From a virus: a stretch of 40,331 nucleotides of DNA. The stretch covers positions 1-40,331 of IMG/VR virus record IMGVR_UViG_3300009610_000053, one strand, 5' to 3'. A program made the position numbers and the translations under genes. Numbering within the stretch: the first letter of the stretch is position 1; each line of letters starts with the position of its first letter. Positions 1-40,331 of the stretch are shown here, piece by piece. The notes beneath the pieces were generated by a model, which did no database searches, had not been told where the DNA came from, and saw only the letters and a program-made list of their open reading frames with translations.

Positions 1-306
1 GTTGGCCGAAGCAGCCAAGCCAAGCGCACCCGCCGAACCCTGCTGCTGCGTGAAGCCGATGGAACCCGACTGGGCGGCGCTGTCATTGCCGGACAACTGG
101 GTAGCGCCGAAGCTGGTATTGCCCGCCACAGCCGAGGACTGTTGGCCGGTGACACCGATCAGGGCTGCGCTGGACGCACCCGCCGACTGGGAGCCGACCT
201 GCGACTGTGCAGCGGAACCGAAGCTACCACTGGCAACGCCGAGGTCAACGGCGGCGGCAGACAGGGACAGGACGGACAGAGCAACCGCGAGAAGGAAACG
301 CTTCAT
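1..306 (-). CDS. Secreted Ser/Gly/Ala/Gln-rich protein, open at window edge
   Basis: The start at 306 is set by a strong ribosome binding site (AAGGAG, seven bases before ATG). The first 20 or so residues, MKRFLLAVALSVLSLSAAAV, form a Sec signal peptide. The rest is low complexity, made of Ser, Gly, Ala, Gln and Asn with short motifs such as GSQSAG, GNTSFG and TQQQGS, and no Cys. The frame is open for 102 codons to base 1. If the window is circular the next codon (40329-40331) is TAG, giving a complete 102-residue protein. It is the last gene before a terminator at 40289-40320 and follows another signal-peptide protein (403-1152). I do not recognise the family. It is probably exported and could be an envelope or surface component. 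Function is not inferred. Confidence 0.75.
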   Translation of the reverse strand, partial: MKRFLLAVALSVLSLSAAAVDLGVASGSFGSAAQSQVGSQSAGASSAALIGVTGQQSSAVAGNTSFGATQLSGNDSAAQSGSIGFTQQQGSAGALGLAASAN

Positions 307-337
307 GGTGAATCTCCTTGAATGGGGGGCGGGATTT

Positions 338-370
338 ATCCCTATCGGTGCCCCCAAGCCCAATAGGGAT
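338..370. repeat. 8-bp perfect inverted repeat in gene leader
   Basis: ATCCCTAT (338-345) and ATAGGGAT (363-370) are perfect inverted copies separated by 17 bases. They lie in the gap between the secreted-protein genes, upstream of the start at 306. On the plus strand the second arm runs into TTTTT, so it could act as a weak terminator for plus-strand transcripts. It could equally be an operator for the gene at 306. Confidence 0.4.
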
Positions 371-402
371 TTTTCTGGAAAGGATTTTGTGGAAAAGCTC
401 GG

Positions 403-1152
403 TCAGTTCTTGAACACTTTTGCCGACTTCCCATCGCTACCCGTGATGATAGCTTCCGGGGGGTACTGAACCGACTGTTCGCTGCGCTGCGACTGCTGGA
501 CACTGGCGGCAGCAAACTCTGACCGGATTGGCTCGGCTCCTACAAGGCCCAAAGCCTCGCAAGCATGTTGGCTGGACGGCGGGTTTTCACCCCGGCGAGC
601 GTTGCTCTCCGAAGTGCATAGCTCCCATACCATCATTGCCATGAGCTTTTCGCTGGCTTCGATGCTGCCGAGATTCCGGGCCGTCACAGCCGCTACGCCG
701 AATTTCTCAGCACGGCGAAGGCTTTGGCAGTTGCCGTCCATCTTGGGGCCACTTGCACCGAGGCTAATGCCGAAGCCACTTGCACCCGCCGCAACGGTGC
801 CGCCGCAGTAGTCACTTGAGAAGCTGACAGCCGCCGCCAATGGCACGGCGGTATTCGTGCGTACAGTGGTGTTGGTTTCACGGGGGATTTGCGTACCCTG
901 AAAGGTCAGGCTGGTAGCCTGCTGGTTTCCTTGGGTGGCCGACTGGCCCTGAGACTGGCTCTGGCCTTGGTCGGAGAAGGCTCCGGCGCTGCTGACACTG
1001 GCGGAGTCTGCTTCTGCGTTGCTGTTGGCGTTGGTATTGACGTTGTTTTCAACGGCTGGAGTGAGAGGGATGGAAACGTCAGGTGTTACGTCTTGGGCCG
1101 CTGCAATGCCCGTCAGGGACAGCAGGACGAGGGCCAGAAGGGACTTGTGCAT
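403..1152 (-). CDS. Secreted protein with Gln/Ser-rich linker and Cys-containing conserved core
   Basis: The start at 1152 is chosen over upstream in-frame codons because it has a GAGGAA ribosome binding site and begins a clear signal peptide (MHKSLLALVLLSLTGIAAAQ, predicted cut after AAA). 249 residues. After the signal comes an Asn/Ser/Gln/Gly-rich stretch (about 30-95), then a conserved-looking core with CGG, a Gly-rich GASGFGISLGASG segment and DGNCQSLRRAEKFG, then a helical part with a third and fourth Cys. From memory, signal-peptide proteins with a similar C-G-rich-D-x-x-C-x-x-x-R core occur in many phages without a known role. A sigma70-like promoter lies at 1232-1260. It is probably periplasmic or envelope-located; function unknown. 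Confidence 0.8.
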   Translation of the reverse strand: MHKSLLALVLLSLTGIAAAQDVTPDVSIPLTPAVENNVNTNANSNAEADSASVSSAGAFSDQGQSQSQGQSATQGNQQATSLTFQGTQIPRETNTTVRTNTAVPLAAAVSFSSDYCGGTVAAGASGFGISLGASGPKMDGNCQSLRRAEKFGVAAVTARNLGSIEASEKLMAMMVWELCTSESNARRGENPPSSQHACEALGLVGAEPIRSEFAAASVQQSQRSEQSVQYPPEAIITGSDGKSAKVFKN

Positions 1153-1231
1153 GGTGGAATTCCTCGGGGTCAGGGGGCGGGAGGATGATTCTGGCATGGT
1201 CGCCCCCAAGGCGCTGCCAGATCGAAACCAG

Positions 1232-1260
1232 AGCTTAACGAAGGGATTCAGGGTTGTCAA
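1232..1260 (-). promoter_or_regulatory. Sigma70-like promoter upstream of secreted-protein gene
   Basis: On the minus strand TTGACA (1255-1260) is followed after 17 bases by TAAGCT (1232-1237). The -35 is a perfect match and the -10 matches four of six. It sits 80 bases before the start at 1152 and would let the two secreted-protein genes be expressed separately from the replication genes upstream. Confidence 0.5.
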
Positions 1261-1283
1261 GCGTTATTTGACCGTTTATCGGC

Positions 1284-1778
1284 TCAGTTTCGGGGGTCTT
1301 GGCCGCCGTGACCGTTCGATTTTTCGCGTAGCTCCGTACTGGAAGGGGGTGCTGCGTATGTTTGCGGCTTCAAGTTGTCATAGGCATTCTCCAGCATCCA
1401 TCTTACGGTGTCCGGCCCCATGAAAAACACTGTGCCGCCTCTCCACTCATGAGCGGTCGGAGACCAGTAGGTAGCCTCGGGGCCGTTATGAGCATAGATA
1501 CGCCCGTCAATATAGCATAGGATATCCGTGGAGTTGCGGGCCGCTGCCATATCCCTGTGCCATTTCTTCTGTGACGGGAGTACATGAATACCATCCCGCC
1601 ACACCTTGCACTCCAGCCAAAGGGTTACACCGCCGCGCGATAAGATCAGATCAACAATACCGGGGCTGGTCAGCGGGGATTCTACATGGTCAACGTGCCA
1701 GCCGTTTTCCTCGGCCACGGCATGTATGTACCGGCGGAAGTCATTTTCATCTTTAATCTTCTTCGGCATTTTCATCAT
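1284..1778 (-). CDS. VRR-NUC / PD-(D/E)xK-type nuclease
   Basis: 164 residues. The nuclease core is visible: SPGIVDLIL with Asp43, then LWLECK with Glu56 and Lys58, then LPSQKKWH with Gln70. This D...ExK...Q order is typical of VRR-NUC and Holliday-junction-resolvase-like enzymes that cut structured DNA. The Ser-Pro-Gly before Asp43 is also usual in VRR-NUC domains. The start at 1778 overlaps the end of the primase-helicase gene by 26 bases and has a GGAG site six bases upstream; two further ATG codons follow within four residues. The context suggests it resolves replication or recombination intermediates, perhaps before packaging. The C-terminal 30 residues are polar and probably disordered. 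Confidence 0.8.
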   Translation of the reverse strand: MMKMPKKIKDENDFRRYIHAVAEENGWHVDHVESPLTSPGIVDLILSRGGVTLWLECKVWRDGIHVLPSQKKWHRDMAAARNSTDILCYIDGRIYAHNGPEATYWSPTAHEWRGGTVFFMGPDTVRWMLENAYDNLKPQTYAAPPSSTELREKSNGHGGQDPRN

Positions 1779-4041
1779 CTAACTCCATGAAAAGGGGATA
1801 TTGTTTAGCTAGGGCTTCTTCTAGTAAATCGGGGCGTATCCTTTTTGTTATCGTTACCTTTGAATCTGGCTCTCCGGGGTACTTTCCTGCGCCTATTTTA
1901 AGCAGCCTTTTCTTGACACGCTGGCGCACCATGCCTAAATCAATCAATCGGTTCTTGAAATCTCCGTCTGTGCCTATGCCACGACCTTTGGAATGATAGC
2001 GTTGGTAGTATCGCCTGAAATCAGTGTATAGATTTGCGGCTTCAATCCATTGCTCTCCCTTGAAGGTTACTACGGGGAATTGAAAGTCCTTAGTTGCCCC
2101 CTCAATCATGGTCTCATCTTCGTTCGCTTTGATGAACGTCTGCCGTACCCATTCGACAAAGGCAGCTTCCATTGAATCTGCATTGGTCAATTTCCGCTGT
2201 TCCACAAGTTCGTCTGTGACCATCGCACGGGAAAGGCTGTGCGTGATTTTTCTGGAGAGGAAAAAATACAAAATCCTTCCGAGATATTCGGGGTTGTTCG
2301 GGAGGTTCTGATTGGTCTTTCCCATGAGCGGCATAAACTTGGCCCAATAGGCGTCGTCTTTCATGTAATCATCACTAACCCTCAACACTAGAAAACGGCG
2401 ACTGTCTTGGCCTGCCGGGATAACCCAGTTTTCATTGGCCGTAAACATGAGGAAAAGGCAGTTCTTCTGTAGCCAATGTTTTACGTTCTTGTCGCTCCAG
2501 TCAATCGGGGATTCGGTAATCAGCGCCTTGAGCCTTTCAGCCTCGCCTTTATGGGCTGAGAATATGGCTTCCTCGCCCGATACGAAAATCATATCCGCCA
2601 TGCCGCCTGCATATGGCCCTAGTAAATGGTCTCGGCTAGAGACTTTCGCTGCATGGCGTTGACCGACAATCAAACGGATGATTTCACCGAATGAGGACTT
2701 GCCTGAACCTTCCTTGCCTTTCAATACCACAGCAATGCCGATAAGGTCTAGCGGCTTCTGGAACTTTTGAGCCAGCAGATCAAGCAGGAATTCATAGTGT
2801 TCTTTATTGCCGTTGCATATGACGTTTAGTGTATGGTCTAGGAAGAATTGAATCTCGCTCGGCTCGCATGGAATCGGCTTGACTGCCATGCCCTGCCATT
2901 TGTTGATATCTCCCAGTTGTTCTTGGCCGGGGTATTCCATGACCATACGGCCTTGCCGCCGGTACTTGCTTTTCAGCCAGTAATCGGCAGCGGGAACGTA
3001 CCTTTCGCCTACCATAATCGGAGGCAAGTTAGCGGCTACCAATCCCTTGAATTCTCCGAGGCTTGCCGGGGCGCAGTCTTTGTCTATCTGAATGATACGA
3101 TTACCGCCTTGCGTAGTGACCATGTAATCTTCGTTCATTTTCATGACGGTTTCATAGGCATCCTGATTAATGCCAGAATACTTAGTGTCTGAGGCTGTGT
3201 TGACTCTACCCCTTTTGCGAGCCTCGTAGATCATCCATGCCAAAGATACCTTCTTGTTTCGGTCGGCGCTAAAGGTATCCCATCTACGCTCACATTCCCC
3301 TAGCTTAAACTTCTCGCTATTCTCACTCCAAGCAATCCAGATATCTAGGTGGCCTTGGCCGGGGTCATTATCATGCAACGCCATGCCGACATTGCACCAC
3401 TCATCGTAAGGGCCTCCGGGGTCGAAGTATGTCAGGAGTTCTTTAAGGAATTCCTCTGGCGCTACGCCAGCATATTCGATTGGCTCGCCCTTTGGCTTGG
3501 GCTTCTGACCTCCTAGCGCCTCTAGCATCTTCTCAGGGATGGAACCCGGTATCCCGCCCGTATCCCATTGGTAGCGAACGCCATTGCTGACAGACGGCGG
3601 CAGCAGACAAGCGGTTTTCTTGTCAATGCCCGGTATCTTTTTCAGGAAGGAGATTTTGTCGCTTGTATAGAAGTGACAGCCACCGCCCGGAGTGATTACC
3701 CGAAGCCCGGTCATATCCGCTAGGTCAAGGCCCGCGTTCTCAAACCCGTTTACATTACCGTGCTTGTCAACGTCAATGACACCGATTCCATCCGGGCAAA
3801 CGCCGAGGATATTATATCCCGCATAAACGCCACCGGGGCCGAACCAATGCCGGATAACGTCAGGGCTATCCGTGGCACAATCAATGCCGAGGTTCTTTAT
3901 GTACCCTTTTACGTCCCGCTTCTGCGGCAGTATCTTAAAACCCATGCGAATATAGACCAACGCAGCCTCGTATATAGCACGTTCCTGCTCCATCTGGTCA
4001 ACGGATTTGAAGAAGATTAGATCAACATTAATGCCATTCAT
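1753..4041 (-). CDS. Primase-polymerase / SF3 helicase fusion
   Basis: 762 residues, read as a two-enzyme replication protein that synthesises primers and unwinds DNA. Residues 20-170 look like an archaeo-eukaryotic primase (prim-pol) domain, with IDVD supplying Asp90 and Asp92 and His123 in GCHFY. Residues about 195-280 resemble a PriCT linker (EWCNVGMALH and paired Trp motifs). Residues 400-560 are a D5/DUF5906-type superfamily 3 helicase: Walker A GKEGSGKS (442-449), Walker B-like FVSGEEA (487-492), motif C FTANEN with Asn536, and a likely arginine finger in DSRRF. The ATG at 4041 overlaps the polymerase stop (ATGA), so translation is probably coupled. Met17 is a possible alternative start, but the overlap favours 4041. 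Confidence 0.88.
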   Translation of the reverse strand: MNGINVDLIFFKSVDQMEQERAIYEAALVYIRMGFKILPQKRDVKGYIKNLGIDCATDSPDVIRHWFGPGGVYAGYNILGVCPDGIGVIDVDKHGNVNGFENAGLDLADMTGLRVITPGGGCHFYTSDKISFLKKIPGIDKKTACLLPPSVSNGVRYQWDTGGIPGSIPEKMLEALGGQKPKPKGEPIEYAGVAPEEFLKELLTYFDPGGPYDEWCNVGMALHDNDPGQGHLDIWIAWSENSEKFKLGECERRWDTFSADRNKKVSLAWMIYEARKRGRVNTASDTKYSGINQDAYETVMKMNEDYMVTTQGGNRIIQIDKDCAPASLGEFKGLVAANLPPIMVGERYVPAADYWLKSKYRRQGRMVMEYPGQEQLGDINKWQGMAVKPIPCEPSEIQFFLDHTLNVICNGNKEHYEFLLDLLAQKFQKPLDLIGIAVVLKGKEGSGKSSFGEIIRLIVGQRHAAKVSSRDHLLGPYAGGMADMIFVSGEEAIFSAHKGEAERLKALITESPIDWSDKNVKHWLQKNCLFLMFTANENWVIPAGQDSRRFLVLRVSDDYMKDDAYWAKFMPLMGKTNQNLPNNPEYLGRILYFFLSRKITHSLSRAMVTDELVEQRKLTNADSMEAAFVEWVRQTFIKANEDETMIEGATKDFQFPVVTFKGEQWIEAANLYTDFRRYYQRYHSKGRGIGTDGDFKNRLIDLGMVRQRVKKRLLKIGAGKYPGEPDSKVTITKRIRPDLLEEALAKQYPLFMELDDENAEED

Positions 4042-5831
4042 AGCCCTATGGCCTCCCCCCAGTTATTGCCTACCCCTGATAGCTCAAGGATAAGGGGAAC
4101 CCGGCACCACGGAAAACCATCACGGACGGCTTCTTCTACCCGCTTCCAGACCGGCTGCCAATCTCGCGGGACTGACATACCGTAACTATCATGCGTATTG
4201 AGTAGCAGCGTACCTTCATCGCCTAGCGCCTGTTCGATCAGAACCCAGTTACGCTTATTGATATCGGCGGCTGTCGCCTGTACTGCCAAAGCCTGTGCCT
4301 TGTGATTGCTGACACCACTGGGGAAGCGCAACCGCCGCCCCATGTAGGTCTCCAAGTATCCGAATTTATTGGTTGTCGCACGGGCGCGTCTAGCAAACTC
4401 CCGAACGCCGGGAAGGATGCGATGATAACGCGCGATTATATCCGTTGCCTCTTTGCCAGCTTTCCGATAGCGGAAAACCTCTTTACCCTTCTTGAATTCA
4501 TCCCATTCCCACGGTAGCCCTAGCTTCATGGCTACTAGACCGTCCCCGCAACCCATAATCATAGAGAGGTTTAGCTCTTTGGCATTGGGCTGTCCCGCAT
4601 AGTGCGCCTTACGCGGCAACCCGGTTAGGTCTGCAACGTACTGGTGGAAATCCATAAGCGGATTGGCCTTAAACGCGGCCAGCAAATCGGTGTTGTTTAG
4701 TAGGTGGGCGAATGTGCGTACTTCAAAAGAGTGCATATCCGCGTCCATCCATACCTGCCCTTCTTCGGGTAGGAAAATGGGCTTAATGACACTGGCAATG
4801 TCTATGTTGCGGGAGGGTATTTGTTGCAGCGCCGGTTCTGTATAGGAGAATCGGCCCGTACCTGTGCCTCCATCCTCGCCTTTCGTCTGGTGGATTTTCG
4901 GGTACACTCGGCCATTGTGCGCGTTGCTCAGGATATGCCCTCTGAGGAACGTGTCGCGGGTCTTGGTCAGGCTGCGCGTTTCAAGGATGCCAAGGGCCAG
5001 GGAATCATTGATACGACGAAGGCTGTCAGCGCCGAAGCTCGGTTCCCCTCCGGGCGTAGCAGGCAGCGGTGTACCGTCCTGTGTGAACCATACTCCGTCA
5101 ATCTGGCGGGGCTTATACAGGGCCGCAACCTGCTTCGGGGAGTCTAGATTAAAGACGCACCCGGCTTCCTCAAATAGCTTGTTTTTGTGGCGGTCAATCT
5201 CCTGTGTCAATCGGTCAACGGCAACTTGGGCCGCTTCCTCATTGACTCGGATACCCCGCATTTCAGCCCGGATAATGGTAGGCATTACCGACTGTTCAAA
5301 TTCGATTATCTTTTCTATGCCCTGCTTGGCAATCCGTTCCTCTTGGTTCTGCCAAAGGTCATGGCACAGTTCCGCGTCAGGACGCGCGTAGGGTTCGACC
5401 ATTGACTTTGGCGCTTGCCAGATTCGGCCCGCCTGTGCTGACCGGGTAGGCTTGCCCCCGAACATGGCCGCTAGCTGTTCGTATATCTCGGACTGCTTTT
5501 TACGGCCAAGGTACTTCTCTCCCTGATTGTCTAGGGAGTAGCTGATTTCATGCTCATCTAGGAGCGTGGCGCGTATGACGGTATCTTGTATCCGCTCCAG
5601 AGGGAGCCGGACACCGGCATTGTAGCTCATGCGATAGTCATAGCTGGCGTTATGCGCGACTAGGGGAATCCCCCCAGTACGGTCTAGGACTTCTAAGAAT
5701 TCCCCGGCCCCATCTACTCGCAGGTCTATGTACCGGGATTCGTGCCCGGTAATTTGCCACGATATCCCTACTGCCCTATCTATCGGGCCTAGGCCGGTGG
5801 CCTCGGTATCAACGGCGAGAATGTCAGGCAT
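4038..5831 (-). CDS. polA-like: Family A DNA polymerase with 3'-5' exonuclease domain
   Basis: 597 residues, about the size of small phage PolA enzymes. The proofreading domain is intact: Exo I DTE (Asp8, Glu10), Exo II HNASYD (Asp65), Exo III YARPD (Asp152). The polymerase part has the TGRFS thumb signature (325-329) and QQIPSRN. Motif A ends ADMHSFEVR with catalytic Asp365. Motif B is AKELNLSMIMG with Lys418. Motif C is HDS with Asp548. Motif B is unusual: Leu422 and Met426 replace the Phe/Tyr762 and Tyr766 of E. coli Pol I, and Gln414 stands where Arg754 is expected. It is the replicative polymerase by context. ATG at 5831 has a GAGG site upstream; the stop overlaps the primase start. Confidence 0.93.
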   Translation of the reverse strand: MPDILAVDTEATGLGPIDRAVGISWQITGHESRYIDLRVDGAGEFLEVLDRTGGIPLVAHNASYDYRMSYNAGVRLPLERIQDTVIRATLLDEHEISYSLDNQGEKYLGRKKQSEIYEQLAAMFGGKPTRSAQAGRIWQAPKSMVEPYARPDAELCHDLWQNQEERIAKQGIEKIIEFEQSVMPTIIRAEMRGIRVNEEAAQVAVDRLTQEIDRHKNKLFEEAGCVFNLDSPKQVAALYKPRQIDGVWFTQDGTPLPATPGGEPSFGADSLRRINDSLALGILETRSLTKTRDTFLRGHILSNAHNGRVYPKIHQTKGEDGGTGTGRFSYTEPALQQIPSRNIDIASVIKPIFLPEEGQVWMDADMHSFEVRTFAHLLNNTDLLAAFKANPLMDFHQYVADLTGLPRKAHYAGQPNAKELNLSMIMGCGDGLVAMKLGLPWEWDEFKKGKEVFRYRKAGKEATDIIARYHRILPGVREFARRARATTNKFGYLETYMGRRLRFPSGVSNHKAQALAVQATAADINKRNWVLIEQALGDEGTLLLNTHDSYGMSVPRDWQPVWKRVEEAVRDGFPWCRVPLILELSGVGNNWGEAIGL

Positions 5832-5845
5832 GTAAACCCTCGGAG

Positions 5846-5874
5846 TAAAGACCCCGCCCCATGACAGGGCGGGG
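5846..5874 (-). terminator. GC-rich hairpin with short T run before polymerase gene
   Basis: Perfect 8-bp stem (5852-5859 with 5867-5874, all G/C) with a 7-base loop, followed on the minus strand by TCTTT. It lies between the SSB-like gene and the polymerase gene. It may be a partial terminator that lowers polymerase expression relative to the SSB-like protein. Confidence 0.5.
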
Positions 5875-5882
5875 CCAGTGGT

Positions 5883-6626
5883 TTACATCACAGCCGACTC
5901 AGGCTCCGGTGCATCATCTTCGTTCGTACCATATGCCACGGCACGTTCACCGGCCCGGATGAGCTTGTAAAGGTTCTCGGCCCGGACATAGACTTCCTCG
6001 GACACGAAACCCAAGGGCTTAACGTCATAGGAGAAATACTCTCCCTTCTTGCCCTTTTCCTCCACCGCTTTCAGCTTGTAGGCTTTGGCGAAGCGGTCGC
6101 CCCGGCACATTTGCACCAAAGCGTTGAGCTTCCGGTGTACCTTGAGCTTGGAACGAGACCATGAGAAAACGGCTTCTTCCAGTTCCCCGTTTGCCTTCAC
6201 CACATAGACGAAGTTCACGGCATGGAGATTGGTCTCATGATCGTCTGGATTATCCAGCTTGAGCCGGTAATCCTCGGCCTCTACTTCGGTCGGGAACGTG
6301 CCAATGAAACCGCCGCCCGCCGCCCGCGTCTGCCACACGATATATTCCTTGCGGAAAACGATGGGAATGAACGTGATTGTATCCCCGTACAGTTCCCCGG
6401 AAAGCGTGTTGAAGATGATGCCCTGTTCCGCCCCTTCGATGAACTTGGGGTCAGACTTCTTGAGTTGCGGGGAAAGTGCCTGAAACACTTCGATGCGCGG
6501 GAGGGTGATATCATCGCTCGTTACGTCCTCCGAACCCCTGCCATTATCCGGGTTCATATAGGAGGGGCGTTCACTGGTCAGGGTGATACCCAAGTTTGCC
6601 GGTTCCAATTCTTTTGCCTTGCTCAT
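5883..6626 (-). CDS. Probable phage single-stranded DNA-binding protein
   Basis: 247 residues. The N-terminus is polar; the core starts at ITLPRIEVFQALSPQLKKSDP and continues with GAEQGIIFNTLSGELYG and a beta-rich stretch (ITFIPIVFRKEYIVW). The acidic tail EDDAPEPESAVM resembles the acidic C-termini of many phage SSBs that contact polymerase and helicase. I recall similar core sequences in phage replication modules but no experimentally fixed function, so the assignment rests on position between helicase and polymerase, beta-rich core and acidic tail. The start at 6626 has a GGAG site seven bases upstream. Hairpins lie on both sides of the gene (6647-6667 and 5852-5874). Confidence 0.65.
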   Translation of the reverse strand: MSKAKELEPANLGITLTSERPSYMNPDNGRGSEDVTSDDITLPRIEVFQALSPQLKKSDPKFIEGAEQGIIFNTLSGELYGDTITFIPIVFRKEYIVWQTRAAGGGFIGTFPTEVEAEDYRLKLDNPDDHETNLHAVNFVYVVKANGELEEAVFSWSRSKLKVHRKLNALVQMCRGDRFAKAYKLKAVEEKGKKGEYFSYDVKPLGFVSEEVYVRAENLYKLIRAGERAVAYGTNEDDAPEPESAVM

Positions 6627-6646
6627 TTCAGTTCTCCGTCAGTAAG

Positions 6647-6667
6647 GCCGGTTGAGCGCCAACCGGC
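6647..6667 (-). other. Intergenic hairpin before SSB-like gene
   Basis: GCCGGTT (6647-6653) pairs perfectly with AACCGGC (6661-6667) around a 7-base loop. No T run follows on the minus strand, so RNA processing or stability is more likely than termination. Confidence 0.4.
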
Positions 6668-6679
6668 AAGCGCCCCCGC

Positions 6680-7069
6680 TTACTTGGTGTAAATGACAGC
6701 GCGGGAAAAGGGGGTCAGTTTGAGCAACCCGTCAGGGAAGTCAAAATCGTTCTTCAACTGTTCCTTGCAGAACGCCTTGAGGGTCTGAGCATTGACCGTA
6801 GGCTGGATAAGGTCGCCGTTACCGGACGATTCCAGCCATTCGTGCAGGGCCGCTTTATCCGGGGCCGAAACGTACAGGTCGCTGGTCAGGGTGCAGCGCC
6901 CGAATCCGCCGGTCAGGCTGGTGATATCTTCTTCCGCCATAGCGGAGGGGATGAGTTCAAGGCGGAGTTCGTCATAGCGTTTCTGGAGGGGCTTCTTGGT
7001 ATCCTCCAGAGCGGTGATTTCGGAATCCAATTCCTTCATTTCTTCGATAAGGCCGGTCAGGTCATTCAT
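6680..7069 (-). CDS. Conserved-looking phage coiled-coil protein of unknown function
   Basis: 129 residues from the ATG at 7069, preferred over 7117 because it has an AAGGAAA site upstream and leaves the helicase gene (stop 7104) without overlap. Residues 1-40 are a strongly charged heptad-like coiled coil (MKELDSEITALEDTKKPLQ region). A compact domain follows, with SDLYVSAPDKAALHEWLESS and a QPTVNAQTLKAFCKEQ helix. The position between a SNF2 helicase and an SSB-like gene suggests a helper in replication or recombination. It does not look like Gam. Function not assigned. Confidence 0.75.
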   Translation of the reverse strand: MNDLTGLIEEMKELDSEITALEDTKKPLQKRYDELRLELIPSAMAEEDITSLTGGFGRCTLTSDLYVSAPDKAALHEWLESSGNGDLIQPTVNAQTLKAFCKEQLKNDFDFPDGLLKLTPFSRAVIYTK

Positions 7070-7103
7070 GGGGCGGTTTCCTTGGTGGGGTGGCGGATTC
7101 AGC

Positions 7104-8666
7104 TTAAAACAGATCATCGAACATTGTCAACAACTTTTTAGGGTTCTCTAGGCTGTCTGAGACAAGGGTAGCTAGGGTCTGCTTCCCCTCGGCTACGTCC
7201 CTCATATGATGGTCAAGGGCCACGTTGGCGAGTAGGTCAATCACTAGGGTATTCTCATCCTGCCCTATGCGGTGAATCCGCTTCTCAGACTGTACCAGAT
7301 GCTCATACTCAAACGTACCGGAATACCGTACAAGGATTTTACCTGCCGTCATGGTGAAGCCTCGGCTCCCCCGTGCGTATGTCGAAACGATGATACGGCA
7401 ATCCTTGTCCTTCTGGAACCTGTTAACCGTTTCGATTGGTTCCTCTATCTCCGGGTCAATCCGCACGGCCCCGTAATCGGCTAGCGTGGAATGAATGAGT
7501 TTGACCTCTGGCACGAAGCGGCAAAAGACTACTATCTTTTTCTCGGTCGCGTCTGCAATCTCTTTCAGTTCCTCCAGCTTCGGGTTTTGCTCCAGTGGGA
7601 TAATGATACCGCTATCCGTGGCAAAATGGCCGCCGATGATTTGCGCCCCGCGCGTAAAGAAGGAGAGCGCATTTTCTACGGTCAATTCCTTGTTGTCCAA
7701 CTGGGTTGCCATGAGGGCCTTTAGCTCCCTGAGCAACCGCTTCTGTTCTGCCGATACTTTTATGTTCCGCGTTTCGTGCGCCTGTGGCGGCAACTGAACC
7801 GGGTTAGATACAACGTGCGTATATGGCTCCAGTGTAGCCAGCAATTCGTTTAGGTTCTGGTAGCCTAGAATCTGCTTCCCCTCAAAGCCCCCCATGATGC
7901 AATAGCGATTGCGGAAACTGTAGTATGATCGGAAGCCCAGTATCTTAGGGTCAAGAAACTGGAATTGCGAAAACAAATCTCCTACGCCTTTGGTAATGGC
8001 GGTGCCGGTCAGGATGGTATTAAACGCGGCCTTGGCTCCGATAGCCTGAGCAACCTCAGACCGGCGAGCCTTGAAGTTCTTGATAGACTGGGATTCGTCC
8101 ACAGCTACCGCCAAAGCGTTGTGCGCCCGTGCCATGAGCCGGTCAGGCAATCCCCCGGACTGGAGGGACGCGATTCCATAGACTTCGATATAGGGCTTTA
8201 ACTCGGGTGCCCATATATCAATTTGCTCATGCCAGTTTCCGGTGAGCGTATTGGGGCAGAAAACCCATGCCTCCACAATACGGCCTTCCTTGAAATACTG
8301 CTTCCACAATTCTAGGAGGGTGCGGGACTTGCCGGAACCCATTTCATGAAACAGGGCAAAGGCATGTTTACCGTATGCCTTATCCAGCCCTTCCCCTTGG
8401 TGTAGAAGCAGGCCCGCTGGAGCAACTGGAAACCGCCCGGTTCCATTCCCGCCCAAGGGTGTCGCTCCAACGGGCCGTGCGAGGTTCCAAGCTAACTCAT
8501 CGAATTCAGCACGATTAAAGTTAGCCCGGAGAAAGTGTTTATTGGCAGCGTTTACGCCTAGCTGCCAGTGTTTCTTTGTGCTGACATATCGCCGCTCCGG
8601 TGCGCCCCTAACTCGGGCCGTCCACTTTGCGGGGACAATAAACAGGTCTTTTTGAATCGTAATCAT
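7104..8666 (-). CDS. SNF2-type superfamily 2 DNA helicase/translocase
   Basis: 520 residues with both RecA-like lobes. Lobe 1: motif I EMGSGKS (108-114), motif II DESQ (190-193), motif III TGTAITK (220-226). Lobe 2: FCRF (381-384), motif V STYARGSRGFTMT (428-440) and motif VI QSEKRIHRIGQ (459-469); the last is diagnostic for SNF2 relatives. The enzyme would move along or remodel DNA using ATP. In phages of this kind it is placed with the replication genes and may serve as replicative or recombination helicase next to the SF3 helicase. ATG at 8666 lies 26 bases after a good sigma70-like promoter (8692-8721). The first 70 residues are not recognised. Confidence 0.88.
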   Translation of the reverse strand: MITIQKDLFIVPAKWTARVRGAPERRYVSTKKHWQLGVNAANKHFLRANFNRAEFDELAWNLARPVGATPLGGNGTGRFPVAPAGLLLHQGEGLDKAYGKHAFALFHEMGSGKSRTLLELWKQYFKEGRIVEAWVFCPNTLTGNWHEQIDIWAPELKPYIEVYGIASLQSGGLPDRLMARAHNALAVAVDESQSIKNFKARRSEVAQAIGAKAAFNTILTGTAITKGVGDLFSQFQFLDPKILGFRSYYSFRNRYCIMGGFEGKQILGYQNLNELLATLEPYTHVVSNPVQLPPQAHETRNIKVSAEQKRLLRELKALMATQLDNKELTVENALSFFTRGAQIIGGHFATDSGIIIPLEQNPKLEELKEIADATEKKIVVFCRFVPEVKLIHSTLADYGAVRIDPEIEEPIETVNRFQKDKDCRIIVSTYARGSRGFTMTAGKILVRYSGTFEYEHLVQSEKRIHRIGQDENTLVIDLLANVALDHHMRDVAEGKQTLATLVSDSLENPKKLLTMFDDLF

Positions 8667-8691
8667 GGGCGGGTTCCGGGGCGGGTTTGCC

Positions 8692-8721
8692 AGTATATCA
8701 CGAAAAAATCGAATTCGTCAA
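8692..8721 (-). promoter_or_regulatory. Sigma70-like promoter for the replication block
   Basis: Minus strand TTGACG (8716-8721), 18-base AT-rich spacer, TATACT (8692-8697). Five of six bases match at each box. It overlaps the end of the small membrane gene and would drive the helicase, SSB-like and polymerase genes. Confidence 0.58.
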
Positions 8722-8897
8722 GTGTCCTTAATCCACATTGCCGCGCCTGTGCAAAGGGCTATGATCGTGCTACCGATTATGACGGTCTCAAAATTCACGG
8801 TGCCGTCACTTAGTAGAATCAGGGCCACCACTACCCATACCAGCGCCATTACTACCAGCGTTATCAGGGCATACACTATCAGGCATAACAGGTGCAT
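8718..8897 (-). CDS. Small two-helix membrane protein
   Basis: 59 residues from ATG 8897. Two hydrophobic segments are obvious: residues 2-26 (LLCLIVYALITLVVMALVWV region) and about 34-54 (VIIGSTIIALCTGAAMW), joined by a short SDGTVNFET loop. A TTG start at 8924 would add nine residues. The first 92 bases overlap the end of the preceding gene in another frame. The ribosome binding site is weak. Size and topology fit a small class II holin, an immunity protein or another phage membrane factor. No enzyme partner lies next to it, so none of these is claimed. Confidence 0.55.
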   Translation of the reverse strand: MHLLCLIVYALITLVVMALVWVVVALILLSDGTVNFETVIIGSTIIALCTGAAMWIKDT

Positions 8898-9150
8898 TTG
8901 AACCGTCCAATCCGAATAAAGCAAACCTAGCCAGAGAGAGAAGGAAATCCCGGTCAGCGCCTTTGGCTTGTAAGGCGCGGATTAAATGGGTCAGGTCGGC
9001 TAGGGTAGGCTCCGGCCTGACGTACAGCTTTGTTCCGTAGGGCAGCGTAGCCCCGTTCTGTGTCAGGCGCGCATTGCCGTTATGGCTGACTCGGGCCATA
9101 GCTAAATCGGCGGCGTACTCCACCCCGTTAATGTATAGAGGGTTGGTCAT
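8806..9150 (-). CDS. Small early protein, unknown function
   Basis: 114 residues. ATG 9150 has a strong GGAG site. Residues 1-70 look like a folded domain (NPLYINGVEYAADLAMARVS, then TLPYGTKLYVRPE) followed by a helix with ADRDFLLSLARF. The last 30 residues, rich in Gly, Ser, Asn and Pro, coincide with the region that also encodes the start of the membrane protein at 8897, so this tail may exist mainly because of the overlapping gene. The family is not recognised. Confidence 0.7.
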   Translation of the reverse strand: MTNPLYINGVEYAADLAMARVSHNGNARLTQNGATLPYGTKLYVRPEPTLADLTHLIRALQAKGADRDFLLSLARFALFGLDGSNAPVMPDSVCPDNAGSNGAGMGSGGPDSTK

Positions 9151-9337
9151 GGGGCCGCTCCTTCTCTTTTACCGTGGCGGCTGTGATGCCATATGTAGCC
9201 GCGCAGGCGAGGGTACAGAATAGCCCCTCTTTGTCTATGTGGGAAAGGACGATGCTACGCGCGAAGCGTAGCCCGTCCACAGACCTGACCCGGAACAGTC
9301 GGCCACACTGGCGGCAACTACACCGGGCCGCGCTCAT
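9128..9337 (-). CDS. Small zinc-ribbon-like protein
   Basis: 69 residues from ATG 9337, chosen because it overlaps the upstream stop as ATGA. CSCRQCG near the N-terminus (Cys6, Cys8, Cys11) and CTLAC further on (Cys41, Cys45) give the paired cysteines of a small zinc-binding module. The middle is basic and hydrophobic (SVDGLRFARSIVLSH). It may bind nucleic acid or a host protein. The end overlaps the next gene by 23 bases. Confidence 0.65.
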   Translation of the reverse strand: MSAARCSCRQCGRLFRVRSVDGLRFARSIVLSHIDKEGLFCTLACAATYGITAATVKEKERPHDQPSIH

Positions 9338-9726
9338 TGCGACACCGGGGCGATTAGCCAAAGGGCAGCAGCCCAGTACAGGCCAATCAGAATCAGCAGG
9401 CCGATAAAGCTGCCAATCTCCACGGCGTACATTTGGCTCAGGTCAAGCCAGCGTTCACGGCGGGCGCGTTTGATATAGCGCCGATTCCGCATCACACCTT
9501 CGGTAGTTTTCCGCACGTTTTCCCGCACTACGATAGGCGATAAAGGCAACATATCTTTTCCCCTCTTGGGCCGGGTGCGAATCCCTTGAATAGCGTCATA
9601 GTGCAACGTCATATTCTCGTTTCGCAGGAAATCAATGTGATTCCGAACAGGGACGATTAGATCGTCCCTGCCGGTGATGGATTGGAGGCGGTCTAATGCC
9701 TCTGTCACTTGCTGCGGGGTGTACAT
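9334..9726 (-). CDS. Protein with basic middle and C-terminal membrane helix
   Basis: 130 residues. Residues 1-40 are helical and charged, 50-95 are strongly basic (RTRPKRGK, MRNRRYIKRARRERW), and residues 105-127 form a single hydrophobic helix (FIGLLILIGLYWAAALWLI). The predicted form is tail-anchored with a basic cytoplasmic part, which could touch nucleic acid or lipid head groups. The ribosome binding site is weak. The stop overlaps the next start (ATGA). The family is not recognised. Confidence 0.68.
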   Translation of the reverse strand: MYTPQQVTEALDRLQSITGRDDLIVPVRNHIDFLRNENMTLHYDAIQGIRTRPKRGKDMLPLSPIVVRENVRKTTEGVMRNRRYIKRARRERWLDLSQMYAVEIGSFIGLLILIGLYWAAALWLIAPVSQ

Positions 9727-9742
9727 GGGCTATCCGGGGGGC

Positions 9743-10129
9743 TTAATGCTTCACGGAAACGGCGGCGGATTCGCGCATGGCTTCCGCTTCTTTGTGTGCG
9801 GTGCAAACGGGGCAATCGCAGGGGTTCGATATGGCCTCAGACGCGACATATTCGACAATCAGCCCCATCATGTGAATGTCGAAAATGATGGGCTTGATAC
9901 CGGCCCGAATCGCGTCCTCATTGACTACGATTCCCTTGGGCTTGCTGTGAATGAAATCCAGCATCATGAGAAACCCAGTCATTGCGTCAGCCGGGACGGC
10001 GATATCCTGCCCGTGGTTTTCGGTGGTGGCCCGGAGGTTGATTGCGAATCGGGTAGCGGCTTCGATGAAATGCAGGATAGCTTCGGCCACGGGAGCGGGT
10101 ACGGTGGAGGGGATAATCGTTTCGTTCAT
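9743..10129 (-). CDS. Unknown early protein with C-terminal CxCPxC
   Basis: 128 residues, ATG 10129 with an AGGAACC site. Mostly alpha-helical; a CDCPVC cluster near residue 103-108 precedes a His- and Glu-containing tail and could bind a metal. No known domain recognised. It belongs to the early run of small minus-strand genes with short gaps on both sides. Confidence 0.7.
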   Translation of the reverse strand: MNETIIPSTVPAPVAEAILHFIEAATRFAINLRATTENHGQDIAVPADAMTGFLMMLDFIHSKPKGIVVNEDAIRAGIKPIIFDIHMMGLIVEYVASEAISNPCDCPVCTAHKEAEAMRESAAVSVKH

Positions 10130-10140
10130 TTGGGCGGTTC

Positions 10141-10374
10141 CTAGGTTGGTGGGATTACGGTGCTAATCGTCGCACGAACAACGGCAAGAATCAACTCCGG
10201 GCTAGCCTTCGGAAATCGGCTAGCCCTTAACTGGGTGGCGAAGTCAACTATTGTGGCCTCTTGCATTAGGGCATATGCAACGGCGGTACGCTGCCCCGGA
10301 TTCAACTGTGCGGCCAGCTTAAAGATGCTGTCCACAATCAGCCCCTCATTAGTTGCGGGCCGGGGCTTGCTCAC
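10141..10374 (-). CDS. Small helical early protein, unknown function
   Basis: 77 residues. It starts with GTG at 10374, and this GTGA overlaps the stop of the upstream gene, which supports the start and implies coupled translation. The sequence is helical (FKLAAQLNPGQRTAVAYAL) without Cys. It shares the theme 'Leu-x-Pro-x-Gln-Arg-x-x-x-x-x-Ala/Gly' with the start of the upstream gene (LSPKQRFSLG there, LNPGQRTAVA here), so the pair may be distant duplicates. Function unknown. Confidence 0.68.
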   Translation of the reverse strand: MSKPRPATNEGLIVDSIFKLAAQLNPGQRTAVAYALMQEATIVDFATQLRASRFPKASPELILAVVRATISTVIPPT

Positions 10375-10757
10375 GGTTCGACCTGCCGCCCTGCCGCGTC
10401 CTGCAAGTCAGCCGGGATGGGGGTTGCAACCGGGGGAGCGGGGTCGGCTTTGTCCACGGCCTCGGGGGCCGGTTCGGCTTCCACTCGCACAACCAAACCC
10501 TCCCCGGCTTTGGTGCTGACCCCGATATCCTTCATGTTCTGGAGGAATCCGGCCAGTCCTGCCGCTGCCGTTTCAAAGGGGTAATTCCTATCCATGAAAA
10601 CGTCCCGGAAAGGGTTGCCCGGATGCGGGTCGGGCTTCATTTCCTCGGTCACTTGCGCGATGAGGGAAACGCCTAGGCTGAATCGCTGCTTCGGGGACAG
10701 GCCCAAAGTGCTAATGACTTGGACAACAAATTCGGTGGGGTCAGGGATATCGTTCAC
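10371..10757 (-). CDS. Small early protein with Pro/Ala-rich tail
   Basis: 128 residues from a GTG at 10757 with an AGGAG site. Residues 1-75 are helical (VVQVISTLGLSPKQRFSLG, then an Asn-Pro-Phe-Arg-Asp-Val segment), and the last 40 are rich in Ala, Pro, Glu and Asp and likely disordered. The helical motif around LSPKQRF resembles that of the next gene. A candidate promoter is at 10872-10900 and a direct repeat lies in the leader. Confidence 0.68.
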   Translation of the reverse strand: MNDIPDPTEFVVQVISTLGLSPKQRFSLGVSLIAQVTEEMKPDPHPGNPFRDVFMDRNYPFETAAAGLAGFLQNMKDIGVSTKAGEGLVVRVEAEPAPEAVDKADPAPPVATPIPADLQDAAGRQVEP

Positions 10758-10783
10758 GGGTGCGGCTCCTGTAAGGGAAAGGG

Positions 10784-10827
10784 GGTTGGCACGGTTCTTG
10801 CATGGTGGCGGTTGGCACGATTCTTGC
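10784..10827. repeat. 18-bp direct repeat in early-gene leader
   Basis: GGTTGGCACGGTTCTTGC at 10784-10801 recurs at 10810-10827 with one mismatch and a 26-base period. It sits between the promoter candidate (10872-10900) and the start at 10757, so it is transcribed in the leader or bound as DNA by a regulator. Confidence 0.6.
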
Positions 10828-10871
10828 TTAACCGGAGGGTCGGGGTGCGGCTCGGCGGTTAAGCTAAGTTC

Positions 10872-10900
10872 AGGGTAGATCAGCGCGGGCCGGGTGTCAA
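10872..10900 (-). promoter_or_regulatory. Candidate sigma70-like promoter
   Basis: Minus strand TTGACA (10895-10900), 17-base spacer, TACCCT (10872-10877). The -35 is perfect; the -10 is weak (three of six). Its TTGACACC(C)GGC start is shared with the candidate at 11659. Confidence 0.38.
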
Positions 10901-10927
10901 CTGGAATCGGAGACCGGGCTAGAAGCT

Positions 10928-11039
10928 CGCTGATGCCCCTCAGCGGCGTTTTAGGGTGAGGGGCGGCGTGTTGCCGCCCCTCGTTTGGCCGATAGATCAG
11001 GACTCGTCCTGCTACGGCAGCGTTGGTATTAGCTGCCGT
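10928..11039 (-). ncRNA. Structured untranslated element with four perfect hairpins
   Basis: Four hairpins follow one another in 112 bases downstream of the gene at 11054-11575. They are 11014-11021 with 11032-11039 (8 bp, 10-base loop), CAGGA/TCCTG near 10997-11011 (5-6 bp), 10958-10967 with 10973-10982 (10 bp, 5-base loop) and 10928-10933 with 10940-10945 (6 bp, 6-base loop). None is followed by a T run. It could be an RNA processing or stability element, a small RNA or a factor-dependent terminator. Transcription on the minus strand is assumed from the flanking genes. Confidence 0.5.
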
Positions 11040-11053
11040 ATCAGGCAGCTAGA

Positions 11054-11575
11054 TCAGGCTTCTTCGGCGGCGGCTTCCGGGGCGTCAGCCGGGGCCACTT
11101 CCGGGGCCAGCAGTTCGACCAGTTCCGCCAGTTCATCCAGACGGGCGGCGGTGGCATCATACTGGCCCTTCACGGCGGCGTAGATCAGATCATCGCCCTG
11201 TGCGGCCACGGATGCCTTGACTTCCCGGTAGCGGTTCCAGCCCGGAGGCTCGGACTTCGGGGCCGAATCATCCAGCGGGGAAGCATGGAGGATGCCACCG
11301 GCCAGATCATAGGCAATGACCTGATAGCCCATCACATCATCTTTTGCGGCCTCGGTCAGCTTGCAGCGCCAGAGGGTGACGAATGCCACGCCGTTGACTT
11401 CCTCGGCTACTACCAGCTTCCTGCCGGTCTCGCGGAACTGGCCGATACCGAACGAATCGCCACGGCCTTTCATCTGGTCGGCGGCGTACTCCTTCGGGGG
11501 CTGGCCGGGGTTGGGGCCGAATACTGCCAGCTTGGCAATCTGGAGGATTTGGGCGCGGGTCTTGGACTTGCTCAT
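11054..11575 (-). CDS. Early protein, unknown function
   Basis: 173 residues, ATG 11575 with AAGGAG site in a leader shared with several other early genes. A basic N-terminus (MSKSKTRAQILQIAKL) is followed by an alpha/beta-looking domain to about residue 130 and an Ala/Glu-rich acidic C-terminus (APEVAPADAPEAAAEEA). A promoter candidate lies at 11632-11659 and a four-hairpin element directly downstream. The isolated promoter and structured 3' end suggest that it is expressed as its own strong unit. The family is not recognised. Confidence 0.75.
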   Translation of the reverse strand: MSKSKTRAQILQIAKLAVFGPNPGQPPKEYAADQMKGRGDSFGIGQFRETGRKLVVAEEVNGVAFVTLWRCKLTEAAKDDVMGYQVIAYDLAGGILHASPLDDSAPKSEPPGWNRYREVKASVAAQGDDLIYAAVKGQYDATAARLDELAELVELLAPEVAPADAPEAAAEEA

Positions 11576-11631
11576 GGTGTAACTCCTTGGCTTATTGGTG
11601 GGCGGGATGCCCGGTGGTTACTGCAACTCTG

Positions 11632-11659
11632 ATGGTAAGGGTATTTTAGCCGGTGTCAA
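11632..11659 (-). promoter_or_regulatory. Sigma70-like promoter
   Basis: Minus strand TTGACA (11654-11659), 16-base spacer, TACCAT (11632-11637, four of six). It lies 57 bases before the start at 11575 in the only AT-rich patch of this gap. Confidence 0.48.
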
Positions 11660-11671
11660 CTACTTTGTTAC

Positions 11672-12313
11672 TTAAAACGGATATTTCTGCCCCGGCTCTA
11701 GCGGCTTGTTCTTCCGGGCGTTACTGATGCGGGTTACAGAGGTCAAAAGCTGGTCTCGCTCCTGCATGGCGTTGGCGATTGCATACAGCTTTTGGATATA
11801 GCCCTGATTCGATTCCGGGTCGGCGGTGCCTTCTTCTTCGTCCCATCTATCCATGACCTTGTTTGCCAGCTTGCGAAGCAGGCGAATATCCCGCGCCTGT
11901 TCCTCGGTCGGATTCGGGAAAGCGCACTCCCCGTACAGGATAACCAGCCCCTCCAAATCCTCAAACCATGAGGCGGGGTCAATGTCCTCAGCATTTGGAA
12001 TTGCGATTCCGTGGGCCTCCCTGAATGACCATTGCAGGGTGCCAATCGCGCCACGAATCCACGGGGCAGCGGCCATAGCTCCATTGAATACCTCCAGCGG
12101 GGCAAACCGGGCCACGGCCTCGGCAATCAACACGGCCTTATCCGGGCCGGTATCCTTCGGGAACGCTTGGCTGAGGTATCTCTCCGCCTGAGTGAACCGG
12201 GGAGAGATGGGGCCACAAGGGAGGGTGAAACGGTGCGAGGGCGAAGCCAGAACGGGGGAGATTTTCAGCCCGTTAAAGATGCACAGCGCGGCGAGGGTTG
12301 CGGATAGGTTCAT
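11672..12313 (-). CDS. Early protein, unknown function
   Basis: 213 residues. ATG 12313 has an AGGAA site. The protein is largely helical, with Trp-containing helices in the middle (APWIRGAIGTLQWSF, DPASWFEDLEGL) and a charged C-terminal part (IRLLRKLANKVMDRWDEEEG). The first 20 residues are mildly hydrophobic but lack the basic start of a signal peptide. No domain recognised. Confidence 0.7.
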   Translation of the reverse strand: MNLSATLAALCIFNGLKISPVLASPSHRFTLPCGPISPRFTQAERYLSQAFPKDTGPDKAVLIAEAVARFAPLEVFNGAMAAAPWIRGAIGTLQWSFREAHGIAIPNAEDIDPASWFEDLEGLVILYGECAFPNPTEEQARDIRLLRKLANKVMDRWDEEEGTADPESNQGYIQKLYAIANAMQERDQLLTSVTRISNARKNKPLEPGQKYPF

Positions 12314-12325
12314 GGGGGCAATTCC

Positions 12326-12661
12326 TTATGCGATAACGAGGGGATAAATGGGGTCGCGTTCGTACTCATATTCCGGTTCTTCGGGTTCTTCTTCCTCCCT
12401 CCGGGCTTGCTGGTAATCCCACGGTTCCATACATTCGGTGTAACCGTAGTCCGGTTTGTTTGCCATATAGAGCCGGTTCGCAACCTTATATAGCCCTCGC
12501 GGGAGCGCGTCCAATTCGACCGGCTCGCCGTCTAGCGTATAGGCCGGGTCTCCGACCTCAACAACTTCTTCCTCATCCCGGACGGAGTACCAAAGGCGGA
12601 GGGAATAGGTACAGTCCAAGAGCCGCCCGTCTTTGAGCCGGAAGTATGTGTTGATTTCCAT
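12326..12661 (-). CDS. Acidic early protein, unknown function
   Basis: 111 residues with a beta-rich N-terminus (EINTYFRLKDGRLLDCTYSL) and a highly acidic Tyr-rich tail (EEEEPEEPEYEYERDP). Strongly acidic small phage proteins often mimic DNA or bind host nucleic-acid enzymes, but nothing in the sequence proves that here. The start lies 3 bases after the upstream stop, with its GAGGG site inside the upstream gene. Confidence 0.68.
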   Translation of the reverse strand: MEINTYFRLKDGRLLDCTYSLRLWYSVRDEEEVVEVGDPAYTLDGEPVELDALPRGLYKVANRLYMANKPDYGYTECMEPWDYQQARREEEEPEEPEYEYERDPIYPLVIA

Positions 12662-12664
12662 GAC

Positions 12665-12970
12665 TCAGCCCTCATCGCCAACGGGGGGAGCCGGAGGGGC
12701 CAAATAGAACCCCTGAGCGTCTAGGCAAATCATCGGCGGGAACTCCGAGACAAAGGCAAAAACAAACACGTTCCACGCGGGGCTATCGTACTCATACCCG
12801 GCATTCTCGGCGGCGTTGAACGCCCCGGTAAACATGGCCTCCCGGCGCTTGACTTCTCCGGCCATTGCAACGGCCCGCTCATATGCCCGAACGAGGGCGG
12901 CGGTGTCGGCATCCGGGGCGGAGGCAGCAGCAGCGGCGGCGGGGGTGACGGAATCTTGACTCGGGAGCAT
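12665..12970 (-). CDS. Early Ala-rich protein, unknown function
   Basis: 101 residues, ATG 12970 with a GAGGA site. An Ala-rich N-terminus (TPAAAAAASAPDADTAAL) leads into a helix (VRAYERAVAMAGEVKRREAMF) and an aromatic segment (SPAWNVFVFAFVSEFPP), ending in a Pro-rich tail. No known family. Confidence 0.65.
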   Translation of the reverse strand: MLPSQDSVTPAAAAAASAPDADTAALVRAYERAVAMAGEVKRREAMFTGAFNAAENAGYEYDSPAWNVFVFAFVSEFPPMICLDAQGFYLAPPAPPVGDEG

Positions 12971-12989
12971 GGGGCTAATCCTCGGGCGG

Positions 12990-13187
12990 TTAGGGGCGGG
13001 GAATCTTGCGGGTATCGCGGGCCTTAAACGCGGCGTTCATGTGCGCGCGTTCGCTGGCCTGTTTCTCGGCGGCTCGGGCGGTGGCCTTCACCATCGCCGG
13101 GTCAGAGGCTCGGGCGGCGGCTCGGGCGGCGGCGTTCTTCCGCACGGCCCGGAGGGCTTTGGCCCGTTTGGCTTTCTGGTCGGCCAT
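12990..13187 (-). CDS. Small Arg/Lys/Ala-rich basic protein
   Basis: 65 residues, almost entirely Ala, Arg, Lys and Gln with no hydrophobic core, similar in composition to histone H1-like or other nucleic-acid-binding tails. The start overlaps the upstream stop as TAATG, so it is probably translated together with the gene at 13187-13690. It may coat or bridge nucleic acid. It is a short, biased sequence in a GC-rich region, so a spurious frame cannot be fully excluded; the coupling argues for a real gene. Confidence 0.58.
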   Translation of the reverse strand: MADQKAKRAKALRAVRKNAAARAAARASDPAMVKATARAAEKQASERAHMNAAFKARDTRKIPRP

Positions 13188-13690
13188 TAGTACGCCGTTC
13201 CGGCCTTGGTGTGAGCATGGATTACCCGGACGGCGGCAACCTGCAAAGCGGCCTGATTCTCGGGGGTGGTGGTGTAGATATTGTCAACGCCCAGTTCTGC
13301 CCGCTTGGATTCGTAAGCGGTCTTGACCTCCCGGAAGTACGCCAGCGAGGCGGCGGCATGGGGGCTAAGGGCGGGGCCGTGCGCGGCCTCAAAGGCGGCG
13401 TATTGGTCAAGGTCTGAGTATTCCGTCAGGGCGGAGGGGTACAGGCGGCCCAAAGGGTCAACGCCTATTGCCATGCTGACGCGGCTGTATGTTCCGGCCT
13501 TTGGTTTGTTCCAGACCTCGCCGGGCTTCTTCGGGTTGCTCGTTTGGGTGCAATAGCGGAAGCCCTTTCCGGCCTTGTACTCCACCCATACGCGCAGCTT
13601 GCAGCGGAGGCGGAACCCATAGGGATAGTCCGGGACGATAATGGCGGTCTCAGGGGATACAGCGGCGGCACGGGCGGCGGCGGTGGTCAT
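13187..13690 (-). CDS. Early protein, unknown function
   Basis: 167 residues. After an Ala-rich start, residues 17-75 look beta-rich (TAIIVPDYPYGFRLRCKLRVW, then FRYCTQTSNPKKPG), followed by helices (AASLAYFREVKTAYESKRAEL). The ribosome binding site is weak (AGAGAG), and an internal start is possible. The basic, Tyr- and Trp-containing middle could bind nucleic acid. No family recognised. Confidence 0.68.
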   Translation of the reverse strand: MTTAAARAAAVSPETAIIVPDYPYGFRLRCKLRVWVEYKAGKGFRYCTQTSNPKKPGEVWNKPKAGTYSRVSMAIGVDPLGRLYPSALTEYSDLDQYAAFEAAHGPALSPHAAASLAYFREVKTAYESKRAELGVDNIYTTTPENQAALQVAAVRVIHAHTKAGTAY

Positions 13691-13759
13691 GGGGGCGGGT
13701 CTCTCTGGTCAGGGTCGGGAGGGTGGAGAGGGGCCGGGATTGGCCCCCCTCCGGGCGGG

Positions 13760-14599
13760 TTACGCGGCGGCCTTCAGGGCGGCCATGCTTTCGGCCAGTG
13801 TCCACAAGGCGCGGTTCACCTTGACGTTCTGGTCAATGCCCGCAACCTCGCGGGTAGTGGTGCGGCGGTTGGTCGCGGTACGGCCCCGGAGACCGCCTTT
13901 AATCAGGTTCTCTTGGGTGCGGTTGAACACGCTCCAAAGGTCGTTACCGTTGTCATCATAGCGGCGCGGGCGGAGGATTTGGCTGGCCTGAATGGGGGTC
14001 GCGCCGGTCACTTCGTCCGGCTCGTACTTCGTCAGGAGAGCGGCCCCGGCGAACAACTCCTGTTCGCGGCCCGTCAGGGTGAGGGCCTTGAACGTGTCGC
14101 GGCGATCTTCGATCTGTTTGAAGGAGTCCACCACGCTAAACGCGCCTTCGATCACGTCGTCCACAATGTTCCCCTTGTGGCGCACCCGGATATCCGAGGA
14201 AACGTCGCCACAGACCAGCCCGTTCATGCACACAAAGCGGAACATGCCGGAAAGCATCTGGTAGCTGGAGGTTCCGTCATGGCTATTGATGAGGATGATT
14301 TCATTGGCCTCAGCGGCGTTAATCATGGAGGCATGGCGCAGCCGAATCATGTGCTTGGTGAACTCGTGCTTGTCGGCAACGCGCGTCCGGCTCTGGCCGA
14401 CCATGAACGGCTCGAAACCCTCACGGCGGAGACCGGCCAGAACCTCCACGGTCGGGACGAAGGAATAACGGCTGCTGCGGCTGTGGTGTGCATCGGTGGC
14501 GAAGATGGACGGGGCAACGCGCATGATCTGAGCATCCGAAAGCGGGGACTCGGAGCGGAACTGCACGGGGGCGGCGAAGCGGGCGGCGAGGTGCGACAT
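13760..14599 (-). CDS. DUF932 family protein
   Basis: 279 residues, ATG 14599 with an AAGGAG site. The central pattern is characteristic of DUF932: EGFEPFMVGQSRTR near residues 60-73, HMIRLRH, then ANEIILINSHDGTSSYQM and FRFVCMNGLVCGD, followed by helices. DUF932 proteins (related to the plasmid/prophage YfjQ and YubP proteins) are widespread on plasmids, integrative elements and phages; their biochemical role is not settled. As one of the first minus-strand genes it is probably made early and in quantity. The C-terminus is basic (LRGRTATNRRTTTR). Confidence 0.85.
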   Translation of the reverse strand: MSHLAARFAAPVQFRSESPLSDAQIMRVAPSIFATDAHHSRSSRYSFVPTVEVLAGLRREGFEPFMVGQSRTRVADKHEFTKHMIRLRHASMINAAEANEIILINSHDGTSSYQMLSGMFRFVCMNGLVCGDVSSDIRVRHKGNIVDDVIEGAFSVVDSFKQIEDRRDTFKALTLTGREQELFAGAALLTKYEPDEVTGATPIQASQILRPRRYDDNGNDLWSVFNRTQENLIKGGLRGRTATNRRTTTREVAGIDQNVKVNRALWTLAESMAALKAAA

Positions 14600-14710
14600 G
14601 GTGAAACTCCTTTCAGGTTGGCCGGTGGCCGGGGCCGGGGCGAGATTGCCGCCGGTAGGGATATGGTCAGGGAAGCCGGAGGGAATTGCAATACCCCCCG
14701 GCCCCTATTT

Positions 14711-14941
14711 TTATGAACGGTCGGGACGGTCGTTAGAAATGCGGAACCGGACGCGGATATCTGCCTCGCCGGTCTCGGCGGTTAGCTCATGCTCCCGGAC
14801 GTAGGCATACGCGCCAGCGATTCCAACGGTCGCAGCCTGTTCCACCTTGTCAGCTAGGCGGAGCAACTCGGCGGCCAGTTTCCGGGCCTTGTCGGAGGTC
14901 AGGCAAGCATAGGCAACGGGGGCGGTTTTCTCGGTGGTCAT
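14711..14941 (-). CDS. Small early protein, unknown function
   Basis: 76 residues, ATG 14941 with AAGGAG in the shared leader type. One long amphipathic helix (SDKARKLAAELLRLADKVEQAA) is followed by beta-like segments (AGAYAYVREHELTAE, ADIRVRFRI). No Cys pair or membrane segment. Function unknown. Confidence 0.68.
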   Translation of the reverse strand: MTTEKTAPVAYACLTSDKARKLAAELLRLADKVEQAATVGIAGAYAYVREHELTAETGEADIRVRFRISNDRPDRS

Positions 14942-14993
14942 GGTGTAGCTCCTTCGGGTGGTGGTTTAGAGGCTCTAGGCGCGGCGGTGAAGC

Positions 14994-15031
14994 GGTTAGA
15001 TATAGCCCCCTTATGGGGGCTAGGGCTAACC
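14994..15031 (-). other. Two-tier intercistronic hairpin, copy 1
   Basis: Outer stem GGTTAG/CTAACC (14994-14999 with 15026-15031), internal loop ATAT/AGGG, inner stem AGCCCCC/GGGGGCT with a TTAT loop. It lies directly after the stop of the gene at 15035-15838 and before the next ribosome binding site. A second copy with different but still paired outer bases is at 15878-15928. Confidence 0.55.
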
Positions 15032-15034
15032 CCC

Positions 15035-15838
15035 TCAGCCTCGGCTGGAGACCTTGGGGCGGTTAACGGTGGTGGTCTTGACCCCCTTGTACTCGTCGTG
15101 CTTCTTCACGGTGGCCCGGAGGGTAATGGTCTCGCCCTTCTCGCCTAGCTGGTTCCCGATATAGACCACGATATCTGAACCAACGCGCAGCTTGTTAATG
15201 AAGTAGGTCGAACCGTCAAATTCGGACACCTTCATGAAGCAGTAAAACAGGGTGCCGGTCAGGTCTAGCCGCTGGCCGACCGTGCCAACGTGGCAGGACA
15301 GCGCATCTACTTCGGCCTGAGCATCCCGGACGGCCTGACGGGCCGCGATATGACCAGCCTCCAAGGCGGCCCCGTAGCAAGCGGCGGCGAGGGCCTGAAT
15401 CACGGCATCGGCGGAGGGGTCTTTAGCCTTGTCAGCGAACCAAAGGAGATAGCTGGCCGGGGCTTCGCTGATCTTGGCCCCGCCATGCTTGCCAAAGGGA
15501 AACACGCCCGATTCGATGGTGGCGATTTGGTGCGTCTGACGGGCGGAGAGATTGCCCCGGCGCTTCATGGCCGTGTACTCCGATTCCGTGCAAAGGTTAA
15601 CCGTGATTCCCTGCCCCTCTTGGTGGCCCCGGATGCGGGCAACGTATTCCTCAGCCTTGGCGGCGGCCTTTACCGGGTCGGTGCTGAGGTTGCAGAGATA
15701 GAAATCCGGGGTGTACCAAGCGGAGACCGGGCCACCCTCCCGGAACATACGAAGGGTGTACATGGCATTCAGGCGGCCCGTGCTGACGTAATAGCAGAAG
15801 GTGAAGGGGGAGGTAGCGGCGAGGGTGGCGGTGGTCAT
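15035..15838 (-). CDS. Early protein with DUF3820-like motif
   Basis: 267 residues, ATG 15838 with AAAGGAAA upstream. Residues 112-137 (VFPFGKHGGAKISEAPASYLLWFADK) match the short FGK-H-x-G-x-x-[IL]...P-x-x-Y-L-x-W signature of DUF3820, a small module often linked to exonucleases and other DNA enzymes. The N-terminal third is unrecognised. The C-terminal 60 residues are beta-rich (SDIVVYIGNQLGEKGETITLR) and may form an OB-like barrel. A role in handling nucleic acid is plausible but only an inference. Both ends are flanked by the repeated two-tier hairpin. Confidence 0.73.
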   Translation of the reverse strand: MTTATLAATSPFTFCYYVSTGRLNAMYTLRMFREGGPVSAWYTPDFYLCNLSTDPVKAAAKAEEYVARIRGHQEGQGITVNLCTESEYTAMKRRGNLSARQTHQIATIESGVFPFGKHGGAKISEAPASYLLWFADKAKDPSADAVIQALAAACYGAALEAGHIAARQAVRDAQAEVDALSCHVGTVGQRLDLTGTLFYCFMKVSEFDGSTYFINKLRVGSDIVVYIGNQLGEKGETITLRATVKKHDEYKGVKTTTVNRPKVSSRG

Positions 15839-15877
15839 GGCGGCGTTTCCTTTGGGCTGTGGGCGGGGTGGTGAAGG

Positions 15878-15928
15878 GTCTAGATATAGCCCCCCGGTCA
15901 GGAGGGGCTAGGGCTAGGGCCTTAGACC
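15878..15928 (-). other. Two-tier intercistronic hairpin, copy 2
   Basis: Outer stem GGTCTA/TAGACC (15878-15883 with 15923-15928), inner stem AGCCCC/GGGGCT (15888-15893 with about 15904-15909). The sequence TAGATATAGCCCCC and the trailing GGGCTAGGGCTA are shared with copy 1. The outer arms differ from copy 1 but remain complementary. The stop codon of the gene at 15922-16152 lies inside the right arm. Confidence 0.5.
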
Positions 15929-16152
15929 GGCTGGAAATACTCCACGGTTTCGCGGGTCTGACAAATGGCCTCCGCCGTGTTCCGGGTGTAGTCGGCGCGG
16001 TAGGCGTCAGCGATACCCTCTAGCCCCTTGGCGATTGCCTCGGCCTCATCCGTAGCCGTCAGGCAATACACAATCCGGTCTCCGTCCTTGCGGTTTTCCA
16101 TGCGAACAAACCAGAGGGTCTTGAGAGCGTTGGCGCGGGTCTTGGTGGTCAT
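15922..16152 (-). CDS. Small early protein, unknown function
   Basis: 76 residues from ATG 16152, chosen over 16209 because it has the AAGGAGCTACACC leader found before other early genes. Beta-alpha-beta appearance: LWFVRMENRKDGDRIVYCL, then TDEAEAIAKGLEGIADAYRADY, then a short C-terminal strand. The pattern resembles small phage proteins with a DUF-type ferredoxin-like layout, but no family is recognised. Confidence 0.68.
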   Translation of the reverse strand: MTTKTRANALKTLWFVRMENRKDGDRIVYCLTATDEAEAIAKGLEGIADAYRADYTRNTAEAICQTRETVEYFQPV

Positions 16153-16163
16153 GGTGTAGCTCC

Positions 16164-16250
16164 TTAGAGGATGGAACGGAGGGCGGTACGAATGGCGGCG
16201 AAGATGCACAGCCCCGCCACGGTGGAGAGGATGAGGAGACCGGCGATCAT
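16164..16250 (-). CDS. 28-residue single-helix membrane peptide
   Basis: A short frame begins at ATG 16250 and overlaps the upstream stop as TAATG. It encodes MIAGLLILSTVAGLCIFAAI followed by RTALRSIL. About 20 hydrophobic residues form one membrane helix with a basic C-terminal end. The tight stop-start coupling and the clean membrane segment support a real gene despite its size. Possible roles include a membrane toxin, lysis or host-envelope factor. No homolog recognised. Confidence 0.52.
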   Translation of the reverse strand: MIAGLLILSTVAGLCIFAAIRTALRSIL

Positions 16251-16708
16251 TACAGCGCCGCCGAGGCAGTCGGGAGGGGCAGGAAGTCAGCGGTGCGGCG
16301 GTTGCCGTCTAGCTCATCGGCCAGCTTGGCGGTCAACACTTGCAGTTCGGCCAGATGCACGGCGAGGGCTTTAGCGGTGTAGCTCTCCGGGGCATTGACC
16401 ACGGCTTGAAGCTGGCGGCGGGCGGTGCGGATTTCGGCATTGGTCAGGGCCTCCAACAAGCACAGTTCGTTCCGGGTCAGGGCGAGGGCCGGGGGGGACA
16501 CCTTGAGGGTCATGGTGCGGCTCATGTGCTGGCCGGTGCTGACAGCATCGGTCAAATCGTCGGTGTAACAGGAGGTAGCTTCTTGGTCGGCTTGGCTCAT
16601 GTTCCAAGAGGCATCGAACGCAACGCGGTATTCCCCGTCCCGCTTGGTGATGGTCATGCGGGCGGTGCGGAGTTCGGTCTTGGCAGCGGCGAGGGTCTTG
16701 ATGGTCAT
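16250..16708 (-). CDS. First early protein of the minus-strand arm, unknown function
   Basis: 152 residues. ATG 16708 has a GGAG site and lies closest to the control region, so it would be the first gene transcribed on this arm. The N-terminal half is mixed alpha/beta (KRDGEYRVAFDASWNMSQ), and the C-terminal half is two helices (LTNAEIRTARRQLQAVVN, AVHLAELQVLTAKLADEL). No DNA-binding motif can be called. A promoter candidate lies at 16761-16791. Confidence 0.7.
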   Translation of the reverse strand: MTIKTLAAAKTELRTARMTITKRDGEYRVAFDASWNMSQADQEATSCYTDDLTDAVSTGQHMSRTMTLKVSPPALALTRNELCLLEALTNAEIRTARRQLQAVVNAPESYTAKALAVHLAELQVLTAKLADELDGNRRTADFLPLPTASAAL

Positions 16709-16760
16709 GGGGTCTAGCTCCGTTCAGGTTGGGCGGTGCGAGCCGGGTTGGCTCGCAAGC

Positions 16761-16791
16761 ATTGTACACCCGGCATATTGGCTACCGTCAA
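16761..16791 (-). promoter_or_regulatory. Candidate leftward early promoter
   Basis: Minus strand TTGACG (16786-16791) and TACAAT (16761-16766) with a 19-base spacer, longer than the optimum. An alternative -10, TGTACA (16764-16769), gives 16. It lies 53 bases before the first early gene. Confidence 0.42.
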
Positions 16792-16910
16792 GCCCCTCCC
16801 TTGAGCATGGGCCAGCATTGCCAAAGGCCGGGAGGGTCATGGCTGAGGGCTGACCCTAGGCGGAGGGCTGACCCCGGCCAAGTGCTTGATTTGCTTGGGT
16901 TTGGGTCTGG

Positions 16911-17038
16911 GGGGTCTAGGGGGTCAGGGGTGTTTTAATTAATACATGAGAGAGAGGGGGCCTGTTTTTTTGCATGAGCTAGGGCCTTCCCATTTAAGCC
17001 AATGTGAAAAGGGGGTGTGACCCCTGATCCTAGACCCC
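16911..17038. repeat. Long inverted repeat flanking AT-rich core
   Basis: The left arm GGGGTCTAGG...TCAGGGG (16911-16930) and the right arm CCCCTGATCCTAGACCCC (17021-17038) are inverted copies pairing over 10 and 7 bases with a small internal mismatch. The spacer holds the only strongly AT-rich run here (TTTTAATTAATACAT, from 16933) and a T7 tract near 16974-16981. It is a candidate origin or unwinding site. Confidence 0.5.
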
Positions 17039-17284
17039 TGACCGGGGCGGAGCCTTTGGCAACGCATGGCCCTAGGGCGGTGGAGGGGCCGCCCGCGCTC
17101 CGCCCATCGCTGCCAGAGTCCCCCGCGCCTGAAACCTCGGTTTCCCCTCGCTGAAACAGGCTAAATCGCGCAGGAGGCCATAACTCCGAGGGGGAGCGGC
17201 GCTGGTACAGGGTCGGGGGGTCAAACGGCTCTGAGGGCGTTCTAGGCGGTTCTAGCGCATGGGGGGTTTCGGCCCCCGGCCCAT

Positions 17285-17617
17285 GCACGAACCGTGCCAA
17301 GCGTAAACCGCTTGACAGTGGGCGGCGGTCTGTGCTTGGGGGTGTGTTGGTGAGGTAGTACACCCGGCCCTGCCACAGTCGGCGGGCGGTGTCAAGCGGC
17401 GCGTAGGCGCTAGCACACTTCGGGGGTCGGTGTCATGTTGCGGTGCAGCATTGGAGCGCGTAGCACGGAACGGGGGCGGCTGTCATGTTGCAGCGCAGCA
17501 TAGGCCCCGGCTCGCCCATGTTGCAGCGCGTCAATACGCTACCGTCCTGCCCCCCTTCCGTCCCCCTTCCGTCCCATGCACGAACCATGCCAGCCCAAGG
17601 CCATGCACGTTCCATGC
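17285..17617. repeat. Three palindromic GCACG-N3-CRTGC sites
   Basis: GCACGAACCGTGC (17285-17297, perfect 5-bp arms), GCACGAACCATGC (17578-17590) and GCACGTTCCATGC (17605-17617). All three are preceded by CCAT and followed by CA. They look like binding sites for one dimeric regulator; the last two are 27 bases apart. Confidence 0.52.
17411..17510. repeat. 50-bp tandem repeat containing a palindrome
   Basis: Two copies begin with TAGCAC at 17411 and 17461. Each contains the near-palindrome ATGTTGC-N3-GCAGCAT (17435-17451 and 17485-17501) and a CGGGGG block. A half-site, ATGTTGCAGCGC, follows at 17518-17529. They are candidate iterons or operators. Confidence 0.6.
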
Positions 17618-17889
17618 CAACCGAAGGCCAAAGCAGACGGACGGTATGGCTAGGCCGACGAGCGGTCAGGAGGCGGTCTAGCGGCCTCTGAGACACGGTC
17701 GGCGGAGTAGGGCGGTATATAGGCGGAAAAACGACCCCCGACTGCTAGCTAGTATGACCCCCAACCTCGAAAAGAGAACCAAACAGAAAATCCGGGGTAA
17801 CTCCAACCCCCATTTTAACTACCCCTCCATCACCCCCATTCTGTCTCGCCACCAAATGAGACCCACCTAACCATGACCAATTCCAGACC

Positions 17890-17918
17890 TTGCTATCCCT
17901 GACCCCTTATGCTATACC
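17890..17918 (+). promoter_or_regulatory. Candidate rightward promoter with extended -10
   Basis: TTGCTA (17890-17895), 17-base spacer, TATACC (17913-17918) preceded by TGC as an extended -10. Matches are four of six at each box. Transcription would begin close to the first ATG at 17926, so either that start is leaderless or the next ATG is used. Confidence 0.38.
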
Positions 17919-17925
17919 TGAGAGT

Positions 17926-18189
17926 ATGGACACGCCGATTCTTAACATGGAGACCATGCCTTATCGGGTCGAAGCCTTTGGCGGCTTGGTTATCCCTAAA
18001 GACTGGGTATTTTACACCGGGCTACCGAGGCGACTGGCTTTGGCAGGCAATGAGGATGCGTTATACGACTTGCTGACGATCATATCCCGAGTGAGGCGGA
18101 GCAGGGGTTCCCGGTACTGGGGAATTTTAGAAGGAAAAATGATGCCAAATCTCGCTGGCATGGAACGCAATATAAAGGGAGCAAGATGA
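17926..18189 (+). CDS. Small protein, first of the rightward arm
   Basis: 87 residues from ATG 17926; in-frame ATG codons at 17947 and 17956 (after GGAG) are possible. The sequence is compact, with a hydrophobic Trp-containing middle (GGLVIPKDWVFYTGLPRRLALAG) and a basic C-terminus (SRVRRSRGSRYWG). The stop overlaps the next start. No family recognised. Its place before the terminase genes suggests a late or middle function. Confidence 0.6.
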   Translation: MDTPILNMETMPYRVEAFGGLVIPKDWVFYTGLPRRLALAGNEDALYDLLTIISRVRRSRGSRYWGILEGKMMPNLAGMERNIKGAR

Positions 18190-18401
18190 TGACCCGTATA
18201 GACCCCGCTAACGGATTGGAAGTACCCGAGGATATCCATGTACGTTTTATGGATTTTCCGAAGCCGAGTGGATGGAAGTGCGAATTGTTCGGCATGAAAG
18301 GATGCTTGACCCTGATACCCAATGAAGGGCAAGTACCTAACCGTTTCTGGCGCTGGATGCAGTTTCTAGCCTTCGGCAATAACTGGATTAAACCGTCATG
18401 A
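18186..18401 (+). CDS. Small protein, unknown function
   Basis: 71 residues. ATG 18186 has a GGGAG site and overlaps the previous stop. The sequence is aromatic and basic (VRFMDFPKPSGWKCELFGMKG, RFWRWMQFLAFGNNW), with two Cys far apart. No domain recognised. Confidence 0.65.
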   Translation: MMTRIDPANGLEVPEDIHVRFMDFPKPSGWKCELFGMKGCLTLIPNEGQVPNRFWRWMQFLAFGNNWIKPS

Positions 18402-18452
18402 ACGACCCCGCAGAAGGATTGAAATTTCGTGGCCGCAATCAAGGAGAAGATA

Positions 18453-18656
18453 GTGGACAAACCCGTGCCACAACCCGACCCCCGACAACTCCCATTCCCC
18501 CAACCGTTTCCACCCAAGCCAAGCTGGCTAAACCATTCGATGTACGAGGCGTATTTGCAAGGATACGAGCGCGGGTACGAGGCTGGTTATCGTAACGGCA
18601 CCACGGTAAAGGAATTCACCAATGAGCCAAATGCCAGTACCCCTGACGGGAGTTGA
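18453..18656 (+). CDS. Small Pro-rich protein with Gly-Tyr repeat
   Basis: 67 residues from a GTG at 18453 with a strong AAGGAG site six bases upstream. A Pro/Gln-rich start (KPVPQPDPRQLPFPQPFPP) is followed by a YxxGYxxGYxxGY repeat (SMYEAYLQGYERGYEAGYRN), a motif seen in other small phage proteins whose function is unknown. It overlaps the small terminase gene start by 35 bases. A different frame (18398-18595) is open over the same DNA but looks less protein-like. Confidence 0.58.
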   Translation: MDKPVPQPDPRQLPFPQPFPPKPSWLNHSMYEAYLQGYERGYEAGYRNGTTVKEFTNEPNASTPDGS

Positions 18657-19191
18657 CCCCGAATCCGCATGGGTGAAAGATACCCCAACGGGTATATCGA
18701 AAGCGGTTTCGGTCGCACGGGCGGAGGGATACGTCAATTTGACCCCCATCCAAAGGCAATTCGCTTTGGAGTTCGTCTTGTCCGGCACTTCGCTCAAGAA
18801 GATTGCCCGTCTGATGGACGTTCCGCCCGCATTCGTTCAGAGGCTCTACAACAACCCGATTGTACGGGCATATATCAGCGACTTGCAGAAGGAGGTTGCA
18901 GCCCATAAGCTGATTAATGACCAATGGGTAGAAAACCAGATCATGAAAATCATGCCCAAGTTGCTAGGGGAGGAACTGGTTGATATCGTGACCTCTAAAG
19001 GCAGCCATATCAGGAAGAAGAAATTCCATGCTCCTGAGTTGACCTCCCTGCTCAAGCACTTTGGCGGTGTGCAGGAAAACAAAGGAGGCGGCGGAGGCAA
19101 CGGGGTAAATATCCAGATCAATCTGGCCGATATGCTGACCGAAGGGCAGGCACAAAGGCTCAACGTCAAGGTAGTGCCACAAGGGGAATGA
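18622..19191 (+). CDS. terS: Small terminase subunit
   Basis: 189 residues, ATG 18622 with an AAAGGAA site. Residues 40-90 contain a helix-turn-helix (LTPIQRQFALEFVLSGTSLKKIARLMDVPPAFVQRLY) of the kind by which small terminases recognise the packaging site. The next helices (VENQIMKIMPKLLGEELVDIV) resemble the oligomerisation part. A Gly-rich linker (about 150-160) and a short conserved-looking tail end the protein. It would hand concatemeric DNA to the large subunit encoded three genes downstream. Confidence 0.78.
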   Translation: MSQMPVPLTGVDPESAWVKDTPTGISKAVSVARAEGYVNLTPIQRQFALEFVLSGTSLKKIARLMDVPPAFVQRLYNNPIVRAYISDLQKEVAAHKLINDQWVENQIMKIMPKLLGEELVDIVTSKGSHIRKKKFHAPELTSLLKHFGGVQENKGGGGGNGVNIQINLADMLTEGQAQRLNVKVVPQGE

Positions 19192-19192
19192 A

Positions 19193-19405
19193 ATGGCTAT
19201 CGCTATCTGGTGTGAGATAGTATGTAACTCCTGTGCCAAGCCCAGTGAGGGGAGATTCACATACGGAAATATCCCCCGGCTGAAACTCAAGAAATCAGCA
19301 CGGCGGGAAGGGTTCGTTTTCTCCGGCGATGATGCCTACTGCGCGGTATGCGCTAAACTGTTAGGACTAGGAAGGAAGCGAAATGCCGAACCCGCAATGG
19401 GCTAA
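19193..19405 (+). CDS. Small Cys-rich, probably zinc-binding protein
   Basis: 70 residues. CEIVCNSC near residues 7-14 and CAVC near 50-53 form two Cys pairs suitable for one zinc ion; the middle is basic (RLKLKKSARREG). It is placed between the terminase subunits with a 1-base gap. It may bind DNA or help packaging. The end overlaps the next gene by 23 bases. Confidence 0.68.
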   Translation: MAIAIWCEIVCNSCAKPSEGRFTYGNIPRLKLKKSARREGFVFSGDDAYCAVCAKLLGLGRKRNAEPAMG

Positions 19406-19553
19406 GAAATGGTGGATTTTCGCTTGGTCAACGCCTGAGAACAGGGCATCTTTCCTTGAGGGCAAGATGATCGTTGACGGAGTGGGAGTCTGGTGCAGCA
19501 TTTACGGGCGGCTATACTTTCTAGCCGTCAGACACTTACCCGGAGTCAGATAA
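19383..19553 (+). CDS. Small Trp-rich protein
   Basis: 56 residues from ATG 19383 with an AGGAAGG site. Five Trp occur in total, four of them in the first 15 residues (MPNPQWAKKWWIFAW), followed by a moderately hydrophobic C-terminal half (GVGVWCSIYGRLYFLAV). It ends TAATG, overlapping the next start. Both the ribosome binding site and the stop-start overlap support a real gene. The function is unknown; membrane association is possible. Confidence 0.6.
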   Translation: MPNPQWAKKWWIFAWSTPENRASFLEGKMIVDGVGVWCSIYGRLYFLAVRHLPGVR

Positions 19554-20122
19554 TGGCTATCGTCCCCCTACACCCCCCAAAACCTATGCCCCGAATCAAC
19601 AAAGCTCTGCAAACTCGATACAAGGGCTATAACTTCCGCTCTCGGACTGAGGCCCGTTGGGCGGTATTCTTCGATACCCTTGGCATCCGGTACGATTATG
19701 AGCCACAGGGCTACCGGCTGGATGGTAATTACTACCTGCCCGACTTCTGGCTCCCCGGCATGAAGGCTTTTATCGAAATCAAAGGGACTTCTCCCACGGA
19801 GGCAGAGATTAGCAAGGCGTGTGCGCTTGCCAAGCATACAAAGCATATGGCCTATATCATGACTGGGCCACCGGGGTCGAACAGTGATGAGAACTATGCC
19901 TGTTTCCCCGGCGGTGGGACTGATATGCCCTATGAATGGTGCGAGTGCCCTATTTGCAGCAGGATTGGCCTTGCTTTTTATGGCTACAACGCGAGGCTTT
20001 GTAACTGTAGTGAAGGGTCAAAATACACCATTCTACCTTATGGCTACTATAGCCGGGTTGATCGGGCCGTTGTTGCCTCTCGTAGCGCGCGTTTTGAGTT
20101 CGGTGAGAGTGGGGCCACCTGA
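19553..20122 (+). CDS. PD-(D/E)xK nuclease with C-terminal zinc cluster
   Basis: 189 residues from ATG 19553 (TAATG overlap). The core is clear: SRTEARWAVFFDTLGI with Glu33, YLPDFWLP with Asp64, and FIEIKG with Glu75 and Lys77. This is the arrangement of phage restriction-endonuclease-like proteins that often accompany terminase genes. The C-terminal third adds a CECPIC...CNC cluster (Cys130, 132, 135, 150, 152), likely a zinc site. It may trim or nick DNA at packaging or degrade foreign DNA. The stop overlaps the large terminase start (TGATG). Confidence 0.82.
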   Translation: MAIVPLHPPKPMPRINKALQTRYKGYNFRSRTEARWAVFFDTLGIRYDYEPQGYRLDGNYYLPDFWLPGMKAFIEIKGTSPTEAEISKACALAKHTKHMAYIMTGPPGSNSDENYACFPGGGTDMPYEWCECPICSRIGLAFYGYNARLCNCSEGSKYTILPYGYYSRVDRAVVASRSARFEFGESGAT

Positions 20123-21549
20123 TGCGTGATTATCGGCCCAACAAGAACATACGTTTGCCGAACGATTGGTTCCCTATGGCGCACCAGAGGGAGTTTTTCG
20201 ACTATCTATTTGAGGATGGTGGGTTTCCATACGAAAAACGGGCCTTCCTAAACTGGCATCGTCGCGCGGGTAAAGACTCCTGCGGAATCAATGGCCTTGC
20301 TGTGACCTCTCAGATGCGCGTAGGCACCTATTGGCATCTGCTACCGACCCTTAACCAAGGCCGGAAAGTGGTGTGGAACGGCATTGACTTCAATGGACGG
20401 CGAATTATTAACCAAGCCTTCCCAAAGGATATGGTTGAAGTGTCCAATGAAAATGAAATGACTCTCCGCATGAAAAACGGGTCATTTTATCAGGTAGTTG
20501 GCTCTGACAATTACAATAGCCTAGTCGGCTCCAATCCGATAGGCGTAATCTTCTCAGAATGGGCGCTCTCTGACCCTGCCGCATGGGACTTCGTGCGTCC
20601 CATCCTTTTGGAGAACGGCGGTTTTGCGGCTTTTATCACTACACCCCGAGGCAAAAATCATGCGTATAAACAGTGGAAAAATGTTCAAACGGCTTCTAAG
20701 TGGTTTACAAGCACAAAAACGGTCAACGATACCTTCCGTAATGACGGGCGGCGAATTATCACCCCGGAGAATGTTCAATCCGAGCGTGACGAAGGCGTTG
20801 CAGACGAGATTATCGAACAAGAATACTTCTGCTCTTGGGAAGGTATCAATTACGGCAGTATCTTCGGTAAATTACTGGGTAAATACGAACACCAGCAGAT
20901 CGAATTTCCCGAGCCATTTATCGAGGATTTACCCGTATTCACGGCATGGGATATCGGCCACCGCGATGCGACCGCTATATGGTTCTATCAGATTGTCAAC
21001 GGGGAAGTACACATAGTTGACTTTCTGGAAGGGGTCGGAAGTGACGCAGACGATTGGCTGGATAAGCTGGAGAAGCTACCCTATGCTTATGGCACCCCTG
21101 CCCTGCCCCATGATGCCAAAAACAAGACCTTTGCAACCAAGTATTCCGCGCAAGACCGATTTATTGCCCGGAAACTCACTCCTTATATAGTGCCGAACTT
21201 CCGGGTAGCCGCTGGAATTCAAGCGGTTCGTGCAATGATACCCGTAGTATGGTTTAATATCGGGAATCCGCACGTTGTCAAGGGGTTAGAGCGTCTGGAA
21301 GCCTATCACTACGAATGGGACGATGAGGCGAAGGTTTTTAGCTCCGAACCGGCCCATGATGAGAACTCACACCCCGCAGACGGATTCAGGATGCTAGCTC
21401 TATCGAAAAGCGTCACTGAGCATATCAGCCGGAATAGGACAACGGTAGCACGCGGCCCGACACATTTCAATACCCCTCTTGGCCGTGCCTTGAACCTTGA
21501 AAATCTGTTCAAAGACCGTGAGGAAGCACGGACATATAGGAGAATCTGA
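20122..21549 (+). CDS. terL: Large terminase subunit
   Basis: 475 residues. The ATPase part shows the P-loop-like HRRAGKDS (46-53), Walker B-like GVIFSEW with Glu146, and coupling motif FITTPRGKNH (171-180). The nuclease part begins at FTAWDIGHRDATAIW with Asp277 and Asp282, then ALPHDAKN with Asp331 and a late HDENSHPADGFRM with acidic residues. The protein pumps DNA into the prohead through the portal and cuts the concatemer. The start is coupled to the upstream nuclease gene and the portal gene follows after one base. Confidence 0.93.
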   Translation: MRDYRPNKNIRLPNDWFPMAHQREFFDYLFEDGGFPYEKRAFLNWHRRAGKDSCGINGLAVTSQMRVGTYWHLLPTLNQGRKVVWNGIDFNGRRIINQAFPKDMVEVSNENEMTLRMKNGSFYQVVGSDNYNSLVGSNPIGVIFSEWALSDPAAWDFVRPILLENGGFAAFITTPRGKNHAYKQWKNVQTASKWFTSTKTVNDTFRNDGRRIITPENVQSERDEGVADEIIEQEYFCSWEGINYGSIFGKLLGKYEHQQIEFPEPFIEDLPVFTAWDIGHRDATAIWFYQIVNGEVHIVDFLEGVGSDADDWLDKLEKLPYAYGTPALPHDAKNKTFATKYSAQDRFIARKLTPYIVPNFRVAAGIQAVRAMIPVVWFNIGNPHVVKGLERLEAYHYEWDDEAKVFSSEPAHDENSHPADGFRMLALSKSVTEHISRNRTTVARGPTHFNTPLGRALNLENLFKDREEARTYRRI

Positions 21550-21550
21550 A

Positions 21551-23584
21551 ATGGCCGCTGAAAGAACCGCCCAAAAGGGTAAAGAACCAGAGAAAAATCC
21601 GTGGCCGAAGCGGATACAGGCATGGAACAAGTTTTCGCAGAAATTCCATGATCGCGGAGCGCAGATCGAAACCCGGTATCAAGACGACCGTGAATCGGAA
21701 GCCAGTATGTCCCCTTCGATGATGCAATCAGGGGTCAAGAAGGTCAATCTATTCTACAGCAACACAACGGTCATTAAAGAGAGCTTGTATAACAGTCTCC
21801 CGAAGCCGTCTGTGTCTCGCCTGCATAAAGGCGACTATGAAAACGATGCGGCGCGCGTGGCAGCGTTCATTATGGAACGGGGGCTGTCCTACGAGATTCA
21901 TTGCGCCAAGTATTTTGACCCGGCGGTAAAGGCAGCGATTCTTGACCGGCTAGTTCCCGGTTTAGGCGTTACATGGATTACCTTTGTGCCGCCTGCTGGT
22001 GAAGTCCCCGAGACAATGACCATTGATATCGTTTATTGGAAGGATTTCATTTACGAGCCAAAGCGGGCATGGGAACAGGTCACATGGGCTGGCCGTATCC
22101 TGCATATGTCGAACGAGGAAGCAGAAAAGAAGTGGCCGGGGAAGTCATTTGCAATAGGCCAGAGGGAGAATCCCTCCAATGCGACTATTAGCATTTCCGC
22201 AGAGCTAATTAACGCGGATAAAACTTCCGTCATTCAGATGTGGGATAAGAGCAAGCGCGAAGTGCTGCATTTGACCATGACTGGTGAAGTCCTTGACCGG
22301 GTGAAAGACCCCTATGAGTTGGCTGACTTCTGGCCCTGCCCGAAGCCGCTTATCGCTTCGCCACCGACTGCCAAGTTCCTGCCCTTGCCGGATTACTATA
22401 TCGCGCAAGATCAGTACATGGAAATGGATATTCTGTATGCCCGAATCAACCTCATCATTGAAGCGGTGAAGGTTGCAGGCGTTTATGACTCGGCTACGCC
22501 TGAGCTACAACGCATGTTGGGTGGCACGGAAAACAAGCTCATCCCGGTTGACAACTGGGCCATGTTCGCAGACAAGGGAGGCGTTAAGGGGACTATTGAC
22601 TGGTTCCCGATTGACCAAATTACGTCAGTCCTACAGCAACTTATCGCCACCTATGACTTCATGAAAAACCAGTTGTTTGAAGTCACTGGTATGGCCGATA
22701 TTGTCCGTGGTTCAACCAACCAGTACGAAACGGCTGCGGCGCAACAAATAAAGGCACAGTTCGCTTCGGTAAGAATGAACGCCTATCAGCGGGACGTATC
22801 TTTCTTCGTGCGGGATATGCTCCGAATCATGGGTGAATTGATGGTGCAAATGTACACCGACGAAAAGCTGCAAGCTATTGTCGGAACCATCCCTGAAAAC
22901 GACCAGCCGCATGTGCAAGCTGCAATGGCTATTCTCCGTTCCGATTTCCTGTTGAAATACAACATTGATATCGAAACGGATTCGCTGACCCAAGCCGACT
23001 GGGGTTTGCAGCAGACTCAGCGTATGGAATTCGTATCCACTCTGAGCCAGTTTATACAGGGTGCAATGCCGGTCATTGAGTCCGTCCCGGCTCTTGGCCC
23101 GCTGATGCTGGAAATTATCAAGTTTGCCAGTGTCGGCTTCAAGGGTTCCAGTGAGCTTGAAGGCATGATTGATGTGGCTATTAAAGCAGCGGAAGAAGCA
23201 GCCAATCAACCGGCCCCGCCAAGCCCTGAGCAGCAGAAGATGGAAGCGGAACAGAAACGCGCTGAAACTGAAATGGCTATGGAGCAGCAGCGTGACCAGA
23301 GCAAATTGGCCCTTGAGCAGCAGAAGGCTCAGGCGACTATGGCTTTGGAAGCACAGAAGCAGGCCGCAGAGCTTGAATTCATGGCTAAAAAGAACACGGC
23401 AGAATTGCAGTTCCAAGCGCAGAAGAACGCTGCTGAGTTGCAGTTCCTTCGGGACAAGGCCAATATCGAGTCCACTATTGCCGTGCAAAAAGGCCAGCAG
23501 CAAATCGAACAAGGCGCGGTCATGGCAGCACAGCGGGCCGCAACCGAGGCATCACGGGGCGATGGGATACCGAACAAGGAGTAA
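21551..23584 (+). CDS. Portal protein
   Basis: 677 residues from ATG 21551 with an AGGAG site. The start region (NKFSQKFHDRGAQIETRYQD) and the segment SGVKKVNLFYSNTTVIKESLYNSLPKP are typical of podovirus portals that form the dodecameric head vertex. Residues to about 540 form the body. The last 110 are a long Gln/Ala/Glu/Lys-rich coiled coil (AELQFQAQKNAAELQF repeats), likely the inner barrel or crown. Position directly after the large terminase confirms the call. Confidence 0.9.
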   Translation: MAAERTAQKGKEPEKNPWPKRIQAWNKFSQKFHDRGAQIETRYQDDRESEASMSPSMMQSGVKKVNLFYSNTTVIKESLYNSLPKPSVSRLHKGDYENDAARVAAFIMERGLSYEIHCAKYFDPAVKAAILDRLVPGLGVTWITFVPPAGEVPETMTIDIVYWKDFIYEPKRAWEQVTWAGRILHMSNEEAEKKWPGKSFAIGQRENPSNATISISAELINADKTSVIQMWDKSKREVLHLTMTGEVLDRVKDPYELADFWPCPKPLIASPPTAKFLPLPDYYIAQDQYMEMDILYARINLIIEAVKVAGVYDSATPELQRMLGGTENKLIPVDNWAMFADKGGVKGTIDWFPIDQITSVLQQLIATYDFMKNQLFEVTGMADIVRGSTNQYETAAAQQIKAQFASVRMNAYQRDVSFFVRDMLRIMGELMVQMYTDEKLQAIVGTIPENDQPHVQAAMAILRSDFLLKYNIDIETDSLTQADWGLQQTQRMEFVSTLSQFIQGAMPVIESVPALGPLMLEIIKFASVGFKGSSELEGMIDVAIKAAEEAANQPAPPSPEQQKMEAEQKRAETEMAMEQQRDQSKLALEQQKAQATMALEAQKQAAELEFMAKKNTAELQFQAQKNAAELQFLRDKANIESTIAVQKGQQQIEQGAVMAAQRAATEASRGDGIPNKE

Positions 23585-23588
23585 AGCC

Positions 23589-23789
23589 ATGCCGTATTCA
23601 TCTGGAAAACAAGCGAATTTCATGCAAGCTGTGGCCCATAGCCCCAAGTTTGCAAAAAAGGTCGGAGTCCCTGTGGAAGTAGGCCAGAAGTTTGAAGATC
23701 ATAGGGACTATCAGCGTGACCCGGCTCCGGCCCGTGGCGGCAGAGACATGGGAAAGGCCAGAGCAAAAGAGCTACGGAGGCGGATATGA
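23589..23789 (+). CDS. Small conserved portal-adjacent protein
   Basis: 66 residues. The N-terminal SSGKQANFMQAVAHSPKFAK and the following KVGVPVEVGQKF match a very common small phage family (S-K-x-Q-x-x-F-M-x-A-V-A-x-x-x-x-F-A-K-K-V-G-x-P) found near portal or scaffold genes. Its role is not known to me; a capsid-assembly helper is likely from context. Basic C-terminus. The stop overlaps the next ATG. Confidence 0.8.
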   Translation: MPYSSGKQANFMQAVAHSPKFAKKVGVPVEVGQKFEDHRDYQRDPAPARGGRDMGKARAKELRRRI

Positions 23790-24199
23790 TTTACCCGTAC
23801 TCAGGCTGTTGCAGTCAGCCGCGCGGGTGGGATAGGGTTTGCAGCCTCGCCAACTACGAGGCTGCGCCCGGATATCGCTGCCCCGACTGTGGCGAGCAAC
23901 TTACGCGCATTTTCACCCCCTCACAACTTTTGAATACAAAGCCGTTTGAGTCCTTCGTTTCCCCCGTTGACGGCTCTGTGATTAACAACAAGCGGGAGCT
24001 AGCAGAACACAACCGCCGAAACTCCTGCGTTTCGCTGCATGACGGCTATGACGAAAAAGCATTGCAGAGCTTCACAGAAAGAAAGTGGGGAGTTGAACCA
24101 GATAAAGAAGAACTCAAGAGAGATATGAAAGAGGCTGTAGTAAAGCTGGAACAAGGTTACAAACCCGTCCTTGCCCCCGAAACAGACGATTTGGAGTGA
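23786..24199 (+). CDS. Zinc-ribbon protein of the head module
   Basis: 137 residues. Four N-terminal Cys (Cys8, Cys9, Cys19 and the pair in YRCPDCGEQLTR at 32-35) suggest an FmdB-like zinc ribbon. The second half carries VSPVDGSVINNKRELAEHNRRN, a motif I associate with small phage head-region proteins, followed by a charged helix (DKEELKRDMKEAVVKLEQGY). Placed between portal and scaffold; exact role unknown. Confidence 0.72.
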   Translation: MIYPYSGCCSQPRGWDRVCSLANYEAAPGYRCPDCGEQLTRIFTPSQLLNTKPFESFVSPVDGSVINNKRELAEHNRRNSCVSLHDGYDEKALQSFTERKWGVEPDKEELKRDMKEAVVKLEQGYKPVLAPETDDLE

Positions 24200-24202
24200 T
24201 TT

Positions 24203-25300
24203 ATGAATGATCTACATGACGATGTAAAAGCTGCCTTTGACACTGTGGCGGCTGATGATACCAACCCCGGTTCACAGGTAGGTTCCCCGCCAGCGGAAAC
24301 CTTGCCCCCGGTAGAGGCTACGCCGCCGCCCGGTGAAGCCCCTGCCAAGCCGCGCAGGGCTGACGGGACGTTTGCCAAGGCTGATGAACTGCCCCCGATC
24401 ACGGAGCCTGTCAAGCCCCCGGCAGGCCAGCAGCCTCCCCCGGCAGGCCAGCAGCCTCCGGCATTGGGTACGGAAGCCCCGGTCAAACTTGACCCTTCCA
24501 AGCCGCCGTCTGCATGGACACCGGGAAGCAAGGCTCAGTGGAATACAATTCCCCTGCCGCTTCGGGAAGAAATCATCCGGCGAGAGGAAGCCACGGCAGC
24601 GGGTATCCAGAAGCTCCAGCAGCAGTATGAACCCGCCCAAGCCCTGATGGACGAATTGACCCCCTATGAGGACTATGTTTCTCATATCAAGGTTGACCCG
24701 GTTGAATACCTGCATACAGTTATCCAATCGGAGCAGACCCTTCGACTGGGAAATCCGGCTCAAAAGCTAGGGATTCTGCTGGCTCTTGGCGACCAGTATG
24801 GTGTGCCGATTCGGAGTGCCGTGAATCAGGTACTAGGTGGCAAGCTGAATGAGACACTGGCTGAGTCTCATAGGCGCTTTCAGACTCCACAGGCTTTGCC
24901 CCCGGAAATCGCGCGTGAACTACAAGAGATGCGGCAATGGCGTTCTGGCATGGAGTCACAAGCTGCCAAATCGGAGCTTGATGAATTCGCCAAAGACCAT
25001 CCCCTGCTTCCCCATGTTACGGAGCGCATGGCGCAACTGATCGAATCTGGTGCCGTGGAAACGTATCAGGATGCCTATGATGTAGCTGTGTACCAGAACC
25101 CGCAACTTCGTCAGCAGGCTTTGGCACTACAGAACGGTCAGCGCCAGCAGGGGGGTATCCAGCAGCGTCAGGCTGCGGCGGCCAGTGTTGTCGCCCCCGG
25201 CTCGGCCCCGCTGGAGGCCGGAGGGGACGGCGTAGGCGATACAGACGATGTTCATGAAGCGGTGCGCCGCGCATGGAACGCAAGCGCCGGAAGGGCTTGA
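24203..25300 (+). CDS. Probable scaffolding protein
   Basis: 365 residues. The first 110 are Pro/Ala/Glu-rich and disordered, with the tandem PPAGQQPPPAGQQPP. The central part (about 110-260) is helical and charged (WNTIPLPLREEIIRREEATAAGIQKLQ, then a DELTPYEDYVSHI segment). The C-terminus is Gln/Ala-rich and acidic. Such composition immediately before the major capsid gene is typical of scaffolds that are removed from the prohead. No protease gene is visible nearby. The start has an overlapping GGAG site. Confidence 0.75.
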   Translation: MNDLHDDVKAAFDTVAADDTNPGSQVGSPPAETLPPVEATPPPGEAPAKPRRADGTFAKADELPPITEPVKPPAGQQPPPAGQQPPALGTEAPVKLDPSKPPSAWTPGSKAQWNTIPLPLREEIIRREEATAAGIQKLQQQYEPAQALMDELTPYEDYVSHIKVDPVEYLHTVIQSEQTLRLGNPAQKLGILLALGDQYGVPIRSAVNQVLGGKLNETLAESHRRFQTPQALPPEIARELQEMRQWRSGMESQAAKSELDEFAKDHPLLPHVTERMAQLIESGAVETYQDAYDVAVYQNPQLRQQALALQNGQRQQGGIQQRQAAAASVVAPGSAPLEAGGDGVGDTDDVHEAVRRAWNASAGRA

Positions 25301-25330
25301 CAGCGCCCCAGTGGCGTGTTGGAATGAGGC

Positions 25331-25362
25331 CGGAGCGCCGCCGACACCGCGCGGCGACTCCG
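25331..25362 (+). other. Strong hairpin between scaffold and capsid genes
   Basis: CGGAG-CGCCGC (25331-25341) pairs with GCGGCG-A-CTCCG (25351-25362): 11 base pairs, one bulged A and a 9-base loop. No T run follows. It is probably an mRNA processing or stability element that raises capsid mRNA relative to upstream mRNA. Confidence 0.5.
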
Positions 25363-25419
25363 AAGGGCTGACCCCTGTGAAAAATGTGAATTCAACCATT
25401 TTCTCAGGAGTGAAACGTC

Positions 25420-26379
25420 ATGGCCTTTCCCAATGTCTCGGATATCATCACAACCACAATCGAACACCGCTCGCGGAAGATTGCGGATAACGTGACCAAA
25501 AACAATGCCCTTCTGATGCGGCTTTCGCAGAAGGGAAAAATGCGTACTTTCAGCGGCGGTCGCCTGATCTACGAAGAACTCTCCTTCGCGGAAAATGCCA
25601 ATGCCGGTTGGTACAGTGGATATGACCTGTTGCCGGTAGCCGCGCAGGACGTTCTTTCCGCTGCCCAATTCGATATCAAACAGGCTGCCTGCCCGGTGGT
25701 GGTTAGCGGTCTGGAAATGCTCCAGAATGCCGGCCCGGAACAGATGATTGATTTGATCGCTGCCCGGATTGACGTTGCTGAGTCCACCATGAAGAACCTT
25801 GTGGCCGGTGGTATCTACTCTGATGGTACTGGTTCGGGTGGTAAGGAAATTACCGGCCTGAACGCGGCAGTCCCGTTTGACCCGCTGACCGGCACATACG
25901 GCGGCATTGACCGCGTTACTTGGACGTTCTGGCGCTCCAAGATTCGTAACGTCGCTTCGGCGGCAACCATCCAAGCGGATATGAACGCCCTTTGGGCGCA
26001 GCTTGTTCGTGGCGCTGACCGCCCCGACCTGATTCCGATGGACAACGTGGTTTGGGCTGCTTATCTGGCCTCGTTGCAGGCACAGCAGAGGTTCGCAGGT
26101 ACGGAGGTCGGCAAGCTCGGTTTCCCGACCCTGAAATACATGGATGCAGACGTTGTGCTTGATGGTGGTATCGGCGGCTTCTGCCCTGCCGGTACGGCCT
26201 TCATGCTGAATACGGACTATATCAAGTTCCGTCCACACAGCGCCCGTAACTTCGTGCCGCTTTCACCCAACAAGCGGTACTCGATCAATCAGGATGCGGA
26301 AGTGCAGATTCTTGCATGGGCCGGAAACCTGACCACTTCGGGCGCACAATTCCAGGGTCGTCTGGACGTGAACCCGTAA
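25420..26379 (+). CDS. Major capsid protein
   Basis: 319 residues. ATG 25420 has a CAGGAG site. The N-terminus IITTTIEHRSRKIADNVT and the segment KMRTFSGGRLIYEELSFAE, followed by AACPVVVSGLEM and a helix (PEQMIDLIAARIDVAESTM), match podovirus coat proteins of the HK97 fold as I remember them. No delta domain or prohead protease is visible, consistent with a separate scaffold. The long gap before it, holding a strong hairpin, fits high expression. Confidence 0.88.
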   Translation: MAFPNVSDIITTTIEHRSRKIADNVTKNNALLMRLSQKGKMRTFSGGRLIYEELSFAENANAGWYSGYDLLPVAAQDVLSAAQFDIKQAACPVVVSGLEMLQNAGPEQMIDLIAARIDVAESTMKNLVAGGIYSDGTGSGGKEITGLNAAVPFDPLTGTYGGIDRVTWTFWRSKIRNVASAATIQADMNALWAQLVRGADRPDLIPMDNVVWAAYLASLQAQQRFAGTEVGKLGFPTLKYMDADVVLDGGIGGFCPAGTAFMLNTDYIKFRPHSARNFVPLSPNKRYSINQDAEVQILAWAGNLTTSGAQFQGRLDVNP

Positions 26380-26390
26380 GGAGAAGTACC

Positions 26391-26585
26391 GTGACTTGGC
26401 GCAAAAATGCTAACCCCTCTGAGAACTGCCCGCCCGAGGAAAAACCCATTGTGGAAAATCCTCCGAAGCGCAAGGTATCAAAGAGGGCAAAGGAAGTAAT
26501 CACGGAGCAGCTTATTGACCCGGCAACGGGAGAGCTGTATAAATCAGGCGAGTATCCGTTGGGTAGAAATTTGCCTGTTCCGTAA
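26391..26585 (+). CDS. Small basic head-region protein
   Basis: 64 residues from a GTG at 26391 with an AAGGAG site. Pro/Lys/Glu-rich (SENCPPEEKPIVENPPKRK) with a short helix (RAKEVITEQLI) and the motif DPATGELYKSGEYPLG. No fold recognised. It may be a minor head protein. Confidence 0.62.
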   Translation: MTWRKNANPSENCPPEEKPIVENPPKRKVSKRAKEVITEQLIDPATGELYKSGEYPLGRNLPVP

Positions 26586-26613
26586 CCTTCGGCGGGGTGC
26601 CGGGAAGCTGGTT

Positions 26614-26648
26614 GCTGCCGCCAGTCTAAACAAGGGCAGCATTTTTTC
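26614..26648 (+). terminator. Hairpin followed by T run
   Basis: GCTGCC (26614-26619) pairs with GGCAGC (26635-26640); T26613 with A26641 adds a pair. A 15-base loop and TTTTTT follow. The loop is long, so it is a weak or partial terminator, located just before the ribosome binding site of the gene at 26665. Confidence 0.42.
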
Positions 26649-26664
26649 ATTAGGAGATATCGAA

Positions 26665-27342
26665 ATGCCTGCAACCAATATGGCTGGCCCCCTAGTCGTA
26701 GCGGCCAATCCCACCCTTGGCAAGTTCGTTATGATGAGTGCTTTCAGTGGCCCGAAAGGCTCGCCGTTGGATGCCAAGCGTTTCAACCCAACCACGTTGG
26801 TCAAAGAGAATGACCCGACCAACTATTCCACGGGTGCGCTGAACACCGGAATCGGTATCGGCTGCAACCGGGTTATCAACGTGTCCATCGGTACTGCCCC
26901 GGCTACTGCGGTGCAGTCTATCAAGGACAGGGGCTATACGGATGATGTTATCCCCGGCATGAATTACAACACTCAGGCCGGTGGCGCTGCCTTGCAGACG
27001 GCCCCGGATGCAAGGCTGACCCTGATCGGTGGCGGTCGCAGTAACATTCTACCGGCTCCCGGTAATACTGGCTTTGGAGTGTCAACGCCTGTGCCGTGGA
27101 GTGCCGTGCCGTTGCTAGGGTGGGGCGCGGGCGGTTCGCGTGATGCTGGCGCTGGCCCTGCTTTCACTGGCTTCCCGGTCAAGATGGTTACGGCCACTGG
27201 CGCGGTTGCTGACGGTGCCGCAATCGAAGCCAACTGGCTGAACCGTTCTGGCATCGCAATGGTCGCCACTGAATCGGCCTTCGGTTCTGGCTCTGCTGCC
27301 TCGGTCGCTCCGACCGATGTAGAGGAAGAAGAAGAACCGTGA
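26665..27342 (+). CDS. Probable capsid decoration/cement protein
   Basis: 225 residues from ATG 26665 with a TAGGAG site. Gly-, Ala- and Thr-rich with many short strands (INVSIGTAPATAVQ, GGGRSNILPAPGNTG), no membrane segments, and an acidic tail (DVEEEEEP). Location directly after the major capsid gene and a beta-rich make-up fit an outer decoration or cement protein. No direct homology recalled. A strong terminator lies 16 bases after its stop, so the gene ends a transcription unit. Confidence 0.58.
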   Translation: MPATNMAGPLVVAANPTLGKFVMMSAFSGPKGSPLDAKRFNPTTLVKENDPTNYSTGALNTGIGIGCNRVINVSIGTAPATAVQSIKDRGYTDDVIPGMNYNTQAGGAALQTAPDARLTLIGGGRSNILPAPGNTGFGVSTPVPWSAVPLLGWGAGGSRDAGAGPAFTGFPVKMVTATGAVADGAAIEANWLNRSGIAMVATESAFGSGSAASVAPTDVEEEEEP

Positions 27343-27357
27343 TTGGTGTGGTAAGGG

Positions 27358-27395
27358 CATGGTGCCATAGGTCACAAGCCTAGGCACCATGTTTT
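27358..27395 (+). terminator. Rho-independent terminator after capsid gene cluster
   Basis: CATGGTGCC (27358-27366) pairs perfectly with GGCACCATG (27383-27391); inner TAGG/CCTA adds four pairs with one bulged A around a 7-base loop. TTTT follows at 27392-27395. A 13-bp stem is strong; it would lower expression of all downstream tail genes relative to capsid genes. Confidence 0.72.
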
Positions 27396-27407
27396 AAGGA
27401 GAGTGTC

Positions 27408-27653
27408 ATGAGCAAAACCGCCCTCGTATTATTGCTGGCTTGCGCTACCGCTATCGGTGGCTGCGAGACAGACGGCTCTACGGTTGTTGACATTCGGGTT
27501 TACCGGGACGTTATCGGCAACCTGATTGGTGAGAACCGGAAGTATTGTTTCTATCGTTTCCCGAATGGGCATAGGGAGAAGGTGTACCGTACCTACGGAT
27601 ACCGACACAACGCCTGCCCCCCGACCATCACTCGCAGGATGCGTACATTCTAA
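27408..27653 (+). CDS. Small secreted protein, possibly lipoprotein
   Basis: 81 residues, ATG 27408 with an AAGGAG site. A short signal (MSKTALVLLLACATAIGGC) ends in IGGC, a permissive lipobox with Cys19 as lipid site. The mature part is basic and Tyr/Arg-rich (DVIGNLIGENRKYCFYRFPNG), ending RRMRTF. A lipoprotein next to a small membrane protein could be part of a lysis or superinfection-exclusion pair; neither can be proven from sequence. Confidence 0.62.
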   Translation: MSKTALVLLLACATAIGGCETDGSTVVDIRVYRDVIGNLIGENRKYCFYRFPNGHREKVYRTYGYRHNACPPTITRRMRTF

Positions 27654-27663
27654 GGAAACTGTC

Positions 27664-27807
27664 ATGGATATGCTGCTTTTGATCTTGATGTTTGTCGGCT
27701 TCATCTGCCTGGTACTGGCAGCCTTCAATGTGGCGTTCAGTAGCCGTATCAATCTCGGCTGGCTCGGCGTTGCTTTTTTTGCATTGGTTGTCTTGCTTTC
27801 GCGCTGA
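27664..27807 (+). CDS. Small two-helix membrane protein, holin candidate
   Basis: 47 residues from ATG 27664 with an AAGGAA site. Two hydrophobic segments, 3-25 (MLLLILMFVGFICLVLAAF) and 32-45 (GWLGVAFFALVVLL), are joined by a short SSRIN turn. It lies immediately after a signal-peptide protein, with no endolysin gene in sight. Small class II holins look like this, but many phage membrane proteins do too. Confidence 0.58.
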   Translation: MDMLLLILMFVGFICLVLAAFNVAFSSRINLGWLGVAFFALVVLLSR

Positions 27808-27858
27808 GACAATCATAACTACTTGCGCGAATTCCCGCACCCCTTTCAGGAGTATTTT

Positions 27859-28431
27859 ATGACACATGGACAAGCAGACTTCGACGTTGAGGACTTCGAT
27901 CATCGCAACGCTGGCGATAAAAGCGTGTTCGTCAAGTTCTATATCCGGCCCTTCCAAGACGAAGCCAAATCGGTTGAGGAAGGTCGCCCCATCTTCAAGG
28001 ACAAAGAGTATGTCGAAATCCGTACCCCCGGCAACCAGACGAATATCGTCCAACGTCCGGTCACGGATATGGATAAGCAAAGGTTTCGCGCTGCGTATGC
28101 CGCTTTCAAAGCCGGTGACGCGGAGCAAATCATCGGCACTCCGCTCACGGAAACTCCGTGGATTACGCGCAGCCAAGCCGAGGAACTGGCCTACCTGCGA
28201 ATTCGTACCCTTGAGCAGCTAGCGAATGTGGGGGATGATGTTTGCACCCGTATCCCCGGCCTGTTCAAGCTGAAACAGCGGGCGCAGGCGGCGCTGGAAA
28301 GGGCAGAGAGAACTGCCCCCTTCCTCGCCATGCAGGCAGAGAATGAAGCCATGAAAAATCGCCTTGATACAATGGAAGCTACCATTGCCGATCAAGCTGC
28401 GATTATCAAGAGGCTTGAAAAGAAGGGGTAA
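27859..28431 (+). CDS. Conserved phage structural-module protein
   Basis: 190 residues from ATG 27859 with a CAGGAG site. The pattern VFVKFYIRPF, EGRPIFKDKEYVEIRTPGN, then RPVTDMDKQRFRAAYAAFK and GTPLTETPW, followed by LRIRTLEQLANVGDD, belongs to a family I recall as frequent in phage head-tail regions without a defined function. The C-terminus is a coiled coil (EAMKNRLDTMEATIADQA). It may be a minor virion or assembly protein. Confidence 0.75.
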   Translation: MTHGQADFDVEDFDHRNAGDKSVFVKFYIRPFQDEAKSVEEGRPIFKDKEYVEIRTPGNQTNIVQRPVTDMDKQRFRAAYAAFKAGDAEQIIGTPLTETPWITRSQAEELAYLRIRTLEQLANVGDDVCTRIPGLFKLKQRAQAALERAERTAPFLAMQAENEAMKNRLDTMEATIADQAAIIKRLEKKG

Positions 28432-28434
28432 GTC

Positions 28435-29163
28435 ATGGCCGTTCGGGCATCTGTGCTGACCATCGTAAATCAAGCCCTGCAAGAGATTGGTTTGCCGCAG
28501 GTGGAAACGACTATCTCTCCGTTCGACGATCAGACCGGGTTCCAAACGCTCGGTCTGGTCAACGCTTTGGGAACACAGCTTGTCAAGGGACACGATTGGC
28601 AGTTCCTTGAAAAATCACAGCAGTATATTGGGGATGGGATTGTGTCGGAATTTGACCTTCCCCCGGACTTCGGGCGCATAGTCAATCAGACCCAGTGGAC
28701 TTCAACCAATCGCCGCCCCATGTTTGGCCCCGTGTCTCCGCAGGGCTGGTCATGGGTTAAGAACGGTATTGTATCTGTCGGCGTGTATTACCGCTATCGG
28801 ATACTGGACAACAAGTTCCAAGTGTTTCCCATTCCTGCTCTCGGTGAGAAAATTGACTTTTACTATATCTCCCGCAACTGGGTCTTTGACCCGGATATCG
28901 CGCCTTCGGGGGGATACAAAGACAAGCTCACGAAGGACAATGATGAGCCTGTATTTGACAACTTTCTGATGTGCGCTGGAGTCAAATACAAGCTATGGGC
29001 TGCAAAGGGCATGGAAGCAGCAGAGCTTGGCCGTGAGTTTGAATACATGCTTACTGCCGAGAAAGGGCAGACCCAAGGTGCCCCCGTTATCTCGCTGAAC
29101 CGTCAGTGGGATTATCTCTACATTAGTGGTCAGAACGTACCGGACGGAAGCTGGAATGTTTAA
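28435..29163 (+). CDS. Head-tail adaptor / tail tubular A-like protein
   Basis: 242 residues. The N-terminal helices (VRASVLTIVNQALQEIGL), a central beta part with Trp-rich YYRYRILDNKFQVFPIPA and a helical C-terminus (NFLMCAGVKYKLWAAKGMEAA) match the adaptor class (T7 gp11-like, P22 gp4-like) that binds under the portal. Position after capsid genes and before the hub supports it. Confidence 0.75.
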   Translation: MAVRASVLTIVNQALQEIGLPQVETTISPFDDQTGFQTLGLVNALGTQLVKGHDWQFLEKSQQYIGDGIVSEFDLPPDFGRIVNQTQWTSTNRRPMFGPVSPQGWSWVKNGIVSVGVYYRYRILDNKFQVFPIPALGEKIDFYYISRNWVFDPDIAPSGGYKDKLTKDNDEPVFDNFLMCAGVKYKLWAAKGMEAAELGREFEYMLTAEKGQTQGAPVISLNRQWDYLYISGQNVPDGSWNV

Positions 29164-30769
29164 GGCAACGCTAGGGCCACAGAGAGTCAGTCAGGCGCTT
29201 GGCGTACAAGCGCCAACGGGCGGTCTTAACGATCTTGACCCCCTTTCCAACATGGGGCCGGAGTTCCTGATTGACGTAATGAATTTCTACCCTGATACTG
29301 GGGTGCTTTCCGTGCGCCCCGGCTATCAGGAATGGGCTACCGGCATGGGCGGCGCTGTAAGAACCATCATGCCATACAATGCCGCTGATGGTTCTGTTAA
29401 GATATTTGCCTCTACGGATGCAGCTATCTTTGACATTACTACCTCAATGGCTAACCCTCCTATCTCTGAGAATGACCGCGTTAATAGCAATGGCGCTTGG
29501 ATTGACACAAACTTTGCCAATGCTGCGGGGCAATTCTTGGTCGCAGTAAATGGCAAATCCGCTATCTATTATGACGGCACGGCATGGGGCAGCTTCCTAC
29601 CGAATATAGCCCCCGATGCTATCGGTGAGATTGGGGGCGGCGTTGACCCTAATGATTTCTCCTACGTTCTGGTGCATAAGGGACGGCTCTGGTTCATCGA
29701 AAAGAATACCATGACTGCATGGTATCTGCCGATTGATTCAATGGGCGGCGAAGCCAAACCGTTTTTTGTCGGTGGCCTATTCAAGCGCGGCGGGTATCTG
29801 ACCATGCTGGCTCGGTGGTCTGCGGATACGGGTGACGGTCTGGATGATCGCATAGTATTCATTACTTCGATGGGAGAGATTGCATCCTACTCCGGCAATG
29901 ACCCCGAAAATGCCGAGGATTGGTTCCTTGATTCCATCTGGTATATCGCGCCCCCTCTGAGCCTTCGTTCTGTTGCGGATTATGGCGGCGATATATTGTT
30001 CCTTAGCCGCCGGGGCCTAGTGCCGCTGTCCTCGCTGGTGACAAATAGCATCACGGAAATTCTGTATTCCAATACGCTAACCCGGCGTATCTCTCGCACC
30101 CTGATTAAGCTGGCCGCGCAGAGCGCACCCTATCCTATAGAAATAGCGGTTCACCCTGACTCTGCATGGGTGGTAATATCCCTTTTTGATACAAAGGCTC
30201 CTACCGAATTCGGTAGCTTCGGTATGCCGGTTCAACTGGTCATGAATTTCTTGACCGGCGCATGGGGCAAGTTTGATTATCCATGCCGGACTACCCGTAC
30301 CGTTGACCGCAATATTTTTCTCGGCGCAGATGGAAAGGTATTTGTTGTTACTCCTGATGCCTATAAAGATAATGTTCTGCTTGACGGCTCTGGCGGCGAC
30401 CCGATTGAGGCATATGCGTTCAGCGCGTATAGCTATCTTGAGAACCCAACGGCCAACAAACATGCCAAGCTGATTCGCCCGGTATTCCATACAGAAGTGA
30501 AGCCCTCGTTCCGTATGCGCGTCTTACCCGACTTCCGACTTGACCCGTACCTCACTACTCCATCCCCCGGTGTAGCCGCTGGCAATGCCAAATGGGATAT
30601 CGCAGAGTGGGACTTGGCTAACTGGGGCGGCTACGAGAACGTCTATCGCCCGTGGGTTTCAGCTAACGTACTGGGCTACGCATTTGCATGGCAGTTGCGC
30701 GTGTCCACTTCCTCATCCTTTGGAGTGGCAGCTTTGGAATGGGTGCATGAAGCGGGAGGCTTGGTATGA
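29156..30769 (+). CDS. Tail hub / beta-propeller-like head-completion protein
   Basis: 537 residues from ATG 29156, with a GGAAG site and an 8-base overlap with the adaptor gene. The start (GGLNDLDPLSNMGPEFLIDVMNFYP) and repeated beta blades (SAIYYDGTAWGSF, YVLVHKGRLWFIEKNT) resemble proteins like P22 gp10 and T7 gp12 that close the tail. It would form the tail hub that holds the fibre. No enzymatic motif seen. Confidence 0.72.
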   Translation: MFKATLGPQRVSQALGVQAPTGGLNDLDPLSNMGPEFLIDVMNFYPDTGVLSVRPGYQEWATGMGGAVRTIMPYNAADGSVKIFASTDAAIFDITTSMANPPISENDRVNSNGAWIDTNFANAAGQFLVAVNGKSAIYYDGTAWGSFLPNIAPDAIGEIGGGVDPNDFSYVLVHKGRLWFIEKNTMTAWYLPIDSMGGEAKPFFVGGLFKRGGYLTMLARWSADTGDGLDDRIVFITSMGEIASYSGNDPENAEDWFLDSIWYIAPPLSLRSVADYGGDILFLSRRGLVPLSSLVTNSITEILYSNTLTRRISRTLIKLAAQSAPYPIEIAVHPDSAWVVISLFDTKAPTEFGSFGMPVQLVMNFLTGAWGKFDYPCRTTRTVDRNIFLGADGKVFVVTPDAYKDNVLLDGSGGDPIEAYAFSAYSYLENPTANKHAKLIRPVFHTEVKPSFRMRVLPDFRLDPYLTTPSPGVAAGNAKWDIAEWDLANWGGYENVYRPWVSANVLGYAFAWQLRVSTSSSFGVAALEWVHEAGGLV

Positions 30770-31209
30770 GCCGCTGGATTAACAGTGACCCGAATAACCT
30801 TGCGACCCTTGCAAGTATCATGGATATCGTGCCTACGGAAAAGGCCGTATGCCTGCTGGAGTGCGAGGGAACCGAGGTCATTTGCGGAGCCTTGTTTGAC
30901 GGCTTCAACGGAGCTTCAATTCACGGGCATATCTGGATAGAGGAAGGCAGGGTTCCGTCGCGCTTATTCTGGTTCGCTATTTATGACTATCCTTTCCGCC
31001 AGTGTGGTGTGGATAACCTGATTGGTACGGTTGTATCCTTCAATGAGAAGGCACAGAAGTTGGTAGAACACTTGGGCTTTCGGCTCAACTCGGTTGTTCC
31101 GAAATACTACCCGAATGGCGCAGATATGATGCTGTATGTCTGCACAGTAGAAACCGCTGGCCGGTGGGAGAAGATTCGACCGGCAGGCGTCATGGTCAAG
31201 GAGAATTAA
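30766..31209 (+). CDS. GNAT-like virion protein
   Basis: 147 residues, start overlapping the hub stop (ATGA). The C-terminal part GTVVSFNEKAQKLVEHLGFRLNSVV has the N-x-x-A-x-x-[LV]-x-x-x-L-G-F pattern of GNAT acetyltransferases. Podoviruses such as T7 carry a GNAT-fold protein (internal virion protein gp13) just before their ejection proteins, which matches the position here. The acetyl-CoA loop (Q/R-x-x-G-x-G/A) is not obvious, so it is probably structural rather than catalytic. Confidence 0.78.
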   Translation: MSRWINSDPNNLATLASIMDIVPTEKAVCLLECEGTEVICGALFDGFNGASIHGHIWIEEGRVPSRLFWFAIYDYPFRQCGVDNLIGTVVSFNEKAQKLVEHLGFRLNSVVPKYYPNGADMMLYVCTVETAGRWEKIRPAGVMVKEN

Positions 31210-31210
31210 G

Positions 31211-32317
31211 ATGGGTGGCCTGTTTGGGAAGAAACCTAAAGCGCCTAAAATCCCTGACTATGTTCCGCTAGTCAAGAATCAGGCCGCAGAGCAGCAGCAA
31301 TTTTTGCAGAAGCAGACCGAGGCTAATCGCCCCGATCAAATGACTGCGTTTGGCTCGCTCAAATGGTCGCAAGACCCGGCTACTGGCCGCTGGACACAGA
31401 CCGAAGCCCTGAGTGCGCCACAGCAGGCCGCGCTTGACTCCGCGCAAGGGCTTCAAACGTCCATGTTTGACCGACTCAAGGGGCAGGCGGCGTGGGATGG
31501 TGGCCCTGCCATGCCTACCTATGATGAACTGTCCGGCGAAAAGCACGGTCAGCGGTTGGCCGAATCGCTTATGGCACGGGTACGGCCACAGCAGGCCGCA
31601 CAGCAATCGCAGATGCAGACCAAGCTACGCCTGCAAGGACTACAGCCGGGTACGGCGGCGTATGACCGTGCCTATCAGAACATGCTTACTTCGCATGGTG
31701 ACGTAGGCGCGCAAGCTGAACTGCAAGGCATGTTGGCAGGCGCGCAGGAATCGCGCGATATCTACAACACGCAACTGGGCGGTCAGCGGCAGGGCTATGA
31801 ACAGTCCATGCAGAACTATATGCTGCCTTGGCAGCAGGCTCAGGCCGCGCAAGGTCTTGTCGGCGGTGTCAAGACCCCCGGTTTCCAAGGCTTCAACACA
31901 GCCGGAGAGGCACAGGCGGCAGACGTTACCGGGGCCACTCAGCAGGGCTTCGCGCAGAAGGCACAGCTATACAATCAGCAGATGCAGTCGCGCGATGCCA
32001 AGATGAACTCTATGGCTTCTCTCGGTGGCGCTGCTATCAAGGCATCTGATATTGCACTCAAACAGGATATCGAACAGATCGCAGATGAAGCCGCATACAA
32101 TACCATGCTTTCCCTTATCCCGATTAGCTGGAAGTGGAAGGACACCAAACTGCCGGATGCTGGTATCTCCGCGCAGCAGGTATTTGACCTCGTTCCTGAG
32201 CTTGTATCCAAATCGGCAGATGGATTCTTGCAGGTCAACTACACCGGCTTGTTCGGCATACTGCTAGGTGCCTTCCGGCACATGGCTAAACAGGAGAGGG
32301 AACATGGCGTTCTATGA
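31211..32317 (+). CDS. Virion protein with C-terminal S74 chaperone-like domain
   Basis: 368 residues. The first 270 are Gln/Ala-rich and helical (e.g. RPQQAAQQSQMQTKLRLQG) and start with MGGLFGKK. Residues 279-360 fit an intramolecular chaperone (peptidase S74) domain: SDIALKQDIEQI with Ser279, Asp280 and Lys284, then SWKWKDTKLPDAGISAQQV, PELV and VNYTGLFGILLGAF. S74 domains release themselves by cleavage before that Ser-Asp after trimer folding of fibres. Here the domain is short (about 80 residues) and sits in an ejection/tail-type protein rather than in the main fibre. The next gene starts 14 bases before its stop. Confidence 0.75.
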   Translation: MGGLFGKKPKAPKIPDYVPLVKNQAAEQQQFLQKQTEANRPDQMTAFGSLKWSQDPATGRWTQTEALSAPQQAALDSAQGLQTSMFDRLKGQAAWDGGPAMPTYDELSGEKHGQRLAESLMARVRPQQAAQQSQMQTKLRLQGLQPGTAAYDRAYQNMLTSHGDVGAQAELQGMLAGAQESRDIYNTQLGGQRQGYEQSMQNYMLPWQQAQAAQGLVGGVKTPGFQGFNTAGEAQAADVTGATQQGFAQKAQLYNQQMQSRDAKMNSMASLGGAAIKASDIALKQDIEQIADEAAYNTMLSLIPISWKWKDTKLPDAGISAQQVFDLVPELVSKSADGFLQVNYTGLFGILLGAFRHMAKQEREHGVL

Positions 32318-32894
32318 CCAAGGTGGAATGGGCGAGCAGCCGATGGGCGGTGGGGGTGGCGCGGCTCGCAAGCCCCGCAAGGGTGGCTCGGCTGCGGCTG
32401 TGCCGGGGCAAATGACCAATACGGCCATGCCCGGCACTCAGCAACTTTCGGCTGTGCCGCAAGGGATGGAACAGGGTGCAAACTTTGCTCCAATGCCGGG
32501 GCAGGATGCCTCGGCACAGGCCATGCAGGGTAGCGTTGGTGGTTATGGCGGGCCAATGGGTTCGGGTACTCCCCTACCCGGTTTGCCACCTCAGCAGGGC
32601 GGTATGACTTTCCAGCCGGGGTTCCAGCAGACGCAAGACCCCGGTATGGCAGGCTCGTTAGGCGAGCAGCCGATGGGTACACCTTTGAACAAACCCGGTA
32701 AGCAGGGTGGCGCTGCTGCTACTCCTTCTCCCGGTGGCATTATGCCCCCCGGTAATCGCTTCGGTATGGGCGGTGGTATGGGCGGTGGTATGGGCGGTGG
32801 TATGGGCAGTCCAATTAGCCAGCGGCTCAAGGCAATGGCGCTCCGTAACCGGGGCAAGATGGGTGGCGGAATGATGGGCGGTGGAGGGTACTGA
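32304..32894 (+). CDS. Gly/Met-rich low-complexity virion-module protein
   Basis: 196 residues, ATG 32304 with a GGAG site. Dominated by Gly, Met, Pro and Gln, with DQGGMGEQPMGGGGG near the start and GMGGGMGGGMGGGMGS followed by a basic segment (PISQRLKAMALRNRGK) and GGGMMGGGGY at the end. The GGT-ATG-GGC-GGT nucleotide repeats around 32765-32810 make this stretch prone to expansion. Probably a flexible virion or ejection component; no fold. Confidence 0.7.
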   Translation: MAFYDQGGMGEQPMGGGGGAARKPRKGGSAAAVPGQMTNTAMPGTQQLSAVPQGMEQGANFAPMPGQDASAQAMQGSVGGYGGPMGSGTPLPGLPPQQGGMTFQPGFQQTQDPGMAGSLGEQPMGTPLNKPGKQGGAAATPSPGGIMPPGNRFGMGGGMGGGMGGGMGSPISQRLKAMALRNRGKMGGGMMGGGGY

Positions 32895-32895
32895 A

Positions 32896-35178
32896 ATGGC
32901 ATACAATCCTTTCATGCTGGAAGAACTGTCTCCGAGTGCTGCCGATATCAAGAAGCGGCAGCGCCTTGCAAAAGCCTTGCGGGAAGCGCAGGGTGAGTTC
33001 AAGGACGTTCGGACGGTAAAGACCCCGGAGCTACAGCGTTCTGTGCATGGCGGATTGTTTGATACCGTACCCATGTACGCGCCTAAGTCCACACTGGGCA
33101 CAATCGCAGAAGTTGGCGGCGGCCTTCTCGGTGAATACTTGACTGGTAAAAAGGCCAAGAAAGCCGAGGAAGATTACGATACGGCTATGACGGAAGGCGC
33201 TATCAGGGCCAGTCAGCAGATTGGCGCTGACGGGTTGCCGGTCAGTCAGCCTGCTCAGGGTTTCATGAGTCAGGGCCGTATGGGTAAGGGGCTTGAAGCG
33301 GCTGGCTTCCCGGCCACTGGCGCTCCCCCTGCTGGCACAATGACAGGAGGGCCGGAGGCTGCTACTGCTCCTGCCCCCTTTCAGGAAAAGGGCGGCGGGT
33401 TGGCTGAGGAATTGGCTGGCGCCGACTTAGGCATTGAAGCCCTAGACGCATTGGCCTTGTATGAGGGCGACCGTGGCCGCGCTCTGGATGATAACCAGAT
33501 GCGCGAATTCCTGCATACCGGGAAGGTGAAAACTCCCGACTCACCGGAAGCGCCCCCTGCTCCCCCGCGTAATCAGGATGAACTTGCCGCTTATCTCGGT
33601 ATCGGCTCGGGCCAGAATCCAACGGTCATGCCGGAGCCTGCTGCACCACAGCCGGTCAAGATGAACATTGCAGGACTTTCCCCTGAGCAAAATCAGAGGC
33701 TTGGACAGGCGGTTGCGGCGCTAGAAACTCAGAACCTTCCACCGGCTGAGTTTGAGAAGAAATTCAAGGAGGCTATGGCTGCGGAAATGATGCAGGGCGC
33801 ACCCCCGGAAGCGGTCGCTCAGGCACAGGCCGCTGGCACTACCTCGCTGCCAGTTCCCGGCGCGGCTGACCCTTTGGCGGGTATTCAGGCTGCGGCTCCG
33901 GCTCCACCGGCTGAACCGAGTGGAGCGGCTACCGATATCAATGCTATGCTCGGCATGGCTCCCCAAGGTGGCGGCGGTGGCGCTCCTATGGCTGGCCCCG
34001 AAGGCACAGTTCCAAATGAGCAAGCTCTACGCGCCTATCTCGGCCTGATTGGCGAGGAAGGCGCAACCGGCCTTATCGGCAAGGCTCCGCATGTATCGTC
34101 CAAGTCCATTCTTTCGGACAAGTCAATCGTCCTGCATATGTCTGATGGTTCCATGCGTCATACTGGCCGGAAAGCCATTCATGACGGCACGAATTATCGG
34201 GATGATTTGACCGGCGAGATTATCAATGTGTCTGGTGGCGTTGCTTCCAAGGTAACGGAAGGCCAGCCGGATACAACTACCGACCCGAATACGCTCCAGC
34301 CTAATCAGCCTCAGCCTCCGGCTCCCCCGGCGGCTCAGACACAGGCTCCGGCAGTCACTCCCTCGGCTCCGGCTGTCGCGGGTGGCCCTACTCCATCCAT
34401 GACGGACGGCGTATCTGCCCCCATGACTGGCGGCCCTCCGGTGCCTCCGACTCCGGCTGCTACGACTGGGGCAGCGCCTATCAGAATGAGTACCGCCGCG
34501 CAAGTGGAATTTGCAAAGAAGAACGCTCAAATTACGGCAGAACTCGGGCAGGCCGAAGGGCTTGCTTGGGCCGCTGGTACAAAGGCTGCTGCGGAGGCGG
34601 AAGCCAAAGGCGATATCGAATTCCGGCAGTTTGCTCGGGATGCGTTGCCGAAGATGGATATGGGTCTGGATAGGCTGAACAAGGATATCCCGGCCCTAGT
34701 CAATCATCCCGGCCTGCCGGTGATTGTCGGCAAGGGCGTGTGGGCCAAACTGGGTAACGTCCCATTCAAGGACTTGGTGCATGATATTGGTCTATCCAAT
34801 ACTGCTGCCGCTGACGCTTTGGCAAGGCTGGAGCAGATGAAGGGCCAAGTGTTCTTGCCTGCCTTTGAGTATATCAAAGGTGGTGGTCAAGTTACCAATC
34901 TTGAGGGCGATAAAGCGCAGAACGCTATGGCTCGTATGAGCAGGGCGCAGACCGTTGAAGCCTTTACGGAAGGTATGAGAGACTTCCACCAAGCCTATAT
35001 TGATGCTCGGCAGAAGCGTTGGGAGATTGCACAGGGCAAGTATGATTTGAGGCAGTTCCGTCCCGGCGGTGAAAAGAGCGGGGCGATTGCTCCGGTAACG
35101 AATCCACTTGATAAGCCGCCAGCGCCCCCGGTAAGTGATGCAGAATTTGAAGATGCAATGAAGCTGTTCGGAGGCTAA
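32896..35178 (+). CDS. Large Pro/Ala-rich ejection-type virion protein
   Basis: 760 residues, ATG 32896 with GGAGG site. Long Pro/Ala/Gln-rich stretches (for example PAPPAAQTQAPAVTPSAP near 480-500) are separated by folded parts: residues 1-60, a mid segment DKSIVLHMSDGSMRHTGRKA, and a helical C-terminus from about 540 (FAKKNAQITAELGQAEGLAW, then MDMGLDRLNKDIPALVNHPGLP). The C-terminal helical domain fits internal or ejected virion proteins that lead DNA into the cell. No lysozyme or transglycosylase motif is recognisable by eye. Confidence 0.68.
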   Translation: MAYNPFMLEELSPSAADIKKRQRLAKALREAQGEFKDVRTVKTPELQRSVHGGLFDTVPMYAPKSTLGTIAEVGGGLLGEYLTGKKAKKAEEDYDTAMTEGAIRASQQIGADGLPVSQPAQGFMSQGRMGKGLEAAGFPATGAPPAGTMTGGPEAATAPAPFQEKGGGLAEELAGADLGIEALDALALYEGDRGRALDDNQMREFLHTGKVKTPDSPEAPPAPPRNQDELAAYLGIGSGQNPTVMPEPAAPQPVKMNIAGLSPEQNQRLGQAVAALETQNLPPAEFEKKFKEAMAAEMMQGAPPEAVAQAQAAGTTSLPVPGAADPLAGIQAAAPAPPAEPSGAATDINAMLGMAPQGGGGGAPMAGPEGTVPNEQALRAYLGLIGEEGATGLIGKAPHVSSKSILSDKSIVLHMSDGSMRHTGRKAIHDGTNYRDDLTGEIINVSGGVASKVTEGQPDTTTDPNTLQPNQPQPPAPPAAQTQAPAVTPSAPAVAGGPTPSMTDGVSAPMTGGPPVPPTPAATTGAAPIRMSTAAQVEFAKKNAQITAELGQAEGLAWAAGTKAAAEAEAKGDIEFRQFARDALPKMDMGLDRLNKDIPALVNHPGLPVIVGKGVWAKLGNVPFKDLVHDIGLSNTAAADALARLEQMKGQVFLPAFEYIKGGGQVTNLEGDKAQNAMARMSRAQTVEAFTEGMRDFHQAYIDARQKRWEIAQGKYDLRQFRPGGEKSGAIAPVTNPLDKPPAPPVSDAEFEDAMKLFGG

Positions 35179-35179
35179 A

Positions 35180-36430
35180 ATGGCTACCCGTGCGGAAGTT
35201 CAAGCGGCAATCAAAAAGGCGGCGATAGCTGCACGGGATACTAGTAACCCGGAGCGGGCCGCGCAGGCTATGGCTGCGGGCCGCGCTTTGTACGCTAGAT
35301 ATCAGTCCATGCCAGAGGACACGGCTCCGGCTACTGCCCCGGAGCTTGGCAAGCTAGGCCAGCCAAAGGTTCCGGTTGACGCGCAGGGCAATATCATAAA
35401 CTCCGTGGGCCGTATCCCCGCCCCCGGAAAGCGGGAGTCTGCCTTGACTGGCAACCCCATTTATGATGCGCTGGCGGGCTTCGGTGAGACCTATGATTCT
35501 ACATGGAGAGGTATCAAGCAGATTGCAACCGACGACCCTGCCGAAACTGCCCGCCTGAAACAAGATGAAGCCGATGCCCGTTTGACCAATACAGAATTGG
35601 ACGACTCCACGGCAGGTCAAATCGGTAAGTTCTTGGGCTATGGCTCACAGCTTGCTGTCCCCGTTGCGGCTGCTGCTGCGGCCCCCGCTGTGATTGGTGC
35701 TACTGGCCTTGGCGCTGGATTGGCTACGGTTGGAGCCGAAGGGCTGGCCGGGGCTGGCGTTGCGTCCTTGGCTCCGATCACAGGTGAGGAAAGCCGCACT
35801 ACCAATGCACTATATGGCGGCGCTATCAATGCTGCGATACCTATGGGATGGGGCGCGTTTAAGGCGCTGCCTGTTTTCAATCCTTTGCGTAGAGGCATAG
35901 CCGAAGCGGCTGAAAAGGGTGTTAAGTCACGGGTAGAGGCGCTGAGAAAGGCGGCGGGTAAGCAGATCGGGGAGCTATCGGAAACTGCCTCCGTTAAACT
36001 ACAGCCCTATGTTAGTGAAATGAAAAGAATTCGGCAGACTTATGGCCCGTCTATGGCTGACCCGCATAAGGGTGTCGCCGGGTCAGGTCAAAGTCTCAAT
36101 GAACTGATTAACCTTGGTGAGAGAGGTGCGACTATCCTTAAAGACCGGGTTCAAGCCCTGAGAACTTCGGCCCTGAGAAACGCTACTGAGGCTAAAGGTC
36201 AGGCTCAGACCGGATTTGAGCATATGCAGCGGCTCATTGATGATGCCATAGACGCTGGCCTGCCCACCAATAAAGCGGTCAAGCAAATACAAAAGGCCCG
36301 GACACAGTATCGAACCGCTCAGGAAATAGCGGAAGCGGAAGCCCGGAAAAAGGCATTGGATTGGAAGGCAGCGGAAACGGCTGCAAAGCTAACGGTTGGT
36401 GGCGAAGCCGAACGGTTCATTAGCCACTGA
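35180..36430 (+). CDS. DNA-ejection-type protein with Ala-rich hydrophobic segment
   Basis: 416 residues, GGAGG site upstream. A helical N-terminus (AAIKKAAIAARDTSNPERAAQ) is followed by a long hydrophobic Ala/Gly stretch around residues 155-195 (VAAAAAAPAVIGATGLGAGL) that could insert into membrane. The rest is basic helices (AEKGVKSRVEALRKAAG, ERGATILKDRVQALRTSAL). This mix of hidden hydrophobic segment and helices is usual for podovirus ejection proteins that extend a channel through the envelope. Confidence 0.68.
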   Translation: MATRAEVQAAIKKAAIAARDTSNPERAAQAMAAGRALYARYQSMPEDTAPATAPELGKLGQPKVPVDAQGNIINSVGRIPAPGKRESALTGNPIYDALAGFGETYDSTWRGIKQIATDDPAETARLKQDEADARLTNTELDDSTAGQIGKFLGYGSQLAVPVAAAAAAPAVIGATGLGAGLATVGAEGLAGAGVASLAPITGEESRTTNALYGGAINAAIPMGWGAFKALPVFNPLRRGIAEAAEKGVKSRVEALRKAAGKQIGELSETASVKLQPYVSEMKRIRQTYGPSMADPHKGVAGSGQSLNELINLGERGATILKDRVQALRTSALRNATEAKGQAQTGFEHMQRLIDDAIDAGLPTNKAVKQIQKARTQYRTAQEIAEAEARKKALDWKAAETAAKLTVGGEAERFISH

Positions 36431-36445
36431 TACTGGAGAACTAAA

Positions 36446-39400
36446 ATGCCTCGCAATGGTAGTGGTTCATATCAACTTCCCGCTGGCAATCCGGTTGTCA
36501 CTCAGACGCTAATCACTAGCAACTGGGCGAACACAACCATGAATGACCTTGCGGCAGCGATTACCCAATCGCTTTCCAAGGATGGTCAGACTGTGCCAAC
36601 GGCTAACCTGCCAATGGGCGGGTTCCGGCATACGGGTGTTGGCGACCCCGTACTGCGGGATAACTATGCCTCTCTCGGATGGGTACAGGACGGTAAACAT
36701 ACACGCCTGACAGGGGTAGCCGGTGTCAATGCAATTACCGCTACCCTTCCCGGTGGCGCTAGCGCGTTCACTGTCGGCCAGATCGTGCAACTGATTCCGA
36801 CCTCAACCAATACCAGCGCCGTTACCCTGAATGTCAATGGCATCCCCCTTGGGGGCGGCAATCCGAACGTGCCTATCGTTACGGATATCGGCAGCGCGTT
36901 GGCTGCTGGCAACCTGATTGCAGGCCGTACCTATCTACTGTCCTTCACTGGTGCTACATGGCAGATCATTTCCGCCAGTGGCGGCGTAGCTGGTTTTGCT
37001 CAGGCTGCTATGACTGGTTGGGATAGGCCCATTAGTGGCATCTATCCTTCGATTACGCTGGTCAATCCGACTACCGTTTTCGTACCGGGCGGCACGGGGC
37101 GTATTGTCAAGCCCTCAGCGCGCGACCTTTCCGGTGTGCGGGAGGTAACGTGGGCCGGTCAGAATGTGACCATTGAGAACGTGGCCGTTGACTGGACTAC
37201 TACACTGGGGGTCAATTCCAACGGCCAGATCATCCAGCTTACCGGCAACTTTAGTCCCAACTGGGCGCGTGATTATATCATGCTCGGTACGGTCGCTCAC
37301 TTGAACGGCCAGATCAATGAGATTACTACGCAACCAACCATCTATGGCGATATGACTTATGCCGCCTATGATACGGCCTACCTTCTCAACAACACTTTGG
37401 TATCAGGCGGTAAGGTCTTGGCTAACGCTGCCAGTCCCTTCCATATTGATATTCAGGCCGGTATCATCTTCTCGCTTGGCCGAGATTCGATTGACCTTAA
37501 CGGCCCGAACACGGGGAATTTCCCGGCGGTGTTCGACCTCAGTTTCTTCCCCATTACTGGTACTAGCGGCATTAGTGCTGCCACTCAGAATGTCCCGGTC
37601 ACGCAATACGACCCCCTTGGCGCGGGTGTTATAACCGCGATACCGGGCGGGGCCACGACGGCGACTATTCATAGGCTTTTCCTTGTGGCTGGTGAGTATG
37701 TCTTGCTGTACGGCCAAGCGGCATATGCTGACCTTATCTCCGCGCTGTCGCAACTGAGCGTGGATGATGCCAGTCTAGTCTATCCGGCGAAGCTGGTCAA
37801 TGCAACCATGCTCTGCTACATTGCTGTGCAGAAGAATTGCACAGACCTCAAGAACACAGCTACGGCCCGGATTGTCGCCAAAGGTGGCACGAATTTCAGC
37901 ATTGGTACGGCGGGGTCTATCTCCGAAGCTCCGATCAACGGCCTTCTGTATGGCCGGGTGAACGCTGCATGGGCTGAGACTGTCCCGGCTCCTGTTGGGC
38001 CGCAGGCAACGCTGCGCCAGATATACTACTATACCAATACGTTTGCCCGGTGGTCGGAAGGGGCAGATGATATCGCTGAGGGCGGCGCAAATACTGGTTC
38101 TAACTGGGTGCTGCGGCGCTATACGGACGCTGGCGGTCTGCTCGGCACGGTTATGGAGATTGACCGGGCCACGGGGGCTGTGTTTATTGACGGCCCTGTT
38201 AGTGTCCAAGATACTATCTTCATGGACACGGCTCTTGGTCAACCCCTGTCGGTCTATGCTATCGGGGCTGGTCTGCCTGCCAATGGTGCGACTCCCGGTA
38301 TCCGCGCGGCCAATTACGATACGTCTGCCGGTGTCAATATCGCATTGTCTTTCAGTCACACAGACAGCGGCAATGCGGAGCGTCATGCTGCGAGTATTGT
38401 ATGCGGTAAGGAAGGCCCGTGGACTGGCGGCTCTGGCCTGTATCCTGCCTACCTGAGTTTCTATACTCGGGTGTCTGGTGGCGCTCAGGTAGAGTCTTTC
38501 CGTGCCAATTCCAATGGTTCGGTGACGTTCAACTTCGGCACTACATTCACCGGGGCTGCTACGTTCAATGGGACTGCTACATTCAATGGTGCCCTTTCCA
38601 TCCCTGCTGGATTGACTGGCCCGATTACAATTTCGGGGGCTTCCCCTGTCTTTACCGTAGTCCCGGTTAGCAATGCTGCGGAGGCTCGGATTCGGGCGGG
38701 TGATTTCTCGGCCACAGTCGGCCTGTCTAATCTCTCTAACGTGGAGTCTGTCGGCGCACGGAACGATGCCAATGCAACCTTTGGCGGTCGCTTCGGTGCT
38801 GGCTTCCGGCGCACGGATGGTATCGCTATTGCCAACGGTCATACGACTGGTATTATGGCCTTCGGCGGTCAGTGGGGAACGGGAACTTCGTGGAACCAAA
38901 CTCAGTTCCTTTACGCTGCCTCTGTCTGCGGCGTTGCAGAGGGTAACTTTACCTCTGCTGTTGCTATGCCGATGGGCTTGTCCTTCCGTACTGGTTCGAC
39001 CGGCGACCGGCTTGATGGTGTAAACCTCAATTACGGTATAGAGCGTCTGCGGATTAGTGCAGCAGGCTTGGCTACCTTTACAGGTAACGTAGTCTCTGCT
39101 GACTACTTTGCTACCACGAATGGCAATGCCGTATTCGGCCCTGCTGGTTCCGGCAATGTTATCCTGCGGCCACAAGGGCCAGCGGGGGCTACCGGCCAAG
39201 TGCTGATTACCAATGGCGGTGAGCTTCGGGTTACGGCTGACTATGTAGCCACTGGCCTGATTGCTACCCTTGCTGCCACTGGCGCTGGCTCGGTTCGACT
39301 GCGGCCAAATGGCGTGGCTTCGGCGGTCGGTGAGTTGAGCGTTGCTACTACTGGTCTTGTTAATCATGGCAATCTAGCCATTAATACTGCTGCGGTATTG

Positions 39401-39850
39401 ACTACTGCCCCGATTGCTATTTCCGGTGCCTTCACGGCCACCGGGCGACAAATCCTTATGACCAATACGGATACGTCAACGGGTTCGCTGTTCGGGTTTG
39501 TGCTGAAAGCGGGTACTGGCATAGGCTCTACCATAAGTGACTACGCTCCTGAATACAATGGCCTTGTCATGTTCACTGGCAAGCTCGGTATCGAAGGCCC
39601 GAATAATGGTATTGCATACTCCGCGTTGGGTGCCGCTGGCACACATACATGGTATCAGGGCGCGGCCCGTACACTAAGAATGACACTCGGTTCAACTGGC
39701 CTGAGCATCGTAGATGGTATTGGTTTCTATGGGACGGCTGCTCAGGTTAAGCAGACGGTGACAGGTTCAAGGGCTGGTAACGCTGCCCTGACTAGCCTGC
39801 TGACGGCCCTTGCCCTCTATGGCCTGATTACCAATTCGTCTAGCGCGTGA
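36446..39850 (+). CDS. Tail fibre / receptor-binding protein
   Basis: 1134 residues, largest gene. The N-terminus NGSGSYQLPAGNPVVTQTLI and SNWANTTMNDLAAAI is a well-known virion-attachment motif of phage tail fibres. Residues 90-190 add a beta domain (VTLNVNGIPLGGG). The middle is long and beta-rich. Around 690-720 five-residue repeats GAATFNG/GTATFNG encoded by near-identical DNA suggest a trimeric triplet-repeat helix. The C-terminus GFYGTAAQVKQTVTGSR and NAALTSLLTALALYGLI is a recurrent ending of phage fibres and head decorations. It binds the host receptor. No S74 domain here. Confidence 0.88.
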   Translation: MPRNGSGSYQLPAGNPVVTQTLITSNWANTTMNDLAAAITQSLSKDGQTVPTANLPMGGFRHTGVGDPVLRDNYASLGWVQDGKHTRLTGVAGVNAITATLPGGASAFTVGQIVQLIPTSTNTSAVTLNVNGIPLGGGNPNVPIVTDIGSALAAGNLIAGRTYLLSFTGATWQIISASGGVAGFAQAAMTGWDRPISGIYPSITLVNPTTVFVPGGTGRIVKPSARDLSGVREVTWAGQNVTIENVAVDWTTTLGVNSNGQIIQLTGNFSPNWARDYIMLGTVAHLNGQINEITTQPTIYGDMTYAAYDTAYLLNNTLVSGGKVLANAASPFHIDIQAGIIFSLGRDSIDLNGPNTGNFPAVFDLSFFPITGTSGISAATQNVPVTQYDPLGAGVITAIPGGATTATIHRLFLVAGEYVLLYGQAAYADLISALSQLSVDDASLVYPAKLVNATMLCYIAVQKNCTDLKNTATARIVAKGGTNFSIGTAGSISEAPINGLLYGRVNAAWAETVPAPVGPQATLRQIYYYTNTFARWSEGADDIAEGGANTGSNWVLRRYTDAGGLLGTVMEIDRATGAVFIDGPVSVQDTIFMDTALGQPLSVYAIGAGLPANGATPGIRAANYDTSAGVNIALSFSHTDSGNAERHAASIVCGKEGPWTGGSGLYPAYLSFYTRVSGGAQVESFRANSNGSVTFNFGTTFTGAATFNGTATFNGALSIPAGLTGPITISGASPVFTVVPVSNAAEARIRAGDFSATVGLSNLSNVESVGARNDANATFGGRFGAGFRRTDGIAIANGHTTGIMAFGGQWGTGTSWNQTQFLYAASVCGVAEGNFTSAVAMPMGLSFRTGSTGDRLDGVNLNYGIERLRISAAGLATFTGNVVSADYFATTNGNAVFGPAGSGNVILRPQGPAGATGQVLITNGGELRVTADYVATGLIATLAATGAGSVRLRPNGVASAVGELSVATTGLVNHGNLAINTAAVLTTAPIAISGAFTATGRQILMTNTDTSTGSLFGFVLKAGTGIGSTISDYAPEYNGLVMFTGKLGIEGPNNGIAYSALGAAGTHTWYQGAARTLRMTLGSTGLSIVDGIGFYGTAAQVKQTVTGSRAGNAALTSLLTALALYGLITNSSSA

Positions 39851-40039
39851 ACCGTTAAGACTGTACCCTCTGGCCTGAACGCTCACGCTGACAGGCCGGG
39901 GGGACGCCCTATAGCTTGGGGGAGCTATCCGAGGGGGCATCCTACAGGTACATAGGCCGGGTAAGGACACCGGCTTTCTGCCTGCTTTATCCTGACACCT
40001 TCGCCAAGGGGATTGGTTATCGGTGCCGAGGGTACAGAC
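39851..40039. other. Convergent intergenic region with hairpins
   Basis: It lies between the ends of the tail fibre (+) and the small minus gene. ATAGCT/AGCTAT (39911-39916 with 39923-39928) sits inside an outer pairing GGACGCCC...GGGCATCC (one mismatch). GCCGG/CCGGC (39956-39960 with 39970-39974), followed by TTTCT, is a weak plus-strand terminator. These probably separate the converging transcripts. No gene seen. Confidence 0.5.
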
Positions 40040-40276
40040 TTAACGCTTCTTATTCCATTCCTTAAACTCGTATGGAAGCGGTACGTCACCAACGTCTAAG
40101 TACGGGGAAGGAAATCCCAGTTCATTCATGATTGCCTGCGTGGCATCTTTGGCGAGAGCCATTACCAAAGGGCCGGGTGCATACTGGCCGCTGGCAATGA
40201 ACGCTTCCGTGACTTCGATCAGGGTACGCTGATAGACGTTTAGCTGTTCGTATCTGACTTCGTTGGCGGCAGGCAT
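40040..40276 (-). CDS. Small protein, unknown function
   Basis: 78 residues, ATG 40276 with an AGGAG site. Helical (QLNVYQRTLIEVTEAFIASGQ, GPLVMALAKDATQAIMNELG) with a Pro-rich end (PLPYEFKEWNKKR). No family recognised. The terminator at 40289-40320 lies just upstream, so it may be expressed by read-through from the minus-strand arm if the genome is circular. Confidence 0.68.
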   Translation of the reverse strand: MPAANEVRYEQLNVYQRTLIEVTEAFIASGQYAPGPLVMALAKDATQAIMNELGFPSPYLDVGDVPLPYEFKEWNKKR

Positions 40277-40288
40277 TTTCCTACTCCT

Positions 40289-40320
40289 AAAAAAGCCACC
40301 GGGGATTGCTCCCCGGCAGC
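40289..40320 (-). terminator. Rho-independent terminator
   Basis: On the minus strand CCGGGG-AGCAAT-CCCCGG (40299-40316) with GC/GC flanks is followed by GGC and six T (40289-40294). It lies 9-12 bases past the stop codon predicted at 40329-40331 for the gene that starts at 306 across the window junction. Confidence 0.68.
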
Positions 40321-40328
40321 GTCAGGCA

Positions 40329-40331
40329 CTA
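40329..40331 (-). other. Predicted stop codon of the junction-spanning gene
   Basis: CTA on the plus strand is TAG on the minus strand. It is exactly in frame with the open frame running from 306 to 1 if the last base is joined to the first. Confidence 0.5.

Follow-up and report, generated by a model that had tools for sequence, protein, structure and literature searches.

Introduction

To our knowledge, the structured RNAs of phages are thinly catalogued. Among the described systems closest to the locus reported here, the attenuators of amino-acid operons consist of RNA arms that pair as 1:2, 2:3, and 3:4 beside a stop codon. Intercistronic and 3′-end stabilising hairpins, including those of the REP type, are strong, lie between genes, and carry no U run. 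The put RNAs of phage HK022 are ∼70 nt in length, contain two stem-loops in which bulges are important, and are found in early phage transcripts, putR being located ∼270 nt from its promoter (PMC9378689). Small RNAs derived from 3′ UTRs or encoded by phages are likewise known (PMC12197685, PMC13250501).

Genomic Setting of the Hairpin Region

The window, i.e., the whole stretch of DNA analyzed, is a virus record of 40,331 bases, in which the leftward early half encodes helicase, DNA polymerase, and primase, and the rightward late half encodes terminase, portal, and major head protein. No DNA-level match to any named phage was found for the first 25 kb of the window, and the closest named phage by protein was Stenotrophomonas phage BUCT555 (portal 52%, helicase 47%). 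The hairpin region is situated between two leftward genes, P0001 (11054-11575) and P0002 (10371-10757). The sequence-only reading, which had described four consecutive hairpins, placed them in an untranslated stretch, and indeed no convincing ORF was found on the coding minus strand between the P0001 stop at 11054 and the P0002 start at 10757. Since both flanking genes lie on the minus strand, the feature reads as a 3′ UTR of P0001 and, from this arrangement, is most likely transcribed as minus-strand RNA.

P0001 (11054..11575, minus strand) is an ORF for a 173-aa early protein of an orphan family, with homologues in five relatives (48-53% identity) and no Pfam or PHROG match. A sigma-70-like promoter for P0001 (TTGACA-16-TACCAT; 11632..11659, minus strand) was obtained from a consensus scan as a consensus match only, and TTGACA boxes of similar kind were seen at the equivalent place in L002, L004, and L026. 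The protein has an acidic C-terminal tail, and its predicted fold is a four-stranded sheet with long helices, at moderate confidence (pLDDT 70.9). A known single-strand DNA-binding protein, suspected from the acidic tail, was rejected as no family, PDB sequence, or significant fold match was found. Upstream of P0002, a second sigma-70-like promoter (TTGACA-17-TACCCT; 10872..10900, minus strand) was read from the sequence and is absent from the stricter consensus scan. Just downstream of this promoter-like site, and beside a tandem sigma-54-like motif, lies a perfect 9-bp inverted repeat, GCTTAACCG/CGGTTAAGC (10826-10834 and 10856-10864). Elsewhere in the window, an early protein encoded at 15035-15838 (minus strand) showed a short match to Pfam QSregVF_b (PF12843, E 2.3e-05) and otherwise belongs to an unnamed phage family.

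Hairpins and Folding Statistics

All four consecutive stems of the sequence-only reading are present in the sequence. In plus-strand coordinates, stem (i) pairs 11013-11021 with 11032-11040 (9 bp, loop of 10 nt), stem (ii) 10998-11002 with 11007-11011 (5 bp, loop of 4), stem (iii), here termed hairpin C, 10958-10967 with 10973-10982 (10 bp, loop of 5), and stem (iv) 10928-10933 with 10940-10945 (6 bp, loop of 6; 10928..10945 on the minus strand). The lengths given earlier (8, 5-6, 10, and 6 bp) agree with these except for the first stem, which has 9 bp and not 8; the loops, described as short throughout, are of 4, 5, and 6 nt in the other three, but the 10-nt loop of the first is not short. 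As had been noted, no T run follows any of the four stems on either strand.

The 171-nt region gave folding z-scores of -4.08 (plus strand) and -3.96 (minus strand), with 0/200 shuffles equally stable on either strand, and for the 99-nt homologous core, the values were -7.05 (minus strand) and -4.61 (plus strand). The raw folding energy is not unique in this GC-rich genome, ranking ∼10 of 1437 windows along the minus strand. The hairpins were confirmed as real and as exceeding chance.

Occurrence of the Element in Related Phages

Viral contigs were searched from the helicase and from P0001, and five other distinct elements were obtained, making six with that of the window. Extracts were grouped by contig as L016 (L002), L017 (L028), L019 (L003, L004, L020), L021 (L022, L025), and L026; the comparative set is thus six sequences from one clade, two of them nearly identical. 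In all six, the element is found directly after the stop codon of the P0001 homologue. The core, GCYGCCKUAGC...CUANNGGCCAAAC, is almost invariant despite surrounding genes that align at ∼65-80% at the DNA level where they are alignable at all. The gene behind the element differs between clades, and in the window, no gene follows hairpin C before the next promoter-like site; hence, it is P0001 that the element accompanies, rather than the gene that follows.

The R1 covariance model, built on five sequences, returned a single strong copy per record for five records, not the many copies per genome typical of REP elements. The collections were scanned with exact patterns or peptide words, and absence elsewhere holds at that sensitivity, at which no bacterial genome, plasmid, or named phage was found to carry a copy of P0001. 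BUCT555, the closest of the named phages, has no detectable P0001 and no convincing element, and the same was observed in more distant helicase relatives. At the sensitivity used, the element is confined to phages with a P0001 gene. Pattern matches in L012, L048, and L039-L046 were considered as distant copies and rejected, as they scored 11.8-25.7 bits where the true copies reach 54.9-64.4. The eight inspected lack the fold of the element, most of them lying inside open frames, and the matches were accordingly attributed to chance.

Two assembly features were observed among these contigs. In L018 (∼5470-5584), the P0001 homologue gives way to unrelated sequence where the contig ends; this contig may be a chimeric assembly and was omitted from the element set. 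The 16-mer TTGGCACGATACGTGC is present near both ends of one contig (L002 43-58 and, in its contig G001, 41046-41061), suggestive of either a direct terminal repeat or a circular assembly.

Architecture and Two Predicted Competing Folds

Read along the sense (minus) strand, the stop codon is followed by arm 1, arm 2, a loop, arm 3, stem B, arm 4, CAAAC, and finally hairpin C. Arm 1 (UAGCUGCC; 11044..11051) begins 2 nt past the stop codon. Arm 2 (UACGGCAGCUA; 11030..11040) has either arm 1 or arm 3 as partner. Arm 3 (GCUGCCGUAG; 11012..11021), which is nearly invariant, has either arm 2 or arm 4. Stem B (CAGGA-CGAG-UCCUG; 10998..11011) has 5 bp and a YNMG-type tetraloop, and its 5′ half can alternatively pair with arm 1. 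Arm 4 (CUAUCGGC; 10988..10995) pairs with arm 3 around stem B, leaving one bulged base, and forms with the linker the conserved motif CUAUCGGCCAAAC (10983..10995), identical or nearly so in 6/6 sequences. Hairpin C (10958..10982) closes the element with 10 bp and a 5-nt loop and is not followed by a U run.

From these arms, the RNA element is apparently able to fold in two competing ways, each possible in all six sequences. The rod joins arm 2 to arm 3 and arm 1, with its surroundings (CCUG), to the 5′ half of stem B; between the rod and hairpin C, the 13-nt motif CUAWCGGCCAAAC stays single-stranded. The two-hairpin fold consists of helix 1:2 and of a second hairpin in which arm 3 (GCCKUAG) and arm 4 (CUA-N-MGGC) pair and enclose stem B, with an identical bulge kept and YNMG-type loops CGAG, UGCG, and CACG. 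Because arms 3 and 4 close a hairpin around B, this fold hides part of the CUAWCGGCCAAAC motif. The earlier bounds cut the element, as arm 1 (11044-11051), a rival for the bases of stem (i), falls outside them. The sequence-only reading had offered a phage small RNA, a nuclease-resistant 3′ end, or a protein-binding RNA array; an array of independent hairpins fits less well than a single composite element with two alternative folds.

Evidence for Pairing

Pairing was counted per cell and double changes relative to the window, with the arms aligned by hand. Hairpin C kept 40/40 inner pairs with 16 double changes, and stem B was paired in 19/20 cells with seven. The two rod helices were paired in 20/20 and 30/30 cells (five and seven double changes) and helix 1:2 in 29/30 cells (eight). 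Helix 3:4 was paired in 35/35 cells with a single double change, one base pair in L026 being swapped from G-C to U-A. In a tool count on a MAFFT alignment, the 3-B-4 fold paired in 50/50 cells vs. 20-44% for slid partners. As most of the hairpins are kept by base-pair swaps in related phages, the feature is regarded as a real RNA element. A lack of conservation of the pairings in relatives had been named as refuting the sequence-only reading; when this test was run, three of the four stems were found to be kept. Stem (iv) was seen in the window only and was rejected as part of the conserved element; the relatives have the Shine-Dalgarno of the next gene close behind hairpin C.

The strength of the rod was reached in 2, 0, 14, 8, and 1 of 1000 shuffles that preserved the two-hairpin pairs, and that of helix 1:2 in 5, 10, 187, 28, and 20 of 1000 shuffles that preserved the rod pairs. 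The two-hairpin fold alone does not account for the rod, and the converse is weaker; by these pair-preserving shuffles, the rod and helix 1:2 are supported separately. The energy of 3-B-4 was not exceptional in shuffles preserving the rod pairs, and its support comes from its uniform shape, YNMG loop, and pair changes. A hairpin of at least 3 bp with a YNMG loop arose in 0.8-5.2% of shuffles of each B sequence. The five-sequence permutation test has a floor of ∼1 in 120, raised by identical arms. Mutually exclusive helices are kept in the relatives, with weaker evidence for 3:4. The predicted balance between the folds varies among relatives, L016 and L026 strongly favoring the rod.

Strand of the Element

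The sense z-score was below the antisense score in 6/6 sequences, several of the base pairs are G-U, and YNMG-type loops are obtained when the sequence is read in the sense direction. Taken together, these observations favor an RNA transcribed from the minus strand. They stand against a DNA-level element, such as a palindromic protein-binding or replication site, and against a plus-strand RNA from the tandem sigma-54-like boxes at 10786 and 10812. Inverted repeats are present on both strands, the plus strand also beats its shuffles, and the two boxes are exact and point into the region; however, none was seen near the element in the relatives searched, and a DNA-level or plus-strand origin is considered very improbable. 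The plus-strand transcript from the tandem boxes was rejected on this ground, the boxes being exact in the window and missing beside the element in relatives.

The repeated motif of these boxes, TTGGCAYGnnnC[GT]TGC, fits the -24/-12 spacing of sigma-54 and is nearly palindromic (GCAYGnnnCRTGC). Copies are located at 10784-10827 (plus strand), at 17285-17302, 17578-17595, and ∼17605-17620 (minus strand), at L002 44, and at L025 2345. Two copies 26 bp apart lie in the P0002 5′ UTR, with three others at the start of the leftward early genes; the motif could be a promoter or an operator.

Comparison With Terminators and Known RNA Families

Hairpin C has the GC hairpin of an intrinsic (Rho-independent) terminator. 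A U run directly behind it is absent in 6/6 sequences, and the terminator scan does not list it; a U-tailed terminator is excluded as the sequence has no U run. The suggestion of the sequence-only reading that the RNA is other than a simple terminator is supported. Searches for Rfam 15 families, tRNA, and tmRNA (covariance models at gathering threshold; ARAGORN) returned nothing beyond weak chance-level matches (E 0.31-4.3), and the element was not assigned to any of these classes, no match having reached threshold.

Like stabilising hairpins including those of the REP type, the strong hairpins of the element lie between genes and lack a U run, and in the relatives, they are near a Shine-Dalgarno. 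Unlike them, the element is single-copy and has sequence motifs, a YNMG-type loop, and alternative folds.

Comparison With Attenuators

The layout of arms pairing 1:2, 2:3, and 3:4 next to a stop codon is shared with the amino-acid operon attenuators, and arm 1 begins 2-3 nt past the stop codon in 5/6 sequences. A ribosome at the P0001 stop could accordingly cover arm 1, flip the fold, and couple P0001 translation to downstream expression; hiding 9-13 nt in the window changes the predicted 3:4 pairing from 0.88 to 0.01. However, the predicted effect is reversed in L017 and L019, and the rod wins throughout in L016 and L026. As hiding arm 1 is predicted to act in differing directions among relatives, the attenuator is weakened, and a uniform ribosome-sensing switch was rejected for these conflicting predictions. 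Moreover, helix 3:4 is not a terminator, having no U run, and the window has no gene directly behind the element. The switching arms include neither hairpin C nor the Shine-Dalgarno behind it, and no terminator or masked ribosome-binding site arises in either fold. The element thus differs from the operon attenuators in following a full-length gene, in lacking a U-run terminator, and in its non-uniform predicted ribosome effect, and we regard ribosome sensing as quite improbable.

Comparison With Put RNAs

In one of its two folds, the element resembles the HK022 put RNAs, which also have two stem-loops in ∼70 nt of early phage transcript (PMC9378689). The two-hairpin core measures ∼65-75 nt and is located ∼550-600 nt behind the P0001 promoter. 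By analogy, it might bind the transcribing RNA polymerase and allow read-through of downstream early terminators. On the other hand, R1, the only model used, had no match in the 6 kb part of HK022 scanned (27000-33000), and the element is single-copy and lies inside the early region rather than at its start. Its position behind a coding gene, single copy, alternative rod, and conserved CUAWCGGCCAAAC also set it apart from put, and such an antitermination role appears improbable.

Proposed Function and Small-RNA Reading

We tentatively propose, as the leading candidate although at less than even probability, that the element is a cis-acting structured RNA of ∼100 nt with two exclusive folds in the P0001 3′ UTR, which would set the processing or stability of the message. 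Comparison among the relatives establishes its position, the conservation of both pairing sets, its single copy, and its linkage to P0001. As a boundary element, it would determine the separation of the P0001 message from the downstream RNA and the lifetime of the message. Flanking the exposed CUAWCGGCCAAAC, the rod and hairpin C would act as barriers to exonucleases, and this motif would be the regulated site, acted on by a nuclease or regulatory protein; the two-hairpin fold would mask it.

The same exposed motif could also serve a different purpose, the 3′ UTR being processed to a stable trans-acting small RNA with CUAWCGGCCAAAC as the seed between protective hairpins. The rod leaves the most highly conserved bases unpaired, and 3′-UTR-derived and phage-encoded small RNAs provide precedent (PMC12197685, PMC13250501), with which the element has in common a structured 3′ UTR and a conserved exposed motif. 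It differs from them (PMC13250501, PMC12197685) in that it is not known to have a terminator, a processed species, or a target. A U-run 3′ end and a separate promoter were not seen, and the phage shows no excess of sites that could pair with the motif (four with at most two mismatches vs. 1.64 expected, the element itself included). A small RNA is considered rather unlikely.

A bolder extension of the cis-acting element, to which we give a low probability, is a new two-state RNA family, in which the 3′ end of the phage message alternates between a rod resistant to nucleases and a protein-binding, YNMG-capped hairpin, the gene thereby controlling its own message or downstream transcription. The protein bound by the YNMG-capped hairpin would perhaps be P0001 itself or the host RNA polymerase. 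If true, the switch would be an unusual case of 3′-UTR-based control in a phage. The element is so far undescribed; it has comparative support and remains linked to an orphan early gene despite exchange of the genes that follow, and its two folds and one exposed motif give concrete, testable predictions.

A further GC hairpin that carries no U run (GTGCCCCCGGAAGGGGGCAT) was observed in L026 (∼5800-5850), just ahead of a Shine-Dalgarno, and phages of this group may use such GC hairpins between several early genes.
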